DNA from: Candidatus Zixiibacteriota bacterium
Lineage (GTDB): Bacteria > Zixibacteria > MSB-5A5 > JAABVY01 > JAHJOQ01
Assembly: GCA_018820315.1 (NCBI GenBank)
Contig: JAHJOQ010000138.1
Span: forward strand, 1 to 64,000
Length of the DNA: 64,000 bases
Direction: 5' to 3'
The notes beneath the pieces are model-generated. The model saw only the letters and a list, made by a program, of their open reading frames with translations, had not been told where the DNA came from and made no database searches. The position numbers and the translations under genes were made by a program. Below, one piece after another: positions 1 through 64,000 of the stretch. Position 1 is the stretch's first letter; every line of letters starts with the position of its first letter.

Positions 1-470
<470 letters not shown>

Positions 471-610
471 CATAAAATTCTATCTCGTGCCTCGAGATAG
501 GATTACAGATCAAATCCTAAATACGCTCAACTCAAGAATTTGACTCAGATGTATTTGGACTCCCTGATTACGCAGGGAGTGACCTTGATATTTTAGTGAT
601 AAGCTATTTT
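471..610 (+). other. 23S-5S spacer with two perfect hairpins, no tRNA
   Basis: The 140-base spacer holds no tRNA. Two 8-bp perfect stems are present: ctatctcg/cgagatag at 480-487 and 493-500, and actccctg/cagggagt at 559-566 and 573-580. Such stems are plausible RNase processing structures in the pre-rRNA; that role is inferred, the pairing is seen. Confidence 0.6.
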
Positions 611-728
611 TCCGGTGGCGATGGCGTGAGGGCCACACCTGTTCCCATTTCGAACACAGTAGTTAAGCCTCACAGCGTCGATGGTACTGCATCCTTGCAG
701 ATGTGGGAGAGTAGAACGCTGCCGGGTT
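611..728 (+). rRNA. rrf: 5S ribosomal RNA
   Basis: About 118 bases with the standard 5S landmarks: a 5' strand (tccggtggcgatggcg) able to pair with the 3' strand (acgctgccgggtt), the loop B/C sequence cccatttcgaacacagtagttaagc, and gatggtactgc in the loop E region. It sits about 140 bases after 23S rRNA and is followed by a terminator 7 bases on. Ends are set by the terminal helix and could shift by one or two bases. Confidence 0.96.
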
Positions 729-735
729 AAATTAG

Positions 736-765
736 AAAGCCCGCTTCAGATGAAGCGGGCTTTTG
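736..765 (+). terminator. Rho-independent terminator of the rRNA operon
   Basis: A GC-rich stem (agcccgcttc/gaagcgggct) with a four-base loop is followed by a T run, directly after 5S rRNA. It is the expected end of the ribosomal operon. Confidence 0.9.
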
Positions 766-801
766 CTATTGGTCTATTTGTAAATGATGCCACACAAGAA
801 A

Positions 802-835
802 CCCACCCAAAGGGTGGGCCACCTGCCCTACTTGG
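802..835. repeat. REP-like hairpin remnant downstream of the rRNA operon
   Basis: A perfect 7-bp stem (cccaccc/gggtggg, 802-808 and 812-818) is followed by acctgccctacttgg. That last string is the same tail that follows the REP hairpin at 2915-2937, so this is probably a fragment of the same dispersed repeat family. The rest of 766-937 shows no gene that I can support. Confidence 0.45.
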
Positions 836-937
836 CTTGTTTGGGGGCGACCGACGCGCAACATCTCCAAACATGTTTGTAGAGGCCACCCGTCCGGAAA
901 AGTAACCTGCAACATTGTCGGACAGCGTCTGCTGCCC

Positions 938-1459
938 CTAGAAGTTCTCCTTGATGAGCTCCACTATTGCTTTGGCCGTCTTCTTGACCGCGTCACCGGT
1001 TCCGCCCGAGTAACCGGTCCCGCCGGACTTGCCAGTCACCTCGTAAGAGCCTATCGTAGCACCGCTGCCGCCATCGATGAACGTGACTTCGGTCGTCAAT
1101 GAGGCTTTACCCGCAAATGCGCCAAGGAAGAATCGCGACGCCCCACTTACCTTCTTCACACTGGAGACAACAGCCTTTATTACGAGAGCTTTCTCACAGT
1201 TCTCGGCACATGTGCCGAGCAAAGCTGTCGGGAAGTACCCTTCTTTATTAAGCCTCTCAAGAAACTCCACCTCTAAATCATCCATTTGCTGTGATACGTC
1301 ATCAACAATGGACGACTCAGTACTAAAGTAGATGGAGGTAAACGGGCTCAGGTTCGTCTCGAGCGGACGAACTGCCAATGCCTTGCTTCCGGCACAGCCT
1401 ACCTGCAATAGCAGCAGACCGACTGCTGCTAATGAAAGCGCGATCTTACCGATCTTCAT
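938..1459 (-). CDS. DUF4410-like lipoprotein
   Basis: A 173-residue protein with a short signal peptide (hydrophobic residues 5-20) ending at a lipobox-like LLQVGC, so lipid-anchored. The -3 position is Gln rather than the usual Leu, so processing is likely but not certain. The mature part alternates predicted strands; the block SRFFLGAFAGKASLTTEV followed by a D-G-G-S-G turn and a C-terminal AVKKTAKAIVELIKENF helix fits the DUF4410 family of small envelope lipoproteins. Function unknown. A strong AAGGAGAT ribosome-binding site lies 5 bases before the ATG. It is the last gene of a minus-strand run that converges on the rRNA operon. Confidence 0.75.
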   Translation of the reverse strand: MKIGKIALSLAAVGLLLLQVGCAGSKALAVRPLETNLSPFTSIYFSTESSIVDDVSQQMDDLEVEFLERLNKEGYFPTALLGTCAENCEKALVIKAVVSSVKKVSGASRFFLGAFAGKASLTTEVTFIDGGSGATIGSYEVTGKSGGTGYSGGTGDAVKKTAKAIVELIKENF

Positions 1460-1523
1460 GATATATCTCCTTGCATTAGTCGGTACTTACGCGATATTCA
1501 ATGTCGTCATGTCAGATCGGTGC

Positions 1524-2027
1524 TCAGAAGCGCAGCGTGAACGTGACTCGCGGCCCGTCTGCCGTGATGGAAATGGCAGAAGGTTCCAAGGGAACACGCT
1601 CCCACTTCTTGCTTGCCGAGCCGACCGCCAAACCGATCAGACCGCCGCCCAGCGTGAACCCAATGAAGACGGGCGCGACCGCGTCCTCATTGACCTCCAT
1701 ATAGGGGTCGGATTTAACCTCAGCGTAACCCAGCAATGCCGCGGACAGCCCCATCGCGGCTCCAATCATGAACCCGGTGCCAGCTCTGGAGCCCTTATAG
1801 CGGTCCATGGCACGAATCTGTTCGCGTGGAATACTGAGCCTCTCCCCACCGGACTTCGTCGCAGTGAGGCTGTCGGATGTGAGAATTCCGTCTCTGGCTT
1901 CGATGCGCTGCCCGTTGTTCAACAGGACCCGGAAACGATCAAAGTCAACGATGTCCTGTGCCGCGGCTTGCTGTACGGCAAATAGAGCAGCCACAAAGAC
2001 CAGCGCTGACAAATGGAATGTTTTCAT
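1524..2027 (-). CDS. Secreted or membrane protein of unknown function with glycine-zipper-like helices
   Basis: A 167-residue protein with a cleavable-looking signal peptide (residues 1-23, cut near AAAQD). Residues 25-75 are a small beta-rich region (FRVLLNNGQRIEARDGILTS, then SIPREQIRAMDR) like the strand-rich segments of proteins that shield or sense the envelope. Two Gly/Ala-rich hydrophobic stretches follow (AGTGFMIGAAMGLSAALLGY and FIGFTLGGGLIGLAVGSA), resembling glycine-zipper helices. I do not recognise a named family. Its leader contains a REP hairpin and a promoter nearly identical to that of the RAYT gene next door. Confidence 0.7.
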   Translation of the reverse strand: MKTFHLSALVFVAALFAVQQAAAQDIVDFDRFRVLLNNGQRIEARDGILTSDSLTATKSGGERLSIPREQIRAMDRYKGSRAGTGFMIGAAMGLSAALLGYAEVKSDPYMEVNEDAVAPVFIGFTLGGGLIGLAVGSASKKWERVPLEPSAISITADGPRVTFTLRF

Positions 2028-2050
2028 AGACTCATCCCTTCCCAGTCAAG

Positions 2051-2260
2051 GGCAGGTCTTTCCGAGACCTGCCGATCTATGACCTATTCCTACTGTCCAT
2101 ATTCATTTCCGCACCGGCACTGCTGAGACGGCGCACGTTGTATAGCATGAATCACATCTCACCGTCTTGGCGCCCAATTCAGCCCCTGTCGTCGTTCGCA
2201 TTCCTTAGTATCAAATCAATCATACTTGGTCTGCCGCTCTTTGTCAAGGCAAATGGTGCT
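2051..2260 (-). mobile_element. Probable internally deleted copy of the neighbouring RAYT element
   Basis: The segment begins with a REP hairpin (ggcaggtct/agacctgcc, 2051-2059 and 2065-2073). Bases 2074-2133 then align with the 3' end of the RAYT gene (2325-2385): both share tattcctact.tccata and accggcac at the same spacing. Bases 2181-2260 align with 2954-3035 at the other end of the RAYT element (cagcccctgtc ... tgtcaaggcaaa). The central RAYT coding part is missing. This arrangement of matching ends without the gene is what a non-autonomous derivative would look like. The element appears to supply the promoter and leader of the gene ending at 2027. Confidence 0.6.
2219..2247 (-). promoter_or_regulatory. 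Consensus sigma-70-type promoter for the 1524-2027 gene
   Basis: On the minus strand TTGACA (2247-2242) and TATGAT (2224-2219) are separated by 17 bases. The same promoter, with the same flanking words, stands upstream of the RAYT gene at 2994-3022. Confidence 0.6.
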
Positions 2261-2301
2261 ATCTTGGTGCACGGGGAGAGGCTGTCCCACAAGTAAAGTA
2301 G

Positions 2302-2324
2302 GGCAGGTCTCCCCGAGACCTGCC
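2302..2324. repeat. REP hairpin 3' of the RAYT gene
   Basis: Perfect 10-bp stem ggcaggtctc/gagacctgcc with a 3-base loop. It is preceded by gtagg, and is the reverse complement of the copy at 2865-2887. Confidence 0.85.
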
Positions 2325-2340
2325 AATGTATACAATATTC

Positions 2341-2844
2341 CTACTCTCCATACTTCCCGTCCAAGACCGGCACGCCTGCGGTTCCCCAATCCGGGGCGTA
2401 ATATCCCTCCTCCTGATATTCGCGAAAAGAAGAGAAACGCCAGTCGCATGGACTGTCTGCATAGTCATGCTTAACCGGATTGTAGTGAATGTAATCGATA
2501 TGCCTGTTCATGTCATCTTGATCCCTGATCATGTGGTCCCAAAAACGACTTTGCCAGATACGACCACAATCCCTATGTAAGGCGTAACTGACCTTCTTTG
2601 AAAACGAGAGTTTCACCTTCTGGATGATTGATGAAAGGTTACATTTGCAGGGATCTATTATCATATGAGTATGATCCGGCAGCTCGACATGAGCAATGAG
2701 GCGGAAGACCATTTCGTGCATGTATTTCATGAGTGATTCCCAGAAGAGATGATGATGCGTTATGAGTATGCTCCGGCGCCTATAAGTTACCATTGTTATG
2801 AAGTAGATTTGACCGTCCGAAAAATGACGAAGCAGTTTTGACAT
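2341..2844 (-). CDS. REP-associated tyrosine transposase (RAYT), Y1_Tnp superfamily
   Basis: A 167-residue protein of the IS200/IS605-like HUH tyrosine transposases, in the REP-associated branch. The N-terminus (YFITMVTYRRRSIL) is the first core strand; the metal-binding HUH-type motif is HVELPDHTHMII (H-T-H); then IWQSRFWDHMIRDQDDMNRHIDYIHYNPVKH, in which the catalytic Tyr lies in the YIHYNPVKH block; the usual W-R-F-S-S-F tail follows. All core motifs are present, so the enzyme may be active. An in-frame TTG lies 6 bases upstream of the chosen ATG. No strong ribosome-binding site is seen. REP hairpins lie in its 5' leader and just past its stop, the arrangement expected of a RAYT acting on its own REPs. 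Confidence 0.92.
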   Translation of the reverse strand: MSKLLRHFSDGQIYFITMVTYRRRSILITHHHLFWESLMKYMHEMVFRLIAHVELPDHTHMIIDPCKCNLSSIIQKVKLSFSKKVSYALHRDCGRIWQSRFWDHMIRDQDDMNRHIDYIHYNPVKHDYADSPCDWRFSSFREYQEEGYYAPDWGTAGVPVLDGKYGE

Positions 2845-2864
2845 TTGCAAACTCTCTTCAAGTC

Positions 2865-2937
2865 GGCAGGTCTCGGGGAGACCTGCCCTACGTGCTGCAA
2901 GCTTCTTTCAGATCGGCAGGTCTCGGAAAGACCTGCC
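2865..2937. repeat. Pair of REP hairpins in the RAYT 5' leader
   Basis: Two hairpins in tandem, at 2865-2887 (ggcaggtctc/gagacctgcc) and 2915-2937 (ggcaggtct/agacctgcc, with a looser loop), each followed by ctac. Both are inverted relative to the REPs at 2051-2073 and 2302-2324. Confidence 0.85.
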
Positions 2938-2993
2938 CTACTTGGTTTCTCTATCAGCCCCTGTCATCAATCACATACTTCGATATCACTGCT

Positions 2994-3022
2994 ATCATAC
3001 CACGATCGGCGAATCGTGTCAA
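2994..3022 (-). promoter_or_regulatory. Consensus promoter for the RAYT gene
   Basis: TTGACA (3022-3017), 17-base spacer, TATGAT (2999-2994) on the minus strand. The transcript would begin about 145 bases before the RAYT start and include both leader REP hairpins. Confidence 0.6.
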
Positions 3023-3109
3023 GGCAAAATGGGGCAGGCCGGGTGGCGAGTCCTGAGCTTCAAAGGGTCTGCCGCCCACGTTGGGAATCAACCCTTGACA
3101 ATCATCATA

Positions 3110-3157
3110 GCAGGAAGGGATTCCTAACGGCGCGAAAACCGCAGAGGTTTTGACCGA
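3110..3157. repeat. Palindromic repeats of two dispersed families
   Basis: Bases 3110-3134 (gcaggaagggattcctaacggcgcg) match the palindrome at 4306-4335. Bases 3135-3151 form aaaacc/ggtttt, close to the tcaaaacc/ggttttga hairpin at 38185-38205. They lie just past the stop of the 3166-4149 gene and may help end its transcript, but no T run follows. Confidence 0.5.
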
Positions 3158-3165
3158 CCTCAGAG

Positions 3166-4149
3166 TTAGAAGATGCCGAAGACTCTGCTGCCGGAGCGCA
3201 TCACGCCGATGGTCAGCACAATCGCGCGGTCATCGTAGTCGTTGAAAGTCATGCTGTATTCGACAGTCGCAACCACGCGGAAATCATAAGTCCGAAATGC
3301 CAACATGCCACCCTTGAGTAGAATTTCGAATCCGTCATCGGCTTTGTCTTCCCGATTATCGTAGGCAGCAGGGCTGGCATATGTAGTCTCGTGCGACACC
3401 GCATGAAAACCGACACCAGCGCCGACATACGGACTGAAGTCTTTGTTGCTGACCAAATAGAGGCACCCAACATTGAGCGCGATGCCGTTTCGAATTCCGA
3501 GCAGTGCATCGACAGCTATATGCCGCATTTCAAAGATACTCCTGAAATCCCAGACGAAGAACCGGTCTTTATTGTCGTAATTGTCGTAGCCATCCTGCGG
3601 GTAGAGGTAACCGAATCCGATTCCCCAGGATGAATTCGCCTTACGCTCCTTTGATTCCTGCGACTCCTTCTCGGTCACGGTGCCGACCTCGATAGTTTTC
3701 TCTACAGGTTTCTGCTGAACAATACTCGCAGCAACCCGCTTTGCCACCTGATCAAGTTCTTCGACCTGCAATGCGGTCAAGTCATCAGAGAGAAGGGTCT
3801 CTCCTGAGGAGACATCGATTAGATGATATTGAAAGATGATCTTCTCGCCAAGCCTGTTCAAGCTACCGTAGACAACTTTCGATGCGCCCGTCATCGTTCC
3901 AATTTCTGCTGCACAGGCAGCATCCGCGCAAGTCCGATCGCCCATTGCTGATAGGACATCATTCTCGGAAACGATTTGGTATTTGTTCAACTGCGTGATC
4001 TCGGAGACCAGAAGCTGATGGACTGTCTCCTGAGTCGAGGCGTCAACACCTATCCCACTGAGCGGAAGAACCGCCAGTCGTTCCTGCGCCCAACAAATCT
4101 GTTGGCAGCTCAACAGAATCAGCGCGATCGCAAGGATTGTAATTCTCAT
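3166..4149 (-). CDS. Envelope protein: CsgG/LpoB-like N-terminal domain plus C-terminal beta-barrel-like domain
   Basis: The ATG at 4149 is chosen because GGGAGA lies 7 bases before it and it opens a signal peptide (MRITILAIALILLSC ... WAQ); a reading frame continues 24 codons upstream without a ribosome-binding site. The 327-residue product has, after the signal, RLAVLPLSGIGV ... a two-layer alpha/beta domain of about 130 residues typical of proteins that count or assemble envelope parts (CsgG, LpoB, FlgO type). It contains one Cys pair (RTCADAACAAE). A charged linker (EKESQESKERK) leads to about 140 residues of alternating strands ending in aromatic-rich VFGIF, which suggests an outer-membrane barrel. 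The exact role is unknown. Confidence 0.7.
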   Translation of the reverse strand: MRITILAIALILLSCQQICWAQERLAVLPLSGIGVDASTQETVHQLLVSEITQLNKYQIVSENDVLSAMGDRTCADAACAAEIGTMTGASKVVYGSLNRLGEKIIFQYHLIDVSSGETLLSDDLTALQVEELDQVAKRVAASIVQQKPVEKTIEVGTVTEKESQESKERKANSSWGIGFGYLYPQDGYDNYDNKDRFFVWDFRSIFEMRHIAVDALLGIRNGIALNVGCLYLVSNKDFSPYVGAGVGFHAVSHETTYASPAAYDNREDKADDGFEILLKGGMLAFRTYDFRVVATVEYSMTFNDYDDRAIVLTIGVMRSGSRVFGIF

Positions 4150-4305
4150 ATGATATCTCCCTCGATTAGCGGTATGCGAAATGTGTTTGGTTGCAGATCT
4201 TTTATCTGCTCTTCGATGCAAAGCTAATCCAAAACAACTCGCTTTGTCAAGGAAGACCTTTGCTTTATTGGTGCATGGGGACGAACGCCAACCACAGAAA
4301 TTTGG

Positions 4306-4331
4306 CCGTCAGGAAGGGATATTCCTGACGG
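4306..4331. repeat. Perfect 10-bp palindrome (CCGTCAGGAA family)
   Basis: Stem ccgtcaggaa/ttcctgacgg with a six-base loop, followed by cgcg as at 3110-3134. Upstream, 4214-4280 (tttgtcaagg ... ttggtgcatgggg) resembles 2240-2276, a third trace of the RAYT-element end. Bases 4150-4426 otherwise hold no gene. Confidence 0.6.
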
Positions 4332-4426
4332 CGCGTGGAGAGACTGATATCGAACAGCTTCATACAGAGTGGTGACTTGGACAAGCCGTCTTCGTGTGCG
4401 TTTGCAGCCCGATCGCCGAGAAGTAT

Positions 4427-5368
4427 CTACAGCTTGTTCAGTACTCTGAGCACTGAACTAACATCGTTCATGATATAGCAATGGATGACTTTCACTCCAC
4501 TCTCAAACAACTCCGTGCATTGTTTGACAGCCCATCTCTCACCGATCTCAAGCGCATGCTTCGGATTCTGCTGTACATCGTCTACGAGTTCGTCAGGCAG
4601 GTTCACATGGAAGTTCTTCGGCAGACTGGTCAACTGTCGGGCGCCGGAGATGATCTTGATGCCCGGGATTATGGGAACGTCTATGCCGGCCTCCTTGCAG
4701 AGCTTCACGAAATTGAAATAGTCGGCATTGTCGAAGAACATCTGAGTTACAACATAGCCAGCACCAGCTTCAACCTTCTGCTTCAGCATTCGGATTTCAC
4801 TCTTCATATTCGGAGATTCGATGTGCTTCTCCGGATATCCGCCAACGCCTATACACATCGGGATTGGTTCGGAGTTCTCAATCTCTTCCAGGTAGTCACC
4901 TCGCTGCAGTCCTGCAAGCTGCTCTACAAGTTCATTCGCATACCGGTTAACAGTCCGGCCGCTGTGAATTGCTTTCTGGTAATTGATTTCATCACCTCGA
5001 ATAGCAAGCACATTGTGAATGCCCAGGAAGTTCAGCTCAATCATCACATCCTCGGTCTCCTCGCGGGTGAAACCTCGACAGAGTATGTGTGGGACTGTAT
5101 CGACCTTGTAACGATTTTGTATAATCCCACATATGCTGATTGTGCCGGGACGCTTCTTCCTTATCCGACGGACCACAACGCCATCATTCAATTCAGAATA
5201 ATGCGCTTCTGCAGAGTGCGATGTAACATCAATGAAGGGAGGATCGTACGGAATGACCTGCTCCACAATATCGAGAATATCCTGGGCCGACTTCCCCCTT
5301 GGTGGAGGGATGATTTCATAGCTAAGTACCGGTTTGCTCAGTCTTTCTATGTGCTCTGTTACGTACAT
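4427..5368 (-). CDS. metF: 5,10-methylenetetrahydrofolate reductase
   Basis: A 313-residue TIM-barrel flavoprotein that reduces methylene-THF to methyl-THF, the methyl donor for methionine synthase. The N-terminal YEIIPPPRGKS carries the conserved catalytic Glu (EFFPP motif in other bacteria); LNFLGIHNVLAIRGDE is the strand and turn after which FAD and folate bind; GAGYVVTQMFFDNADYFNFV and IPIIPGIKII-type motifs (VPIIPGIKIISG here) are present. Length fits the short bacterial enzyme. A GAGGA ribosome-binding site precedes the ATG. It follows metH by 42 bases in the same direction, so the two presumably share a transcript and supply consecutive steps. Confidence 0.95.
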   Translation of the reverse strand: MYVTEHIERLSKPVLSYEIIPPPRGKSAQDILDIVEQVIPYDPPFIDVTSHSAEAHYSELNDGVVVRRIRKKRPGTISICGIIQNRYKVDTVPHILCRGFTREETEDVMIELNFLGIHNVLAIRGDEINYQKAIHSGRTVNRYANELVEQLAGLQRGDYLEEIENSEPIPMCIGVGGYPEKHIESPNMKSEIRMLKQKVEAGAGYVVTQMFFDNADYFNFVKLCKEAGIDVPIIPGIKIISGARQLTSLPKNFHVNLPDELVDDVQQNPKHALEIGERWAVKQCTELFESGVKVIHCYIMNDVSSVLRVLNKL

Positions 5369-5410
5369 ATGAACCGTCCTCGCGTGATGAATCGCACACT
5401 GAACCGCACG

Positions 5411-8400
5411 CTACACACCCTTCTGCATGATCGGCTTAGTTTCGTATGCAAGGTTCGCAGATAGCCACTTCTCGATTTCATGTACCGACATCTTCTTTCG
5501 CCTGGCGTAGTCAGCAATTTGATCCTTGCCAATCTTGCCGACTGCGAAGTAACGCGAGTCTGGGTGACCGAAATAGTATCCGCATACTGAAGCTGCCGGA
5601 TGCATCGCGAAGTTCTCCGTCAGTCTAATCCCCACCGTGTTAGCCACGTCGAGAAATTCGAACAGGGTCGGTTTCTCGCTGTGGTCCGGGCAGGCAGGAT
5701 AGCCTGGCGCGGGTCGAATGCCAGCGTATTTCTCTTTTGCCGGCTCTTCGTTTGTGAAATGCTCGGACGCTGCATATCCCCAGAACTCAGTTCGAACACG
5801 CTCGTGAATGCGCTCTGCCAGCGCTTCCGCAAGACGGTCAGCGAGAGCTTTAGTCATAATTGCGCTATAGTCATCACCGTCTCTTTCGAACTTCTGTGCA
5901 AGTTCCGCCACCCCGAATCCGGCCGTCACAGCGAATGCTCCGCAGTAATCTTTCAAACCGCTGTCCTTCGGAGCCACAAAATCCGCGAGAGAGTGACATG
6001 TTGTCACATTCGCTTTAGGATTCTGTTGACGCAGACAGTGAATTACAAACTCAACGGTGGTCCTGCTATCATCTGTATAGACCTCTATATCATCGCCAAC
6101 GGAGTTTGCAGGTGCTAATCTCATGACCGCTCGAGCAGTCAGTAGCTTTTCCCTCGCAATCCTGTCGAGGAGTTCGAGCGCGTTATCATGCAGGATCTTG
6201 GCCTCTGATCCTATCTTCTCGTTTTCAAAGATATCCGGAAACTTGCCCACCATATCCCATGCGATAAAGAACGGAGTCCAGTGGATGTAATCAACAAGCT
6301 CAGAGATCGGATAATCATCAAACACTTTCACGCCAAGCAGATGTGGTTTTGTAGGATTGTATCCGTTCCAGTCAATCGAGAACGCTTGTGCTCGAGCCGT
6401 ATCGAGAGATAACAGTCGTGTAGAACTGCTGCGCGTGACATAATCATCTCGGCATTTAGCATACTCTCCGGCGATCTGATCGGAGAACTCGCCTCGCTTT
6501 TCTTCGCTGACGAGATTACCCGCTACCGCTACGCTCAGCGATGCATTTCGCACATAGGCTACGGTTCCACAGTAAGCAGGGTCGATTTTCAGAGCGGTGT
6601 GGAGCTTTGAAGTAGTAGCTCCACCGATAAGCAATGGAGCTTTGAGACCATGCCTCTTCATTTCGGTCGCTACATGAGTCATTTCCGCGAGAGACGGTGT
6701 GATGAGGCCAGACAATCCAACGATGTCGACATCTTGTTCGACGGCAGTTTTGATGATCTTCTCGGCAGAAACCATTACGCCAAGGTCTATAATCTCATAG
6801 TTGTTACAGCCAAGTATAACTCCAACTATGTTCTTTCCGATATCGTGCACATCTCCCTTGACAGTAGCAAGGAGGATCTTTCCTCTCGAACTTCGACTAT
6901 TCTGCGTGTTCCCAGCCTCGATGTCAGGCATCAACTCGGCCACTGCCTTCTTCATGACTCGTGCTGACTTGACCACTTGTGGCAGAAACATCTTACCGGA
7001 ACCGAACAGCTCTCCGACTCGGTTCATGCCATCCATCAGCGGCCCTTCTATCACCCGCACTGCGTTTTCGTATTCTGCCAGCGCCTCGTTCACATCATCT
7101 TCTATGAAATCTGTTACCCCGTGGACGAGCGAATGCGACAATCTTTCCTCAACTGAAGAAGTTCGCCATGAAAGATCTGCTTTTCTTGTTTTCGTTCTCC
7201 CTGAGATTGTCGATGCGAGTTCTGTCAATTTCGCGGTTGCATTCTGGTTTCTGTTGAGAATAGTGTCTTCTGCAGCATCTCTGAGTTCTGATTCGATTTC
7301 ATCATAAACGGGTAGCTGCCCTGCGTTCACGATTCCCATATCCAGGCCTGCGCGAATCGCATGGTAAAGAAATACGGAATGCATAGCTTCTCGAACAGCA
7401 TTCTGACCTCTGAAAGAAAACGACAGATTGCTCACACCGCCGCTAATACAAGCGTGGGGCAGTGTTCTCTTTATAGCCTCACACGCCTGTATGAAATCTA
7501 CGGCATAGTTGTTGTGCTCTTCCATGCCGGTTGCAATGGCGAAGACGTTCGGATCGAAGATTATATCTTCTGGAGCGAAGGCAACTTCATTCACGAGTAT
7601 GTTGTATGCTCGAGTGCATATCTCCATCTTACGTTCGAACGAATCCGCCTGGCCTTTCTCGTCCATAGCCATCACAACGACTGCGGCGCCATATCTGGCA
7701 ACCAGGCTCGCTCTGCGTTTGAATTCTTCCGCGCCATCCTTGAGACTGATCGAATTGACAACGCCTTTTCCCTGAATGTGCTTCAGACCGGTCTCAAGTA
7801 CTTTCCAATCAGAGGAGTCAATCATTATGGGCACCCGACTGATGTTTGGTTCTGATGCTACATGATTAAGAAACTCCGACATCGCACTGACCGAATCAAT
7901 GACAGCGTCATCAGTATTGACATCTATAATCTGCGCGCCATTTTGCACCTGTTGCAGCGCCACTTCAGCAGCCGTTTCAAACTCACCTGCTCTGATCAAT
8001 CGGGCGAATTTCGCGGACCCGGCCACATTGGTTCGCTCACCGATATTCACGAAGAGGGAATCCTGATCAACCACGAGAGGTTCAAGCCCGCTCAAGCGAA
8101 GAGCCTTATCGATCTGCGGCACATTTCTGGGTGACAAAGAGCCTACTCTGCGCGCAATCTCCGATATATGATCAGGTGTTGTTCCACAACATCCACCGAC
8201 AATATTGACAAGGCCATCCTGAGCGAAATCTTCCAGTATAGAGGCCATCTGTTCGGCAGATTCGGTATACTCACCGAATTCGTTGGGAAGACCGGCATTC
8301 GGAAAAATCCCGACCATCGTGTTGGCAACTCGTGAGAAATCGACCAGGTACGGTCTGAGAGCCTCAGCACCGAGTGAACAATTCAGACCGACACACAATG

Positions 8401-9118
8401 GTTTTGCATGTGCAATCGACAACCAGAAAGCCTCTATAGTCTGTCCTGATAGAGTTCTGCCACTTGCATCCGAGATCGTGCAGGAAATCCAGATGGGCAT
8501 ATCAATGTTTTGTTCCTCGATGATCGTCCGCGCGGCAAACAGCGCAGCCTTGGCGTTCAGGGTGTCGAAGATAGTCTCAACGAGGAGGATATCGACTCCT
8601 CCGTCAAGAAGTCCGCGGATCTGTTCTGCATAGGCATCTCTCATCTGTTCGAACGTCACCGCACGATATCCGGGTCGGTTGACATCCGGAGATATAGAGC
8701 ATGTCTTATTAGTCGGTCCGATCGAGCCTGCCACAAAACGAGGCTTCTCAGGATTGGTCTCGCTAAACTCGGCTGCAACTCTGCTGGCAATCTGCGCTGC
8801 AGTGAGATTCATTCTGTATACATGTTTGTCGGTTGCATAGTCCGCCTGGGAGATTGCACTGGCATTGAAAGTATTAGTCTCGATGATGTCAGCGCCAGCC
8901 TGCAGGAATCTCCTGTGTATGTCTTCGATAACTTCAGGACGAGTCACTGACAGAATGTCGTTATTTCCTTGAAGACTGCATTCGTGATCAGCGAACTCTG
9001 ATCCTCGGAAATCATGTTCTTCGAGTCCGTGCGACTGGATCATTGTACCGGTCGCCCCATCAAGAACCAGAATCCTCTGCGTTAAAGCCTCAACAAGCAG
9101 ATCTTTTCGAGATACCAC
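5411..9118 (-). CDS. metH: Cobalamin-dependent methionine synthase
   Basis: A full-length (about 1235 residue) MetH. In order: homocysteine domain ([13 protein letters not shown]; zinc ligands in GLNCSLG and [10 protein letters not shown]), pterin domain ([14 protein letters not shown]), cap, B12 domain with the cobalt-ligating D-x-H-x-x-G ([20 protein letters not shown]), and reactivation domain ([15 protein letters not shown] and [16 protein letters not shown]). All key motifs are intact. No in-frame ATG fits; GTG at 9118, with GAAAGG nine bases upstream, gives the N-terminus expected from the family, while the frame stays open another 39 codons. Downstream is metF. Confidence 0.96.
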
Positions 9119-9173
9119 CAGTACAGTCCTTTCATAGCCATGCCGATTCACCTGAAGTACTACTACGTAACAG

Positions 9174-9214
9174 CATAACTCCGGCTGGGTGCCCGTCCGA
9201 CTCGTAAAGTTATG
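9174..9214 (-). promoter_or_regulatory. Hairpin in the metH leader
   Basis: A perfect 7-bp outer stem (cataact/agttatg, 9174-9180 and 9208-9214) encloses a GC-rich inner part. It lies about 55 bases before the metH start. I do not recognise it as a cobalamin or SAM riboswitch; it could be regulatory or incidental. Bases 9119-9482 otherwise hold no gene. Confidence 0.35.
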
Positions 9215-9400
9215 ACACTTATGCCGGCATTTCAAGCCATTTCTCCAGCTCTGCCATGCTCTGAAATGTCTATGCGATCAGGGATTCACATCGGAGCGAG
9301 TTCCTTCGTCATCTAACCGTACTCAGGGTGGCTGTGATCCTGGAACAGGGCTGCGATTCCCTGCTCCGTCAGGACACGCAAGGATGCTGACCTGCAAACT

Positions 9401-9430
9401 GGCGTACGGGGGCGTACGGGGGCGTACGGT
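9401..9430. repeat. Three tandem copies of a 10-bp unit
   Basis: The unit ggcgtacggg is repeated three times (the last copy ends in t). It lies between metH and the gene ending at 9483 and does not code. Confidence 0.8.
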
Positions 9431-9482
9431 AACCACGAGATGATGCGAATCCAGACGATGTCATTCCCGATGGCGCAGGGAG

Positions 9483-10133
9483 TTACGATATCCAGATCAT
9501 GTTGGCGTAGCATAGGCGCCAGCCTTTATCAGTTCTCTGAACTGTCATCAAGTACCCTGCGCCCGAAAGTCCACCGGTCGAATAGCTGTAATACAGCACG
9601 CCGTATTCACCGGTCTCGTCAAACCCGACACGTGAGAAATGGACAACTGCAGACGGTCCGAACTTCTCGCGCATATTGCTCCAGAACATTCCGTATTCGT
9701 CACCTTCGAATGAATCGAGCTCTTCGTTTGTGATTATCTGCACCGGAACCATCGCCGAGAATTTGTCCTCTAGTGAGCAACTCTCTCTTCTTTCGAGGTC
9801 AGCGATCATCGCTTTTCGTGTTTCTAAGTCAATCGAGTCCGGCATACGCTCGGTATCGATCCCGTGTGAATCCCCGATGTTCGGATCCGTTGTATTGGAG
9901 ACGACCAGCAATTTCAACCTCGGTATCACGTAATCAGGACGCTCGCTCTTAATGAATGCATCGAGTTCATCAAGTGGTTCTTCATCGGTCAGGATCATCT
10001 CGTAGATTTCATACTCCGCTTGTGTCAGACAGCTGTCCGCCGGTAATGCCACCTGTGTGCGTAATACCATAGGCACCACTGCTGCAATGACAATAGCGAT
10101 CTGTATCAATCTGTGGTGAATCACTCTGTTCAT
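9483..10133 (-). CDS. Secreted protein of unknown function
   Basis: The ATG at 10133 is preceded by GGGAGGAG and starts a signal-peptide-like stretch (IAIVIAAVVPMVLRTQVALPADSC); the frame is open further upstream but lacks initiation signals. The 216-residue product is acidic in the middle and ends with a beta-rich block (VVHFSRVGFDETGEYGVLYY, GGLSGAGYLMTVQ, GWRLCYANMIWIS). That pattern recurs in small secreted proteins where a Gly-rich hairpin follows an F-S-R-V-G-F strand; I know no function. Two Cys in the mature part (ADSC and LCY) could pair with ESC. It is divergent from the DUF418 gene. Confidence 0.65.
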   Translation of the reverse strand: MNRVIHHRLIQIAIVIAAVVPMVLRTQVALPADSCLTQAEYEIYEMILTDEEPLDELDAFIKSERPDYVIPRLKLLVVSNTTDPNIGDSHGIDTERMPDSIDLETRKAMIADLERRESCSLEDKFSAMVPVQIITNEELDSFEGDEYGMFWSNMREKFGPSAVVHFSRVGFDETGEYGVLYYSYSTGGLSGAGYLMTVQRTDKGWRLCYANMIWIS

Positions 10134-10307
10134 GGCTCCTCCCTTGCCAAAGCGGGTTTCACAACCCTTATATCTTAGCAGACGGATTATTCCCTGATTT
10201 GCAGAAGGGGGGACCTGCGCATTGCCATCACAAATGTCTTGAAAAAGGTATGAATGAAACATAACTTCTATCGAACCGTATGCACGTAATGAGAAGAAGG
10301 GAACTTG

Positions 10308-11651
10308 ATGCACGAAAAGACACCACCAGCCAGCGGAGTCGTGGCACCCGTTGGACAGGCAGAGCGGATTGCTTCAGTCGACGTCCTGCGAGGAGTCGCA
10401 CTTCTCGGAATCCTGTTTATCAATATTGAGTTTTTTGCGCTACCGGCTGCGATGTATTTCAATCCCAGTTTGTCCGGAGGATTCACCGGTATTAACCTGT
10501 ATGAATGGTTATTCGCATCGACCTTTTTCCTGAACAAGATGATGGCGATCTTTTCGATGCTCTTTGGAGCCGGTATTGTGCTACTGTATGAGCGGTTCGA
10601 GGCTCGAGGTGTGCCACTCGGTGGAGTGTACTACAGACGAGTGCTCTGGCTGCTGCTGTTCGGACTGATACACAGCTACTTAATCTGGTACGGCGACATC
10701 CTGGTCACCTATGCGATCTGTGGTTTGTTGTTATTCCTCTTCCGGCGTAAGTCTGCGAGATTTCTGATGATACTTGGAATTGTAACGTTGCTCTTTGGCT
10801 TGCTTATTCAGTTTGGCTCCGGCTTTCAATTCAAGATGCTGAGGAGCGCATCGGAGCAGGTTGAGGTCGCTCGCGCTGAGGGTAAGGCAGTGGCTTCGTA
10901 TCAGGAGGCGATGGCGGAAGCCTGGAGTGAAATCGAGTCGATGTTCAAAGTGACGGACGAGGAAATCGCGGCAGAAACTGAGGCATATCGCGGCGGATAT
11001 TCGGAGAATCTCGCTCAGCGAGTGCCCGAGACAATCATGATGCAGACGCAGGCATTGGCATTTGTGATGTTTTGGCGTGTTGCAGGACTCATGCTTCTCG
11101 GGATGTCTCTGATGAAGCTGCGAGTGTTCTCTGCCGGAAGGTCAATGCGATTCTATGTGGGAATGGCTGTCATCGGTTATGCCATTGGGCTGCCACTGAC
11201 CATATTCGGCACCAATTCGATGATCGCTCATGAGTTTGATATTGTCCATCGATTCATGATCGGAAATCAGCTCAACGGCATCGGTAGCGTGCTGGTGGCG
11301 CTCGGACATGCCGGTGTAGTTCTTGCTATTTGCAAATCGGGTACACTGTCGGGATTGCGCCGCCTGCTTGCTGGTGTTGGGCAGATGGCACTGACAAACT
11401 ACCTGATGCAGAGTCTCATTTGCACTGCGATTTTCTACGGATTTGGCTTCGGCCTTTTCGGACGGTTTGAGCGTTTCGAGTTACTCGGATTCGTGCTCGC
11501 AGTGTGGCTACTCCAGCTGGTACTCAGTCGCTGGTGGATGAACCGGTTCAGGTTTGGTCCGGCTGAGTGGGCATGGAGATCGGTGGTCTACTGGCACAGG
11601 CAGCCTATGCGAATCGCTGATTCTAACCGTGCCGCACCCTCAGGAAGTTGA
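10308..11651 (+). CDS. DUF418 family integral membrane protein (YeiB-like)
   Basis: A 447-residue polytopic protein. The opening R-I-A-S-V-D-V-L-R-G-V-A-L-L-G-I-L segment and the following I-N-I-E motif are the hallmark of DUF418/YeiB proteins; the cytosolic-loop motif IFSMLFGAGIVLLYER is also typical. The C-terminal DUF418 part (ALTNYLMQSLICT, then FGPAEWAWRSVVYW) is intact. About ten membrane helices are visible. Proposed roles of the family include transport or acyl transfer, none firmly shown. The ATG at 10308 with AGAAGGGA upstream is preferred over an adjacent TTG at 10305. Confidence 0.88.
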   Translation: MHEKTPPASGVVAPVGQAERIASVDVLRGVALLGILFINIEFFALPAAMYFNPSLSGGFTGINLYEWLFASTFFLNKMMAIFSMLFGAGIVLLYERFEARGVPLGGVYYRRVLWLLLFGLIHSYLIWYGDILVTYAICGLLLFLFRRKSARFLMILGIVTLLFGLLIQFGSGFQFKMLRSASEQVEVARAEGKAVASYQEAMAEAWSEIESMFKVTDEEIAAETEAYRGGYSENLAQRVPETIMMQTQALAFVMFWRVAGLMLLGMSLMKLRVFSAGRSMRFYVGMAVIGYAIGLPLTIFGTNSMIAHEFDIVHRFMIGNQLNGIGSVLVALGHAGVVLAICKSGTLSGLRRLLAGVGQMALTNYLMQSLICTAIFYGFGFGLFGRFERFELLGFVLAVWLLQLVLSRWWMNRFRFGPAEWAWRSVVYWHRQPMRIADSNRAAPSGS

Positions 11652-11671
11652 TCCTGAGGGCACAAGGGTTA

Positions 11672-12163
11672 CTAAAATGACCAATTCACGATCGGGAATA
11701 CCGGGAACGCGCCATTCTGTCTGATAATGTTTACGATACCGATCTGCAGACCCCGCATTGTTCCGGCATAGTTTACCACCCCGAGCTGGAATCCGCTTGC
11801 CGATCTGGCATGGTTTACAATGCCCCACTGGAATCCCTCGAAATGACCCTGTACGATGTTGACACCGTTATCCTGCCATCCGACGAAGTCATTCTCCACC
11901 AATCCGACGACCCCATACTGTAGCCCTTTGGATACGCCGGTTGTTGTGTGGTTCACAAGCCCAATATCCAGGCCCATTACGGACACACTTCGGCCGTATA
12001 TGAAGTTGAGCCTAAGGCCTTTTATCGGGTTATCTTCCGGGAATATCTGAACCGGCGTGAAGAGGGAAATTTGAATCGGCTTGTCCTGGGCAAATATCGA
12101 CGCAGGAACGAGAAAGAGAGTGACGATGGCGAAGCCCAATAGAATAACGCACCGCTTTGGCAT
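11672..12163 (-). CDS. Surface repeat protein of the LA_2272 type
   Basis: A 163-residue protein with a signal peptide (cut near SIFAQD). From residue 60 on it consists of short repeats of the form G-x-Q/D-x-G-x-V-N: GLDIGLVN, GLQYGVVG, GVNIVQG, GFQWGIVN, GFQLGVVN, GLQIGIVN. These are typical of LA_2272-family surface proteins and predict stacked beta-turns or a small solenoid. A perfect GGAGG ribosome-binding site precedes the ATG. Function unknown. It converges with the DUF418 gene, with 20 bases between stops. Confidence 0.75.
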   Translation of the reverse strand: MPKRCVILLGFAIVTLFLVPASIFAQDKPIQISLFTPVQIFPEDNPIKGLRLNFIYGRSVSVMGLDIGLVNHTTTGVSKGLQYGVVGLVENDFVGWQDNGVNIVQGHFEGFQWGIVNHARSASGFQLGVVNYAGTMRGLQIGIVNIIRQNGAFPVFPIVNWSF

Positions 12164-12280
12164 TCTGTCCTCCGATCAAGTGTTCAAAGAGGTTAGATAG
12201 ATTCTTTGGGAAAGAGGATGCGCGGTATCCCAATTGGGGTCAACTAAAACTTGGATGATGTCTGAGGGGATTCTATTCGT

Positions 12281-13105
12281 CTATCTGATGATGGGGGAGG
12301 GCCGCGAGGACTTGAGACTGCTCATTCGTGCAATCTCCGCCTCTGCCTTTGAACGGTTCTCGAAGTCACGGACGATGCCCTGAATGAGCTTCTCTTCGCC
12401 GACCTCGAACATGCTCGCCGAGACAACAGCATGAATAACATCACCGTTTTTCTTTCTGAAAGGGATATGGAAATTCATGTGCCCGCTTGCGCTGATCATT
12501 TCAATTGCTCTGCGGGATTGAGCAAGCGCCTCTGCCGGATGAAGATCTGTTGCCTTGAGACGTAATATCTCAGCCTTCTCAAATCCGAACAGTTGCAGTG
12601 CTTTGGCGTTCGCGTCGACAATCTGGCCGTTGTACGTATAAACAATGATTGCATCATTGGAGTGCTGGAAAAGCTTCCTATATCTGTGCCGATTCTGATG
12701 AAGTGCTTTCTCTGTATTTCGGATCTGGGTTACATCTCTGAAACTCCACACGCGACCCGAGAGCTTTCCGTCTTTGATCAGGGGTCTCGATATCCGCTCG
12801 AAGCAGCGACCATCCTTGAACATCAAAGTGTCAAAATCCTCAGCTTCGGATTTGTAGAGCTCCTTCACTCTTGCGAGGAATGCGTTCGGATCAGCCAGTT
12901 GATCCAAAACGTAATTCAGCAGTCTCTCATCGTCGCGGGCAGCGATCAATTCCGGAGGAACCCGCCACATTTCAGCGAATCTCTGGTTTGCAAGAGTAAC
13001 GTTGCCGCTCTCGTTGACTACAAGTATTCCCTCGCCGACGGACTCCAGTATTGCGCTGAGAAGTGGCTGCTGTATGTTAGATGTGTCAGGCAATTTGCAA
13101 CCCAT
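12281..13105 (-). CDS. Tandem PAS-domain protein without a visible output domain
   Basis: A 274-residue cytosolic protein. PAS 1 covers about residues 15-130 (ILESVGEGILVVNESGNVTLAN; ending GRVWSFRDVTQIR), PAS 2 about 140-260 (LFQHSNDAIIVYTYNGQIVDANAKALQLFGF; ending LIQGIVRDFENRSKAE). Such pairs normally precede a histidine kinase or cyclase, yet here the frame stops 15 residues after the second PAS, and no kinase or GGDEF motif follows on the strand. It is either a stand-alone sensor or a truncated kinase. No clear ribosome-binding site is present. Bases 13106-13429 hold only the terminator described next. Confidence 0.8.
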   Translation of the reverse strand: MGCKLPDTSNIQQPLLSAILESVGEGILVVNESGNVTLANQRFAEMWRVPPELIAARDDERLLNYVLDQLADPNAFLARVKELYKSEAEDFDTLMFKDGRCFERISRPLIKDGKLSGRVWSFRDVTQIRNTEKALHQNRHRYRKLFQHSNDAIIVYTYNGQIVDANAKALQLFGFEKAEILRLKATDLHPAEALAQSRRAIEMISASGHMNFHIPFRKKNGDVIHAVVSASMFEVGEEKLIQGIVRDFENRSKAEAEIARMSSLKSSRPSPIIR

Positions 13106-13373
13106 ATATCTGATTAGTTGATCTCATGTCAGCAGACGCTTGAGTGTCCGATTCATCTCTAACAGTATCGGATAATTTGGGGATTGGTTTAGCGATATAT
13201 GCTGCAGTTCCGGTGTGTCACACCGACTTGCGGCAGCTCCCGAACTAATCATGATCGACTTAGACGGGCTATGAGAGGCTATTTGTAATGTTATCAGGTA
13301 GCTTTCGGGGTTTCAGGATTGCTGCTGGGCTGTGCATGTGAGCGGTTTATGGCAACACAATCAAGGCATAAGA

Positions 13374-13401
13374 ACGGGCCGCCTCAGAAGAGGTAGCCCG
13401 T
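13374..13401 (-). terminator. Hairpin downstream of the Cys-rich gene
   Basis: Stem acgggc/gcccgt extended by cctc/gagg. On the minus strand it is followed by ttctt, a weak T run, 30 bases past the stop of the 13430-13798 gene. Confidence 0.5.
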
Positions 13402-13429
13402 ATTGAATTCCCCATCAGGGACTCAGTTA

Positions 13430-13798
13430 TCAGGTTTCGGAAGGAGGACTCTTCTTAGCGCTCTTCGCGGTTGGACAGCACTTAGCCTTGTCCTTGCATG
13501 CCTCCGCCTTGCCTGCGCAATTGGCTTTGTCCTTGCAGGCATCAGCCTTTCCGGCGCAACCAGCTCCGGGTTTGCACTTGCCTGAGCCACCGCATTTGGC
13601 TTTGTCTGCACTTGGACAGCAGCCTGAGGATGGTTGATGGCTTGGGCAGCATGCCTTGCTGTCAGAAATCTTGCCGGATTTATCCGCAGATTTGGTGGCA
13701 GGCTTAGCGGGCGTCTGCTCTGCCATGAGTGCGGAAGCGCTCATTAGAGCCAGAATGAGTCCGGCCAGAAGAAACGTAAGTACTGGGTGGTGTTTCAT
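13430..13798 (-). CDS. Secreted Cys/Lys-rich protein, possible metal binder
   Basis: A 122-residue protein with a signal peptide (residues 1-26, cut near ALMAEQ). The mature part is rich in Cys (12), Lys, Ala and Gly, with two CC pairs and a near-duplicated unit ACKDKANC / ACKDKAKCC. Such composition suggests metal or thiol chemistry outside the cytoplasm, which is an inference. A good ribosome-binding site (AGGAG) stands 7 bases before the ATG. It is the last gene of a minus-strand group that starts with an ArsR regulator. A low-complexity spacer function cannot be excluded. Confidence 0.7.
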   Translation of the reverse strand: MKHHPVLTFLLAGLILALMSASALMAEQTPAKPATKSADKSGKISDSKACCPSHQPSSGCCPSADKAKCGGSGKCKPGAGCAGKADACKDKANCAGKAEACKDKAKCCPTAKSAKKSPPSET

Positions 13799-13886
13799 AT
13801 AGATACTCCTGGGCTATTGAGATGTAGACTCTTCCATAACTGTGAATTGTGCCAGGGCCACGCGATTTCGTGGCTGATGCATCTTC

Positions 13887-14339
13887 TCATAGTCTGAGTA
13901 TAGTGGTAGCGATAGATGTATGAATGAATTGTGGCTGTGAGTAAGTTCGCTCTGTATCGCCCTCTGATTCGGTCTTCAGACTGTGCCTCGTCTCCGATAT
14001 GCGGGAAGGAATCTGCTGGTGAAGATATCTCCGCTCCTCCAGAACGAGGTTCAACTGCGGTGGCATCCGCTTGCAGGTGCATGTTCGTGTCCACGAGTAG
14101 GGAAGAAGAGCATACTTCATGCAGACAGGTCTCATCGTCTCCTGTTTCGGGGAACACCGGATTTCTTCGCAGTTACGCTGAGATGGGCAACTGGATCTGC
14201 ACTCGATTCTGGTTGGCCGCACCTCAGAATTCTTGCTTCTGCTGCCACAGGCCGAAACGCAGAAGAGACACAGGAAGTGCTCCAGTATCAGAACTGCAAG
14301 AAATGAGATTAGGGTCGCGGCGATAGTGATGCGTTTCAT
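13887..14339 (-). CDS. Uncertain small membrane-anchored Cys-containing protein, perhaps frameshifted
   Basis: The start is convincing: AGAGG then ATG opening MKRITIAATLISFLAVLILEH, a membrane or signal segment, followed by several Cys. Downstream of about residue 60 the 150-residue frame becomes Arg/Ser-rich and unlike a folded protein, whereas another frame of the same strand from about 14180 to 13860 reads more naturally (FPETGDDETCLHEVC, then HLQADATAVEPRSGG). A frameshift near 14180 is therefore possible. No family is recognised. It lies between the two Cys-rich genes. Confidence 0.35.
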   Translation of the reverse strand: MKRITIAATLISFLAVLILEHFLCLFCVSACGSRSKNSEVRPTRIECRSSCPSQRNCEEIRCSPKQETMRPVCMKYALLPYSWTRTCTCKRMPPQLNLVLEERRYLHQQIPSRISETRHSLKTESEGDTERTYSQPQFIHTSIATTILRL

Positions 14340-14631
14340 TTAACCTCTTCTGAAGCTACATTGTATACCCTTGACTTCGGCGGTGGTTCCATGAGCAGTC
14401 GTTGATTCCAACCCGGAAAGCTGATATACGGCCGATGCGATTGGCAATGGTGCGGCAGTCGCACCGGCCATTCAGACTGCTACTCGGGCCTTTTAACGTC
14501 CTGCCCGGGATCGACTTCGGCAGCCTTCACTGCAGTGAGCTGCCCTTGGGACACCAAATCTGCTCATCACATTCTCCTTCCGTATAGTTCGCCTTCTGTC
14601 GGCACACTCGATAATGCCGTTCTTATAATGC
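14340..14631 (-). other. Gap with degenerate short reading frames
   Basis: About 290 bases in the ArsR group. A strong ribosome-binding site (GGAAGGAGA) stands before an ATG at 14564, but its frame ends after 24 codons; another frame of the same stretch encodes QGQLTAVKAAEVDPGQD. A 43-codon frame at 14471-14340 abuts the next gene. This may be a decayed small gene; I cannot support a product. Confidence 0.3.
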
Positions 14632-14802
14632 TCACTTCTTCTCGTCCGCCGGTCCGCAGCAACCGGATTCCGACTCTTTCGGTGCACATACCATCGGCAT
14701 GCAGCAGCACTTGTACATTTCCTTCAGGCTCTTGCCTGTCACCTCTATCCGGATACCGTTGTCCGTTTCGGTGAATTTCACCTGTCCGAGCTCTTTCTCC
14801 AC
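14632..14802 (-). CDS. Small Cys-rich protein (56 residues) downstream of arsR
   Basis: A short gene with a near-perfect ribosome-binding site (GGAAGGAGG, 8 bases before a GTG at 14802). The product reads MEKELGQVKFTETDNG, then IRIEVTGKSLKEMYKCCCMP, and ends with a GCCGPADEKK tail. The first half predicts two strands and a helix; the second half has Cys at 32, 33, 34, 39, 48 and 49, a plausible soft-metal or arsenite site. It has no signal peptide, so it should act in the cytoplasm. It lies 86 bases after arsR in the same direction, suggesting ArsR-controlled expression. A second GTG 9 bases upstream overlaps the ribosome-binding site and is unlikely. Confidence 0.72.
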   Translation of the reverse strand: MEKELGQVKFTETDNGIRIEVTGKSLKEMYKCCCMPMVCAPKESESGCCGPADEKK

Positions 14803-14837
14803 TTCAATCACCTCCTTCCGTTGTTTAGTATCTGCAC

Positions 14838-14853
14838 ATACTCATATGCACAT
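14838..14853. promoter_or_regulatory. Operator-like motif ahead of the small Cys-rich gene
   Basis: ATACTCATATGCACAT, an imperfect palindrome centred on CATATG. A close match, ATAATCATATGTGTAT, lies upstream of arsR at 15248-15263. ArsR proteins bind AT-rich inverted repeats, so these are candidate binding sites. Confidence 0.4.
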
Positions 14854-14888
14854 ATCCAGATAAATGTTTCAAAAAAAACACTTGGGAC

Positions 14889-15203
14889 TCATTGTTTTTC
14901 TTTCTTCTTGGATTGCCCAGTTTTTATGCGGATTTCCAGGCAGTCACAGAAGCCCCTACAGCAGCCCTCGACAGAAGCCTTGTTGATACTATAGTAGACA
15001 TTCTGACCGTCGCGGCGGTCGTGTACTACATCAGCGTCCCTCAGGATTCCCAGATGTCTGCTGATGGTTGGCTGGGACAGCCCGATGTTAGCCACTATCT
15101 CGCTGACGGTCATCTCCTTAGATGAAAGGAGTGCCAGGATTCGGAGTCGAGTCGGGTCTCCAAACGCCTTGAAGTATTTGCTGTATGCTCTTTCGTTGAT
15201 CAT
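14889..15203 (-). CDS. ArsR/SmtB family winged-helix repressor
   Basis: A 104-residue regulator. FKAFGDPTRLRILALLS is the diagnostic N-terminal helix; VSEIVANIGLSQPTISRHL is the DNA-binding helix-turn-helix; VHDRRDGQNVYYSI is the beta-wing. Four Cys lie at 81, 82, 86 and 88 in the C-terminal helix (CCRGFCDC), outside the classical alpha-3 metal site, so sensing probably uses this C-terminal cluster. By family it would repress until bound by metal, metalloid or thiol reagent. It starts a minus-strand group containing two Cys-rich proteins but no recognisable pump, reductase or permease. It has an extended -10 box only 6 bases before its ATG. Confidence 0.92.
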   Translation of the reverse strand: MINERAYSKYFKAFGDPTRLRILALLSSKEMTVSEIVANIGLSQPTISRHLGILRDADVVHDRRDGQNVYYSINKASVEGCCRGFCDCLEIRIKTGQSKKKEKQ

Positions 15204-15209
15204 ATCACT

Positions 15210-15218
15210 ACTATATCA
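15210..15218 (-). promoter_or_regulatory. Extended -10 box just upstream of arsR
   Basis: TGA-TATAGT on the minus strand, ending 6 bases before the arsR ATG, with no Shine-Dalgarno sequence between. This would give a leaderless mRNA. A competing promoter is TTGACA (15285-15280), 17-base spacer, TACACA (15262-15257), whose -10 overlaps the CATATG motif. Confidence 0.4.
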
Positions 15219-15247
15219 GTGGAACGATGCCTTAGGTCTGTACAAGT

Positions 15248-15263
15248 ATAATCATATGTGTAT
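15248..15263. promoter_or_regulatory. Operator-like motif upstream of arsR
   Basis: ATAATCATATGTGTAT, an imperfect palindrome centred on CATATG. It overlaps the -10 box of the farther candidate promoter, a position suited to repression. Confidence 0.4.
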
Positions 15264-15332
15264 GGGCAAATGTCCCACTTGTCAACCTATTTATACACTG
15301 ATTACGCGTGGTTGCACCATTTTCGTGGAAAT

Positions 15333-16613
15333 CTAAGGAGATGTCAGCACCGTGCTGCCTCCGACGGCGGCTATCCTCTCTGTCGAACCCCAAACGCCGT
15401 AAAGGTCTGTGAGGACACCAGATTCCCGACGCGTCCAGGTATCTCCATCGGGGGAAGTGAATATGTTTCCGAAGTGTCCCACAGCGACGAATTGAGAGCC
15501 GGTCCACTCGATAGCGCGGCTTTGGTGATTTTGAGAGAGGACTCGACTGTTCCATTGGAGCCCATCCGATGAGAATAGCAGCTCTGAAGGATCAAAGCCG
15601 ATCGCGATTGCCACATCGCCAGACCAGGCGACATCCTCATAGTGAGCTGCGCTGGCCGTAGTCGTGTGCTTCAAAACCCAATCCTGGCCAGTCTCCGATG
15701 TCCAGATTGCATATACTAAACCCGGTACCTGAAACCCTGATGCGATGAATCGATCCCCTGTCCACACAACGCTACTCATACTGCCAACCTGTTCGATAGA
15801 TTCAGAGTCCCATGTTATCGCGTCTGCAGAAGTTCGCACATCTGCGAGCATCGACCCATCGGTAACATAATGCCCACCTACGGCAACATACATATCTCCG
15901 GTGAAGACGACGGCATTCATGGAGCGTGCAACATGACCGGTACGCCGTACAGTCCACTCGATGCCATCGGGGGATGTCATAATGAATTCCGCATCTCCAA
16001 CCGCAACGAAGATAGTATCAGCCCATATTATTTTGTGGAGATCACCGACAGCAGGCGTTTCAATGACCTGCCATGAATCTCCGTCAGTTGATCTCACGAC
16101 CTGGCCGCTTATCCCGACAGCCACGAACGCACTGCCTGAGTACGCGATATCACAGAGAGACTTGCTCAGTATCAGTTGGTGCTCCGTCCACGAGACTCCG
16201 GGCGATGCATGCCCAGTGGTGAATGTCCACTGATACTCTTCGCTCGGCCGATTGCCGGCTTCATCCTGTATGGTTGAAGACACGGTGGCCGTATACGTGG
16301 TGTTGTGACGCAATTCTTCCGATGGTGTGAACACAATCGTATCTTGCAGACAGATGGAGATGCCGACTGCCGTTGGATTGAGATAAATTACGCTCGTGCC
16401 GATCGATGAACATACTATAGGTTCTGACAATACGACGACAAGCGAGTCAGCAACTGACACGGCTGTTTGCCCATTTTCCGGATATGTCGATAGCACTTCA
16501 GGCGGGGTGTTGTCTGTCGGTGGGGAGACGGGCTCTTTCTTCTTGCTGCAAGCAAGTATTAGCAGGATTATTGTGAACAATAGAATGAGACTACGACTGA
16601 TTCTTTGTGACAT
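15333..16613 (-). CDS. Lipoprotein with Ig-like domain and predicted seven-bladed beta-propeller
   Basis: The ATG at 16613 starts a 426-residue protein with a classical lipobox (LLILAC, then SKKKEPV); an upstream in-frame ATG would add 16 residues ahead of the signal. Residues about 30-130 form an SbsA-type Ig-like domain (PPEVLSTYPENGQTAVSV ... LRHNTTYTATVSS ... YQWTFTTG). The rest is seven repeats of about 40 residues of the form W-x-G-x-F-V-A-V-G-x-x-G-x-I-x-T-S-x-D-G-x-x-W, enough for a complete propeller. Such proteins display binding platforms on the cell surface. No catalytic motif is seen; the ligand is unknown. It has a consensus promoter upstream and is monocistronic. Confidence 0.85.
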   Translation of the reverse strand: MSQRISRSLILLFTIILLILACSKKKEPVSPPTDNTPPEVLSTYPENGQTAVSVADSLVVVLSEPIVCSSIGTSVIYLNPTAVGISICLQDTIVFTPSEELRHNTTYTATVSSTIQDEAGNRPSEEYQWTFTTGHASPGVSWTEHQLILSKSLCDIAYSGSAFVAVGISGQVVRSTDGDSWQVIETPAVGDLHKIIWADTIFVAVGDAEFIMTSPDGIEWTVRRTGHVARSMNAVVFTGDMYVAVGGHYVTDGSMLADVRTSADAITWDSESIEQVGSMSSVVWTGDRFIASGFQVPGLVYAIWTSETGQDWVLKHTTTASAAHYEDVAWSGDVAIAIGFDPSELLFSSDGLQWNSRVLSQNHQSRAIEWTGSQFVAVGHFGNIFTSPDGDTWTRRESGVLTDLYGVWGSTERIAAVGGSTVLTSP

Positions 16614-16650
16614 GCGGCAACCCCGGCAAATCGTGTGTTTGTGAATCCAC

Positions 16651-16679
16651 AAAGTACGCATGCGGGTTCATGTTGTCAA
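16651..16679 (-). promoter_or_regulatory. Promoter of the propeller lipoprotein gene
   Basis: TTGACA (16679-16674), 17-base spacer, TACTTT (16656-16651) on the minus strand, 37 bases before the chosen ATG. Confidence 0.5.
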
Positions 16680-16869
16680 CCTCAAACGAGAGATGAGATT
16701 GGGCTATGAGTTCACGGCTCTCACTCTCTATCATGAGTCTTTTTCATCGATCAGGCAACCAGAGCTTTTTGATTGACTTTCCACAGCTCATTCTCAATCT
16801 TATTTGCGATTGACCGCGGACGGACAATTGAGTCCATTTACGATATGGGGCTAGATTCAGGAACTCAGA

Positions 16870-18696
16870 ATGTCGGAGGAGAAATCCAGACCGAACGAAC
16901 AGCAGGCGCCATATCCGAAGGAGACAGCTGTTGAATCCGAACAGAAGATGAGCGAATCGACATCACAACAGGAAGGGGACAAGAGCATCAGGCCGGAGCC
17001 CGTTAGCTTTGGCCTGGGAGCGACAGATCCGAAGGTGACAAGCAAGGAGAGTCGCGCACAGGAGGATGAAGCTGCTGCTGCGTCATCTTCTCAAAAGGAG
17101 CAGAACGCGTCTGCCAGTTCAGGGACGCCATTCATTCTCAATGTGAGCGACCCGAATCGAACCTACACCCTGTCAGCATCGACAGACAAAGCCGCTGATC
17201 GTGACACTCTGGGACGAGAAGTCTATGCACAGGCTTTGGCGCGGCTGATCTCATTTGCGGATACGCAAACCCCAATAACAATTGGCCTGTATGCCTCATG
17301 GGGACAGGGCAAATCGACACTGATGAATCTGGTGCGGAAGAACGTGACGCTCCTGAATGAATCACCCAGAGAACAGTATAGGAACACGTACACAGTGTGG
17401 TTCAATGCCTGGGAGTACGACGATCAGGAGAAGGTCTGGGCCGGATTGCTTAACAAGATAGTCGAAGAGTATGAACATCAGTACAATTGGTTCAAAATCT
17501 GGATCGATAATGCTGCACACAAGATCTTCAGACGAGGCGGATGGAGGAAACTTATCCCTCAAGTCTTGCTTGCTTATTTTGCGGTTCTGGTGGTAGCTGT
17601 AGCTCTCGCCGTGCCCCAACTGAGAGAGTACGCCGAATTCACGACCACTGGTGGCTTTATCGGAATCGTTGCAGCGATATATGGCATGTATAAGAAGCTG
17701 CGAACTCCTATCGGCGGAGGATTTGACGAGTACTTCAATCTGCCGAACTATGAGCATCAGCTCGGTGTCCGGGACGAAATTCAGCGCGATCTGAAGTTTG
17801 TACTTGATCGGCTGTTGGAGAGGCAGGATGCTCCTGCTGGCAGCGGAGGGGAACCAGTGAGACAACACCGGCTGCTGCTGCTTATCGATGATCTCGATCG
17901 TTGCTCGCCGGAGAAGATTGTCAGCGTACTGGAAGCTTTGCATCTTTTCCTGAGCACGTCCGGAGTAGCTGCAATCCTCGGGATGGATTCTCGCACTGTA
18001 GCTATGGCAGTTGCGAAGAGTTACGAACACCATTTCAAACGGGATGCATTGGAGGACGACAAGCTGCACTTCGGACTGGAGTACTTACAGAAGATAGTCC
18101 AGATACCTTTCTGTATTCCGGAGACAAGAGACTTAACGCAGTATCTCGATGGTCTTATATCCTCTGAGGAGATGCCTGCGGCGCAAGAAGATCGTCCGAT
18201 CGCAGCCGGTACAAAGGATTCAAAAGATCAGGCTATCGAGTTCGATGAGCGAGATAAGGCCGCCTTTAAGGCTTTGGCTGAGTACCTGGATCCCAATCCG
18301 CGGATGGTCAAGCGCCTGATAAATATCTTCAGGATGTGCAAATATATCATGGCGGAGTGGGCGAAGGTCGACAATTCCTGGACGGACTATTCTCCGGCTG
18401 TGCTACTGAAGTGGATGACGGTGTGCATGGTATGGCCGAAGGAAGCGGCAATAATCCGACCCCACACTGATGGTGTCGGGTCGAAGTTCCCTGAAGATCA
18501 TGTGTATTCCATATTCGAGAAGGATAATAATGCAGAATCAGATAAATATCTCCAAAAGGATGTACTCTTGAGTGCTTTGCTTCGGGCATGTGATCAGGAA
18601 CTGACATTTGGAGACGTGAAGAAATACTCACAGTTATCGGACATGTTCTTCATAGAGTCCAGGCTGCGTCGGAATAGCGAAGACAAAGCAAAGTGA
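16870..18696 (+). CDS. KAP family P-loop NTPase
   Basis: A 608-residue protein. The first 90 residues are polar and low in complexity. Walker A is ASWGQGKST near residue 142, followed by the family's TVWFNAWEYDDQEKVWAGLL. Two membrane helices are inserted at about 231-275 (VLLAYFAVLVVAVALAV and GGFIGIVAAIYGMY), as KAP proteins usually have. Walker B is LLLIDDLDRC near 335, followed by VSVLEALHLFLS. The late NPRMVKRLINIFRM motif is also typical. KAP NTPases are membrane-associated, some acting against phage or plasmids; here it stands alone with no obvious partner, so the role is open. Confidence 0.9.
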   Translation: MSEEKSRPNEQQAPYPKETAVESEQKMSESTSQQEGDKSIRPEPVSFGLGATDPKVTSKESRAQEDEAAAASSSQKEQNASASSGTPFILNVSDPNRTYTLSASTDKAADRDTLGREVYAQALARLISFADTQTPITIGLYASWGQGKSTLMNLVRKNVTLLNESPREQYRNTYTVWFNAWEYDDQEKVWAGLLNKIVEEYEHQYNWFKIWIDNAAHKIFRRGGWRKLIPQVLLAYFAVLVVAVALAVPQLREYAEFTTTGGFIGIVAAIYGMYKKLRTPIGGGFDEYFNLPNYEHQLGVRDEIQRDLKFVLDRLLERQDAPAGSGGEPVRQHRLLLLIDDLDRCSPEKIVSVLEALHLFLSTSGVAAILGMDSRTVAMAVAKSYEHHFKRDALEDDKLHFGLEYLQKIVQIPFCIPETRDLTQYLDGLISSEEMPAAQEDRPIAAGTKDSKDQAIEFDERDKAAFKALAEYLDPNPRMVKRLINIFRMCKYIMAEWAKVDNSWTDYSPAVLLKWMTVCMVWPKEAAIIRPHTDGVGSKFPEDHVYSIFEKDNNAESDKYLQKDVLLSALLRACDQELTFGDVKKYSQLSDMFFIESRLRRNSEDKAK

Positions 18697-18774
18697 TTGC
18701 CATCCAAATTCACAATATATTGATCCCGTATTCCATTTGACGAAACCTTTAGTTATGCGTTTCGTAGAGTACGT

Positions 18775-18794
18775 TGTGTGGCGTTCGCCACACA
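18775..18794 (+). terminator. Strong hairpin after the KAP gene
   Basis: Perfect 8-bp stem tgtgtggc/gccacaca with a four-base loop, 79 bases past the stop. No T run follows, so termination activity is uncertain. Confidence 0.4.
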
Positions 18795-18894
18795 GGCAAC
18801 CATGACTCACGATTGGCTGGAGGTTCCCCTTAGCCAACAGGGTCCCACCGCACTGTCTTCGTTGAGATGAAACTGAAATGCATAGGGAGGATTC

Positions 18895-21069
18895 ATGCAT
18901 CACCACACAAAACAACTGATCTGCGCTTTATTGCTGCTTGTCGTAGCAGGGGGAGCTTCGGCAGCAACTGATTACTCGAAAGCGATCGTACTCGACATTC
19001 CGGACGAAGTCGCGCTGCAACAATTCGGAGTGATTCCGGGGATGGAACTCTCCACGCTGGATATGATAGATATGGCTGCGAGGGCATTCGATGGCGATAC
19101 TCTGAAGCTTCTGGTCATACTGGTCGACTGGAGCAACCGGCCTCACACGTACCCGAAAGAGGTTTTCGACAGCCTGATATTCTCGCGCAATGTCTATCCC
19201 GGTGGTTCGGTAGCCGACTATTACCATGAAAATTCTTACGGCCAGCTGATTATTACCGGAGAGGTCAGGAACTGGTATATGGCTGGCGGCTACGCCGGTT
19301 TCTATCAGTTCGAGAATCTCTTTGACTGGCTCGACGCACAGATAGACTACACGCAGTTTGACGGTAATCACGACGGCATAGTGGACGCCGTCGCGTTCAT
19401 CCGGGCCGGCACGGGGCAGGAGGAGACAGGCTATGAGATGGATATCTGGTCATACGCGATGATTTACGGTCCCGGAGGGGAACTCGGTCCATGGGATGGG
19501 ATGCTTGTCGGCCAGTGGTTCACATCTCCGGAGGAGCGCCCACTTCGTTCTGCCACGTGCCCATCATATATACTGCCAACAGATACTCTAAGTCGCATCG
19601 GTGTGCTCTGTCATGAGCTGTGCCACGATCTTGGCATGCCGGATATGTACGACTATGACGAGAAACTAAATGTGAGTACTTTCAGCACGCCGAATGATGA
19701 CAACGACCATCCGCTTGTCGACTGGTGCCTCATGGGTTACGGTGGATATGGACTGCTAGCTTTCGGGTACTCATCGCCGGCACACCTCTGCGGATGGCAG
19801 AAACTCAAACTCGGTTGGAACGAGCCTGTTTACTTAGGGCAGGGCACGTATGATGATCTGGTCATCAACAGCATCGAGACGACGAATGATTCATCGCTTT
19901 ACATAATACCCATAAACCCGTCGGACGGTGAATATTTCCTGCTGGAGTACCGGAATCCACGATCTTCAGCCCTATTCGACAAGTTCGATTCCGATTTCAG
20001 CGCCTATCTATGCCCTGATGTCACATTTGGCAATGACACGCTTGATGGTGGGCTGCTGGTTCTGCACGTTCATGACTCAGTGAGTCCGCCGTGGAACTGG
20101 TGGCGGATCAACGGGGGCGTTCCACAATGGGATCACTATACCGTGGCGGCCGAAGACATGGGGTACAATCCATCGATGGACGCATGGAGCAATCCCGAAG
20201 GGCATGTCACCGACAGCGCTCAGTGGTGGTATCCATACGAGACGCGGCGTGCAGCTACTATGAACCCTGATGTTGCCGGTCAGGAGGAGTTCGGTCCAAT
20301 GACATACCCGTCAAGCGACAGCTATTCGGGGCCGACCGGAATCGTCATCAGAGTCGATTCGATAGTTGGCGAGAAGCTGTATGCATATATATACAACCCC
20401 AATCAATTCGATCAGGACGCCGATGGTATCGAGGATATGATCGACAATTGCGCGGCGTCATATAACCCCGATCAGGAGGATTCCGACGGTGATATGGCCG
20501 GCGATTCCTGCGACAATTGCATGTACGTATACAACGAAGATCAATTGGATCTGGATGATGATTCAGTGGGCGACATATGCGACAACTGCCCGACGGATGC
20601 AAACACAGATCAATTGAACAGCGACGAAGATGCATACGGTGATGCCTGCGACAACTGTCCCGACGATGACAACCAGGGACAGGAGGACGCAGATGGCGAC
20701 AATGTCGGCGATCTCTGTGATAACTGCATGAGCACACCGAACTCGTTGCAGGAAGATAACGACGGTGATGGACTTGGAAATGTATGCGACAATTGTCCGT
20801 ACCATTACAATCCAGGTCAGGAAGATTCGAATGGTAACGACATCGGTGATGCGTGCGACTTCCTCTGCGGGGATACCGACGGCAGCGGTGCGGTTGATAT
20901 TGACGATGTCGTGTATCTGATACAGTACATCTTTGCCGGCGGCCCAGCTCCCGACCCGGTCGCGAAGGGTGACGTAGATTGTTCAGGCGGAGTCGACATT
21001 GATGATGTTGTTTATCTGATTGGCTATATTTTCGCAGGTGGTCCAGCACCCTGTGCCAATTGCTCGTAA
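18895..21069 (+). CDS. Secreted M6 family metalloprotease with thrombospondin-3 repeats and dockerin-like tail
   Basis: A 724-residue exported protein. Signal peptide at 1-23 (LLLVVAGGASAA). The catalytic part (about 60-480) is of the immune-inhibitor-A type: CHELCHDLGMPDMYDYD near 240 holds the HExxH zinc motif and the G-x-P-D-x-Y-D continuation. Residues about 503-658 are six calcium-binding thrombospondin-3 repeats (D-x-D-G-D-x-x-G-D-x-C-D-N-C). Residues about 659-720 are two dockerin-like repeats with EF-hand loops (DTDGSGAVDIDD and DVDCSGGVDIDD), each followed by VVYLIxYIFAGGPAP. GGGAGG precedes the ATG. It probably degrades extracellular protein; the tail may anchor or sort it. Confidence 0.93.
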   Translation: MHHHTKQLICALLLLVVAGGASAATDYSKAIVLDIPDEVALQQFGVIPGMELSTLDMIDMAARAFDGDTLKLLVILVDWSNRPHTYPKEVFDSLIFSRNVYPGGSVADYYHENSYGQLIITGEVRNWYMAGGYAGFYQFENLFDWLDAQIDYTQFDGNHDGIVDAVAFIRAGTGQEETGYEMDIWSYAMIYGPGGELGPWDGMLVGQWFTSPEERPLRSATCPSYILPTDTLSRIGVLCHELCHDLGMPDMYDYDEKLNVSTFSTPNDDNDHPLVDWCLMGYGGYGLLAFGYSSPAHLCGWQKLKLGWNEPVYLGQGTYDDLVINSIETTNDSSLYIIPINPSDGEYFLLEYRNPRSSALFDKFDSDFSAYLCPDVTFGNDTLDGGLLVLHVHDSVSPPWNWWRINGGVPQWDHYTVAAEDMGYNPSMDAWSNPEGHVTDSAQWWYPYETRRAATMNPDVAGQEEFGPMTYPSSDSYSGPTGIVIRVDSIVGEKLYAYIYNPNQFDQDADGIEDMIDNCAASYNPDQEDSDGDMAGDSCDNCMYVYNEDQLDLDDDSVGDICDNCPTDANTDQLNSDEDAYGDACDNCPDDDNQGQEDADGDNVGDLCDNCMSTPNSLQEDNDGDGLGNVCDNCPYHYNPGQEDSNGNDIGDACDFLCGDTDGSGAVDIDDVVYLIQYIFAGGPAPDPVAKGDVDCSGGVDIDDVVYLIGYIFAGGPAPCANCS

Positions 21070-21098
21070 TGGGGCACAGGTAACCAAACGCGCTTTCG

Positions 21099-21126
21099 AA
21101 GCCCGCCTCGATGGAGGCGGGCTTTC
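21099..21126 (+). terminator. Terminator of the M6 protease gene
   Basis: Stem agcccgcctc/gaggcgggct with a four-base loop, then ttt, 31 bases past the stop. Confidence 0.8.
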
Positions 21127-21271
21127 TGATGCGGTTCGTTTGAGAGCATGGGCGAAGCTGAGATAAACCGTTCATGAGCTTCCAGAATGTCACTCTTTTC
21201 AGTCCCTCTTTGACGCCAATTGCCTTGCTAATATGATTCTGTTATATATATTGGGGCGGGAGGTAGGTCTT

Positions 21272-22492
21272 ATGATTATCACAGTTGACGATCTTCACGA
21301 AACAGTCATAAAAGAATGGCCGTTTTCGGTCAAAGCTGTTGGCCTTGAAGCGAACATAATCAGAGAAATCCTCAAGGTCTCGTCCAAACCGGGATTGATC
21401 AACTTCGCGGGAGGCCTTCCTGCCCCCGAGTTGTTTCCTCAGGCTGATCTGAAATCCGCTGCTGTTCGCGGATTGGAGAAATATGGTCCCGCAATGCTGC
21501 AGTACAGTCTCAGTCAGGGTGTGACCGAGCTTCGGGAGCAGATTGCCGCACGACTATCTGAGCAGATCGGTATGGAGTTCACATCCAACATAATCCAGAT
21601 AACATCTGGCTCTCAGCAGGGTCTCGATCTCGTTGGTAGAGCTTTTTTGAATCCGGGAGACTATGTTCTAACAGAACGTCCGACTTATCTTGGAGCGCTT
21701 CAGGCTTTCAATCTGAGTCAGGCGAAATATTGCACTGCTCGGCTTGAAGAAGATGGGATGAATATTCAGGAGGCCGAGGAGCAGATCAAGAAGTACAATC
21801 CGAAATTGATTTATGTCGTTCCAAATTTCCAGAATCCAGCCGGATTGACTACATCCACGGAGAAGCGCCAGGCGATTGTCGATCTGTCGAAGAAATATCA
21901 GGTTCCGATCATTGATGACAATCCATATGGAGAGCTCCGGTACAGGGGTGAGCGTCAGAAGTCATTCAAAGAACTCGGAGGTAACGCCGTCATCCAGCTT
22001 GGCACATTCTCCAAAATAGTCGCGCCAGGTCTCCGTATTGGATTTCTCGCGGCATGTCCCGAGGTTATGCAGACTATTGAAAGGATCAAGCAGTCATCAG
22101 ATTTGCACGCGAATACATTCGCACAGTATATGATTGTCGAGTATATCCAGTCCGGAAGGCTAGATGGGTATCATATTCCTCTTCTAATAGAAGAGTACGG
22201 TAAGCGCAGAGACACTATGATCAAAGCGATGGAGCGCGAGTTCCCGTCGAGCGTGACATTTACGCAGCCCGATGGCGGCCTGTTTTTATGGGTGACTCTG
22301 CCTGAGCATGTCTCTGTTTCCAGCATGCTTAATAAGGCAGTTGAGGCAGGCGTCGCGTTTGTGCCGGGCAAGCCGTTCTATCCGCACGGTGATACCGACC
22401 ATCATCTCAGACTGAATTTCTGCAATGCGACCCAGGATCGGATCAAAGAAGGAATTAAACGCCTCGCGGTAGTGTTTCACGATACACTCTGA
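21272..22492 (+). CDS. PLP-dependent aminotransferase, class I/II (LysN/2-aminoadipate type)
   Basis: A 406-residue fold-type-I enzyme. The ATG at 21272 is chosen over one 39 bases upstream because GGGAGGT stands 7 bases before it. PLP motifs: SGSQQGLDLVGR (phosphate cup), VVPNFQNPAG, DDNPYGELRY (Asp to the pyridine nitrogen) and GTFSKIVAPGLRIGF with the Schiff-base Lys. It has the core of MocR-type and LysN-type transaminases but no DNA-binding domain. LysN, Aro8-like and valine-pyruvate enzymes are all possible; substrate cannot be read from sequence. A terminator separates it from the DapF-like gene. Confidence 0.9.
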   Translation: MIITVDDLHETVIKEWPFSVKAVGLEANIIREILKVSSKPGLINFAGGLPAPELFPQADLKSAAVRGLEKYGPAMLQYSLSQGVTELREQIAARLSEQIGMEFTSNIIQITSGSQQGLDLVGRAFLNPGDYVLTERPTYLGALQAFNLSQAKYCTARLEEDGMNIQEAEEQIKKYNPKLIYVVPNFQNPAGLTTSTEKRQAIVDLSKKYQVPIIDDNPYGELRYRGERQKSFKELGGNAVIQLGTFSKIVAPGLRIGFLAACPEVMQTIERIKQSSDLHANTFAQYMIVEYIQSGRLDGYHIPLLIEEYGKRRDTMIKAMEREFPSSVTFTQPDGGLFLWVTLPEHVSVSSMLNKAVEAGVAFVPGKPFYPHGDTDHHLRLNFCNATQDRIKEGIKRLAVVFHDTL

Positions 22493-22515
22493 GTTCACGG
22501 GGCGAACGGAAAGAG

Positions 22516-22546
22516 AGCGAGATGGCATCGGCTGTCTCGCTTTTTT
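22516..22546 (+). terminator. Terminator of the aminotransferase gene
   Basis: Stem agcgaga/tctcgct followed by a run of six T, 24 bases past the stop. Confidence 0.8.
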
Positions 22547-22594
22547 ATTGTATTCGGGGGATTGGATGCTTAATATCCAGTTCGAGGATATTTT

Positions 22595-23434
22595 ATGGCA
22601 AGTCTTGACTTCACGAAGATGCACGGTCTCGGAAACGACTTTATAATAATCGACGGAATAGGCAAAAAGATATCATCGCGACCGTGGAGCAAACTGACCG
22701 TCCAGCTGTGCGACAGATTTACCGGTGTCGGTGGCGACGGCGTCATACTCGCTCTACCGTCGCGACGGGCCGACGCCAGGATGCGGATTTTCAACTCCGA
22801 TGGTTCAGAGTCCGAAATGTGTGGCAATGGCCTGCGCTGCATGATTCGATTGATATATGATCGAGGCTATCTGAAGACGAGGCAGTGCAGCATTGAGACG
22901 ATGAAGCGGAACATAGCTGCCCAAATAGTATTTGCAAGCAAGAAGAACTTTCTGGTGAGATATTGCGTTGGGGAGCCTGAATTCGTTGCTGACAGGATTC
23001 CAATGAATGTCAATCAGGAATACTTCATCAATGGAAAGATCAAGATAAACCGCAAGAACTATGTGGTTACATCACTTTCTGTGGGGAATCCGCATACGGT
23101 TGTATTCGTGGACGATCTATCATTTGACTGGAGGACAATCGGGGCTGAGATAGAGGTGCATCCGATGTTCCCGAATCGAACTAATGTCGAGTTCGCGATG
23201 CCCGCCACTAAGAGCAGAATCCTGCTCAAGAGCTGGGAGCGCGGTGCCGGACCAACTCACGCATCCGGAACCGGTGCCTGCGCTGCTGTCGCCGCCGGCG
23301 TTCTGGTGGGGCTACTTAAACGCGAAGTTGAGGTCGTCTGTGATTTGGGAAGCTTAATCGTGGAATGGCCGCAGAGCGACGGCAGCATATATCAGACTGG
23401 TTCCGCGGATTACAGTTTCACTGGAATAGCATAG
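22595..23434 (+). CDS. Diaminopimelate-epimerase-fold protein with one catalytic Cys replaced by Ser
   Basis: A 279-residue DapF homologue with both halves of the fold. KMHGLGNDFIIID opens it and NSDGSESEMCGNGLRC carries the first catalytic Cys (76). The second site, normally A-C-G-T-G-A-C, reads HASGTGACA, so residue 224 is Ser (codon tcc, one base from Cys); the nearby ERGAG is kept. In DapF both Cys act as acid/base, so racemase activity should be impaired or altered. The remaining fold is well conserved (GNPHTVVFVDDL, NRTNVEFA), which argues against simple decay. It may serve another substrate, or be the cell's only DapF with reduced activity. No second copy lies in the window. Confidence 0.85.
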   Translation: MASLDFTKMHGLGNDFIIIDGIGKKISSRPWSKLTVQLCDRFTGVGGDGVILALPSRRADARMRIFNSDGSESEMCGNGLRCMIRLIYDRGYLKTRQCSIETMKRNIAAQIVFASKKNFLVRYCVGEPEFVADRIPMNVNQEYFINGKIKINRKNYVVTSLSVGNPHTVVFVDDLSFDWRTIGAEIEVHPMFPNRTNVEFAMPATKSRILLKSWERGAGPTHASGTGACAAVAAGVLVGLLKREVEVVCDLGSLIVEWPQSDGSIYQTGSADYSFTGIA

Positions 23435-23452
23435 GATCCTGTCCAACCTACC

Positions 23453-24730
23453 ATGCCCAGGAGCATCATCGATTTTGTAGTTGATTACTACCGGCATTTA
23501 CGAATTATCTCCCGCAATGCTGCACTATTCCTTCTCGGATCATTCTTCATCAACATGCTGTTCTCGGTTTTCTATCTGATATTTAATCTCTACCTGCGCG
23601 AGCTGGGATTTTCGGAGAGTGTGATCGGCCGGATTCTCTCAGCGACTGCCATCGGCTCTATGGTGGCGGCGATTCCGGCGGCGATACTGATATCGAAATA
23701 TACAATCAAGCGCATGCTGTTGGCTTCGACAGTTGTTCTCGCCGCATCGTTCTATCTGATGGTAACATTAACTTCGACGGTTTCGATAATGGCCGCAGCC
23801 TTTCTTATGGGTGCGTTTATGTCATTCTCGCGGGTGGCGTCGGCGCCATTAATAATGAGAAACAGCACGCAGAAAGAGCGGACGTATGTCTTCAGTCTCA
23901 ATTTCGCTAATTGGATGTTTGCCGGCATAATCGGGAGTTTCGCGGGCGGATATGCTCAAAAATGGTATTCGGTCACGTACGGCGCCGGACCCGGATCGTA
24001 TAGATTCGTTCTCTATTGCGGCATCGCGATTTGCCTTCTGGCGCTGATACCTTATGCGATGATGAAGGCGAGACCTCCGGCCAAGGAAGAGCGTAAGTTT
24101 GTCCTGGATCGTCGGCTCCTCAAAGAGAAAGGCGGTCTGCTATTCAAGTTGTCATTCCCGTTTTTCCTTGTCGGAGCTGGTGCGGGGCTGATTATACCGT
24201 TTCTGAATCTATATTTCAGGGACGTCTTCGATATGTCGACCGAGACGATCGGGACTTACTACGCAATCGTGCAAGCGACCATGATTATCGGTGTGATGGC
24301 AGGCCCGGTGCTGTCGAAGCGTTTTGGCATGGTGCGGACGCTGGTTGTATCTGAACTGGCTTCAATTCCTTTCATGCTGATAATGGCATTCTCCGGAAAT
24401 ACGCAGCTCGTGGTCATCTCATTCTTGTGCAGGGGCGCTCTGATGAACATGGGGCAGCCAATCGGCACCAATTTCACTATGGAGATGGTCTCGGAGGATG
24501 TACATGCGCTTGCCAACAGCTTCGGCATGCTGGCATGGACATCGTCGTGGGCAGTCTCGACTCAGCTCGGCGGCTGGGTGATAGAAGGTTATGGGTATAC
24601 TCCGTCATTCATCATCACAATCTGTTTCTATCTCGCGTCGGCAGCTCTCTACTATCACTATTTCGCGAATTCGGAGTTGAAAGAGGGGCATTCCTACCGC
24701 ATAATTACACCCAGTGGGGATGGATTTTAG
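23453..24730 (+). CDS. Major facilitator superfamily transporter
   Basis: A 425-residue protein with about twelve hydrophobic segments in two halves joined by a polar loop (ARPPAKEERKFVLDRRLLKEKG, near 205-226). The loop-2 signature is visible in degenerate form (RELGFSESVIGRILSATAIGSMVAAIPAAIL; SKYTIKRMLL). A single-drug or metabolite exporter is likely, but the substrate cannot be inferred. It starts 19 bases after the DapF-like gene without an obvious ribosome-binding site, probably on the same transcript. Confidence 0.88.
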   Translation: MPRSIIDFVVDYYRHLRIISRNAALFLLGSFFINMLFSVFYLIFNLYLRELGFSESVIGRILSATAIGSMVAAIPAAILISKYTIKRMLLASTVVLAASFYLMVTLTSTVSIMAAAFLMGAFMSFSRVASAPLIMRNSTQKERTYVFSLNFANWMFAGIIGSFAGGYAQKWYSVTYGAGPGSYRFVLYCGIAICLLALIPYAMMKARPPAKEERKFVLDRRLLKEKGGLLFKLSFPFFLVGAGAGLIIPFLNLYFRDVFDMSTETIGTYYAIVQATMIIGVMAGPVLSKRFGMVRTLVVSELASIPFMLIMAFSGNTQLVVISFLCRGALMNMGQPIGTNFTMEMVSEDVHALANSFGMLAWTSSWAVSTQLGGWVIEGYGYTPSFIITICFYLASAALYYHYFANSELKEGHSYRIITPSGDGF

Positions 24731-24852
24731 TTGATTAATGGCACTGTCAGGCTATATTTGACGGCTGCAGTGCGTTTTCAAGGACCGTGCGATCGGACGG
24801 CCTCCGGCAATGCAAGCTTGATTTGACAATTGATCTAATCGGTGTTTTGTTA

Positions 24853-26562
24853 ATGAGTGAAGACATATTCAAAGAAGAGATCAGCAAGCATATCGCCGAT
24901 GCTCTCGGTGTCGCGGTGGCCGATATCTACGATCTGCTTGAACTGCCGCGCGACAGGAAGATGGGAGATCTCGCACTGCCCTGCTTCACGCTCGCGAAGC
25001 AGATGAAGCAATCTCCGCAGCAGATCGCGGCCCTTATTTCCGAGAAGCTCAGCAAGGTAGCCTGGCAGAAGATGTCGCATGCGTCAGCGATTGGCCCATT
25101 TGTAAATTTCTTCTACAAGACACCAGAGCTTGCAGCGCATATCGTAAAGAACATACGGGCCGTGGGTGCGGGTTTTGGCTTGGCTGATGAGGGACAACGG
25201 CAGAAGATATTAATCGATTTCTCATCTCCAAATATCGCAAAGCCGTTCGGAATTGGCCATCTGAGGTCGACTGTGATCGGCAACGCGCTGTATCATATCT
25301 TCGAGAAGCTCGGCTATGAATGCATCGGCATCAACCATCTGGGAGACTGGGGGACACAGTTCGGCAAGATGATCGTCGCATATCGTGAGTGGGGATCAGA
25401 GGAAATGCTCGAAGAAGATCCCGTTCATGCACTCTTCGATCTCTATACGAAATTCCATCGCGAAGCCAAATCGAGACCGGACCTCGACGAAGAAGCAAGG
25501 CGACAGTTCAGGCTGCTCGAGCATGGAGATGCTGAAGCGATCGAGCTGTGGGGACGTTTCAAGCGTTACTCGCTTGCCGAATTCAATCGCATCTACGATA
25601 TGCTCGGAATCAAATTTGACTACTTCACCGGTGAAAGCTTCTACAATGACAAGATGGATGCTGTCCTTCGGATTCTTGATGACAAGCATCTTACGAAAAT
25701 CTCTCAGGAGGCGTTGATCGTTGATCTCGAGGAGTACGACCTCGGCGCGTGCCTGCTCAAGAAAGGCGACGATGCTACTCTGTACGCGACTCGTGATCTC
25801 GCGGGGATATTGTTTCGCCATCAGGAGTTTGACTTCGTGCGCTGCCTGTACGTGGTCGGAGCGGCTCAATCGCTGCATTTCAAGCAGGTCTTCAAAGTGA
25901 TAGAACTAATCGGCTATGACTATGCTGACAGGCTTGTCCATGTGCCGTTCGGGTGGGTGAGGTTTGAGGACAAGGCAATGTCCACCCGCGAAGGAAACAT
26001 TATATTTCTCGAAGAAGTGATTGCACAATCGAGAGATCTTGCCAGAAATATCATATTGGAAAAGAATCCGGAGATCGAGGACATCGATGGGACCGCCGAG
26101 GCGATAGGTGTCGGTGCAGTCATTTTCGCGCAAACCTCTGTCCGCAGAATGAAAGATATTGACTTCAAATGGGAAACAGCACTCTCATTTGAGGGCGAAA
26201 CCGGACCGTATCTTCAGTACACTCATGCGCGACTCTGTAGTCTGGGTAGGAAGTTCGGGAAGGACATTCCAGACTCCATCGACTTTGGATTGTTGAAAGA
26301 AGAGGAAGAGAAGCACGTATTGAGTTCACTTATGCAATATCCGGAAAGGATCAGACAGGCTGCGAGGGAGTACGAGCCGTTTGTGATTTCTTCATACCTG
26401 ATCAGTCTTGCCCAGGAGTTCAACACGTACTATCAAAAGCATCGTGTCATTACCGACAATACTTCGCTTAGCGAAGCACGGATGACCCTGTGTGATTGTG
26501 TCAGAATCATTCTGGCCGATGGCCTACGAATTCTTGGGATAGTCCCATTGGAGAGAATGTAA
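24853..26562 (+). CDS. argS: Arginyl-tRNA synthetase
   Basis: A 569-residue class I synthetase. The N-terminal tRNA D-loop domain (ADIYDLLELPRDRKMGDLALPCF) leads to SSPNIAKPFGIGHLRSTVIGN with the HIGH motif read as FGIGH; KAMSTREGN is the KMSKS equivalent as in other ArgRS; a C-terminal DALR-type helical domain ends LADGLRILGIVPLERM, close to the family's usual end. All expected parts are present. No strong ribosome-binding site precedes the ATG. It is the only clear housekeeping enzyme among its neighbours. Confidence 0.96.
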   Translation: MSEDIFKEEISKHIADALGVAVADIYDLLELPRDRKMGDLALPCFTLAKQMKQSPQQIAALISEKLSKVAWQKMSHASAIGPFVNFFYKTPELAAHIVKNIRAVGAGFGLADEGQRQKILIDFSSPNIAKPFGIGHLRSTVIGNALYHIFEKLGYECIGINHLGDWGTQFGKMIVAYREWGSEEMLEEDPVHALFDLYTKFHREAKSRPDLDEEARRQFRLLEHGDAEAIELWGRFKRYSLAEFNRIYDMLGIKFDYFTGESFYNDKMDAVLRILDDKHLTKISQEALIVDLEEYDLGACLLKKGDDATLYATRDLAGILFRHQEFDFVRCLYVVGAAQSLHFKQVFKVIELIGYDYADRLVHVPFGWVRFEDKAMSTREGNIIFLEEVIAQSRDLARNIILEKNPEIEDIDGTAEAIGVGAVIFAQTSVRRMKDIDFKWETALSFEGETGPYLQYTHARLCSLGRKFGKDIPDSIDFGLLKEEEEKHVLSSLMQYPERIRQAAREYEPFVISSYLISLAQEFNTYYQKHRVITDNTSLSEARMTLCDCVRIILADGLRILGIVPLERM

Positions 26563-26564
26563 TC

Positions 26565-27887
26565 ATGAGCAAGCATACAGATGAGATAACGCTGCCGGCA
26601 TCCTCCGAACTCGCAGAAGAACTGATCTTCCTCGGATTGATGCAGGGCCGCGAGGTGATGTTGTCTGGTGCAGGGGACCTGCAGATTTCAGAAGACCTGA
26701 TGAACTTCGCTGGCAGAATGGGATACTGCATAACATATTCAGACTGCAACATAGAGATGATATCCGCAGGTGAACGAAGAACTGACACCGAGACCTTACA
26801 GGTCGCCGACAAACGGGATTTTTTCAGGAAGATGCTCGTGCTTGCACGAAGCCAGAGCGACGCTCATCTCGCCGTGCCGAAAGATATCGATAGTGATTTT
26901 GAATCAGAACTCATTCTCTACAAGAGAATGGGTTTCGACTATGATCTCATCGAGCGCAATGGCAGCAGGCTCTGTGTGCCGACACGAACGGAGACTCCGA
27001 ACATCAAGTATCGACTTCCTGCCAAGAGTTACCATCTTCTGGACTCGATAATCTGCGGAACGATCGCTTCCGGGTGCTCGGTAGAGCTGACCTCACCGGT
27101 CGAAGTCCATCCGACGCCAATCATGACTTTGCCGGATATCGGCATTGAACTACTGTTGCAGAAAGATGAGCAGGTAGAGGACGAACTGGCTCGTCGCCTG
27201 AAACGCCTGAGACCATCCGGCAAGAAGAAATTCAGATACACAGTGCAGAGACATGACATTACTGAGCCGTTGCGAGCGATTCTGCCGGGAGATCACCTTC
27301 CCGGGCTATTCGTTGTCGGAGTGGGATGCATCAGATCGGCTTCCGGCTTAATCGTCCGCGGATTTGCCAAATCTGAAACGATTAGTGCATTCTGCCGGAT
27401 GTTAGGCAAGATGGGAGCCGGAATCACGCTAAGAGATAGTTCGGCCGAGGCATCCGGTGGCATGTGTGAAATTGCGCTTTCCACTTTAGATCTGACAGGG
27501 AAGCGATTCGGCGGAAGTGACATCAGATCGTGCCCGGAGTCATTCGCAGTTTTGGCGACCCTCGGCATGCTCGCTGCAGGCAAGACTGTCATCCGCGATC
27601 TCCCCTTCGGATCGAATCTGTGGCGGAGACGTGTTGGGTTCGTCAGGGATGTGCTGGAACAATGCGGAGCTCGAATCGGAGAAGTCGAAGATGGCCTGGT
27701 TGTGGAGAAGGGGGTCGATTCGATGATGATGTCCTGGGTCGAAACGGTTGACCCGTATTGCGATCTATTTCAGCAGATGCTTTCAATAGCTCTCCCGCAT
27801 CACTCCTCATATTGTGAACCATCGCATTTCAAGAACTCACAGCTCTTCCATCTGTACAACGTTCAGCCGGCTGAAACTGTACGCTGA
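26565..27887 (+). CDS. EPSP-synthase-fold protein lacking the catalytic residues
   Basis: A 440-residue protein starting two bases after the argS stop. Several strand/helix units match EPSP synthase by pattern: residues 10-45 (LPASSELAEELIFLGLMQG ...), LPAKSYHLLDSIICGTIASG, LPGDHLPGLFVVGVGCI, and near 318-370 RSCPESFAVLATLGMLAAGK with TVIRDL. In active enzymes the first is P-G-S-K-S-x-x-x-R; here Lys and Arg are Ser14 and Glu19. The I-D-E and E-L-R-x-K-E-S-D-R active-site blocks are replaced by RSCPES and FGSNLWRRRV. PEP and shikimate-3-phosphate binding should be lost. It may be a structural or regulatory paralogue. The function is unknown. Confidence 0.75.
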   Translation: MSKHTDEITLPASSELAEELIFLGLMQGREVMLSGAGDLQISEDLMNFAGRMGYCITYSDCNIEMISAGERRTDTETLQVADKRDFFRKMLVLARSQSDAHLAVPKDIDSDFESELILYKRMGFDYDLIERNGSRLCVPTRTETPNIKYRLPAKSYHLLDSIICGTIASGCSVELTSPVEVHPTPIMTLPDIGIELLLQKDEQVEDELARRLKRLRPSGKKKFRYTVQRHDITEPLRAILPGDHLPGLFVVGVGCIRSASGLIVRGFAKSETISAFCRMLGKMGAGITLRDSSAEASGGMCEIALSTLDLTGKRFGGSDIRSCPESFAVLATLGMLAAGKTVIRDLPFGSNLWRRRVGFVRDVLEQCGARIGEVEDGLVVEKGVDSMMMSWVETVDPYCDLFQQMLSIALPHHSSYCEPSHFKNSQLFHLYNVQPAETVR

Positions 27888-27911
27888 CACCTTGAAATCG
27901 GTACTTTAATC

Positions 27912-29300
27912 ATGCCCGAGACTCCCGAAGAAATTCTAATCAAGGGAAGTGTCGAGAGAATCGATCTAACCTCCGGTGGTATCCTCGGAACTTTGATCAA
28001 ACTGGCGTGGCCGGTTGTTGCTGCGATGTTTGTCCACACAGCCTTTCTGATCACAGACATGATCTGGCTTGGCAGGCTAGGCGCCTCAGAGATGGCGAGC
28101 GTCATCTCCAGCATGTTCTTCATCTGGATACTCTTCTCGATTGCAGAGATTGTGACAGCCGGTCTGGTTGCGATTGTCTCGAGGCATTACGGAGCGAAGG
28201 AATACGGGAAAGCATCATACGCTGCATCGCAAGCAATCGGCTATTCGGTAATGCTATCGATCATAATTACCGTGATTGGATACACCTTCGCACCGGAATT
28301 CCTGAGGTTTATGGGCACCGATGCGGATGTTACGGCCTTCGGAATCGACTACCTCCGGGTACGCTATCTGGGGACGATCTTTCTCTTTTGGTATGAAGCC
28401 GGTGCCTCCATATTCCGTGCGACTGGAGATACAAGACGACCGATGATCATATCTCTGGCTGCAGTAGTGGGAAATATCATACTCGATCCATGCTTCATCT
28501 TCGGGGTCGGCCCTATCCCCGCAATGGGGGTAAAGGGTGCCGCTATCGCGACAGTAGTATCGACGCTGCTTGCCGTAGTCGGTCTGCTGACATACATCCT
28601 GAACGGGAAGCTCACTATCGACTTGAGAATCAAAGATATTGTCAAGACAAACTCAAAATTGCTTTGGCAGATGGTCAGAATCGGCTTGCCACTGTCAGTG
28701 AACGGCGTTCTCTTCTCCGTGGTGTATGTCTTCATCACGAAGATCACAGCGTCATTCGGAACCGAAGCGATAGCTGCTCTCGGTGTCGGAAACAGATGCG
28801 AAGCATTGTCGTACATGATCTGTTTCGGTTTTTCCGTTGCTGTGTCGACCATGGTGGGGCAGAACCTCGGGGCGAAGAAGCCGGATCGCGCCGAACAGGC
28901 GGCGTGGATCGCTCTTGGGATCACCGGTGCAATCACAGCCGCTGTCTCGGCTCTGTTTCTGCTGATTCCGGGGCTTATTACAAAGGCATTCATAACGGAT
29001 GCGAAAGTGATTGAAATATCGAAAGACTACCTCATGATACTCGCAATCTCGCAGGTCTTCATGGCTGCGGAGATTGTTCTGGAAGGCGCATTCTCAGGTT
29101 CAGGGAATACACTGCCGCCGATGATTGTCGGCATCCCCGGCTCGCTCATCCGCCTCCCGATTGCATATCTGCTCTGTTTCACGCTTGAGCTGGGGGTGAA
29201 TGGTGTTTGGTGGGCGATTACTCTGACCACGGTTGTGAAGGGTATAATTCTTGTGATCTGGTTCAAGAGGGGTCATTGGAGATTGCAGGAAATAGAGTAA
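27912..29300 (+). CDS. MATE family efflux transporter
   Basis: A 462-residue protein with twelve membrane helices. Diagnostic stretches are LIKLAWPVVAAMFVHTAFL with TDMIWLGRLG, then ATGDTRRPMIISLAAVVGNI, and in the second half MVGQNLGAKKPDRAE and LEGAFSGSGNTLPPMIVGIPG. These are the repeat motifs of the MATE (NorM/DinF-like) exporters, which expel cationic compounds using Na+ or H+ gradients. It follows the EPSP-synthase-like gene by 24 bases. Bases 29301-29476 show no supported gene. Confidence 0.93.
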   Translation: MPETPEEILIKGSVERIDLTSGGILGTLIKLAWPVVAAMFVHTAFLITDMIWLGRLGASEMASVISSMFFIWILFSIAEIVTAGLVAIVSRHYGAKEYGKASYAASQAIGYSVMLSIIITVIGYTFAPEFLRFMGTDADVTAFGIDYLRVRYLGTIFLFWYEAGASIFRATGDTRRPMIISLAAVVGNIILDPCFIFGVGPIPAMGVKGAAIATVVSTLLAVVGLLTYILNGKLTIDLRIKDIVKTNSKLLWQMVRIGLPLSVNGVLFSVVYVFITKITASFGTEAIAALGVGNRCEALSYMICFGFSVAVSTMVGQNLGAKKPDRAEQAAWIALGITGAITAAVSALFLLIPGLITKAFITDAKVIEISKDYLMILAISQVFMAAEIVLEGAFSGSGNTLPPMIVGIPGSLIRLPIAYLLCFTLELGVNGVWWAITLTTVVKGIILVIWFKRGHWRLQEIE

Positions 29301-29476
29301 CGCGTAGAGCCGAAATGAGTCTGCAAAAATATCTGGACAAAGATTCGAGTGTGGATATATTGATAGATTCGCTTCGAGTCGAAGGAACTGCCGCCTGTTT
29401 CGGCGTCGTGTTCGGGAGCGGCTGATAGATTTGATTTGAATCGACGATTTTCAAGGAGTGACAATTCAGTCAGCTA

Positions 29477-32257
29477 ATGGAAGACCTCAAGAAATCATTC
29501 ACTGACGGACGCCGTGATCCCTGGAATCTGATTTTCGGGATATTCGTGCTTTTAGTCTCGCTCATCGTTTATTTGATGACGGTGCAGCGCACGCTTTCAT
29601 TCTGGGATTGCGGAGAATTCATTACATGTGCTCACATTCTGGGGATACCGCATCCTCCGGGAACTCCGCTATTTGTGCTGATCGGGCGCGTATTTGCACT
29701 TTTTCCGATCGGTGATGATCCCTCTTTCCGCATTAATATCATATCCTGCATCAACTCGGCGTTTGCTGCTATGTATGGGTACTTCGTGGCTGCCTGGCTC
29801 ATCAAGAAATGGTTCGCATCGCCGAATCTCTCCGGATGGAGTCGTGTGACAGTTTACCTCGGTGGTGTCATTGGAGGACTACTGTTTGCATTTGGCCGCA
29901 CAAATTGGGGCAATTCCGTCGAAGCGGAAGTCTACGGTACCTCGATGCTTTTCATGATGCTGACTATTTACCTGTTGCTGCTCTGGGTCGATCACCGCGA
30001 GGAGACGCATGGGGAGACTTATCTAGTCTTGATGGCCTATCTTTCTACGCTGGCGCTCGGTGTGCATATGACGTCCTATATCGTTGTTCCATTCGCATTC
30101 CTGCTGGTGATCGCTGTTGACGGTAAGTATCGTCGAAGCTGGCAGATCTGGGTGACATTCTTAATTCTGCTGCTCGTTATTCATCAGGTGCAGCCATTCA
30201 TAGTAGCTTCTGCTGCATGGGCTGCGATTGCGTGTGCGGCTCACTGTTGGAAGCGAATATCTCAAGGCTGGATTTTCAGCCTGGCTCTTCCTGTTCTTGC
30301 TCTGGTGCTGTTCGTTTCTCAGGGAGCTCCGTTTGTTCCGGTATTCGTTCTGTCGTTTTGGGGATGGTCGCTTCTGACGTTGCTCTTCTTCCGCATCGAT
30401 GCATCGAAACAATTCTGGAGAATCAGCTTCCTTGTGATAACGGCGGCGTTGTTGGGATACTCGGTTCAGATTTTCATACCGATCCGCGCGGCCCAGAAAC
30501 CGATCATGAATATGAATAATCCCGATAACTGGGAGTCCTTCAAGGGATTTCTCGAACGAAGCCAGTATGGCACGGAAAGCATGATCACTCGGGCTCTTCA
30601 CAGGCGGGGCGAGTGGATAAATCAATTCGGAAACCATCCTCGGATGGGATTCTGGGGATTCTTTAAAGAGCAGTATGGCCTTGTAGGCAAGCGTTTCCTG
30701 ATACTGTTCTTCCTTGGACTCTATGGGATGTACTACACCACTCGAAAACACTGGAAGTCGGGGATATTCGTCTTTCTGATAACATTGGCAGGCACCGTCG
30801 GACTTGTGATCTACATGAACTTCGCCGACGGCACTCAGGAGAACACGCTGATCGGTGAGGGACATCTTGAAGTGCGAGACAGAGACTATTTCTGGACTCC
30901 GGGATTTGTCATGTTCGGATTGATGATTGGGCTTGGTGTGGCCGCATTTTTCGACATGATCAGGAATATTCTGATTATCGAAAAAGCCTCTCCAAGGATT
31001 CGAGACACAATCCTCGCAGTGCTCTGTCTATCATTCCTGCTGCCGGCATTTGCTCTTGCAAACAACTACTTCATCAATGACAGGTCTCGAAACTTCATCC
31101 CGTATGACTATGCCTGGAATATATTAGATTCTGCTCGACCGAATGCCGTTCTATTTACGAACGGTGATAACGACACATTCCCTGTCTGGTGTCTGCAATA
31201 TGTGTATGGTATTCGACCGGACGTGAAAATCGCAAATCTGTCTCTGATCAACACAAACTGGTACATAAAGCAACTCAAGAATGAACTCGGTGTACCGATC
31301 AGATTAACCGATAGCCAGATTGACGGTCTCATGCACCGCAGGACGCAGGACGGCGGGCTTTACAGAGTCCAGGATCAAATGATCGCCGAAATAATCGACG
31401 ACAACCAACGCGGCCATGAGCAGACCCCGGTTCAGTTTGCAGTGACCGTATCAACAAGAAACAAGAACTACAAGCTGCAAAGCCTCGATCCGTACATGCA
31501 GATGGAGGGTATGGCTCTGACAGTGTATTATCCGAATCGACAGCCAGATGCCATCGCTCTGGAAAAGACTCACGATATGTACTGGAATCAGTTCAAGTTC
31601 CGCGGAGTTACTGACACCACTCTTTACAAGGACGAGAACGCCGACCGTCTGGTGAATAACTACATCTCAGGGTTCCTTTTCATGGCTGACACATTGCAAC
31701 GGGCAGGGCGTATTGACGAGGCTGCCAGCGAGATTCGCAAGGGGATAGGATTGGTTGGAGGTGGTCTGGAACCGTGGGCGTATCTTTGCCGGATGTACAC
31801 GATGAATGGCCGACTCGACGATGCAATCAAAGTTCTTGATGAGGCGCCCGATGACCTGCCAAAGAGGACTTTGAAGCAGTTCATTGCTGCTGGTCTCAGC
31901 GACGCCGGACGTAAGGCGGAAGCACGTGCATACTTCGAAGATATTTACAGGAGCAACCCGGGATGGCGTGATGGTTTCAACGAGCTATTCCGGTTCTATT
32001 TTGACCAACAGATGCAGGCTGAGCTGGCCCGGCTGCTGTATGATTACACCAATGCAAATCCCGGTGATGCGCAGATTGCTGCTGCGTACCAGCAGCTGAA
32101 ACAGGAAGTCCCTGAGCTATTCGTGCCGGAGAGCCTGGCCATAGGCATCGGGCAAACTGCAGTTGCCGTAGATGACACAGGTCGGCGCCTGAGAATCCTG
32201 CAGTTAGACTCCGCAGCCGCCATCGAGAATCTTCCTGACACCGGAGATGGAAAGTAA
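29477..32257 (+). CDS. DUF2723 polytopic membrane protein with C-terminal TPR region
   Basis: A 926-residue protein. The N-terminus (TLSFWDCGEFITCAHILGI, then HPPGTPLFVLIGRVFAL) is the signature of DUF2723, a GT-C-like fold related to protein O-mannosyltransferases and TMEM260. About twelve hydrophobic helices reach residue 520; the periplasmic part includes LFTNGDNDTFPVWCLQYVYG, conserved in the family. TPR-like helices cover about 730-870. It probably transfers a sugar from a lipid donor to exported protein or lipid. The stop overlaps the next gene by 11 bases, so the two glycan genes are translationally coupled. Confidence 0.9.
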   Translation: MEDLKKSFTDGRRDPWNLIFGIFVLLVSLIVYLMTVQRTLSFWDCGEFITCAHILGIPHPPGTPLFVLIGRVFALFPIGDDPSFRINIISCINSAFAAMYGYFVAAWLIKKWFASPNLSGWSRVTVYLGGVIGGLLFAFGRTNWGNSVEAEVYGTSMLFMMLTIYLLLLWVDHREETHGETYLVLMAYLSTLALGVHMTSYIVVPFAFLLVIAVDGKYRRSWQIWVTFLILLLVIHQVQPFIVASAAWAAIACAAHCWKRISQGWIFSLALPVLALVLFVSQGAPFVPVFVLSFWGWSLLTLLFFRIDASKQFWRISFLVITAALLGYSVQIFIPIRAAQKPIMNMNNPDNWESFKGFLERSQYGTESMITRALHRRGEWINQFGNHPRMGFWGFFKEQYGLVGKRFLILFFLGLYGMYYTTRKHWKSGIFVFLITLAGTVGLVIYMNFADGTQENTLIGEGHLEVRDRDYFWTPGFVMFGLMIGLGVAAFFDMIRNILIIEKASPRIRDTILAVLCLSFLLPAFALANNYFINDRSRNFIPYDYAWNILDSARPNAVLFTNGDNDTFPVWCLQYVYGIRPDVKIANLSLINTNWYIKQLKNELGVPIRLTDSQIDGLMHRRTQDGGLYRVQDQMIAEIIDDNQRGHEQTPVQFAVTVSTRNKNYKLQSLDPYMQMEGMALTVYYPNRQPDAIALEKTHDMYWNQFKFRGVTDTTLYKDENADRLVNNYISGFLFMADTLQRAGRIDEAASEIRKGIGLVGGGLEPWAYLCRMYTMNGRLDDAIKVLDEAPDDLPKRTLKQFIAAGLSDAGRKAEARAYFEDIYRSNPGWRDGFNELFRFYFDQQMQAELARLLYDYTNANPGDAQIAAAYQQLKQEVPELFVPESLAIGIGQTAVAVDDTGRRLRILQLDSAAAIENLPDTGDGK

Positions 32258-33380
32258 GTTGAGGATTCTTGCAGTCAATTGGCAGGATCCGAAAAATCCA
32301 TTCGCAGGGGGTGCTGAAGTACATCTTTGGGAGAACCTTAAGAGATTTGCTGCAGATGGTCACAAGGTAACACTAGTATGTAGCCAATTCGATGGTGCAT
32401 CCGAACAAGACTCTTATGACGGTGTCAGAGTGATTCGAAAGGGCGGGAGATTCTATTTCAATTTCGTGGCCCCTGGATTGATCCGAAAGGAACTGTCGCG
32501 AAACACTTATGACGTGATCGTCGAGGATATCAATAAGATTCCATTCTATACTCCGATATATACCGATCTGCCGATTCTGGCGGTGATACCGCATCTATTT
32601 GCCACAACTGTGTTCCGCGAAATCAATTTCGTGCTTGGCACCTACATCTATTTGGCTGAGCAGCCGATCAGGTACTTCTTCAGGAAGTATCCTTACTGTG
32701 TGATATCTGAATCGACCAAGAACGATCTGGTGAAGCGGGGGATGCCCGCGGACAACATAACCGTGGTCGAATGCGGAATCGATCATTCGTTCTACTGTCT
32801 GGATGCGGCAGTACAAAAGTATTCGAAGCCGACCGCTCTGTATCTCGGTAGAATAAAGAAGTACAAAGGTGTGCAGCACATCCTCACGGCCTGGCCTGGT
32901 GTGCTTGCGGATGTGCCGAATGCGAAGCTTCAAATTGTCGGAGATGGTGACTATCTGCCTGCTCTGAAGAAGCTTGCATCTGATCTGAAAGTGGCGGACT
33001 CTGTGGAATTCCCGGGGTTTGTGGGTGGGGAGTCGAAGATAGAGAGAATGCGGAGAGCCCATTGCGTGATATACCCATCTCTGAAAGAAGGTTGGGGGTT
33101 GACCAATATAGAGGCTAATGCTTGCGGGACTCTGGCGATAGCCGCTGATTCTCCAGGGCTGCGCGATTCTGTCTCTGACGGTGTTTCGGGTGCTCTCTTT
33201 CCATATGGCAATAAGCAGAAGCTGGTAGCGGCGGTACTGAGAGTGTTCAAAGATTCTGACTACAGGGAGAGGCTTCAGCGCGGTGCCGTTGAATGGGCTT
33301 CAAGATATGACTGGGACACTTCCGCTGGAAGGATGCTGTCTCTCTTGCAAAGTGTAATCAGAAAAGGGCGACCGAAGTAG
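32247..33380 (+). CDS. GT4 family glycosyltransferase
   Basis: A 377-residue GT-B enzyme. GGAEVHLWENLKRFAADGH is the typical acceptor-side loop; the donor half has YLGRIKKYKGVQHIL and the E-x7-E-type motif KEGWGLTNIEANACGT. It has no membrane helix and should act on the cytoplasmic face. It overlaps the DUF2723 gene and is followed by a flippase-like gene, which fits a glycolipid or glycoprotein pathway. Confidence 0.92.
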   Translation: MESKLRILAVNWQDPKNPFAGGAEVHLWENLKRFAADGHKVTLVCSQFDGASEQDSYDGVRVIRKGGRFYFNFVAPGLIRKELSRNTYDVIVEDINKIPFYTPIYTDLPILAVIPHLFATTVFREINFVLGTYIYLAEQPIRYFFRKYPYCVISESTKNDLVKRGMPADNITVVECGIDHSFYCLDAAVQKYSKPTALYLGRIKKYKGVQHILTAWPGVLADVPNAKLQIVGDGDYLPALKKLASDLKVADSVEFPGFVGGESKIERMRRAHCVIYPSLKEGWGLTNIEANACGTLAIAADSPGLRDSVSDGVSGALFPYGNKQKLVAAVLRVFKDSDYRERLQRGAVEWASRYDWDTSAGRMLSLLQSVIRKGRPK

Positions 33381-33400
33381 ATCTGTCAGGATTGCGGCGC

Positions 33401-34423
33401 ATGAGATACAAGACTCGCAGAAGAATCCTCATTTATCTCGGATATATTATCTCGATTGTACTGGTGTATCTTGCGTTTCGTAAGGTGGAGTTTGCGGCTC
33501 TGTGGAATTCCATTTCAGAAGCGAATTACTGGTGGGTGGCTGTCAATATCGTGTTAGTGGTGGCGATGATGTGGTATCGTGCCTATCGCTGGAAATTCAT
33601 GGTGGATCCGGTGAAGAAGATACCGATGAACAAGTTGTTTTCTTCCACCATGATCGGTTTTATGGCTTCAAATGTCCTGCCACTGCGGCTGGGCGAGTTT
33701 GTGCGCGCGTGGTCGCTCGGTCGTATCGCTGATGTATCCCGTTCGGCTGTTTTGGCAACGGTGGTTATCGAGCGCATATTTGATTCGTTTGCATTGCTCA
33801 CTTTCTTGACAGCTATTCTTCTGTTCAAGAGACTTCCGCTGCCGGCGGAATTGCAGGACTTCGGCTATCTCTTCCTGCTTGCTAATGTTACTGCTCTCGC
33901 TGTTCTGATACTTCTCAGGACGAAACCTGAACCGACTCTCAAGGTGATCAAATCAGCTCTTGCCTTTCTGCCTTCCAGGATCAGTGGGAAACTGATGGAG
34001 ATGTTCATTAAGTTCACCGAGGGGCTGGAAGTCATGGGCGACGTAAGAGTCATCTTGAAGATATCGTTCCAGTCCATAATCCTCTGGACAGTGACCGGAC
34101 TATCTAATTATTTCATTTTTCTTGCATTTGGGCTGGGGCATCTTCCAATAGACGCTTCTTTTGTGGTTCTCGTTATCGTTTCGATAGGCATCATGATTCC
34201 GCAATCCCCGGGCTTCGTGGGAGGCTATCATCTCTGCGTCTGGTATGCTCTGAAACCGTATGGCGTTCAGCAGGATACGGCTATGGCAGTCGCAGTGGTC
34301 CTGCATGGGGCGCAATATATTGTCATTACGCTCGTCGGCTTCTACTATCTTCGTCGGGAACATCTCTCACTGCGCGAAGCCGAGGAGGCGTCAATAACCG
34401 AAAAGGAAGTGGCTCAGGAATGA
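33401..34423 (+). CDS. UPF0104/lysylphosphatidylglycerol-synthase-type membrane protein
   Basis: A 340-residue protein with about eight membrane helices. The family marks are N-V-L-P-L-R-L-G-E-F-V-R-A (FMASNVLPLRLGEFVRAW), R-S-A-V-L-A-T-V-V-I-E-R-I-F-D, and late IPQSPGFVGGYH. The domain is the flippase half of MprF/AglD-type proteins; no synthase half is present. It probably moves a glycolipid. ATG at 33401 is used; a TTG nine bases upstream is also in frame. Confidence 0.9.
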   Translation: MRYKTRRRILIYLGYIISIVLVYLAFRKVEFAALWNSISEANYWWVAVNIVLVVAMMWYRAYRWKFMVDPVKKIPMNKLFSSTMIGFMASNVLPLRLGEFVRAWSLGRIADVSRSAVLATVVIERIFDSFALLTFLTAILLFKRLPLPAELQDFGYLFLLANVTALAVLILLRTKPEPTLKVIKSALAFLPSRISGKLMEMFIKFTEGLEVMGDVRVILKISFQSIILWTVTGLSNYFIFLAFGLGHLPIDASFVVLVIVSIGIMIPQSPGFVGGYHLCVWYALKPYGVQQDTAMAVAVVLHGAQYIVITLVGFYYLRREHLSLREAEEASITEKEVAQE

Positions 34424-34456
34424 TCTCGCACAGAGATCGCTCCCAGCAAAGATTCC

Positions 34457-34485
34457 TTGACTTGAAGAAGTCTCGCCTCTAACTT
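34457..34485 (+). promoter_or_regulatory. Promoter of the mannose-1-phosphate guanylyltransferase gene
   Basis: TTGACT, 17-base spacer, TAACTT. The mRNA would carry a short leader containing the GAGAGGA ribosome-binding site. Confidence 0.5.
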
Positions 34486-34509
34486 AATTCAAACTATGGA
34501 GAGGAAGTT

Positions 34510-35589
34510 ATGATATACGGCGTAATAATGGCAGGCGGCAAAGGCGAGAGATTTTGGCCTCTTTCGAGAGAAGCCCATCCAAAGCAGCTCCTGGCCATCA
34601 CATCTGAGAGGACAATGCTGCAGGAGACCATCGATAGAGTAGTCGACTTCATACCGCTCCCGCGCATCAAGATCGTCACCGGGCAGAGCCTGCGCGACAA
34701 GATTCTCAGCACAATCGACTATCTGGGCGAAGATAATCTCATAACTGAACCTTTCGGGAAAAGCACCTGCATGACCATCGGCCTCGCGGCTGCGCATCTG
34801 TATCGTGAGGATCGAGAAGCCATCATGGTGGTGCTCTCGTGCGATCACGATATAAGGCCGGAGGAAGCGCTCATTGAGCTTCTGAAGGTTGGCTGTCGTG
34901 TAGCGTCGGATCAAGACTATCTCATCACAATAGGAATCACTCCTACCCGAGCTGAAACGGGATATGGGTATATCGAGCAGGCGGAAAGATACGATCGGTT
35001 CGGGGGAGTCTCCATTCACAAGATCAACAAGTTCACTGAGAAGCCTGACAGAATTGTTGCACAGCAGTATTACTATGACAGGAAGCACCTTTGGAATTCG
35101 GGCATGTTCATCTGGTCGGCAAAAGCAATACTCGATGCGATTCACAAGTTTCAGCCTGAGATGGCGAAACTGCTCGATGACTACTCGGAGGCAATCGGTA
35201 CGGACAAGGAGTTAGATGCCAGGGTACATTGCTATCAGCATTGTCAGAAAATATCGATCGATGTTGCGATTCTGGAGAATGCTGAGAATGTGCTCGTGAT
35301 TAAGGGCGATCTGATGTGGGATGACATCGGCAGTTGGCGCGCCTTAGAACGATTGAATATCATGAACTCCGATAATAATGTCCTGCATGGCAATGTTGAG
35401 GCGCTCGACACTTATGAAACGACAATCTACAACGATTCGGATGGCATCATCACGACTCTGGGCGTATCCGACCTCATAATAGTCCGATCCGGCGATATAG
35501 TCATGGTGACACACAAAACGAGGTCCGATGATATCTCGAAGTTGCTGGAGAAATTGCGGGAAGATGAAAGACGTGAGAAATATACATAA
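34510..35589 (+). CDS. Mannose-1-phosphate guanylyltransferase
   Basis: A 359-residue nucleotidyltransferase that makes GDP-mannose. IMAGGKGERFWPLSREAHPKQ is the GTP-binding signature; ETGYGYIE, KFTEKPD and LWNSGMFIWSA are conserved further on, as is the D-D-I-G-S-W block near 280. It lacks the C-terminal isomerase domain of bifunctional enzymes, so it is the short GMP type. GDP-mannose could feed the glycosyltransferases on either side. GAGAGGA precedes the ATG. Confidence 0.93.
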   Translation: MIYGVIMAGGKGERFWPLSREAHPKQLLAITSERTMLQETIDRVVDFIPLPRIKIVTGQSLRDKILSTIDYLGEDNLITEPFGKSTCMTIGLAAAHLYREDREAIMVVLSCDHDIRPEEALIELLKVGCRVASDQDYLITIGITPTRAETGYGYIEQAERYDRFGGVSIHKINKFTEKPDRIVAQQYYYDRKHLWNSGMFIWSAKAILDAIHKFQPEMAKLLDDYSEAIGTDKELDARVHCYQHCQKISIDVAILENAENVLVIKGDLMWDDIGSWRALERLNIMNSDNNVLHGNVEALDTYETTIYNDSDGIITTLGVSDLIIVRSGDIVMVTHKTRSDDISKLLEKLREDERREKYT

Positions 35590-36163
35590 GGCTGAGATAG
35601 CATTTGCCGTGTTCATTCTGGCTGTCTATGCTCTAAGTTGCGGCAGTCTTGGGAGACGCAGAGATGGTGATGTAAAGCCTCAGCGCCCACACGTGGAAGA
35701 GCATTTCACAGCAATCGATCTTCCGGAGGACAGTTTCAGAGTGCCTGAACGTGTACCGGATGATGCGAGCGGGCGGATAAGCTCCGGAGGGATTGACTGG
35801 CAAACTCTGGATTCGCTGAAGCAGATGGACCCGACCGTCGATTCTGTTACTGCCGTATACCGGGTTCAGCTGTTCGCATCACAATATTTCACAGATGCCG
35901 GCTTCGAGAAGGAGATTGCGGAAGACACATTCAACGAACCGGTATACCTGCTCTATGATGTTCCTTACTACAAGGTTTTGATGGGAAATTGCACGAGCCG
36001 TGAAGTCGGGGAGAGGCTGCTGTCAAAGGCTCGCAGTCTGGGCTATGATAACGGTTGGCTGGTACAATTTCCTCCCGACTCGCTATACTACATGACAATC
36101 CTGCCCGAAAAAGCAACGGATGCAGCCGATACTACGGCTGCGAAGCCGGAGATTAACCGCTGA
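35564..36163 (+). CDS. SPOR-domain lipoprotein
   Basis: A 199-residue protein overlapping the preceding gene by 26 bases. The signal ends at a lipobox-like YALSC. After a disordered linker the C-terminus (about 105-180) is a SPOR-like domain: YRVQLFASQYFTDAGFEKEI, then VYLLYDVPYYKVLMGNCTSREVGERLLSKARSLGY. SPOR domains bind denuded peptidoglycan at division sites. The nearby RodZ-like and Rsh genes do not share its operon, so its partner is unknown. Confidence 0.8.
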   Translation: MKDVRNIHKAEIAFAVFILAVYALSCGSLGRRRDGDVKPQRPHVEEHFTAIDLPEDSFRVPERVPDDASGRISSGGIDWQTLDSLKQMDPTVDSVTAVYRVQLFASQYFTDAGFEKEIAEDTFNEPVYLLYDVPYYKVLMGNCTSREVGERLLSKARSLGYDNGWLVQFPPDSLYYMTILPEKATDAADTTAAKPEINR

Positions 36164-36182
36164 TTACTGCCGGATTGATACT

Positions 36183-36839
36183 GTGACGATATTTACGCTT
36201 GATAGCAATACCGATATGAGGTTGCTGAAGGAAGAGGCACTTGACCAAATTATCGCTGGCAAGGTAATTCTCATTCCAACCGAGACGCAATACTGTCTCT
36301 GCTGCAACTCTGAAAAGGTCACAGCGATGAAAGCCCTGAATCGAATTAAGAAGCGTGACGGGTCGATTCCCACAGCGGTTTTTGTGAGAAACTGGGAGCA
36401 TGCATCCGTCCTGGTCGAAAACGCTCCGTTAGGCATGCAGACATTTCTCAACCGCTTCTGGCCTGGTCCTCTGACATTAGTCGCAAAGACTGACCGGCCG
36501 GAATGGTATGGCGTTGTGAGCGAATCCGGGGATGTCGGGCTTAGATGCTCATCTCACCCGTTCCTAAGAGAACTTGTTTCGATGTCATTTCATTATCTAA
36601 CTGCGACCAGCGCCAATGTGCATGGAATGGTGCCGTCAATCGATCCCGGAACGCTCACAAATTGGTTGGCGGGCGATATTGAACTCTTTATATTCGATCC
36701 GACAATAAAAAAGGACGCTGTTCCATCCACGGTTATCAGTATTGCCGAAAGAAAACTCCAGATACTCAGGGAGGGTGCGATCGAGTTTTCTGAAATCGAA
36801 CGAGTATGGCGAAAGACAGTTGCCTGGAGAGTCGTATGA
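36183..36839 (+). CDS. Sua5/YciO/YrdC domain protein
   Basis: About 218 residues from a GTG at 36183; the start is uncertain, and ATG codons lie on either side. LIPTETQYCLCCNSEKVTAM is the ATP/threonylcarbamoyl motif (P-T-D-T-x-Y-G-L-G-C in true TsaC), with both Gly replaced by Cys. FWPGPLTLVA, GLRCSSHPF, TATSANVHG and the closing STVISI ... ILREGAI are conserved. It may make t6A precursors or be a YciO-type paralogue; the Cys substitutions favour caution. It overlaps the phosphatase gene by four bases. Confidence 0.8.
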   Translation: MTIFTLDSNTDMRLLKEEALDQIIAGKVILIPTETQYCLCCNSEKVTAMKALNRIKKRDGSIPTAVFVRNWEHASVLVENAPLGMQTFLNRFWPGPLTLVAKTDRPEWYGVVSESGDVGLRCSSHPFLRELVSMSFHYLTATSANVHGMVPSIDPGTLTNWLAGDIELFIFDPTIKKDAVPSTVISIAERKLQILREGAIEFSEIERVWRKTVAWRVV

Positions 36840-37321
36840 GCTATGTGATTATGTTCGTCTGCACCGGTAACACTTGCAGATCGCCGATGGCGCACGGAAT
36901 TCTGCAGTCGATGATTGATAGCGATAATATCGAAGCTGCCGAAGTGATATCGACCGGCACCGGCACTCTTGATGGTTATCCGGTATCGCTCAATTCTACT
37001 GCCGCTGCGGCGAAAGATGGCGTCGACATATCGCATCATCATTCACTGGCACTGACACCGGAACTGATTGAGGGGTCCGATCTGATCCTTACCATGGCAT
37101 ATGAGCATCTGTTCGGGGTCATATCAATGTATCCAAAGGCTGATGGTAAGGTGTTCATGCTGAAGGCATTTCCTGACTCCGAACCTTCCCCGGAACTCTC
37201 TGTAGATGACCCGGTTGGGTCTGATTTTGAGATGTATCAGAAGACATACAGTGAAATCAAAGCGGAACTTGTGCGCATATGGCCCGCTATAAAGCAGAGG
37301 ATTGATGAGAAACTTCGCTGA
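36836..37321 (+). CDS. Low-molecular-weight protein tyrosine phosphatase family
   Basis: A 161-residue protein with the N-terminal P-loop CTGNTCRSP (C-x5-R-S) and the late acid DDPVG (general acid Asp), both needed for catalysis. LMW phosphatases commonly regulate polysaccharide export; arsenate reductases share the fold, and the LMW-PTP reading is preferred because of the S-P after the loop. Start overlaps the preceding stop (ATGA). Confidence 0.9.
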   Translation: MSYVIMFVCTGNTCRSPMAHGILQSMIDSDNIEAAEVISTGTGTLDGYPVSLNSTAAAAKDGVDISHHHSLALTPELIEGSDLILTMAYEHLFGVISMYPKADGKVFMLKAFPDSEPSPELSVDDPVGSDFEMYQKTYSEIKAELVRIWPAIKQRIDEKLR

Positions 37322-38177
37322 AATATCGCGCTGGGACAGAATAGTTTTCATCGGCTGCATTGTTGTGGCATGCCTGATCTATGCGACCTACCTCGAAGCA
37401 CAGCAGAAAGAAGCGGAGCTTCTCGCGGATGTCGCCGACACTTGTCGGCCGCTCGATGTCGAATACGATTCGCTGCAGCCCGATTCGATTTTCCGCGATC
37501 TGTACCATGATTCATTCGGAGTTGGAGAACATCTAACATTCGAGCTCGGCTACGGGTTTCTCAAGGCGGGAACTTCGACTCTGCAGGTCGATTCGCTGTT
37601 CGAGCACAATGGCCGCCTTTGCTACATGATTAGCTCGAACGCGACGTCTTATAAGTTCTTCGATAGCTTCTACAAAGTCCGCGATCATGGCGAAACATGG
37701 GTGGACGCCTACGGATTGTTCACATGGCGATTCGAAAAGCACCTGCGCGAGGGGGGATTCAAGTCTGATGTTGTTCAGGTGTTCGATCAGTTTCGCGATA
37801 TAGTCTACGAAGAAAATGACACGACGATGATCGAGACTTATGCGCAGGATGTTTTGTCGAGCCTCTACTATGTCCGCACACTTGATCTCCATGTTGGCGA
37901 CACAATAGCTGTCCTCAATTATTCTGACCGTAAGTGTTACGATCTTGATGTGATCGTGCACAAGCGCGAGGAGATCGAAGTCGGTGCCGGCAAGTTCACA
38001 TGCCTCAAGGTCGAGCCGCTGCTCAAGTCTGCCGGGTTGTTCAAGCATGAAGGCGAACTTGCGGTCTGGCTGACCGACGACAGGCTGAAGATGCCGGTCC
38101 TCATGAAATCGAAAGTACTCGTCGGCTCAATCACCGCCGAATTGATAGACTTCAGAATAGGCGAGCTGCTGGATTAG
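37305..38177 (+). CDS. DUF3108 family envelope protein
   Basis: A 290-residue protein with an N-terminal membrane anchor or uncleaved signal (IVFIGCIVVACLIYATYL). The body matches DUF3108: GEHLTFELGYGFLKAGTSTLQVD, then YKVRDHGETWVDAYGLFTWRFEKHLREG, and a late VEPLLKSAGLFKHEGELAVWLTDD. These proteins are periplasmic beta-rich structures of unknown role, often near LPS genes. It overlaps the phosphatase gene by 17 bases. Bases 38178-38654 hold only repeats and the dtd promoter. Confidence 0.85.
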   Translation: MRNFAEISRWDRIVFIGCIVVACLIYATYLEAQQKEAELLADVADTCRPLDVEYDSLQPDSIFRDLYHDSFGVGEHLTFELGYGFLKAGTSTLQVDSLFEHNGRLCYMISSNATSYKFFDSFYKVRDHGETWVDAYGLFTWRFEKHLREGGFKSDVVQVFDQFRDIVYEENDTTMIETYAQDVLSSLYYVRTLDLHVGDTIAVLNYSDRKCYDLDVIVHKREEIEVGAGKFTCLKVEPLLKSAGLFKHEGELAVWLTDDRLKMPVLMKSKVLVGSITAELIDFRIGELLD

Positions 38178-38184
38178 TTGTAGT

Positions 38185-38555
38185 TCAAAACCCCTGTGGT
38201 TTTGAGATCTCTTGGTCGTAGGGCAGCGATCCGAAGTCACGCCAAGCGTGACGGAGCGATCCTGCTTGTTTCTTTGTTGCGCAGAGATGGAGAATAGTCG
38301 TGTAGGGTGGAACATGTTCCACCAATTCTTCTGTAGCGCGTTTATGGATGTGGGCGGGATATTTCTCTTCGCAGTCATGACCGATTCTCCTCTGTGGGCA
38401 GGAGCCGAATATTCTGTCGAGGTGGCTGAAGATAGATTCGTGCGCGTAGGAACGATGAATATAGCGAAGGCGGTGGAACGCGTTCCACCCTACTTGTCTG
38501 CTCCCCGTCTTCACGGGGATGACAGGCCTTGGGCCTGTACACTGGATACCGATTT
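38185..38555. repeat. Palindrome-rich intergenic region with REP-like hairpins
   Basis: At least six separate hairpins: tcaaaacc/ggttttga (38185-38205), gtcacgc/gcgtgac (38236-38252), an 18-bp palindrome ggtggaacatgttccacc (38306-38323), its relative ggtggaacgcgttccacc (38472-38489) on opposite-facing flanks (gtaggg before the first, ctac after the second), ccccgt/acgggg (38503-38518) and acaggcc/ggcctgt (38522-38538). No coding frame is supported. The two 18-bp palindromes with inverted flanks form a REPIN-like pair. Confidence 0.75.
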
Positions 38556-38618
38556 TCATCGGTAAGACGGAGTTGTGCGTTGTATAGGTATCTGAGGCTG
38601 CCAACCTGCCATATTTTG

Positions 38619-38647
38619 TTGACTAATCGCTTTCCTGACCCTATATA
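38619..38647 (+). promoter_or_regulatory. Leaderless-type promoter of dtd
   Basis: TTGACT, 17-base spacer, TATATA. Only seven bases separate the -10 box from the dtd ATG, and no ribosome-binding site is present, so transcription should start at or next to the start codon. Confidence 0.65.
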
Positions 38648-38654
38648 CACCGCT

Positions 38655-39098
38655 ATGAAAGTGGTTTTGCAGCGTGTTAACAGGGCATCGGTGACCGTTG
38701 ACGATCGGGTCGTCGGGCAGATAGCCAAAGGGCTGTTGCTTCTGGTCGGTGCGGGGCACGATGACACCGAGGATGACGTACGATTCCTTGCCGACAAGTG
38801 CATGAATCTCAGGATATTCGAGGATGAGGAGGGGAAGATGAATCTCTCCTGTCTCAATCTCGAATATGACGTCCTCGTGGTCTCCCAATTCACTCTGCAG
38901 GCCGATTGCCGCAAAGGACGCCGCCCGAGTTTCACCGATGCTTTGGAGCCGGTGCAGGCTGAAAAACTGTGCGACCGATTTGTCGAACTCTGCAGGGCGG
39001 AGGGTGTTAAAGTCGAGACGGGCGTGTTTGGGGCTAAGATGAGTATCGATCTCGAGAACTGGGGGCCGGTTACTATCGTTTTGGACAGCAAGGAATGA
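38655..39098 (+). CDS. dtd: D-aminoacyl-tRNA deacylase
   Basis: A 147-residue enzyme that hydrolyses D-amino acids (and glycine mischarged on tRNA-Ala) from tRNA. MKVVLQRVNRASVTVDD is the invariant N-terminus; VVSQFTLQADCRKGRRPSF holds the S-Q-F-T-L-x-A-D motif; VFGAKMSIDLENWGPVTI holds the G-x-M and G-P-V-T motifs that form the active site. The frame is open for another 42 codons upstream, but that part is the repeat-rich spacer and is not coding. Confidence 0.97.
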   Translation: MKVVLQRVNRASVTVDDRVVGQIAKGLLLLVGAGHDDTEDDVRFLADKCMNLRIFEDEEGKMNLSCLNLEYDVLVVSQFTLQADCRKGRRPSFTDALEPVQAEKLCDRFVELCRAEGVKVETGVFGAKMSIDLENWGPVTIVLDSKE

Positions 39099-39742
39099 CT
39101 GATTTCACGATTACTTACTCTGACGAACTGATAAATCGAATAGCGTCACTTCTCGACAACAGGCCGGTCAGGCTGGCGTCGCGATCGCCGCGCCGTCGGG
39201 AAATCCTGAAACGGCTCGGAATCGAGTTCAGTCAGTTCACACCGAACAGTGAAGACGAATTCGAGCCGGATGTGCCGGAGAGTGATCCGGTTGCACGTTC
39301 TCTTGCGATGACAAAACACAAAGCCGCCGAGGGCTGCAAGGGGGTTAACAGCGGAATAGTGATTGCTGCGGATACAATTGTGGTGCTCGATTCCAGAGTC
39401 CTTTTCAAGCCTATCGATCGCGCTGATGCCATCTCTCATCTGAAGCGTCTTGCTGGAAAAGATCATTATGTCCATACGAGCATGGTAGTCAGAGATGTTG
39501 ACCGTTCTTTGGAGGAATGCGGAACATCAGACAGCCGTGTGACATTCCGCGATGTTTCCGAAGCTGCGATACTCGACTATGTCGCAACGGGCGAGCCGGA
39601 CGACAAGGCTGGAGCCTATGGAATACAGGGGATGGGAAAGTTTTTAGTTGATAAGTACACTGGTCATCTTGATAATATCATTGGGTTTCCGGCGTATTTA
39701 TTCGTCGAATTACTGGAAGGACTGAAAAGGCATCAGGTCTGA
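39095..39742 (+). CDS. maf: Maf-like nucleoside triphosphate pyrophosphatase
   Basis: A 215-residue protein with S-x-S-P-R-R at RLASRSPRRREILKRLGIEF, then AADTIVVLD and KPIDRADAISHLKRLAGKDHYV. The late region GEPDDKAGAYGIQGMGKFLVD is the family's second signature. Members remove modified or non-canonical nucleotides; bacterial Maf of this type prefer dTTP/UTP or 7-methyl-GTP. It has an N-terminal extension of about 20 residues. Start overlaps the dtd stop (ATGA). Confidence 0.94.
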   Translation: MTDFTITYSDELINRIASLLDNRPVRLASRSPRRREILKRLGIEFSQFTPNSEDEFEPDVPESDPVARSLAMTKHKAAEGCKGVNSGIVIAADTIVVLDSRVLFKPIDRADAISHLKRLAGKDHYVHTSMVVRDVDRSLEECGTSDSRVTFRDVSEAAILDYVATGEPDDKAGAYGIQGMGKFLVDKYTGHLDNIIGFPAYLFVELLEGLKRHQV

Positions 39743-39745
39743 TTC

Positions 39746-40762
39746 ATGATAGAGTTTGAAAATGATGGCGAAATGCTGACTGTCGGCAAACTGCTCAGGA
39801 ATGAGCGCGAACGGCAGGAGATTTCGCTTGAGGACATCTCGGAACGCACGAAGATAAATGTGAAGTATCTGAAGGCTATCGAGGAGGACAGCAAGGAAGG
39901 CTTCCCCGGTGAGCTTTACTGCGAGCTATTTACGAAATCGTATGCCGAGGCGCTGGGCCTGGAGTATGCGAAAATAAGAGCCGGCACTTTTGCAGCCGGT
40001 GATACGAAGAATTCATCCGGAAAGAAATTTCGGAAGGCCGAGACTGCGGCTGCAGACAAAGCAAAGGACAAGAAACGTGCCGCATCAGATAAGCCGACCC
40101 GGGAGAAACCGAAGGGTCCCAAATTTCTTCCCGCAGACTCAGCCGATGATGGATCGGAAACTGCCGCGTCGGATAGTGCTGATGCAAATGGCGTCGAGGC
40201 GAATGCCGGAGCCGCAAAGAAGGACATCGTAAGGTACTTTATCATAATTGCCGCAATCGTGTTCAGCCTTCTCATGGTAGTTGTTTACATCAGCATATCG
40301 AGCGACAAGACTGAATCCGGTGCATCGGATAGCGAGCATTCCACAGACATGCCTGCAGCAATCCATGGGGACGATGCTGATGCGGGAATAGACATTGTGG
40401 ATGATGGATTGCCTCCGAGCACTGATGATTCGTTCTACGTCGGTCCGGTACAGATGTATCCCGACAGTCTTGAGGTCACACTTATCTCGACTCAGGAGAG
40501 TTGGGCGAGCGTCATTGCTGACAGCAATATAGTGTTTTCGAGTTTCTTTCAGCCCGGAAAACAGAATCTTTTTCGTGCGGCGACAGAGCTCGACATAACT
40601 CTCGGCAGGTGGGAATTTATCACGGGCAAGATATACACCCACCCCATGAAACCAATTACTTCGTTTCATGAACAGGGGAGAAATTCTGTGAAGCTCCTCA
40701 TCACCAAGGATAATTGGGAAGCGTTCATAGACTCGACGCAATTACATTATGATCAACGTTAA
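39746..40762 (+). CDS. RodZ-like helix-turn-helix membrane protein
   Basis: A 338-residue protein. Residues 10-75 are a HTH_25 domain (LRNERERQEISLEDISERTKI, then YLKAIEEDSKEGFPGELYC). A long Lys/Ala/Asp-rich linker leads to one membrane helix at about 163-185, and the C-terminal part (STQESWASVIADSNIVF ... ) resembles the DUF4115 domain of RodZ. RodZ ties the MreB cytoskeleton to the wall machinery; this arrangement fits. It is the first of a chain of overlapping genes leading to smc. Confidence 0.85.
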   Translation: MIEFENDGEMLTVGKLLRNERERQEISLEDISERTKINVKYLKAIEEDSKEGFPGELYCELFTKSYAEALGLEYAKIRAGTFAAGDTKNSSGKKFRKAETAAADKAKDKKRAASDKPTREKPKGPKFLPADSADDGSETAASDSADANGVEANAGAAKKDIVRYFIIIAAIVFSLLMVVVYISISSDKTESGASDSEHSTDMPAAIHGDDADAGIDIVDDGLPPSTDDSFYVGPVQMYPDSLEVTLISTQESWASVIADSNIVFSSFFQPGKQNLFRAATELDITLGRWEFITGKIYTHPMKPITSFHEQGRNSVKLLITKDNWEAFIDSTQLHYDQR

Positions 40763-41306
40763 GACAGCACTTCAGAATTTCAAAGTCAGCCGAATGAAGC
40801 GAAGCGTTGTCGCATCCTTGATTGATGTCGGCAGCCAGATCAAGGCCGAGGGGCGCGTGCTTGTCTTGCTGCCGTTCGATAGTGCTATCCGCAGCGAGAT
40901 TCTGAGGGATGCGTCTGTCTTTGCGACGGCATTTCCTGGGTGCGAAATCTGCCTCGTGTCGATGCCGGATGATGGTGTCAGGGATCTTGCTCGCAGGGAA
41001 GGATTCAGAAGTTTCGCTCCTCACCGGATGGAGATGCTGTGGTACGGTTTCCCGAACAAAAGCTTTTTCGACAGGATTCGAAATCTCAAGGGCGGATTAG
41101 TGATTGATCTCGACTTCAACAAGAGTCCGTTTAATGCTGCTATCAGCGCCGTTTCCGGAGCGCCGCTGAGAGTGGGGCTGTACGGCAACTGGGGACCTCC
41201 AATTCACAATCTCGAGGTCAAGTCACGAGAATCCGGCAATCAGATTGAAGACTTTCGATGCCTGCTAAATGTGCTCGCGTCAATACGAACAAGAGTTGCA
41301 AACTGA
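40749..41306 (+). CDS. Unknown protein resembling a half glycosyltransferase-9 fold
   Basis: A 185-residue soluble protein overlapping the RodZ-like gene by 14 bases. After a short basic N-terminus it shows Rossmann-like alternation (RVLVLLPFDSAIRSEILRDA; EICLVSMPD; GGLVIDLDFNKSPFNAAISA) and ends with P-L-R-V-G-L-Y-G and IHNLEVK, reminiscent of the N-terminal half of heptosyltransferases and of DUF6913-type proteins. No donor-binding half is present, so transferase activity is unlikely. The function is unknown; position before smc suggests coexpression with chromosome genes. Confidence 0.65.
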   Translation: MINVKTALQNFKVSRMKRSVVASLIDVGSQIKAEGRVLVLLPFDSAIRSEILRDASVFATAFPGCEICLVSMPDDGVRDLARREGFRSFAPHRMEMLWYGFPNKSFFDRIRNLKGGLVIDLDFNKSPFNAAISAVSGAPLRVGLYGNWGPPIHNLEVKSRESGNQIEDFRCLLNVLASIRTRVAN

Positions 41307-41316
41307 GAGAGGCGGT

Positions 41317-44300
41317 ATGTTCCTATCAAAGCTACAACTTCTCGGTTTTAAATCGTTTCCTGAGAAGACAGACCTTGTATTTAATCGCGGTATAGCCAGT
41401 ATTGTAGGGCCTAACGGCTGTGGCAAAACCAATCTCCTCGATGCGATTAGATGGGTGCTGGGTGAATCGCGGATGTCTGTTCTGAGGGGGGCGAGACTGG
41501 AAGAGATCATATTCGCAGGCACCAGAGACTATAAGCCGCAGGGCATGGCCGAGGTATCACTAACTTTCGATAATCACGATCACTCGATTCCGTCCGGTTA
41601 CGATGAAATCAGCATTACTCGCAGATTGTATCGATCCGGTGATTCGGAATTCCTGATAAATCGTACACCATGTCGCCTGAAAGACATCACGGAGATGTTT
41701 CTCGATACGGGTGTTGCGCCGGGCGCCTACTCTGTCATCGAGCAGAGCATGGTCGATGTGCTCCTTTCGGATAAGACCGAGGACAGGAGATTCCTGTTCG
41801 AGGAAGCTGCGGGCATCACCAAGTATAAGCAGCGCAAACGACAGGCGCTTCGCAAGCTAGAATCGACAGAAGCAGATCTTCTGCGGCTTCAGGATGTCCT
41901 GGCCGAGGTTGAGGCGCAAGTTTCGGCTCTCAGAAGGCAAGTTTCGAAAGCGGAGAGGCACAGGACTCTTGGGGAAGAAATCAAGCGCATAGGCATCTCG
42001 CTGAGTTCGGCAGAATGGAATGCTCTCGAAGAGAAGCGCGCAGATCTGGCAAAGCAGATGGCGCAGAAAAGGATTGAAGCCGAAGCGAATATCGGCAGGC
42101 AGAGAGAGAGTGAGTTGAAACGCGAGAAGATCGCACTAGAGCGGACAGAATTCGAGAGAAGGTCGAGAGAAGTCCAGGCTGAACTCGAAGCCGCCATCGA
42201 CAGATGCCACAAGCTCGAGAATGAGATCTCCGTGCTGAAGGAGAAAGAGCGCAATGCCGCAGAATCGTATACGCGAGCGGGCAACGAGGTCGAGAGCCTT
42301 CTCAAGCGTCAAGATTCTCTTGAAGACGAAATCGCAGAGAATACTCAGAAGCAATCTGAGTGTGGCGGTCAAATTGATTCGCTAAATGCGAAACTCGCGG
42401 CGGTTGAGGACGATCTGCATGCCAAGCTGAGCGAATGCACGTCTTTGCGCGAACACGTCGAGAAAAAACAGTCTTGTCTTAACGATCTGGCGGTCACTCT
42501 TGCCGGCAGGCGCGAAAACCAGCTGAGCCTCGATCTGCGATACAGCGCGGATAGCGATAAACTGACGGAAATGAATGGCGAGATTGAAAGGCTCAGCAAG
42601 GAGCTGGAGCGGATATCATCGGAACTATCGGCTGGAGAGTCTGAGGCTGAAGATTTTGAGCAACTGCTTGCGTCTCACAAAGACAAGATTACGACGCTGG
42701 ACAATTCCGCCAGGATTCTGGGCGAAGACGTAGAGAATCTGGAGGCGCGGAAACGCGAATTGGTTGGCAGGCTTGAGAAAGCCGTGACTCGCATGGAGTT
42801 TCTGGAGAAAGTCATCGCCGAGTATGATGGCTATAATGAGGGCACAGCGGCGATTGGGCAGCTCAAGGATGAAATACCCGGCCTTCTCGACACGGTTGCG
42901 AATCTGATCGAGACTGACCACGAGAATTCTCCCCTCATTCAGGCGGTTCTGGGCGAATACGCCGGATACTTCGTCGTGGAAGATGAAGTGGCGGCCAATG
43001 CTGTTCTTGAGAGAGTCCGGTCGGAGAAACTCGGCAGGGTCGGTCTTATCGTCAAGAGCCGCGTTTCCGATTTGTCCAATTCTGTGAGCGGCAAAATACC
43101 TGATGGATTCAAGCCGATACGAGCGCTCGTCGGAGGTGATGACGATCTCTCTCAAGTGTTCGACTTTCTGTTTGACGATCACTGCCTTGTCGGAGATGGC
43201 GATTTCTCGCAGGCAGTAAATAATCCGCAGTTGACGCTCTGGACTGCCGAGGGGGAAGTTGTTGCTGCAGGCGGTAGAGTGCGGGCTGTCGGATCGCACG
43301 AGATTGTCCTTGTTGGCAGGAAGGGCGATTGCCAAGCTTTGGCGTCGGAACGACAGGACTTGATCGACATAATTGCTCGGGTTAATCACGACAAAGTTGA
43401 AGCTGCCGGAAAGCGCAATGATCTGATCGCCGAGATGTCGTCTCTGGAACACGGCATCGCTGAGATTCAGCAGCGCCTAACAGGATTGAGCATCAAGAAT
43501 TCTAACCTCAAGTATGAAATCACAACACTTTCGAATGGCAAGACGGAAAAAGAGCGTGTGCGCTCCTCACTGGCTGGCTCACTCGATGTCATTTCTCGTG
43601 ACAAGGGACAACTGACTCAGGAGCTTGAGGCCATGCTGGCTCAGAAGGCGGAGATGGAATCCGATCTGACTGTGGCAGCGGAGGAGGTCGCCGCCGCGGA
43701 GCAGGAATACGCGACCTGTGAGAAAGACAACAATCGCCTCAGGATGGAGCTTGTCGGACTGGAAGGGAGGCTCGATACGTTGAGGTCGAATCAGACGCGC
43801 CTTGATGAGCTCGGAAAGGATGTTCTGGATACGATCAAGTTGAGGGAATCTCAGCAGTCGGAGCATCTGCGAACTGCATCGGAGAGCAAGAGACTGACCC
43901 GGGACCATGAAGCAGACCTCAAGAAAGAATACATCGTCGAAGAGGAGAAGAGAAGAGAGGCTGTTGCGATCAGCTCGGCGATCTCGGAAGTGGATTGTTC
44001 GATGAGCGAGATCGACAAGGAATTGAAGGAGCTTCGTCAGGAGTCCTCGAAGTCGACTGAGATGATTCACGAGCTCGATCTCGGAATGTCAGCAATTCAC
44101 TCTCGAAAGGGAAACCTGGTAGAAGACTCGATTGAACACTATGAATTCGATCCGTCGACAAGTTCGCTGAAGGTGAAGCTTACTGACGAGCAGCGATCTG
44201 AAATGACCGACGAACTCTACGGGCTTCGCGATCGTCTGAGCAGCCTCGGACCGGTCAACATGCTCGCCATTGATGAATACGATGAACAGAACAAGCGGTT

Positions 44301-44925
44301 TGAATTCTTGTCGGAGCAGGTCCAGGACCTGGAAACTGCAAAAGAAGATCTGAGATCGACGATCACGAAGATCAACAGCACTGCAAAGCGACTGTTTATC
44401 GAGACTCTTGAAGAGGTACGGGGCAATTTCCGGGAAGTGTTCCAGGATCTCTTTGAGGGTGGAGAGGCAGATGTCTATCTCGAAGAGGGAGTCGATCCAC
44501 TGGAGGCCAATATAATCATCAAAGCCCGACCCAGAGGGAAGAAGATTCTGTCAATACAGCAGTTGTCCGGTGGTGAGCGCGCTCTAACATCAATTTCGCT
44601 TCTGTTCTCGCTCTACCTTGTGAAGCCTTCTCCGTTCTGCATTCTCGACGAGGTCGATGCTCCGTTAGATGACTCAAATATCAAGAGATTCCTGAAGATG
44701 ATAAGCCGCTTTTCTGAGAACACGCAGTTTCTCATCATTACCCACAACAAACTCACTATGGAGGCAGCTGACGTTCTGTATGGTGTGACAATGAAGCACC
44801 CAGGTGTCTCCCAGATTGTCAGTGTCAATCTCAGTAGCGATGCTGACGTTGACAAGCTCCTCGGTCAATCGACAACCACCGCAAGTGCACCTGAGACTGA
44901 AGAGGCTGTCGAGATAGAATCATGA
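41317..44925 (+). CDS. smc: Chromosome partition protein SMC
   Basis: A 1202-residue condensin ATPase. Walker A GPNGCGKTNLLDAIRWVLGE lies near residue 32; two long coiled coils flank a hinge at about 515-640 (GYFVVEDEVAANAVLERV, then LVGGDDDLSQVFDFLF); the C-terminal head has the LSGGERALTSISLLFSL signature and Walker B FCILDEVDAPLDDSN. GAGAGGCGG precedes the ATG. No scpA or scpB is in the window. Followed by ftsY with a 4-base overlap, a common pairing. Confidence 0.97.
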   Translation: MFLSKLQLLGFKSFPEKTDLVFNRGIASIVGPNGCGKTNLLDAIRWVLGESRMSVLRGARLEEIIFAGTRDYKPQGMAEVSLTFDNHDHSIPSGYDEISITRRLYRSGDSEFLINRTPCRLKDITEMFLDTGVAPGAYSVIEQSMVDVLLSDKTEDRRFLFEEAAGITKYKQRKRQALRKLESTEADLLRLQDVLAEVEAQVSALRRQVSKAERHRTLGEEIKRIGISLSSAEWNALEEKRADLAKQMAQKRIEAEANIGRQRESELKREKIALERTEFERRSREVQAELEAAIDRCHKLENEISVLKEKERNAAESYTRAGNEVESLLKRQDSLEDEIAENTQKQSECGGQIDSLNAKLAAVEDDLHAKLSECTSLREHVEKKQSCLNDLAVTLAGRRENQLSLDLRYSADSDKLTEMNGEIERLSKELERISSELSAGESEAEDFEQLLASHKDKITTLDNSARILGEDVENLEARKRELVGRLEKAVTRMEFLEKVIAEYDGYNEGTAAIGQLKDEIPGLLDTVANLIETDHENSPLIQAVLGEYAGYFVVEDEVAANAVLERVRSEKLGRVGLIVKSRVSDLSNSVSGKIPDGFKPIRALVGGDDDLSQVFDFLFDDHCLVGDGDFSQAVNNPQLTLWTAEGEVVAAGGRVRAVGSHEIVLVGRKGDCQALASERQDLIDIIARVNHDKVEAAGKRNDLIAEMSSLEHGIAEIQQRLTGLSIKNSNLKYEITTLSNGKTEKERVRSSLAGSLDVISRDKGQLTQELEAMLAQKAEMESDLTVAAEEVAAAEQEYATCEKDNNRLRMELVGLEGRLDTLRSNQTRLDELGKDVLDTIKLRESQQSEHLRTASESKRLTRDHEADLKKEYIVEEEKRREAVAISSAISEVDCSMSEIDKELKELRQESSKSTEMIHELDLGMSAIHSRKGNLVEDSIEHYEFDPSTSSLKVKLTDEQRSEMTDELYGLRDRLSSLGPVNMLAIDEYDEQNKRFEFLSEQVQDLETAKEDLRSTITKINSTAKRLFIETLEEVRGNFREVFQDLFEGGEADVYLEEGVDPLEANIIIKARPRGKKILSIQQLSGGERALTSISLLFSLYLVKPSPFCILDEVDAPLDDSNIKRFLKMISRFSENTQFLIITHNKLTMEAADVLYGVTMKHPGVSQIVSVNLSSDADVDKLLGQSTTTASAPETEEAVEIES

Positions 44926-45842
44926 AGTTCTCGTTTTCTAAGCTGAAAAGCGGGTTGTCCAAAACGAAGGACAACCTGATCGGCCGTGTCAAATCTGTCG
45001 TCGGGCTGCACACAAAGGTTGATGAGGCTCTCCTGGAAGACCTCGAAGAAGCATTGATAAAGTCAGACGTTGGGATCAGCGCGACTGAGAAAATAATTGA
45101 AGGGCTCAAAGAGAGAGTCAAGGAACTCGGCGAGAAGGAGACTGAAAACGTAGTCGACCTTCTGAAGGCTGAAATGGCTCAAATATTGAGATCAGATAAT
45201 CACCGCGAGAGTTTCTTCGATAATCCTGCAAAGCCACTTGTGATAATGGTTGTCGGTGTCAACGGGACCGGCAAGACGACATCGATTGCAAAGCTCGCAC
45301 ACACATTCAAGGAGAGTGGCAAGTCTGTTATGGTTGCAGCGTGCGACACGTTCAGAGCGGCAGCGATAGAGCAGCTCGAAATCTGGGCGACCCGTGTAGG
45401 CTGCGAATTCGTCAGATCGACTCCCGGTGCCGACAGCGCAGCAGTCGCTTTCGACGCCGTGCAGGCGGCGAAATCGCGCAATATCGATGTTGTGATCATC
45501 GATACTGCCGGCCGCCTTCACACTAAAGTCAATCTGATGGAAGAACTGAAGAAGATTAAGCGTGTTGTGGCCAAGGCTGACGCTGCAGCTCCGCATGAAA
45601 CACTTCTGGCGATAGATGCCACCACAGGGCAGAATGGCATGCAGCAGGTGAAAGTCTTTGATGATGCACTCGTATTGACCGGTCTTCTCCTAACGAAGCT
45701 CGACGGTACAGCCAAGGGGGGAATAGTGATTGCCATAGCTGACGAGTTCAAGGTTCCCGTGAAGTTTGTGGGACTCGGAGAGCAGATGGATGATTTGGAC
45801 GAGTTCTCGCCGAAGGATTTCGTCGAGGCGCTGTTTGCATGA
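44922..45842 (+). CDS. ftsY: Signal recognition particle receptor FtsY
   Basis: A 306-residue NG-domain GTPase that delivers SRP-ribosome complexes to the translocon. Motifs: GVNGTGKTTSIAKLA (G1), CDTFRAAAIEQL (G2), DTAGRLHTKVNLM (G3), TKLDGTAKGG (G4) and GLGEQMDDLDEF. It lacks the long acidic A domain of E. coli FtsY, as in many bacteria, but has a basic amphipathic start. Overlaps both neighbours by four bases. Confidence 0.97.
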   Translation: MKFSFSKLKSGLSKTKDNLIGRVKSVVGLHTKVDEALLEDLEEALIKSDVGISATEKIIEGLKERVKELGEKETENVVDLLKAEMAQILRSDNHRESFFDNPAKPLVIMVVGVNGTGKTTSIAKLAHTFKESGKSVMVAACDTFRAAAIEQLEIWATRVGCEFVRSTPGADSAAVAFDAVQAAKSRNIDVVIIDTAGRLHTKVNLMEELKKIKRVVAKADAAAPHETLLAIDATTGQNGMQQVKVFDDALVLTGLLLTKLDGTAKGGIVIAIADEFKVPVKFVGLGEQMDDLDEFSPKDFVEALFA

Positions 45843-46237
45843 TTGAGACTGTCGGCATAAGTACTTCCGACCGCACTCAGCTTGTCGATATCACTCTGCA
45901 AATCAGGAAATTCGTCAGGGGCTCAGGAGTAGGCGAGGGTTTCTGCACTGTATTTGTACCGCATACGACTGCCGCCGTCACGATAAATGAGAATGCCGAT
46001 CCGACAGTCAAACGCGATATTCTGATGATCCTGAACAGAGTTATACCATTCACTGACGATTACCGTCACAGTGAGGGAAACTCTGCCGCGCATATCAAGG
46101 CGAGTCTTATCGGTTCATCAGAGCATCTGCTGGTGTCGGGAGGGGATATACTGCTTGGAACTTGGCAGGGTGTCTTCTTCTGTGAATTTGACGGCCCCAG
46201 GACACGCAGGATCATCCTGCAAGTGAACGGCCACTGA
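45839..46237 (+). CDS. yjbQ: YjbQ/UPF0047 family protein
   Basis: A 132-residue protein: FVPHTTAAVTINENADPTVKRD is the family signature, GNSAAHIKASLIGSS carries the conserved H-x-K, and LGTWQGVFFCEFDGPR closes it. Members form trimers with a small active site; some complement thiamine-phosphate synthase mutants. Overlaps ftsY and rlmH. Confidence 0.94.
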   Translation: MIETVGISTSDRTQLVDITLQIRKFVRGSGVGEGFCTVFVPHTTAAVTINENADPTVKRDILMILNRVIPFTDDYRHSEGNSAAHIKASLIGSSEHLLVSGGDILLGTWQGVFFCEFDGPRTRRIILQVNGH

Positions 46238-46707
46238 TGGTTAAGTTCAGGATCATCTGCGTTGGAAAGACCCCCAAGGGGTGGCGAGAAGAGGCATTTG
46301 AGCATTACCGGAAGCTGATTGTGCCTTTTGCCAAACTTGAGGAGATATCTGTCAAGGAGCAGAAGATCATTGAATCGGCCGGAATAGAGAACTCGCTGAG
46401 ACAGGAAGGGGAGCGAATCCTGAAGCTGCTATCCGCATCCACCCACAAGATTGCTCTGGACCGGAAAGGGAAGCATCGGTCGTCAATTGAGCTCTGTAAG
46501 CATTTCGAAACTCTATATCAGCGGTTTTCTGCATTCGATCTAATCATCGGAGGTCCTCACGGTCTGCACTGCACGGTGCTCGATCGAGCGGACGAGAAGA
46601 TGTCATTGTCGTATCTTACTTTCCCACATGATCTTGCGAAGATAGTCGTCGCGGAGCAGATTTACAGGGCTCTGTCGATCATGAACAACTTCCCCTATCA
46701 TAAATAG
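46237..46707 (+). CDS. rlmH: 23S rRNA pseudouridine-1915 N3-methyltransferase
   Basis: A 156-residue SPOUT methyltransferase. The C-terminal block FDLIIGGPHGLHCTVLDRADEKMSL, then TFPHDLAKIVVAEQIYRAL and NNFPYHK, matches the SAM-binding trefoil knot and invariant end of RlmH. It methylates a decoding-centre residue on assembled ribosomes. It ends the smc-ftsY-yjbQ-rlmH chain; a repeat element begins 39 bases on. Confidence 0.95.
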   Translation: MVKFRIICVGKTPKGWREEAFEHYRKLIVPFAKLEEISVKEQKIIESAGIENSLRQEGERILKLLSASTHKIALDRKGKHRSSIELCKHFETLYQRFSAFDLIIGGPHGLHCTVLDRADEKMSLSYLTFPHDLAKIVVAEQIYRALSIMNNFPYHK

Positions 46708-46745
46708 CAGTTGTAAGAATTGGATTTGCAAGCTCCCGGCAATGG

Positions 46746-46894
46746 GGCTTGTTGAAAAAGTCACGGACCGCAGAAGGTCGTCATCGCGAGGAGCGGAGCG
46801 ACGTAGCGATCTCTATGTCAATCAATGCAATAGTGAGATAATGAGATTGCCACGTTTCGCTCGCAATGACAGCGTTTGGGGTTTTTCAACAATC
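46746..46894. repeat. MITE-like palindromic element, copy 1
   Basis: About 149 bases bounded by inverted ends ggcttgttgaaaaa and tttttcaacaatcc. Inside, gtcatcgcgaggagcggagc near the left end is the imperfect reverse complement of cgtttcgctcgcaatgac near the right end. The same ends and arms recur at 62522-62727. No coding frame. The segment 46728-46750 (aagctccc/ggggctt) may end rlmH transcription. Confidence 0.75.
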
Positions 46895-46989
46895 CCAATG
46901 GAGGAGATCCGGGGAGCGAAGTCTTGGTAATCCATTTTGGCAATTCCTGCAATGTTGACTTGAATACTCGCCTTTTTGGAAACTTTTGC

Positions 46990-47017
46990 TTGACAGTTGC
47001 GTTGTGCCGAGTATATT
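46990..47017 (+). promoter_or_regulatory. Promoter of rpsU
   Basis: TTGACA, 16-base spacer, TATATT. The leader of about 55 bases includes the GGGAGG ribosome-binding site. Confidence 0.65.
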
Positions 47018-47080
47018 TAAATTCGGTAAGATGTATGTAACTTAATGCCCTTTTTGGATTTGGAAGGGAGGTCGAGGTAT

Positions 47081-47290
47081 TTGACCGGTGTCAGGGTTCG
47101 TGATGATGAGTCATTTGAAAAAGCACTGAGACGTTTCAACAAATTCTGTGAGAAGAGTGGAATTCTGTCGGACATCAAGAAGCACCAGCATTTTGAGAAG
47201 CCGTCGGATCGAAAGAAACGCAAAGTAAATGCGGCCAAGAGAAAAGCGCGCCGTTCCAAAGGAAAGTCAAGGCGAGTAGGTAGATACTAA
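47081..47290 (+). CDS. rpsU: Ribosomal protein bS21
   Basis: A 69-residue small-subunit protein. [19 protein letters not shown] is the conserved start and the rest is strongly basic ([19 protein letters not shown]). The TTG at 47081, nine bases after GGGAGG, gives the family's usual N-terminus; an ATG 36 bases upstream would place the ribosome-binding site inside the gene. Followed by yqeY after 11 bases. Confidence 0.93.
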
Positions 47291-47301
47291 TCGGTATTCG
47301 C

Positions 47302-47745
47302 ATGAGCATCCTGGAGAAGATTAACTCGGACTTGGTAGTAGCTATGAAGGCGAAGGAGAGCGGTCGCGTGACTGCACTCCGTGGTCTTAAGTCTGCAATC
47401 AAGTATCGTGAAATAGAGAAGCATGCAGGTTTGACTGATGAGGACGTGATTGCTGTCCTGTCCTCGACTGCCAAGAAGCATCGGGATTCGATAGAGCAGT
47501 ACGAGAAGGCAGGCAGGGACGATCTTGTCCAGCAAGAGAAGGGCGAGTTGGAGATCGCTCTCTGCTATCTTCCGAAGCAACTCGAACGGGCGGAGGTCGA
47601 GCGCCTCGTTGATGAGGTGATCGCTGAGCTTGATGTCTCGGGAGATTCGAGTTTTAGCATGGTTATGAAGGCTGTTATGCCGAAGGTGAAGGGACTTGCC
47701 GACGGCAAACTGGTTAAAGAGATAGTCCAGGGCAGACTGTCTTGA
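47302..47745 (+). CDS. yqeY: GatB/YqeY domain protein
   Basis: A 147-residue helical protein (LVVAMKAKESGRVTALRGLKSAIKY; GELEIALCYLPKQL; MKAVMPKVKGLADGKLVKEIV) related to the tail of amidotransferase subunit GatB that contacts tRNA. Its usual place between rpsU and dnaG is only partly kept, because dnaG here is on the opposite strand after cvpA. Confidence 0.94.
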   Translation: MSILEKINSDLVVAMKAKESGRVTALRGLKSAIKYREIEKHAGLTDEDVIAVLSSTAKKHRDSIEQYEKAGRDDLVQQEKGELEIALCYLPKQLERAEVERLVDEVIAELDVSGDSSFSMVMKAVMPKVKGLADGKLVKEIVQGRLS

Positions 47746-47798
47746 TTTCCTCTCCGGTCGATTCCGGCCGGAACATGATAAGAGCAGGGAGGCCGTGT

Positions 47799-48455
47799 AT
47801 GAATTGGTTCGACATCGCCCTAATTACACTCCTTTTGATTACGATGGCGATAGGTTCAAAGCGGGGACTCGTGAGGGAATTGATGGGTTTCTTCGCGCTG
47901 GTCCTCGGAGTCATCGTAACAGTCAACAACATGGATTTTCTTGCGCTCGAAGTCGCAAGACACATCGACGCATCGCCGATGATCATAGCCGTGGTCTCAT
48001 TTGTCGTGCTTTTGGCGGTACTCTACGGCTTGTTTAAGCTGGCAGGGCTGGTCTTCTACAAGGTGGGAGACGTGCATAAGCTTGGAAAGAAGGACAAGGT
48101 GGGCGGAGCGGTGATGGGCGCAGTCAGGGGTTGGATACTGCTCGGACTGCTTCTCTTTTTGGTCACCATTCTCCCTATGCCGGGTGCATTCTATAGAGCT
48201 GTCGACAGCTCTATCCTGACCGAACCGATGATGAGGACTCTCCCGCTGATTTTCGATGGGTCGAGTCCACTGCATCCGAGGAGTGGTACGTTCATCGAGA
48301 AAGTAGAGCAGTCTATCGGTGAGACCGAAGCGGTTCTTACTCTGAACCACAAGAAGGCTTACTCAGATGCGTCGAAAAGGTACGCGCAGAGAGAAAGAAT
48401 CGACAAAGCACTTAACAATCTCGACAGGTATCTTGGCCGGGATGATCTGCCTTAG
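47799..48455 (+). CDS. cvpA: CvpA family membrane protein
   Basis: A 218-residue protein beginning WFDIALITLLLITMAIGSKRGLVRELMGF, with four membrane helices and a G-A-V-R-G motif (GGAVMGAVRGWILLGLLLFL), both typical of CvpA, a family tied to colicin V production and envelope function. GGGAGG precedes the ATG at 47799. Convergent with dnaG. Confidence 0.9.
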   Translation: MNWFDIALITLLLITMAIGSKRGLVRELMGFFALVLGVIVTVNNMDFLALEVARHIDASPMIIAVVSFVVLLAVLYGLFKLAGLVFYKVGDVHKLGKKDKVGGAVMGAVRGWILLGLLLFLVTILPMPGAFYRAVDSSILTEPMMRTLPLIFDGSSPLHPRSGTFIEKVEQSIGETEAVLTLNHKKAYSDASKRYAQRERIDKALNNLDRYLGRDDLP

Positions 48456-48503
48456 GGGTGGGTCTGTTGCGCCTTATAGAGAGAGCTGGGCCGGGCTGAC
48501 AGG

Positions 48504-50261
48504 TTAGTTGTCACCTCGCAGCCGGTTTATCTCATTTATCAGAGCATCGGATTCGTCTGTATCACCGGTGCTTCTTGCCTCGTGAAGTTGAGCTGTAAGT
48601 TGCCTGATGCGATCGTCTCTGTATGCCTGCTTCAATTTCTGCATGTATTCCTGAAATGCCAATTCCCAGTCGCCGGATTCCGCCTCGACCGCTAACAGTC
48701 CCGTAAGTGTGGAGCGGGTATGCTCATCGGTCGCGCTGTCAACCACGCTCGCGAAATCGGCTTCGCGATTCTCTGCATGAAGTCTTGTTGCGATGTTGAA
48801 TATCTCTCTGTGCTCCGGGGAACTGAACAACTTCTCCTGCAAACCGTTCGATGAATCCTGGAAGAGGCTGGGATGGGTGAGTATAAGTCTCAGAACATTT
48901 CTCTCGAGCTCAGGGCGGTTTGCGATTGCAGTGTACCTGGGTTGGAAAGGTTTCTCAGGTTTCGTAGCTTCGGGAGATACGCCCTTAGTGAGCAAATCGA
49001 CGGAGATGTCATAGAGCTCGGAAAGCTCTTTAAGCATGAGGGCTCTCGCTATTTCGTCGGGGGCCATGCTCACGAGTCGAAGCTGCGATTTTACGAGCAT
49101 CTGCTGGCCTGCACGATTGCGCTCCGCGAACGGAGGATGAGCAGACTCTCTGACAAATCTGAAATAGCTGGCAGCTTCCGAGATTACTCGTTTCAGCTCT
49201 GTCGCTCCGGCTTCTCTGACGAAGGAATCGGGATCGTCCCCTTCCGGGAGAGCCACAACGCGCACATCGATTCCCACTGCGAAGAAATGTTCGGCGCATC
49301 TTTCGGCGGCACTTTGCCCAGCCGCATCCGAGTCGAACAGCAGACTGACAGAATCAGCGTACCTTTTTAGCAGCAGGGCGTGATCGCGAGTAAATGATGT
49401 TCCCGATACGGCAACCGCTGTCCGAATGTCAGCCTGATATAGCGACAGGTAATCCATATAGCCTTCGACAACCAGAGCCTCGCGACTATCTCTTATATCT
49501 GCCCGCGAATGGCTTAGTCCGTAAAGGACACGACTCTTGTTGTAGAGCGGCGAATCGGGAGAATTCAGATATTTCACATTGTCCTTTGCTGCAAGTGCGC
49601 GTGCCCCGAACCCAATTACTCTTCGTGACAAATCGAAGATGGGAAACATGAGTCGCTGCCGGAACCGATCGTAGAACCCGTCGCCAGACTCACGTTTCAC
49701 CAGTAGACCGGCATCATATAGTTCCTGAGTCGTGATCTTCTTCTCTCGGGCGTATGCGATTAGATTCTCCCAGCCCTCAGGCGCAAAACCGAGTTGGAAT
49801 TCCTGAATAGTCTCGTCAGTCATACCGCGCTTTTCACGAATGTAGTCGAGGACCTTCCTGCCGTCATCCGATTCATAGAGAGACTTGTGGTAGAATCCGG
49901 CCGCCTGCTCATTTGCGTAATAGAGTCGTGAGAATCTTTCCATTTCTTTGGGATCACGCTTCGGCTCAGGGAGTGGAATGCCGGCGCGCTTGGCGAGGAA
50001 CTTGACAGCCTCCGGAAATGACATCTGCTCATGCTCCATCAGAAACGTCATGACATTGCCGCCTTTTCCGCATCCGAAGCAGTGGTATATCTGCTTGTCC
50101 TGTGATACAGAGAATGACGGAGTTTTCTCGTGATGAAACGGACAGAGGCAGATGTAGTTGCGCCCTCGTTTCTTAAGAGACAGAAATTGGGACAGCACGT
50201 CGATTATATCTGACGACTGCCGAACCTGATCGATAATGTGATCCGGATAGAATGCTGCCAT
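48504..50261 (-). CDS. dnaG: DNA primase
   Basis: A 585-residue primase. Zinc ribbon at residues 40-64 (CPFHHEKTPSF, then CFGCGKGGNV; ligands C40, H43, C61, C64); core with VIGFGARAL and NSPDSPLYNKSRVLYGL; TOPRIM with EGYMDYLSLYQ and DSDAAGQSAAERC; C-terminal helicase-binding region about 430-585. The ATG at 50261 is right for the family. A consensus promoter ends six bases before it with no ribosome-binding site, so the mRNA is probably leaderless. dnaG is usually next to rpoD; no rpoD lies here. Confidence 0.96.
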   Translation of the reverse strand: MAAFYPDHIIDQVRQSSDIIDVLSQFLSLKKRGRNYICLCPFHHEKTPSFSVSQDKQIYHCFGCGKGGNVMTFLMEHEQMSFPEAVKFLAKRAGIPLPEPKRDPKEMERFSRLYYANEQAAGFYHKSLYESDDGRKVLDYIREKRGMTDETIQEFQLGFAPEGWENLIAYAREKKITTQELYDAGLLVKRESGDGFYDRFRQRLMFPIFDLSRRVIGFGARALAAKDNVKYLNSPDSPLYNKSRVLYGLSHSRADIRDSREALVVEGYMDYLSLYQADIRTAVAVSGTSFTRDHALLLKRYADSVSLLFDSDAAGQSAAERCAEHFFAVGIDVRVVALPEGDDPDSFVREAGATELKRVISEAASYFRFVRESAHPPFAERNRAGQQMLVKSQLRLVSMAPDEIARALMLKELSELYDISVDLLTKGVSPEATKPEKPFQPRYTAIANRPELERNVLRLILTHPSLFQDSSNGLQEKLFSSPEHREIFNIATRLHAENREADFASVVDSATDEHTRSTLTGLLAVEAESGDWELAFQEYMQKLKQAYRDDRIRQLTAQLHEARSTGDTDESDALINEINRLRGDN

Positions 50262-50267
50262 GATGTG

Positions 50268-50296
50268 AATATAGGCGATCCGGTGCCGAGTGTCAA
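50268..50296 (-). promoter_or_regulatory. Leaderless-type promoter of dnaG
   Basis: TTGACA (50296-50291), 17-base spacer, TATATT (50273-50268) on the minus strand, both hexamers at or one base from consensus. Six bases (cacatc) then the ATG at 50261. Confidence 0.75.
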
Positions 50297-50338
50297 TCAA
50301 CTGCGAAGATAGCGAGTCACTCCGGTCGCCGATTTTGG

Positions 50339-50366
50339 TTGCACTTAGCGGGTTCCGGTGTAAATT
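50339..50366 (+). promoter_or_regulatory. Leaderless-type promoter of the alpha/beta hydrolase gene
   Basis: TTGCAC, 16-base spacer, TAAATT, then six bases (gtcgaa) and the ATG at 50373. No ribosome-binding site. It stands back to back with the dnaG promoter. Confidence 0.6.
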
Positions 50367-50372
50367 GTCGAA

Positions 50373-51209
50373 ATGACTCAAACTGAGTGTGTTAACATTG
50401 ATGGAATTAGAATAGCCTACAGGTCTGCCGGCAGGGGCGAGCCATTGCTGCTGCTCCATGGCTTCACCTACTCAAGCTACAGTTTCCGACACAACATCCC
50501 GGTGCTCTCCAAGCTGTATCATGTAATCTGTCCGGATCTTCCCGGCCACGGTTTGTCCGACAAACCGATATCATTTGACTACAGTCTCAGCAGCCAGGCG
50601 GACTTGATTCACCGCTTCTGCAAGGAACTCGGCCTTGATAAGATCACTCTCGGCGGCTGTTCGATGGGTGGGGCACTTGCAATGCGGACGGCGCTCGACT
50701 ATCCCTGTCTTGTCGATCGGCTGATTCTGGTCGATTCGGCAGGTCTGGATCTGGATGTCAAGTCGCCGCAGCGAATCTTTGCGATTCCTGTTCTGGGGCA
50801 TTTGGCTGCGCTTGTGACGACGATTAGGTTCAGGTTGGGCAGCCATGCTCGGATGGCTATCGATGTCGATGAAGAGTCGAAGGATGATTATCAGGCTTAC
50901 GCAAGGCAATTGAAGAGTTTCTCCTCACTAATTGCCGGCGTGCGGAACCTTCGAGCCAACAGGGCATTCAAGTTGAGAGAGATACATCGGATTGAGCAAC
51001 AGACTTTGATTGTTTGGGGAGAACGCGATCAGTTGTTCTCAATTGACTCCGCCCGGATGCTGGCTGACCTGATCCCGGATTCAAGGCTCATACTGCTTCC
51101 GGAAGCAGGACATCTGCCGAATGAGGAGAAGCCCGCGGATTTCAATCAGGTGGTGCTGGATTTCATGCAGAGACGGATACCGTCTGCCAGAGGGGAGAGT
51201 TCACAGTAG
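50373..51209 (+). CDS. Alpha/beta-hydrolase fold protein
   Basis: A 278-residue hydrolase. LLLLHGFTYSSYSFR is the oxyanion strand and loop; CPDLPGHGLSDKP follows; the nucleophile elbow is G-G-C-S-M-G-G; the acid is in WGERDQLFSIDSARM and the His in EAGHLPNEEKP. The catalytic triad is complete. Substrate cannot be told; esterase, lipase or C-C hydrolase are all possible. Confidence 0.9.
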   Translation: MTQTECVNIDGIRIAYRSAGRGEPLLLLHGFTYSSYSFRHNIPVLSKLYHVICPDLPGHGLSDKPISFDYSLSSQADLIHRFCKELGLDKITLGGCSMGGALAMRTALDYPCLVDRLILVDSAGLDLDVKSPQRIFAIPVLGHLAALVTTIRFRLGSHARMAIDVDEESKDDYQAYARQLKSFSSLIAGVRNLRANRAFKLREIHRIEQQTLIVWGERDQLFSIDSARMLADLIPDSRLILLPEAGHLPNEEKPADFNQVVLDFMQRRIPSARGESSQ

Positions 51210-51254
51210 CGAATTCAAACGTCATGAGTGTGCAAAGTGAGGTCAAGGAGTAGG

Positions 51255-51896
51255 ATGGAGATTCAGCCTGAAATTGCAGTTGTGACAGTCGGCATGCTAG
51301 AGGTCAACTGCATTATTGTCCACGATCCGGAGACAATGAAAGGCATTATAGTCGATCCGGGAGATGAGCCGGAGAGAATTGTGTCATTCATGCAGAACAA
51401 CGGGATCATTCCGGAATCGATAGTCCTGACTCACGGACACGGCGATCATATTGGTGCCGTGGACATACTCCGCGACGAACTCTCAATTCCTGTGGCAATA
51501 GGCAGACTCGATGCCGATATGCTGACTTTTGCTGAGAAGAATCTCTCCGCAGATTTCGGAATCAGGCTTGATCTTAAGCCAGCCGATCGTCTTCTGGAAG
51601 CCGGAGATAAGATACATTTTGGTCGTGTGGCGCTGGATGTCTTCCACACCCCCGGGCACACCAGAGGGAGCGTAACAATTGCGACAGCTGGCCTTGCGAT
51701 CGTCGGTGATCTTGTGTTCTGCGGATCTGTCGGTCGAGTCGATTTGCCGGGAGGGTCGTTTCAGCAGCTTCTGACCTCTATCAGGGAGAGAATTCTGTCA
51801 CTGCCGGATGATACTCTACTGTATCCCGGGCACGGTCCCGTAACGACAGTCGGAAACGAACGGATATCAAACCCATTCCTGACAGGAGCTTTCTGA
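51255..51896 (+). CDS. Metallo-beta-lactamase fold hydrolase (glyoxalase II-like)
   Basis: A 213-residue enzyme with zinc motifs THGHGDHIGA (H-x-H-x-D-H), HTPGHTRGSV and YPGHGPVTTV. Proteins of this size act as hydroxyacylglutathione-type or other thioester hydrolases. AAGGAG before the ATG at 51255 fixes the start over an earlier one. Its stop overlaps the next start. Confidence 0.92.
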   Translation: MEIQPEIAVVTVGMLEVNCIIVHDPETMKGIIVDPGDEPERIVSFMQNNGIIPESIVLTHGHGDHIGAVDILRDELSIPVAIGRLDADMLTFAEKNLSADFGIRLDLKPADRLLEAGDKIHFGRVALDVFHTPGHTRGSVTIATAGLAIVGDLVFCGSVGRVDLPGGSFQQLLTSIRERILSLPDDTLLYPGHGPVTTVGNERISNPFLTGAF

Positions 51897-52726
51897 TGGG
51901 ATTCTGCTTTCCGCAAACTGACGCGCACGTTCATCCCGATTTTTCCATAGATTCCAAAGGATCAATCGAAGAATACTGCCATAAAGCGCTTTCTATCGGG
52001 CTGCATGAAATCATTTTCACGACGCATGTGGACACCAACAAGAAGTACCCGGGAGAATGCGAAATGGTTGTCGATGGTCAGCGAGTCCCCACCAATATTG
52101 ATGCTGTCAAGAGATACGCGGAGGCTGTGACCGAGGCGAGGCAGAAGTACTATGAACTTGGTCTGATGGTGAAGTGCGGGGTCGAGATAGATTTCTACCC
52201 GGAACTGGATCAGACATTCCTGAAGCTTTTCGAAGATTCAGTCTTCGAATACGTACTCGCCGGCGTTCACCGAGTCGATGATTTCGATCTTTCCAACAAG
52301 CAGGAAGCGGGTGAATTATATGCTAAATACCCTGTGCCGGTGCTGCTGGAGAAATATTACGATCTTGTCAAGCTGGTGACTACGTATAAGGTGTTTGATT
52401 GCATCGCGCATCTCGATTACTACAGGCGTTGTGCTCCTATGGAGAAGCTCGCAGAAGCGATGCGCGTCGACTATGATTTCATTCCGGAGAGTCTGCAGAT
52501 GATTGCGGACAATGCGATGGCAATCGAAGTCAATACATCGGCGTTGCGGCACGGTCACTCTGAGTATTACCCGTCTATGGCTTTGCTCAATCTTGCACGG
52601 AAGGCGGGAGTGCTGATACGTCACCTCGGTTCCGATGCACACTGCCCGGAGCAGCTCGCACTTGACTTCGAGAATGCTGAGATAATAGTATATGAAACCA
52701 ATATCGCCGACATGGACGAGGGATAA
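51896..52726 (+). CDS. PHP domain phosphoesterase, histidinol-phosphatase-like
   Basis: A 276-residue metal-dependent PHP enzyme: TDAHVHPDFSIDSKGSIEEY, FTTHVD, GVEIDFYPE, GVHRVDDF, HLDYYRRC and GSDAHCPEQL give the full set of metal-binding residues. HisJ-type histidinol phosphatase is the closest picture, but no histidine gene is nearby. Its end overlaps the DNA glycosylase gene by 35 bases. Confidence 0.88.
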   Translation: MGFCFPQTDAHVHPDFSIDSKGSIEEYCHKALSIGLHEIIFTTHVDTNKKYPGECEMVVDGQRVPTNIDAVKRYAEAVTEARQKYYELGLMVKCGVEIDFYPELDQTFLKLFEDSVFEYVLAGVHRVDDFDLSNKQEAGELYAKYPVPVLLEKYYDLVKLVTTYKVFDCIAHLDYYRRCAPMEKLAEAMRVDYDFIPESLQMIADNAMAIEVNTSALRHGHSEYYPSMALLNLARKAGVLIRHLGSDAHCPEQLALDFENAEIIVYETNIADMDEG

Positions 52727-53321
52727 ACTTGCGCCGCTGCCTCGTGAATACTATGCGAGGCCGACACTTGAGGTGGCGCAGGACTTGCTCGGTAAGTATC
52801 TGACGCGCGTCATCGACGGCGAGCAACTCAGAGGCACGATCGTTGAGGTGGAGGCCTACATTGGCGAGGATGATCCCGCATGTCATGCCAGATTCGGGCT
52901 GACCAATCGGAATAGAGTCATGTACTGCGAGGGTGGATTCTCCTATGTCTACTTTGTTTACGGTATGTACAACATGTTAAATGTTGTCACTGAGAAGAGT
53001 GCTTTCCCCGCAGCTGTGTTGATCAGAGCGCTCGAACCGGTATCGGGACTCGAGAAGATGAGAGAACTTCGCGGAAAAGACCGTGTCGCCGACCTTACCA
53101 ACGGTCCCGGGAAGCTCTGTGATGCGCTCGGCATCGACACGTCGCTTTCCGGCATTGATCTGACCAGCAATCAGCTCTACATATCGAATGGTGATGTCGG
53201 GGAGTTCAATATCGCATCATCGGGCCGCATCGGTATCAAGGAAGGGACCGAGAGACAGTGGCGGTTTTTCATTGAGGGCAATCGTTTTGTATCGAAGTGG
53301 GATTCTGAGAATCGCGAATAG
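52692..53321 (+). CDS. 3-methyladenine DNA glycosylase (AAG/MPG family)
   Basis: A 209-residue base-excision-repair enzyme. PLPREYYARPTLEVAQDLLGK opens the fold; VEVEAYIGEDDPACHA has the catalytic Glu; YVYFVYGMYNMLNVVTEK carries the intercalating Tyr; LTNGPGKLCDALGI is the third signature. It removes alkylated purines. The N-terminal 15 residues overlap the preceding gene; translation may start later, but no better site is seen. Confidence 0.93.
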   Translation: MKPISPTWTRDKLAPLPREYYARPTLEVAQDLLGKYLTRVIDGEQLRGTIVEVEAYIGEDDPACHARFGLTNRNRVMYCEGGFSYVYFVYGMYNMLNVVTEKSAFPAAVLIRALEPVSGLEKMRELRGKDRVADLTNGPGKLCDALGIDTSLSGIDLTSNQLYISNGDVGEFNIASSGRIGIKEGTERQWRFFIEGNRFVSKWDSENRE

Positions 53322-53371
53322 ACGAAACATTCGCAGTGGGATGCGTTAGAATATAAGCGGGAGATGAAGAT

Positions 53372-54010
53372 ATGAGTCCAGAGATGATTCACGCGCTGAT
53401 GGCGATACCGATATTCTTATTCTCACTGACGGTGCATGAATTCGCACATGGGTACATCGCATACAAGTTTGGTGATCCCACAGCCAGGAACGCTGGAAGA
53501 CTCACGCTGAACCCTGTTCCACACATCGATATCATGGGAGCACTTGTTTTCGTCCTCTCCGGATTCAGGTTCGGATGGGCGAAACCCGTGCCTGTGGCTC
53601 CGCAATATTTTAGAGATTATAAGAAGGGAATTCTATGGTCAGCAGCAGCCGGGCCGATCTCGAATATGATTCTGGCGTTCGGCTTTGGACTCCTATACAG
53701 GATATTTCCATATTTTGTGAGCGATCCTCAGTTGGCTGCGATAATTTCAGATTTTGTGCAATATGCAGTCATCATCAACTGCGCTCTTGCTTTCTTCAAC
53801 ATGATTCCCCTACCGCCGCTTGATGGCTCAAAAGTATTGTTCGGGATACTGCCGGAGAGATATGAGCATATAGTCATACAACTCGAAAGAATCGGTCCGG
53901 TCGGGTTGATGGTGCTGATAGGCATAGGCTTTGTAACTGGCGTTTCTGCAATTTGGTTGATAATTGGTCCATTTGTTAGCTTCTTCTTCAGACTCTTTAC
54001 CGGCATTTAG
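53372..54010 (+). CDS. Site-2 protease family (M50) membrane metalloprotease
   Basis: A 212-residue polytopic protein with H-E-x-x-H as LTVHEFAHGYIAYKFGDPTA and the second metal site N-M-I-P-L-P-P-L-D-G. Short S2P proteins of this type (Rip/YwhC-like) lack PDZ domains; substrates are unknown. GGGAGA precedes the ATG. The lipoprotein gene follows after 4 bases. Confidence 0.92.
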   Translation: MSPEMIHALMAIPIFLFSLTVHEFAHGYIAYKFGDPTARNAGRLTLNPVPHIDIMGALVFVLSGFRFGWAKPVPVAPQYFRDYKKGILWSAAAGPISNMILAFGFGLLYRIFPYFVSDPQLAAIISDFVQYAVIINCALAFFNMIPLPPLDGSKVLFGILPERYEHIVIQLERIGPVGLMVLIGIGFVTGVSAIWLIIGPFVSFFFRLFTGI

Positions 54011-54014
54011 TCCT

Positions 54015-54767
54015 ATGACGGCACTGCTCAGAATTTGCATTGCTGCTTTGCTGATGGGGATGTTGGTTTTCCTGGGCTGTGCGGCTACGAGGATTGTTTA
54101 TGATGCCTCGAAGATCGAGCAGAGCGAAATCCGATTGGTGGAGGATCACAGGATCGAGGCGTCAGAGAAGACTTCAGCTCAGTTTGTGCAGATGACGATA
54201 CGATCCCCGGAGCTGACGAAGAGATTCAATGTTGAAATGTACCACAGACATGATACGACATCTTTCTTCACCGGCGGTTTTCTCGGAAAGGGGAGTTTCA
54301 AGGGGTTGCTCAGCGCCACTGATCTGACACTCCTGCTTCCGGGGGAGAAACAATACTTCGATGGTGCACTGGTCGGAATGACAGAACCTGATCTGTCGAG
54401 GTACGAGTATGTGCTGAAGCGAGTGCGGGGGATTCTCGCCGGAGATCTTCTTTGTGCCGGTTCAGTAGAATCATTCGGCGATCTATGCGGAATGTGGCAT
54501 CAAGAGTTGTCGGTCGGCAAGAACCATCTCAGGCAGATCATCTATCGAAGCCTCTCGGATCCGATCGAGATCGAAGTGAAGCTCTTCAAGGTCAAGCGCG
54601 AATTCCCATTCTATCAGATCAATCAACTCAAAGTCACGAATAGCGCATCAGGGACGGAGATCAAGCTGAAGTTCATCGAGCAGAAGTTCTGCTCTGTTCC
54701 TGAAATCAAGTTTCAGATGCCGGACACAGACGGCTGGGACCGGATTGATTATTTCGAGTTTAAGTGA
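54015..54767 (+). CDS. Lipoprotein of unknown function
   Basis: A 250-residue protein with a signal ending LVFLGC, then AATRIVYDASK. The mature part is beta-rich with a two-Cys stretch (LLCAGSVESFGDLCGMW). I recognise no family. The same M50-adjacent placement and short intergenic gap suggest cotranscription with the protease. Confidence 0.7.
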   Translation: MTALLRICIAALLMGMLVFLGCAATRIVYDASKIEQSEIRLVEDHRIEASEKTSAQFVQMTIRSPELTKRFNVEMYHRHDTTSFFTGGFLGKGSFKGLLSATDLTLLLPGEKQYFDGALVGMTEPDLSRYEYVLKRVRGILAGDLLCAGSVESFGDLCGMWHQELSVGKNHLRQIIYRSLSDPIEIEVKLFKVKREFPFYQINQLKVTNSASGTEIKLKFIEQKFCSVPEIKFQMPDTDGWDRIDYFEFK

Positions 54768-54805
54768 CTCTGCTTTTGCGTGATTTTGGCCTGCCTTCAC
54801 TATGG

Positions 54806-54834
54806 TTGACAAACAGGCTCCCATAATATACACT
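54806..54834 (+). promoter_or_regulatory. Promoter of the MsbA-like exporter operon
   Basis: TTGACA, 17-base spacer, TACACT. It lies about 60 bases before the ATG and starts the run of lipid and sugar genes. Confidence 0.5.
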
Positions 54835-54895
54835 TGTACAGCGATAGTGTCAGGCAGCAGCCTGACTTTTGTCTTGAATCGACAATGAGGATTGG

Positions 54896-56788
54896 ATGCC
54901 GACTCTAAGGCGTGTCATAAGGCAAGTATCTCCATACTGGAAGCACGTTTCGTTATCCGCATTCTGTATGGTGATGTTCGCTCTGCTTTCGGGAGCTCTG
55001 ATATGGATGATCGGACCTCTGCTCAGGACGCTGTTCGTGGCCGGCGTTGAATCTACTGAGAACATGCCGGAAATCAGCCAATCCGCGAATGGATTTGCAA
55101 ATAATGTCACCGGTCTTGTGGAAAGCGTAAAGGTTGGCTTGCAGGGATTTATCGACAGCCTTATCGTTGATGCTACACCCCTTCTGACGCTCAAGAATCT
55201 CTGCATTGTTGTGGTCACTATAGCGGTGGCAAAAGCGCTGTTCTTCTATCTTCAGGGCTATCTGATGGCATATGTGGAGCAGAGGTTCATCAAGAATTTG
55301 CGCGATGACCTGTTCATCAAGTTTCAGAGGCTGTCGCTGAGCTACTTCCACGGTGCGCGGACAGGGGAACTTCTTTCACGTGTCACAAATGATGTGAACG
55401 TGTTGCGTGAATCACTCGACCAGGGATTTAACAGAATAATCCGCGAGCCATTGCTGATACTGATATTTATCGGATTCATGACGATCTTGTCCTGGAAGCT
55501 CACTATTGTCACTTTGGTGGTTCTTCCGGTCAGTTTCTACCTGATTTATCTGATCGGGAAAGCGCTCCGGCGCGTATCAGCACGCGCACAGGCACGGATG
55601 GCTGATGTTAACTCAGTACTTGAAGAGAACGTGTCTAACATGCGAGTTGTCAAGGCATTCGGAGCTGCGACATTTGAGATCGCGAAGTTCATGTCTGTAA
55701 CAGAGCAGTATTTTCGTGCGCTTCTGAAAATCTCTCGGATGCGTTTGCTGTCAAGTCCGGTCAACGAATTCCTGGGGACACTTGCTGGTGTGGTGATCCT
55801 CTGGTATGGTGGCAGGCAGGTGCTTGGCGAATCGCTTCTGAAGCCGGAAGACTTCATGCTGTACGTGCTTGCGATGTTCTCGATCATCGCCCCGGCGAAG
55901 TCTCTGTCTACTCTGCATGTCAGGGTGCAAGAGGGGTTGGCTGCGGCTGACCGCATCTTTGATGTGCTCGACACTCCCGTAAAGGTCATTGACAAGCCGA
56001 ATGCTAAGAAGATTGACTCGTTCAAACACGAGATTCGGTACGAGTCTGTCTCGTTTGAGTACGATACCGGCGGAGAAGTGCTGAGGCAGATTGATTTCAA
56101 TGTCAAGCAGGGGGAGATCGTTGCTGTTGTGGGACCTTCAGGCGCCGGGAAATCTACTCTGCTAGATCTGCTGCCTAGATTCTACGATCCGACTAAAGGC
56201 AGGATTACTATCGATGGTACTGATCTGCGTGATCTCGACATCAACTCTTTGCGTGCTCTATTTGGTATCGTCACACAGGAAACGATGCTATTCAATGATT
56301 CAGTGTACGCTAATATCGCTTATGGACTCGATAAGGTGAGTAAAGACGGTGTTGTAAAGGCTGCTGAAATTGCCAATGCTCACGATTTCATATCGTCTTT
56401 CGAGAATGAGTATGAGACTCCAATCGGGAACCGGGGGGTTATGCTTTCCGGGGGGCAGCGACAGCGAATAGCTATTGCGCGTGCGATTCTGAGAAGCCCG
56501 CAGATTCTGATATTCGATGAGGCGACTTCGGCTCTCGATACCGAGTCTGAGCAACTCGTACAGGAAGCTATCGACCGCCTGATGGTCGACAGGACTGTAC
56601 TGGTGATAGCGCACAGGCTGTCGACTATTCTGCACGCCGACAAGATACTGGTGCTCGGTGATGGAAGGCTGATTCAAAGCGGCACACATGAAGAACTGGT
56701 CAACATCAGTGGATTGTATCAGCGACTCTACAATCTTCAGTTCAAGGTGAATAACGGTGGGATTAGATCCGAAGAACGCCACAGGTAG
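54896..56788 (+). CDS. ABC transporter, MsbA-like fused permease-ATPase
   Basis: A 630-residue half-transporter. The first 360 residues have six membrane helices, with a long periplasmic insertion after helix 1 (about 45-95) rich in polar residues, unlike E. coli MsbA. The ATPase half has GPSGAGKST near 413, LSGGQRQRIAIARAIL near 516, FDEATSALDTESE and AHRLST. A lipid A or glycolipid flippase is likely given that three glycosyltransferase genes follow. It overlaps the next gene by 32 bases. Confidence 0.93.
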   Translation: MPTLRRVIRQVSPYWKHVSLSAFCMVMFALLSGALIWMIGPLLRTLFVAGVESTENMPEISQSANGFANNVTGLVESVKVGLQGFIDSLIVDATPLLTLKNLCIVVVTIAVAKALFFYLQGYLMAYVEQRFIKNLRDDLFIKFQRLSLSYFHGARTGELLSRVTNDVNVLRESLDQGFNRIIREPLLILIFIGFMTILSWKLTIVTLVVLPVSFYLIYLIGKALRRVSARAQARMADVNSVLEENVSNMRVVKAFGAATFEIAKFMSVTEQYFRALLKISRMRLLSSPVNEFLGTLAGVVILWYGGRQVLGESLLKPEDFMLYVLAMFSIIAPAKSLSTLHVRVQEGLAAADRIFDVLDTPVKVIDKPNAKKIDSFKHEIRYESVSFEYDTGGEVLRQIDFNVKQGEIVAVVGPSGAGKSTLLDLLPRFYDPTKGRITIDGTDLRDLDINSLRALFGIVTQETMLFNDSVYANIAYGLDKVSKDGVVKAAEIANAHDFISSFENEYETPIGNRGVMLSGGQRQRIAIARAILRSPQILIFDEATSALDTESEQLVQEAIDRLMVDRTVLVIAHRLSTILHADKILVLGDGRLIQSGTHEELVNISGLYQRLYNLQFKVNNGGIRSEERHR

Positions 56789-57893
56789 GTTTCTGAAGAA
56801 CATTGAAATCTACTTCAAGTGGATGGTACTTGTTTGGTTTGTTGCATTGGGGGGTGTGCGCAGGAAGCGCGGGAAGTTCGATCCGCGCAAGTTGAGGCGC
56901 GTTCTCTTTGTCAGACACGACAAACTTGGGGATATGATTATATCTCTACCGATTTTTCACAATCTGAAGCGGTTCTTTCCGAATATCGAGATCGACGTTT
57001 TATGCGGACGAGACAACAATATGATTATTGAACACGATCCTAACATATCGAGAATCCTGTTCTATAGAAAGGAGCCGTTGGCTGATCTGAGACGAATATT
57101 CGAGATGCGCAGGCGGAAACATGACGCGATAGTCGACATGACGTTCGGAGAGTCGGTGACAGCGACGATTCTTCTGTCATTAATCGGTCCCGGTGCGTTC
57201 AAGCTTGGCGCGGGAAAATCACGCCTCGCTGGATTCTTCGATCTGACTGTCGATCAGGATGTCAGACACGGACCTCATATCATTGAATCGACTGCGACTC
57301 TGCTCAATCTCTTCGGGATTCGTCTCGATGACTGCAACCTGGTTCCGAAGATGTACCTCATCGACGAAGACGAGCGTAAGGGCAGGAGTTTCCTTGAACC
57401 GATCAAATCTAATCATGATACGGTAATAGGGATCAACCTGTCGGCAGGGCGTCCGGCGCGAACCTGGCCCGTTGAGAAGTACGTTGAGCTGATCGGAATG
57501 CTATACTCCGGATTCGAGAATGCCGGATTTGTGCTGACTGCCGCTCCGAGCGAGAGATGGAAGATTGAAAAAGTAATGAGCGTACATATGAAGAGGATAT
57601 ATCCGATCCCTGAAGGTTTTTCGATAAGAGAGATTGCGGGATTGCTCAAACATCTCGATTATCTCATTACGCCGGATACATCGATTGGCCACATTGCAAG
57701 CTGTGTCAATCTGCCGACGCTCGCTATTTATCCCGGCAACATGGACAATTTTGCCGTCTGGAGGCCATTCAATCCGTGCGTGAGAGCGATAAACTCCCCC
57801 GATTTCTATAGGGTGGAGTATTTGGACGTGGAACCTGTTTTCGAGGCGTTCTGCAGCCTTGTGGCTGAAGAGAAATCGGAAGCGATGTCCTAA
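56757..57893 (+). CDS. Glycosyltransferase family 9 (heptosyltransferase-like)
   Basis: A 378-residue GT-B enzyme starting at GTG. RVLFVRHDKLGDMIISLPIFHNLKR is the family's N-terminal signature; the donor half has INLSAGRPARTWPVEKYVELI, and DTSIGHIASCVNLPTLAIYP near the end. Such enzymes add heptose or related sugars to the LPS core. An operon with an MsbA-like exporter fits this. Confidence 0.93.
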   Translation: MGLDPKNATGRFLKNIEIYFKWMVLVWFVALGGVRRKRGKFDPRKLRRVLFVRHDKLGDMIISLPIFHNLKRFFPNIEIDVLCGRDNNMIIEHDPNISRILFYRKEPLADLRRIFEMRRRKHDAIVDMTFGESVTATILLSLIGPGAFKLGAGKSRLAGFFDLTVDQDVRHGPHIIESTATLLNLFGIRLDDCNLVPKMYLIDEDERKGRSFLEPIKSNHDTVIGINLSAGRPARTWPVEKYVELIGMLYSGFENAGFVLTAAPSERWKIEKVMSVHMKRIYPIPEGFSIREIAGLLKHLDYLITPDTSIGHIASCVNLPTLAIYPGNMDNFAVWRPFNPCVRAINSPDFYRVEYLDVEPVFEAFCSLVAEEKSEAMS

Positions 57894-57894
57894 G

Positions 57895-58641
57895 ATGAGC
57901 AGAGTAACATCGGTAATCATAGCCAGAGATGAAGAACGGAATATTGCCAGATGCATACACAGTGTGCGCCACCTTGGTCCTGTGATAGTATCTGACAGCG
58001 GCTCGACAGATCGCACGCGGGAGATAGCCGCGGATCTCGGTGCCGATGTGCGCCTGAACGAATGGCGCGGTTTCGGGCTGGCGAAGCAGGCTGTGTCCGA
58101 TCTGGCAGTCACCGAGTACATTCTGTCGATAGATGCGGACGAAGTCGTAAGCCACAAACTGGCGCAAATGATTCAAGAAGTGATGGATTCGAGTGCCGCG
58201 CTGGGGGGATACTATCTGCCGAGAGTCACGAATTTTTGCGGGAGCTGGGTCTTTCATTCCGGTTGGTATCCCGACCGTGTGCTCAGACTCTTCAGAAAGA
58301 GTGACGGGAAGTTTACCGACGATGTGTTGCATGAGAGTGTCCGAGTCGACGGCAATACTGCCCACCTTGCCGGATGGCTGCTGCATTACAGCTATCCCGA
58401 TATGAAGAGCTTCTCTGCGAAGCTCGATGATTATGCCCGCCTCGGATCGCAAAAGTACCGCGACCGTGGAGGCAAGCTCGCGGCGCTTAAGATGATGTTC
58501 AACCCTCCCGTCTGGTTCTTCAAGAAGTTCATAATTCAGAGGGGGTTTGCAGATGGTGTGACTGGATTGTGGATCGCTGTACTGACGGCAATAGGGCAGT
58601 TTCTGAAGTATCGTTATGTACTTACCGGGAGCGGATCATGA
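57895..58641 (+). CDS. GT2 glycosyltransferase (WaaE/KdtX-like)
   Basis: A 248-residue GT-A enzyme: TSVIIARDEERNIARCI, SDSGSTDRTREIA, LSIDADEVV (the D-x-D), and the late PRVTNFCGSWVFHSGWYPDR and HESVRVDG typical of LPS core beta-glucosyltransferases of the WaaE type. A basic amphipathic C-terminus could bind the membrane. The ATG at 57895 follows the preceding stop by one base. Confidence 0.92.
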   Translation: MSRVTSVIIARDEERNIARCIHSVRHLGPVIVSDSGSTDRTREIAADLGADVRLNEWRGFGLAKQAVSDLAVTEYILSIDADEVVSHKLAQMIQEVMDSSAALGGYYLPRVTNFCGSWVFHSGWYPDRVLRLFRKSDGKFTDDVLHESVRVDGNTAHLAGWLLHYSYPDMKSFSAKLDDYARLGSQKYRDRGGKLAALKMMFNPPVWFFKKFIIQRGFADGVTGLWIAVLTAIGQFLKYRYVLTGSGS

Positions 58642-59741
58642 GCGAATACTCGATCTTGCACCTCGATCTTGGCATGAATTTTCGCGGCGGTCAGCGTCAA
58701 TCATATAATCTCATCAGATATCTCAGGCAGAACGACATAAGATGCGGATGCGTTGTCGCAGCAGGAGGCGAACTCGAGCGGCGACTGACCGAGATCGGAG
58801 TCGCCATATTTCCCGTGCAGTACAGCGGATTTGACATCGTTGGTGAAGGTATGCGATTGCGCAGGATATGCAACGAGCTCGGTTACAAGCTGTTGCATGC
58901 CCATGATTCACACGGCCACAATCTGGCACTTACGCTCAAATTCATTAGTTCCGACCTCAAATTGCTGGTGACTCGCAGAGTGGTCAGCGGTAAATCAAAG
59001 ACAATGATGTCGCGTTTCAAATACACTACTTCAAACATTGATCTCTTTATTGCGGTATCATCAGCGGTGGAGCAGGAATTGCTGGATTGGGGCGTGTCCG
59101 ACAGGCGGGTCACCCGTATCCCAAGTGGTGTGGACCTTAAGTATTTCAGGCCGGTTTCCACGGTTGAATTCAGTGAGAAACATTCGATACCGCGAGATAA
59201 GATCTATATAGGTACAGCGTGCGCTCTCGATAGTAATAAGGATGTCGCGACATTAATTAACGCAGCAGCGAAACTTTCTTACGAGCGCGATGATTTTGTA
59301 CTATTAGTGGCAGGGGAAGGCGAGGGACGCTCTGAACTCGAAATGCTCACACGATTTATTGAACTGGAGGAGAAGGTCTTTCTTCTCGGGCAGGTAGATG
59401 ATATGCCGGAATTCTACAGTCTGCTTGACATCTACTGCCTTTCCTCTCGTTCTGAGGGGCTCGGGACGTCGTTGATCGAGGCAGGCGCGTGTGGCTGCGC
59501 GCTGGTGGCATCAGACTGTGGCGGCCCCCGGGATATCATTCGCGACGGTCAGAACGGGTTTCTTTTTCCGGTAGATGGGGATGAGAGACTGTTTCAGATT
59601 CTGAAAGCACTTGTTGAAGATGGCGAGAGACGCCGCAGAGTGACGAAAGCTTTTGCCGAATGTATCGATGTATATGATATGGATAGCGTTTGCTCAGAAG
59701 TCGTGCGCCAATATAATCGGATAGCTCAATTGGCGACATAG
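58638..59741 (+). CDS. GT4 family glycosyltransferase
   Basis: A 367-residue GT-B enzyme beginning ILHLDLGMNFRGGQRQSYNLI (the R-G-G-x-R-Q loop) with late YCLSSRSEGLGTSLIEAGACGC (E-x7-E) and DCGGPRDIIRDGQNGFLF. It overlaps the GT2 gene by four bases and ends the exporter and sugar operon, perhaps adding a later core or surface sugar. Confidence 0.92.
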   Translation: MSEYSILHLDLGMNFRGGQRQSYNLIRYLRQNDIRCGCVVAAGGELERRLTEIGVAIFPVQYSGFDIVGEGMRLRRICNELGYKLLHAHDSHGHNLALTLKFISSDLKLLVTRRVVSGKSKTMMSRFKYTTSNIDLFIAVSSAVEQELLDWGVSDRRVTRIPSGVDLKYFRPVSTVEFSEKHSIPRDKIYIGTACALDSNKDVATLINAAAKLSYERDDFVLLVAGEGEGRSELEMLTRFIELEEKVFLLGQVDDMPEFYSLLDIYCLSSRSEGLGTSLIEAGACGCALVASDCGGPRDIIRDGQNGFLFPVDGDERLFQILKALVEDGERRRRVTKAFAECIDVYDMDSVCSEVVRQYNRIAQLAT

Positions 59742-59758
59742 TTGGAGGACTGATTTAA

Positions 59759-61930
59759 GTGCCTGTATCCGCAGGAAAAAGATATGGACTCGCGAATCTG
59801 GCCGAGTTTATTATTGCTGTTGAGACATTCAATGCGAATATCAATGTCTCTCTGCTGAAACGTGCCTTCGAGTATGCTGAGAAGGCGCACAAAGATCAGA
59901 AGAGGATCTCAGGCGACCCCTACATGCTGCATGCGGTGCAGACCGCGCTGATTCTCGCGGAGCAGCATCTTGATTCGGCGACCATGGCTGCGGGACTTTT
60001 GCACGATGTCGTGGAAGACACCGATGTCACGATTAAGGACATCGAGAAGGAATTCGGCACAGAGATTGCAGAATTGGTAGATGGTGTCACCCGGATTTCG
60101 ACCTACAGCGCGCAGTCGGTAGTCGAGTCCCAAGCGGAGAACTTCCGCAAGATGCTTCTATCCATGGCGCATGATATCAGAGTGATTCTGATTAAGCTCG
60201 CCGATCGGTTGCACAACATGCGAACGCTGGATCATCTCCCAGTGGAAAAGCAGATGAGAATCGCCTCCGAAACATATGAAGTCTATGCTCCACTAGCCAA
60301 CCGTTTCGGTATGGCGAAGATTAAATGGGAACTTGAAGATCTCTCTCTCAAGTATTTGCAGCCTGAGCGGTATGCGGATATCATGAGCAAGATAAACGAG
60401 ACGGTGGTGGAACGAGAGGCGTTCGTTGCCGAAATCGTGAAACCGCTTTCAGAGGCGTTTGAGAAGAGCGGTCTTAAGGCATCGATTAAGGGGCGCGCTA
60501 AATCGACAGATTCCATTTCACGCAAAATGGAGACGAAAGGCAGAGAATTCGAGGAGATATATGATCTGTTCGCGATACGGATAATTGTCGACACTGTTGG
60601 GGAGTGTTACATGGCACTCGGGCTTGTACATCAGATTCTGAAGCCATCGGGCATTGGTTTTGACGACTACATAGCTAATCCCAAAGGCAACGGCTATCAA
60701 TCGTTACATACGAACGTGATTGGACCAAAGGGAAGACTGGTCGAGATTCAGATACGAACTCGCCAGATGCACTATACGGCTGAGTACGGGATTGCCTCTC
60801 ATTGGTTATATAAAGAGGGGAAGAAGGAAGTCGACCCGTCGGACAAGCAGTTCAACTGGCTGCGAGAGGTTCTCGACTGGCAGAAAGACATGACGAACCC
60901 GGCGGAGTTTCTCGAATACCTCAAGATCGACCTTTTCCATGATGAAGTTTTTGTGTTTACGCCCCAGGGTGAGTTGAAGCATCTCCCTGCAAATTCCACA
61001 CCGCTCGATTTCGCATTTTCCGTACACACAAACATCGGGTTGCACTGTTCCGGGGCCAGAGTCAATGGCAAACTCGTTCCTCTCGGCACCAAACTCAGCA
61101 GTGGAGACGAGGTCGAAATCTTGACATCGCCTAACCAGGAGCCGAGCCGTGATTGGCTGAAGCTCGTCAGCACGTCAAAAGCCCGCTCGAAAGTAAAGCG
61201 ATTTCTGAGGCTGAAGGGTTTTGAGCAGTCGGTAAGTCTGGGTAAGGAGATGATCGAGAAAGCACTCCGAAAGAAGAAGCTGAAGTTTCCGACAGAACGC
61301 CAACTGACGGATTGCGCTCATGCATTGTCATACACCACTGTCGAGTCCCTCTACGCAGCAGTAGGGCAGGGCGATGTATCGGTGGTACATTTGCAGTCCA
61401 AGCTGTTTCCAGTTGAGGAAGAGGCAACCAAACAATCGAAGGTGAAGAGCTTCATCGATAGAGCACGCGGCTCGAAAGGTATCAGGATCCAGGGATTGGA
61501 CAATATGATGTTCCGCTTCGCTCAATGCTGCCAGCCTGTGCCTGGCGAGAAGATCATTGGGTTTATTACGCGTGGTCGCGGCATGTCAATTCACCGGTCC
61601 GACTGCGCGGTTGCGCTGAGAATGACCGAGGATGCTGAACGTCTCATAGATGTCGAGTGGGATGTTGGCAAAGATGACGAATTTCTCGTAAGAATCGAAA
61701 TGGTTGTCGAGGACCGCAAGAATGTCCTGCGTGACGTGCTTGATTCCCTGTCAGCAGAGGATGTCAACATTCGTGACGCCGGTATGAAATCGCACGAGGG
61801 ATATGCGCAAGGTCAGCTTGTGATAGAAATCAGGAACCTAAGCCATCTAGAGAGGGTTCTTGACAAAATACGACGGACCAAGGGCGTGCAATCTGTCTGG
61901 CGATCTCAGGGCGGCAAGGACGAACAGTAG
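59759..61930 (+). CDS. rsh: Bifunctional (p)ppGpp synthetase/hydrolase
   Basis: A 723-residue RelA/SpoT homologue starting at GTG (GGAGG 10 bases upstream). Hydrolase: HD-type AGLLHDVVEDTDVT near 80 with intact H-D; synthetase: FDDYIANPKGNGYQSLHTNVIG near 300; TGS domain at about 395-455 (VFVFTPQGELKHLPANSTPLDFA); a conserved-Cys region (CCQPVPGEKIIGFITRGRG); C-terminal ACT domain (DEFLVRIEMVVEDRKNVLRDV). Both activities look intact, so it should both make and degrade the alarmone. It is the only Rsh in the window. Confidence 0.97.
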   Translation: MPVSAGKRYGLANLAEFIIAVETFNANINVSLLKRAFEYAEKAHKDQKRISGDPYMLHAVQTALILAEQHLDSATMAAGLLHDVVEDTDVTIKDIEKEFGTEIAELVDGVTRISTYSAQSVVESQAENFRKMLLSMAHDIRVILIKLADRLHNMRTLDHLPVEKQMRIASETYEVYAPLANRFGMAKIKWELEDLSLKYLQPERYADIMSKINETVVEREAFVAEIVKPLSEAFEKSGLKASIKGRAKSTDSISRKMETKGREFEEIYDLFAIRIIVDTVGECYMALGLVHQILKPSGIGFDDYIANPKGNGYQSLHTNVIGPKGRLVEIQIRTRQMHYTAEYGIASHWLYKEGKKEVDPSDKQFNWLREVLDWQKDMTNPAEFLEYLKIDLFHDEVFVFTPQGELKHLPANSTPLDFAFSVHTNIGLHCSGARVNGKLVPLGTKLSSGDEVEILTSPNQEPSRDWLKLVSTSKARSKVKRFLRLKGFEQSVSLGKEMIEKALRKKKLKFPTERQLTDCAHALSYTTVESLYAAVGQGDVSVVHLQSKLFPVEEEATKQSKVKSFIDRARGSKGIRIQGLDNMMFRFAQCCQPVPGEKIIGFITRGRGMSIHRSDCAVALRMTEDAERLIDVEWDVGKDDEFLVRIEMVVEDRKNVLRDVLDSLSAEDVNIRDAGMKSHEGYAQGQLVIEIRNLSHLERVLDKIRRTKGVQSVWRSQGGKDEQ

Positions 61931-61980
61931 CTTCACAGGATGTACGATCGCAGGATTTATACTAAAGAGCGGAGGAAGAA

Positions 61981-62520
61981 TTGGCTAAGCAGAAGAACTA
62001 TGTGATTCGAGATATATTGATTATCGCGGGTGTTCTTTCACTCGTTGGAGTGGTATACTCCTCCGTCTATTTGGCAGGTGCTGACAAGACGACACGGGGG
62101 ATGTCGGAGATGCCCATCACAACAATCGATACCGATGACCCATCGGAGATTATTCAGGTCGGAAATCAGCTCATGGATGCGGGGCGATTTCCCGAGGCAA
62201 TATCGCACTATAGTCGCGCTTTGGCTCTCGATTCATCTCTTGTCGATGTAACCGTCGACCGTGGGTCCTGCTACTTCGGGCTTGAGATGTATGATGAAGC
62301 CCTCGCGGATTTCTTCAGAGCGCTATCTTTGCAGCCCTATCACGCGATCGCTTACTTCAATATAGGCATTGTAAACGGCAGGCGCGGCAATGACTCCTTA
62401 ATGGCCGTGTACTGGGAGAAATACCTGGGATTGGCTCCAGATGGTGAGCTTTCCGATCAGGTGCGTCAGTATCTCGATCAGCATAAGAATGCCGAGGTCG
62501 AGCAGGATGCCGGAATGTAG
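61981..62520 (+). CDS. Membrane-anchored TPR protein
   Basis: A 179-residue protein starting at TTG, with GGAGG five bases before it. One membrane helix (IRDILIIAGVLSLVGVVYSSVYL) is followed by an extracytoplasmic part with about three TPR units: AGRFPEAISHYSRALALDSS, VDRGSCYFGLEMYDEALADF with FRALSLQPYHA, and YFNIGIVNGRRGNDSL. It probably serves as a protein-binding scaffold. The client is unknown. Confidence 0.82.
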   Translation: MAKQKNYVIRDILIIAGVLSLVGVVYSSVYLAGADKTTRGMSEMPITTIDTDDPSEIIQVGNQLMDAGRFPEAISHYSRALALDSSLVDVTVDRGSCYFGLEMYDEALADFFRALSLQPYHAIAYFNIGIVNGRRGNDSLMAVYWEKYLGLAPDGELSDQVRQYLDQHKNAEVEQDAGM

Positions 62521-62521
62521 T

Positions 62522-62727
62522 GGCATGTTGAAAAAATCTAAACACGCCTATCGTCGGCATCGCGAGGAGCGAAGCGACGTGGCGTTCTTTTTCCTCTGCG
62601 CTGTCTGGAATCCTTTCCAGACAGCAGAGTGAATTGGGCAGGAAAGAGTTCCTGCCCGCGCATAATACGACGAGATTGCCACGCTTCGCTCGCAATGATG
62701 ACGTCACTTAGGGGTTCTCAACAAGCC
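62522..62727. repeat. MITE-like palindromic element, copy 2, with two inserted hairpins
   Basis: Same ends (ggcatgttgaaaaa; tctcaacaagcc) and arms (ggcatcgcgaggagcgaagcg; acgcttcgctcgcaatgatg) as the copy at 46746-46894, but longer by about 57 bases. The extra part contains perfect stems gctgtctggaa/ttccagacagc (62600-62625) and gggcaggaa/ttcctgccc (62636-62657). No coding frame. Confidence 0.75.
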
Positions 62728-62820
62728 AGTTGGCTGGGGATCATTTCTCGGTAGACCCCAACTTCTGAAGCAGGCATTTCTCAGAAAACCGAAACAGCAT
62801 CGATAACTCGGAGTGGATCG

Positions 62821-63564
62821 ATGTCAATAGCAAAGAGGGCGGCAGTCTTAGCGAAATCGATGGCAGATGATATACTGCGATTCATCTTCTTTCCGGAGTG
62901 CATTGTCTGCGAGAAACCTCTGAGCAGGCAAGAGGCCTACTTCTGCGAGAAGTGTCATGATCTGGCGATGGAGACGCCAGAACCTATGTGTCCGATTTGC
63001 CGAGGCGAAATCGCTGTCGGGCGACGGAGCTGCAGGGAATGCGAATCTGAATCATCTATCTCGATTCTTTGGGGATGCGGTGTTTTTGATTCGTTCCATC
63101 GAGCGATTATTCACGGAATAAAATACGAGGGGCTGCTGCCACTGGTAACGATTGCTGCCGAGACGCTCGCGGAGCGGCTTGAAAAACTGTCACATCTTCC
63201 TTCGGTAGATTGGATCGTTCCCATTCCACTTCACTGGACACGCCGCAGACAGCGGGGATTCAACCAGTCGGAGTTAATTGCAAATTCGCTTGGTGAGAAG
63301 CTCGGTTTGCCCGTATCTTTGAGGGTGCTCGAAAGAGTCCGTAGGACTCTCGACCAGACGGGACTTAACGCCAAAGAAAGAGTGGAGAATATGCGGGGAG
63401 CATTCGCAACCTGTTCGAGAATCGATTTGTCCGGACGGACCATCTTGCTCGTCGACGATGTCACCACAACCGGCGCGACGCTCAATGAGGCTGCGAAGGA
63501 GTTGCGAAAGGCTGGATGCAAGAACGTGTTCGCAGCGGTGATCGCCGTGGCTGGTGTGGACTGA
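62821..63564 (+). CDS. ComF family phosphoribosyltransferase-like protein
   Basis: A 247-residue protein with an N-terminal zinc region of four Cys pairs (CIVCEKP, CEKCHD, CPICRGE, CRECE) and a C-terminal PRTase domain with VPIPLHWTRRRQRGFNQSE and the PRPP loop LLVDDVTTTGATLNEA. ComF is needed for single-strand DNA uptake in competent bacteria; no other com genes are here. GGAG precedes the ATG. Confidence 0.93.
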   Translation: MSIAKRAAVLAKSMADDILRFIFFPECIVCEKPLSRQEAYFCEKCHDLAMETPEPMCPICRGEIAVGRRSCRECESESSISILWGCGVFDSFHRAIIHGIKYEGLLPLVTIAAETLAERLEKLSHLPSVDWIVPIPLHWTRRRQRGFNQSELIANSLGEKLGLPVSLRVLERVRRTLDQTGLNAKERVENMRGAFATCSRIDLSGRTILLVDDVTTTGATLNEAAKELRKAGCKNVFAAVIAVAGVD

Positions 63565-63578
63565 GGCGGAACTGTATC

Positions 63579-63851
63579 ATGGACGATGAAGAAATTGTAG
63601 AATACCCGATTGACGGCACGCTGGATCTGCATACGTTCTCGCCGCGCGATGTAAAAGACTTGGTTCCGGAGTATATCGATGAGTGCCTGAATCGCGGGAT
63701 TCTCCAGATAAGGATCATTCACGGGAAAGGCACCGGCACGCTGCGGCGCATAGTCCGTTCGATTCTCGCAGGACATCCGAGAGTTGCTTCATATCGCCAT
63801 GAAGGGGGTTCCGGTGGTTCCTGGGGAGCGACGATCGTCGATATCGAGTGA
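63579..63851 (+). CDS. Smr domain protein
   Basis: A 90-residue protein consisting of one Smr domain: TLDLHTFSPRDVKDLVPEYI (D-L-H-x-F), IRIIHGKGTGTLRRIVRSIL and YRHEGGSGGSWGATIVDI. This is the C-terminal module of MutS2, found alone here; isolated Smr domains nick DNA or RNA. It follows comF by 14 bases. Confidence 0.92.
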   Translation: MDDEEIVEYPIDGTLDLHTFSPRDVKDLVPEYIDECLNRGILQIRIIHGKGTGTLRRIVRSILAGHPRVASYRHEGGSGGSWGATIVDIE

Positions 63852-63861
63852 AATGTTTTGT

Positions 63862-63890
63862 TTGACTGTCTGCCCACGGCCCTCTAAGAT
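63862..63890 (+). promoter_or_regulatory. Leaderless-type promoter of the right-edge lipoprotein gene
   Basis: TTGACT, 17-base spacer, TAAGAT, then six bases (tccaac) and the ATG at 63897. No ribosome-binding site. Confidence 0.65.
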
Positions 63891-63896
63891 TCCAAC

Positions 63897-64000
63897 ATGA
63901 AATCCTCACGGCATCACATCACCACAGCGTTGAGCCTGATATTAGCTGCCGCTACCCTGATAACGGTGGAAGGGTGTGCAGCTCGCAGCATGGCCCGACG
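63897..64000 (+). CDS. Lipoprotein, N-terminal fragment (runs off the window)
   Basis: The first 34 codons read MKSSRHHITTALSLILAAAT, then a hydrophobic stretch and a lipobox-like VEGCAARS. The signal and Cys suggest an envelope lipoprotein. The window ends inside the gene, so no function can be given. Confidence 0.6.
   Translation, partial: MKSSRHHITTALSLILAAATLITVEGCAARSMAR

Follow-up and report, generated by a model that had tools for sequence, protein, structure and literature searches.

An apparent 3' remnant of a second RAYT element beside an intact RAYT, and a dispersed promoter-leader family in the same genome

In the current view, RAYTs are domesticated transposases present in single copy, and the origin of small REPINs from RAYT-like elements is an open question. 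At the locus studied here, an intact RAYT gene lies next to a stretch resembling its two ends. Is that stretch an internally deleted tandem copy, as the original prediction had it, or an assembly of parts of different descent? The window, i.e., the whole stretch of 64,000 nt that was analysed, lies on contig C138 of an assembly of 3.78 Mb in 173 contigs, and genome-wide statements on the locus derive from sequence searches of this assembly. At its start, the window cuts into a 23S rRNA gene, after which comes 5S rRNA; these two were the only Rfam matches above threshold. The features of the locus are as follows.

1524-2027, minus strand: gene without a Pfam family, downstream of the RAYT stub and P2
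2049-2078, minus strand: stub REP and inner flank, an exact 30-nt inverted copy of 2910-2939
2074-2133, minus strand: 3' tail of a putative second RAYT, frame broken and coding middle absent
2177-2266, minus strand: promoter-leader module P2 (TTGACA-17-TATGAT and leader), upstream of gene 1524-2027; 62.3 bits
2277-2294, plus strand: one terminal inverted repeat (18 bp, AGAGGCTGTCCCACAAGT) from a DDE-type IS, lying between P2 and the intact element
2298-2324, minus strand: REP on the 3' side of the intact element, its GTAG/CTAC end pointing outward, an exact 27-nt inverted copy of 2865-2891
2341-2850, minus strand: intact RAYT coding sequence of 169 or 167 aa, depending on whether TTG 2850 or ATG 2844 is the start
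2865-2891, minus strand: inner REP on the 5' side of the intact element, with GTAG facing outward
2892-2942, minus strand: outer 5' REP, i.e., the REP 2915-2937 and ~19 nt resembling the RAYT 5' flank
2951-3043, minus strand: promoter-leader module P1 (TTGACA-17-TATGAT and leader), preceding the RAYT, beyond its REPs; 73 bits

Among nearby genes, 1524-2027 had no match in the 38 relatives searched, metF had none in the 8 relatives searched, and 3166-4167 has a single distant match in GTDB r220, from a Neomarinimicrobiota MAG.

The intact element, REP-RAYT-REP, spans 2298-2891, so that the unit originally delineated at 2293-3035 was drawn too wide: its promoter end (2950-3035) falls outside the REPs. 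The encoded protein exceeds the curated cutoff of NCBIfam REP_Tyr_transpos NF047646 (127.9 bits, cutoff 80), scores 27.1 bits against Pfam Y1_Tnp (cutoff 23) and matches the structure of TnpA_REP, PDB 4ER8, which we take to be the E. coli protein, with an E value of 3.9e-22. The HxH motif and the catalytic Tyr are present as H60, H62, and Y120, all invariant across the 10 sequences aligned, with Thr at the middle position of HxH where the other aligned sequences have Phe or Trp. By analogy with E. coli TnpA_REP, the protein presumably cuts GTAG-tagged hairpins, and its gene is likely driven by P1. RAYTs have been reported to be single-copy and not to copy themselves (PMC3116915; PMC8049555), and the window RAYT is likewise a distinct single-copy gene for its REP class, without IS-like amplification. 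Its best paralogue in the genome is 49% identical. Since no RAYT in the genome is closer than this, and the identity of the stub tail outside the REP is moderate, the proposal that the element moved or recombined recently finds no support.

Four REP palindromes of the form GGCAGGTCT-NNNN-GAGACCTGCC are found at the locus (2051-2073, 2302-2324, 2865-2887, and 2915-2937), two of them with one mismatch when read from one strand; a strict scan across the window detected no REPs away from the RAYT locus. At 821-835, where a further remnant had been suspected, there is a half-REP (ACCTGCCCTACTTGG, 17/18 positions). The intact gene is flanked by inverted GTAG-tagged palindromes, exact over 27 nt, and such palindromes beside RAYTs are a known arrangement (PMC3733652). 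This pair (2298-2324/2865-2891) is enclosed by the 30-nt exact inverted pair 2049-2078/2910-2939, the two copies of which have the loop and a GATCT inner flank in common, with the left outer end reading CTTG where CTAC is expected. The nesting fits two elements, one within the other, and is suggestive only; the match of the outer REPs could also stem from gene conversion. The outer 5' REP region is a 49-nt unit with 82% identity to 2846-2894. Single RAYTs can also have tandem 5' REPs, and hence the outer 5' REP need not come from a second element. Exact end pairs of 27-31 nt likewise surround single RAYTs (C89, C134, and G037), and at C89 it is the outermost 5' REP that forms the matching partner of the 3' REP.

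As predicted, the similarity of 2074-2133 to the RAYT tail is above background, with a score of 33 compared to maxima of 26 among 1000 dinucleotide-preserving shuffles and 23 among 2000 random window segments. Against 19 other RAYTs, the same stretch scores at most 22, and a genome-wide search with tail and REP together retrieved 2300-2352 of the window RAYT as the best match (83% over 53 nt, E 1e-8). The tail match itself is short, comprising ~39 aligned nt with gaps. The other REP copies of the family examined elsewhere in the genome all lack a RAYT tail. Given that, among the RAYTs compared, the tail matches the window RAYT alone and that the other REPs inspected come without a tail, 2049-2133 is, judging from its sequence, the 3' end of a second RAYT element with a broken frame and of the same REP class as the intact one. 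The predicted second RAYT lacking its coding middle is thereby borne out, its tail and REP being assigned to the lineage of the window RAYT. Elsewhere in the genome, two candidate stubs (C40a and C40b) were rejected, because the match was carried by the REP. A third, at C45, where TATGGAGAGTAA follows the leader (score 29, null maximum 25), was noticed post hoc and is a possible further stub.

The promoter end of the presumed copy belongs to a different kind of repeat. Its similarity at 2181-2260 is indeed above background (34, compared to a best of 26 both for shuffles and for random segments), and yet the 86-nt promoter end of the window RAYT has similar copies elsewhere in the genome. These form a family of ~95 bp, the aligned copies of which share TTGACA, a 17-nt spacer, a -10 box (mostly TATGAT) and a leader of ~50 nt. 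With a sequence-only model trained on nine copies, 14 members were recovered in the genome, 5 of them beyond the training set; a second model, trained with those 5 as well, yielded no further clear member in the genome, and among 20 relatives there was no clear match, with nothing better than E 0.017. Members are located at 2177-2266 and 2951-3043 of the window and on contigs C83, C117, C30, C45, C40, C75, C134, and C12. In a genome-wide search, the best matches of P2 were at C45 (82%, E 8e-7) and C117 (80%, E 3e-6), and P1, the promoter of the window RAYT itself, was absent from the matches at E<=1. Thus, of the two pieces of the remnant searched against the genome, tail and REP led back to the window RAYT, whereas the promoter piece did not. 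Transcription of gene 1524-2027 likely starts from P2, with the REP of the stub forming part of the leader. Another suspected remnant, 4214-4280, scores above background when compared with the upstream/-35 region of the remnant (32; best shuffle 29), whereas its score with the RAYT unit stays below (17; best shuffle 27), and is therefore a promoter or hairpin trace and not a piece of a RAYT.

The genes behind the family members are unrelated. They include thsB-thsA of Thoeris (C117), a TIR-TM gene (C75b), a gene with a weak AbiGi match (behind C40a), and 2 RAYTs (C134 and the window RAYT), and several members precede genes without a family. C40a and C40b are 92% identical over a 75-nt core and have different genes downstream. 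Four pairs of members lie <2 kb apart, a number reached in none of 20,000 random placements, which ignore real insertion clustering. Near-identical promoter regions before unrelated genes are the hallmark of putative mobile promoters (Matus-Garcia 2012 and van Passel 2014, as cited in PMC8049555). These resemble the present family in placing the same promoter-leader sequence before unrelated genes; unlike them, the present family, the mobility of which is likewise putative, was found in one genome only, and close tandem pairs are common in it. It is conceivable, although we consider it unlikely, that the ~95-bp module spreads within the genome alongside RAYT/REP and IS activity, time and again bringing recently acquired defence genes (Thoeris, TIR-TM, and AbiGi-like) to expression, with gutted RAYTs such as 2046-2260 as intermediates. 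With its concrete loci, the family makes it possible to ask whether promoters disperse inside one bacterial genome and come to serve defence genes. Also dispersed is a distinct hairpin arm, GGTTGGYGTACGTCC, present on C14, C56, C73, C75, C125, and others (14 matches, compared to 1 in the control); several members of the promoter family have it upstream.

Between the two RAYT pieces lies the end of an IS. The 18-bp repeat at 2277-2294 is the terminal repeat common to both kinds of DDE-type IS end in the genome, and neither an IS body nor a partner repeat was found near it. At C45, an IS end occupies the same place before the P2-related promoter. With an IS end at this position, the junction between the two RAYT pieces appears to have been rearranged, the IS body being absent there, rather than to mark where a plain tandem duplication was joined. 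The IS elements with a DDE_Tnp_1_6/DUF772 transposase, which we take to be IS1182-like, carry the identical terminal repeat; unlike them, the window retains a single end without a body. Elsewhere, DDE-type IS elements apparently lie in or beside hairpin repeats (L085, L189, and L190, on C45, C59, and C26, respectively), and the flanks at several DDE-type IS ends are similar (CATCTGCC).

How, then, did the locus arise? We think it fairly probable that two RAYT elements of one REP class are involved, one intact at 2298-2891 and the other kept as 2049-2133, perhaps together with 2892-2942. A second element of this class would once have stood at the site and the two would have been juxtaposed via sequential insertion, local duplication, or recombination between REPs. 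Deletion presumably removed the coding middle of the second element, the outer 5' REP with its short flank perhaps being another part of it, and the IS end and the promoter-leader member would have come to separate the two pieces. A simple nested insertion is harder to reconcile with P2 and the IS end being located within the supposed outer element. The course originally proposed, in which tandem duplication of a promoter-REP-RAYT-REP unit was followed by loss of the middle from one copy, both ends of 2046-2260 being copies of 2293-3035, seems to us rather unlikely. It would explain why promoter, tail, and REP follow in the same order and orientation and why both end similarities are significant; sisterhood of P1 and P2 is not rejected (AU p 0.33 and 0.16, the promoter-core trees having mostly little resolution), and other genomes hold a local duplication of a RAYT 3' end (G011) and a tandem deleted copy (G035). 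However, the promoter end belongs to a 14-copy family, the remnant promoter is closest to those at C45 and C117 and not to the RAYT promoter, the IS terminal repeat separates the units, and the remnant has no 5' REP. What survives of the deleted tandem copy is a RAYT 3' stub of the same REP class, the promoter end probably being of other descent.

Two further scenarios fare worse. That 2049-2939, bounded by the outer inverted REP pair, moved as a whole with the RAYT, the IS end, and P2 is very unlikely, despite the exactness of this pair over 30 nt, inner flank included, and the precedent of C89, where the outermost 5' REP is the one matching the 3' REP: the left outer end has CTTG instead of the expected CTAC, no second copy was found in the genome search, and REPtrons reportedly do not move as whole units (PMC6006769). 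Even less likely is an independent origin of the parts, i.e., a solitary REP beside a promoter, with the tail similarity arising by chance or by local gene conversion from the intact RAYT. REPs without RAYT tails do exist elsewhere in the genome and the tail match is short, yet its score surpasses those of all shuffles, the tail is correctly placed and oriented beside a REP of the cognate class, and tail and REP jointly single out the window RAYT genome-wide.

Stubs comparable to the one that we attribute to a second element of the same class were recovered in other genomes. Among 20 RAYT loci, two had another RAYT tail at a distance of up to 1.2 kb, namely the window locus and one in G035 (L062), where a derivative of ~190 bp, comprising a REP, a short 5' flank, a 54-nt tail (50/54 identical), and a REP, precedes an intact RAYT head-to-tail. 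A second pass of 36 loci, overlapping the first in part, added G011 (L053), in which the intact RAYT is followed by a copy of its own 3' end and a hairpin; the other matches of this pass were to the REP itself (L008), short (L036 and L041), or due to a neighbouring RAYT pair (L049). RAYT 3' stubs thus accompany intact RAYTs at 3 of ~41 distinct loci, in three genomes of one class, and such gutted RAYTs, keeping REP ends beside intact ones, represent candidate intermediates that can be compared. A literature search on internally deleted RAYTs returned nothing relevant.

With regard to known systems, the locus shares with RAYT/TnpA_REP (E. coli, PDB 4ER8) and REPtrons a Y1 HUH protein with HxH and Tyr, GTAG-tagged hairpins inverted around the gene, and a distinct RAYT and REP class per locus; it differs in housing a second, gutted element of that class, with a promoter module and an IS end occupying the junction. 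REPINs (Bertels and Rainey 2011, PMC3116915) consist of paired inverted REPs and lack a transposase gene. REPIN-like pairs are present in the source genome, whereas the window stub has one clear REP and RAYT coding sequence, which argues for a decayed REPtron rather than a standard REPIN. Overall, the window RAYT locus is real and mildly unusual, but of a known kind; the dispersed promoter-leader family, with defence genes behind some of its members, poses the more open question.

Several observations concern other repeats and insertions. At L140, L141, and L023, the stems of REPIN-like pairs differ between the two REPs (GGCAGGAGTG... with GGCAGGTTTC...). Another hairpin family, GCGCCGTCAGGAA...TTCCTGACGGC, is found at 3098-3136 and 4306-4338 of the window, and one copy overlaps the RAYT tail at C73 (L008), so that it may be the REP of that RAYT. 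At L122 (C117, ~1290-1400), a 3' fragment resembling 5S rRNA, continued by the sequence that also lies downstream of the 5S gene of the window, runs into a REP beside the Thoeris genes. Finally, at L059 (C83, ~2780-2942), a reading frame is broken by a RAYT element after ~20 codons (MNVFRIHIRPKGGNADVQPS); a related full-length protein, with a weak match (E 6), is encoded on a Gluconobacter plasmid.
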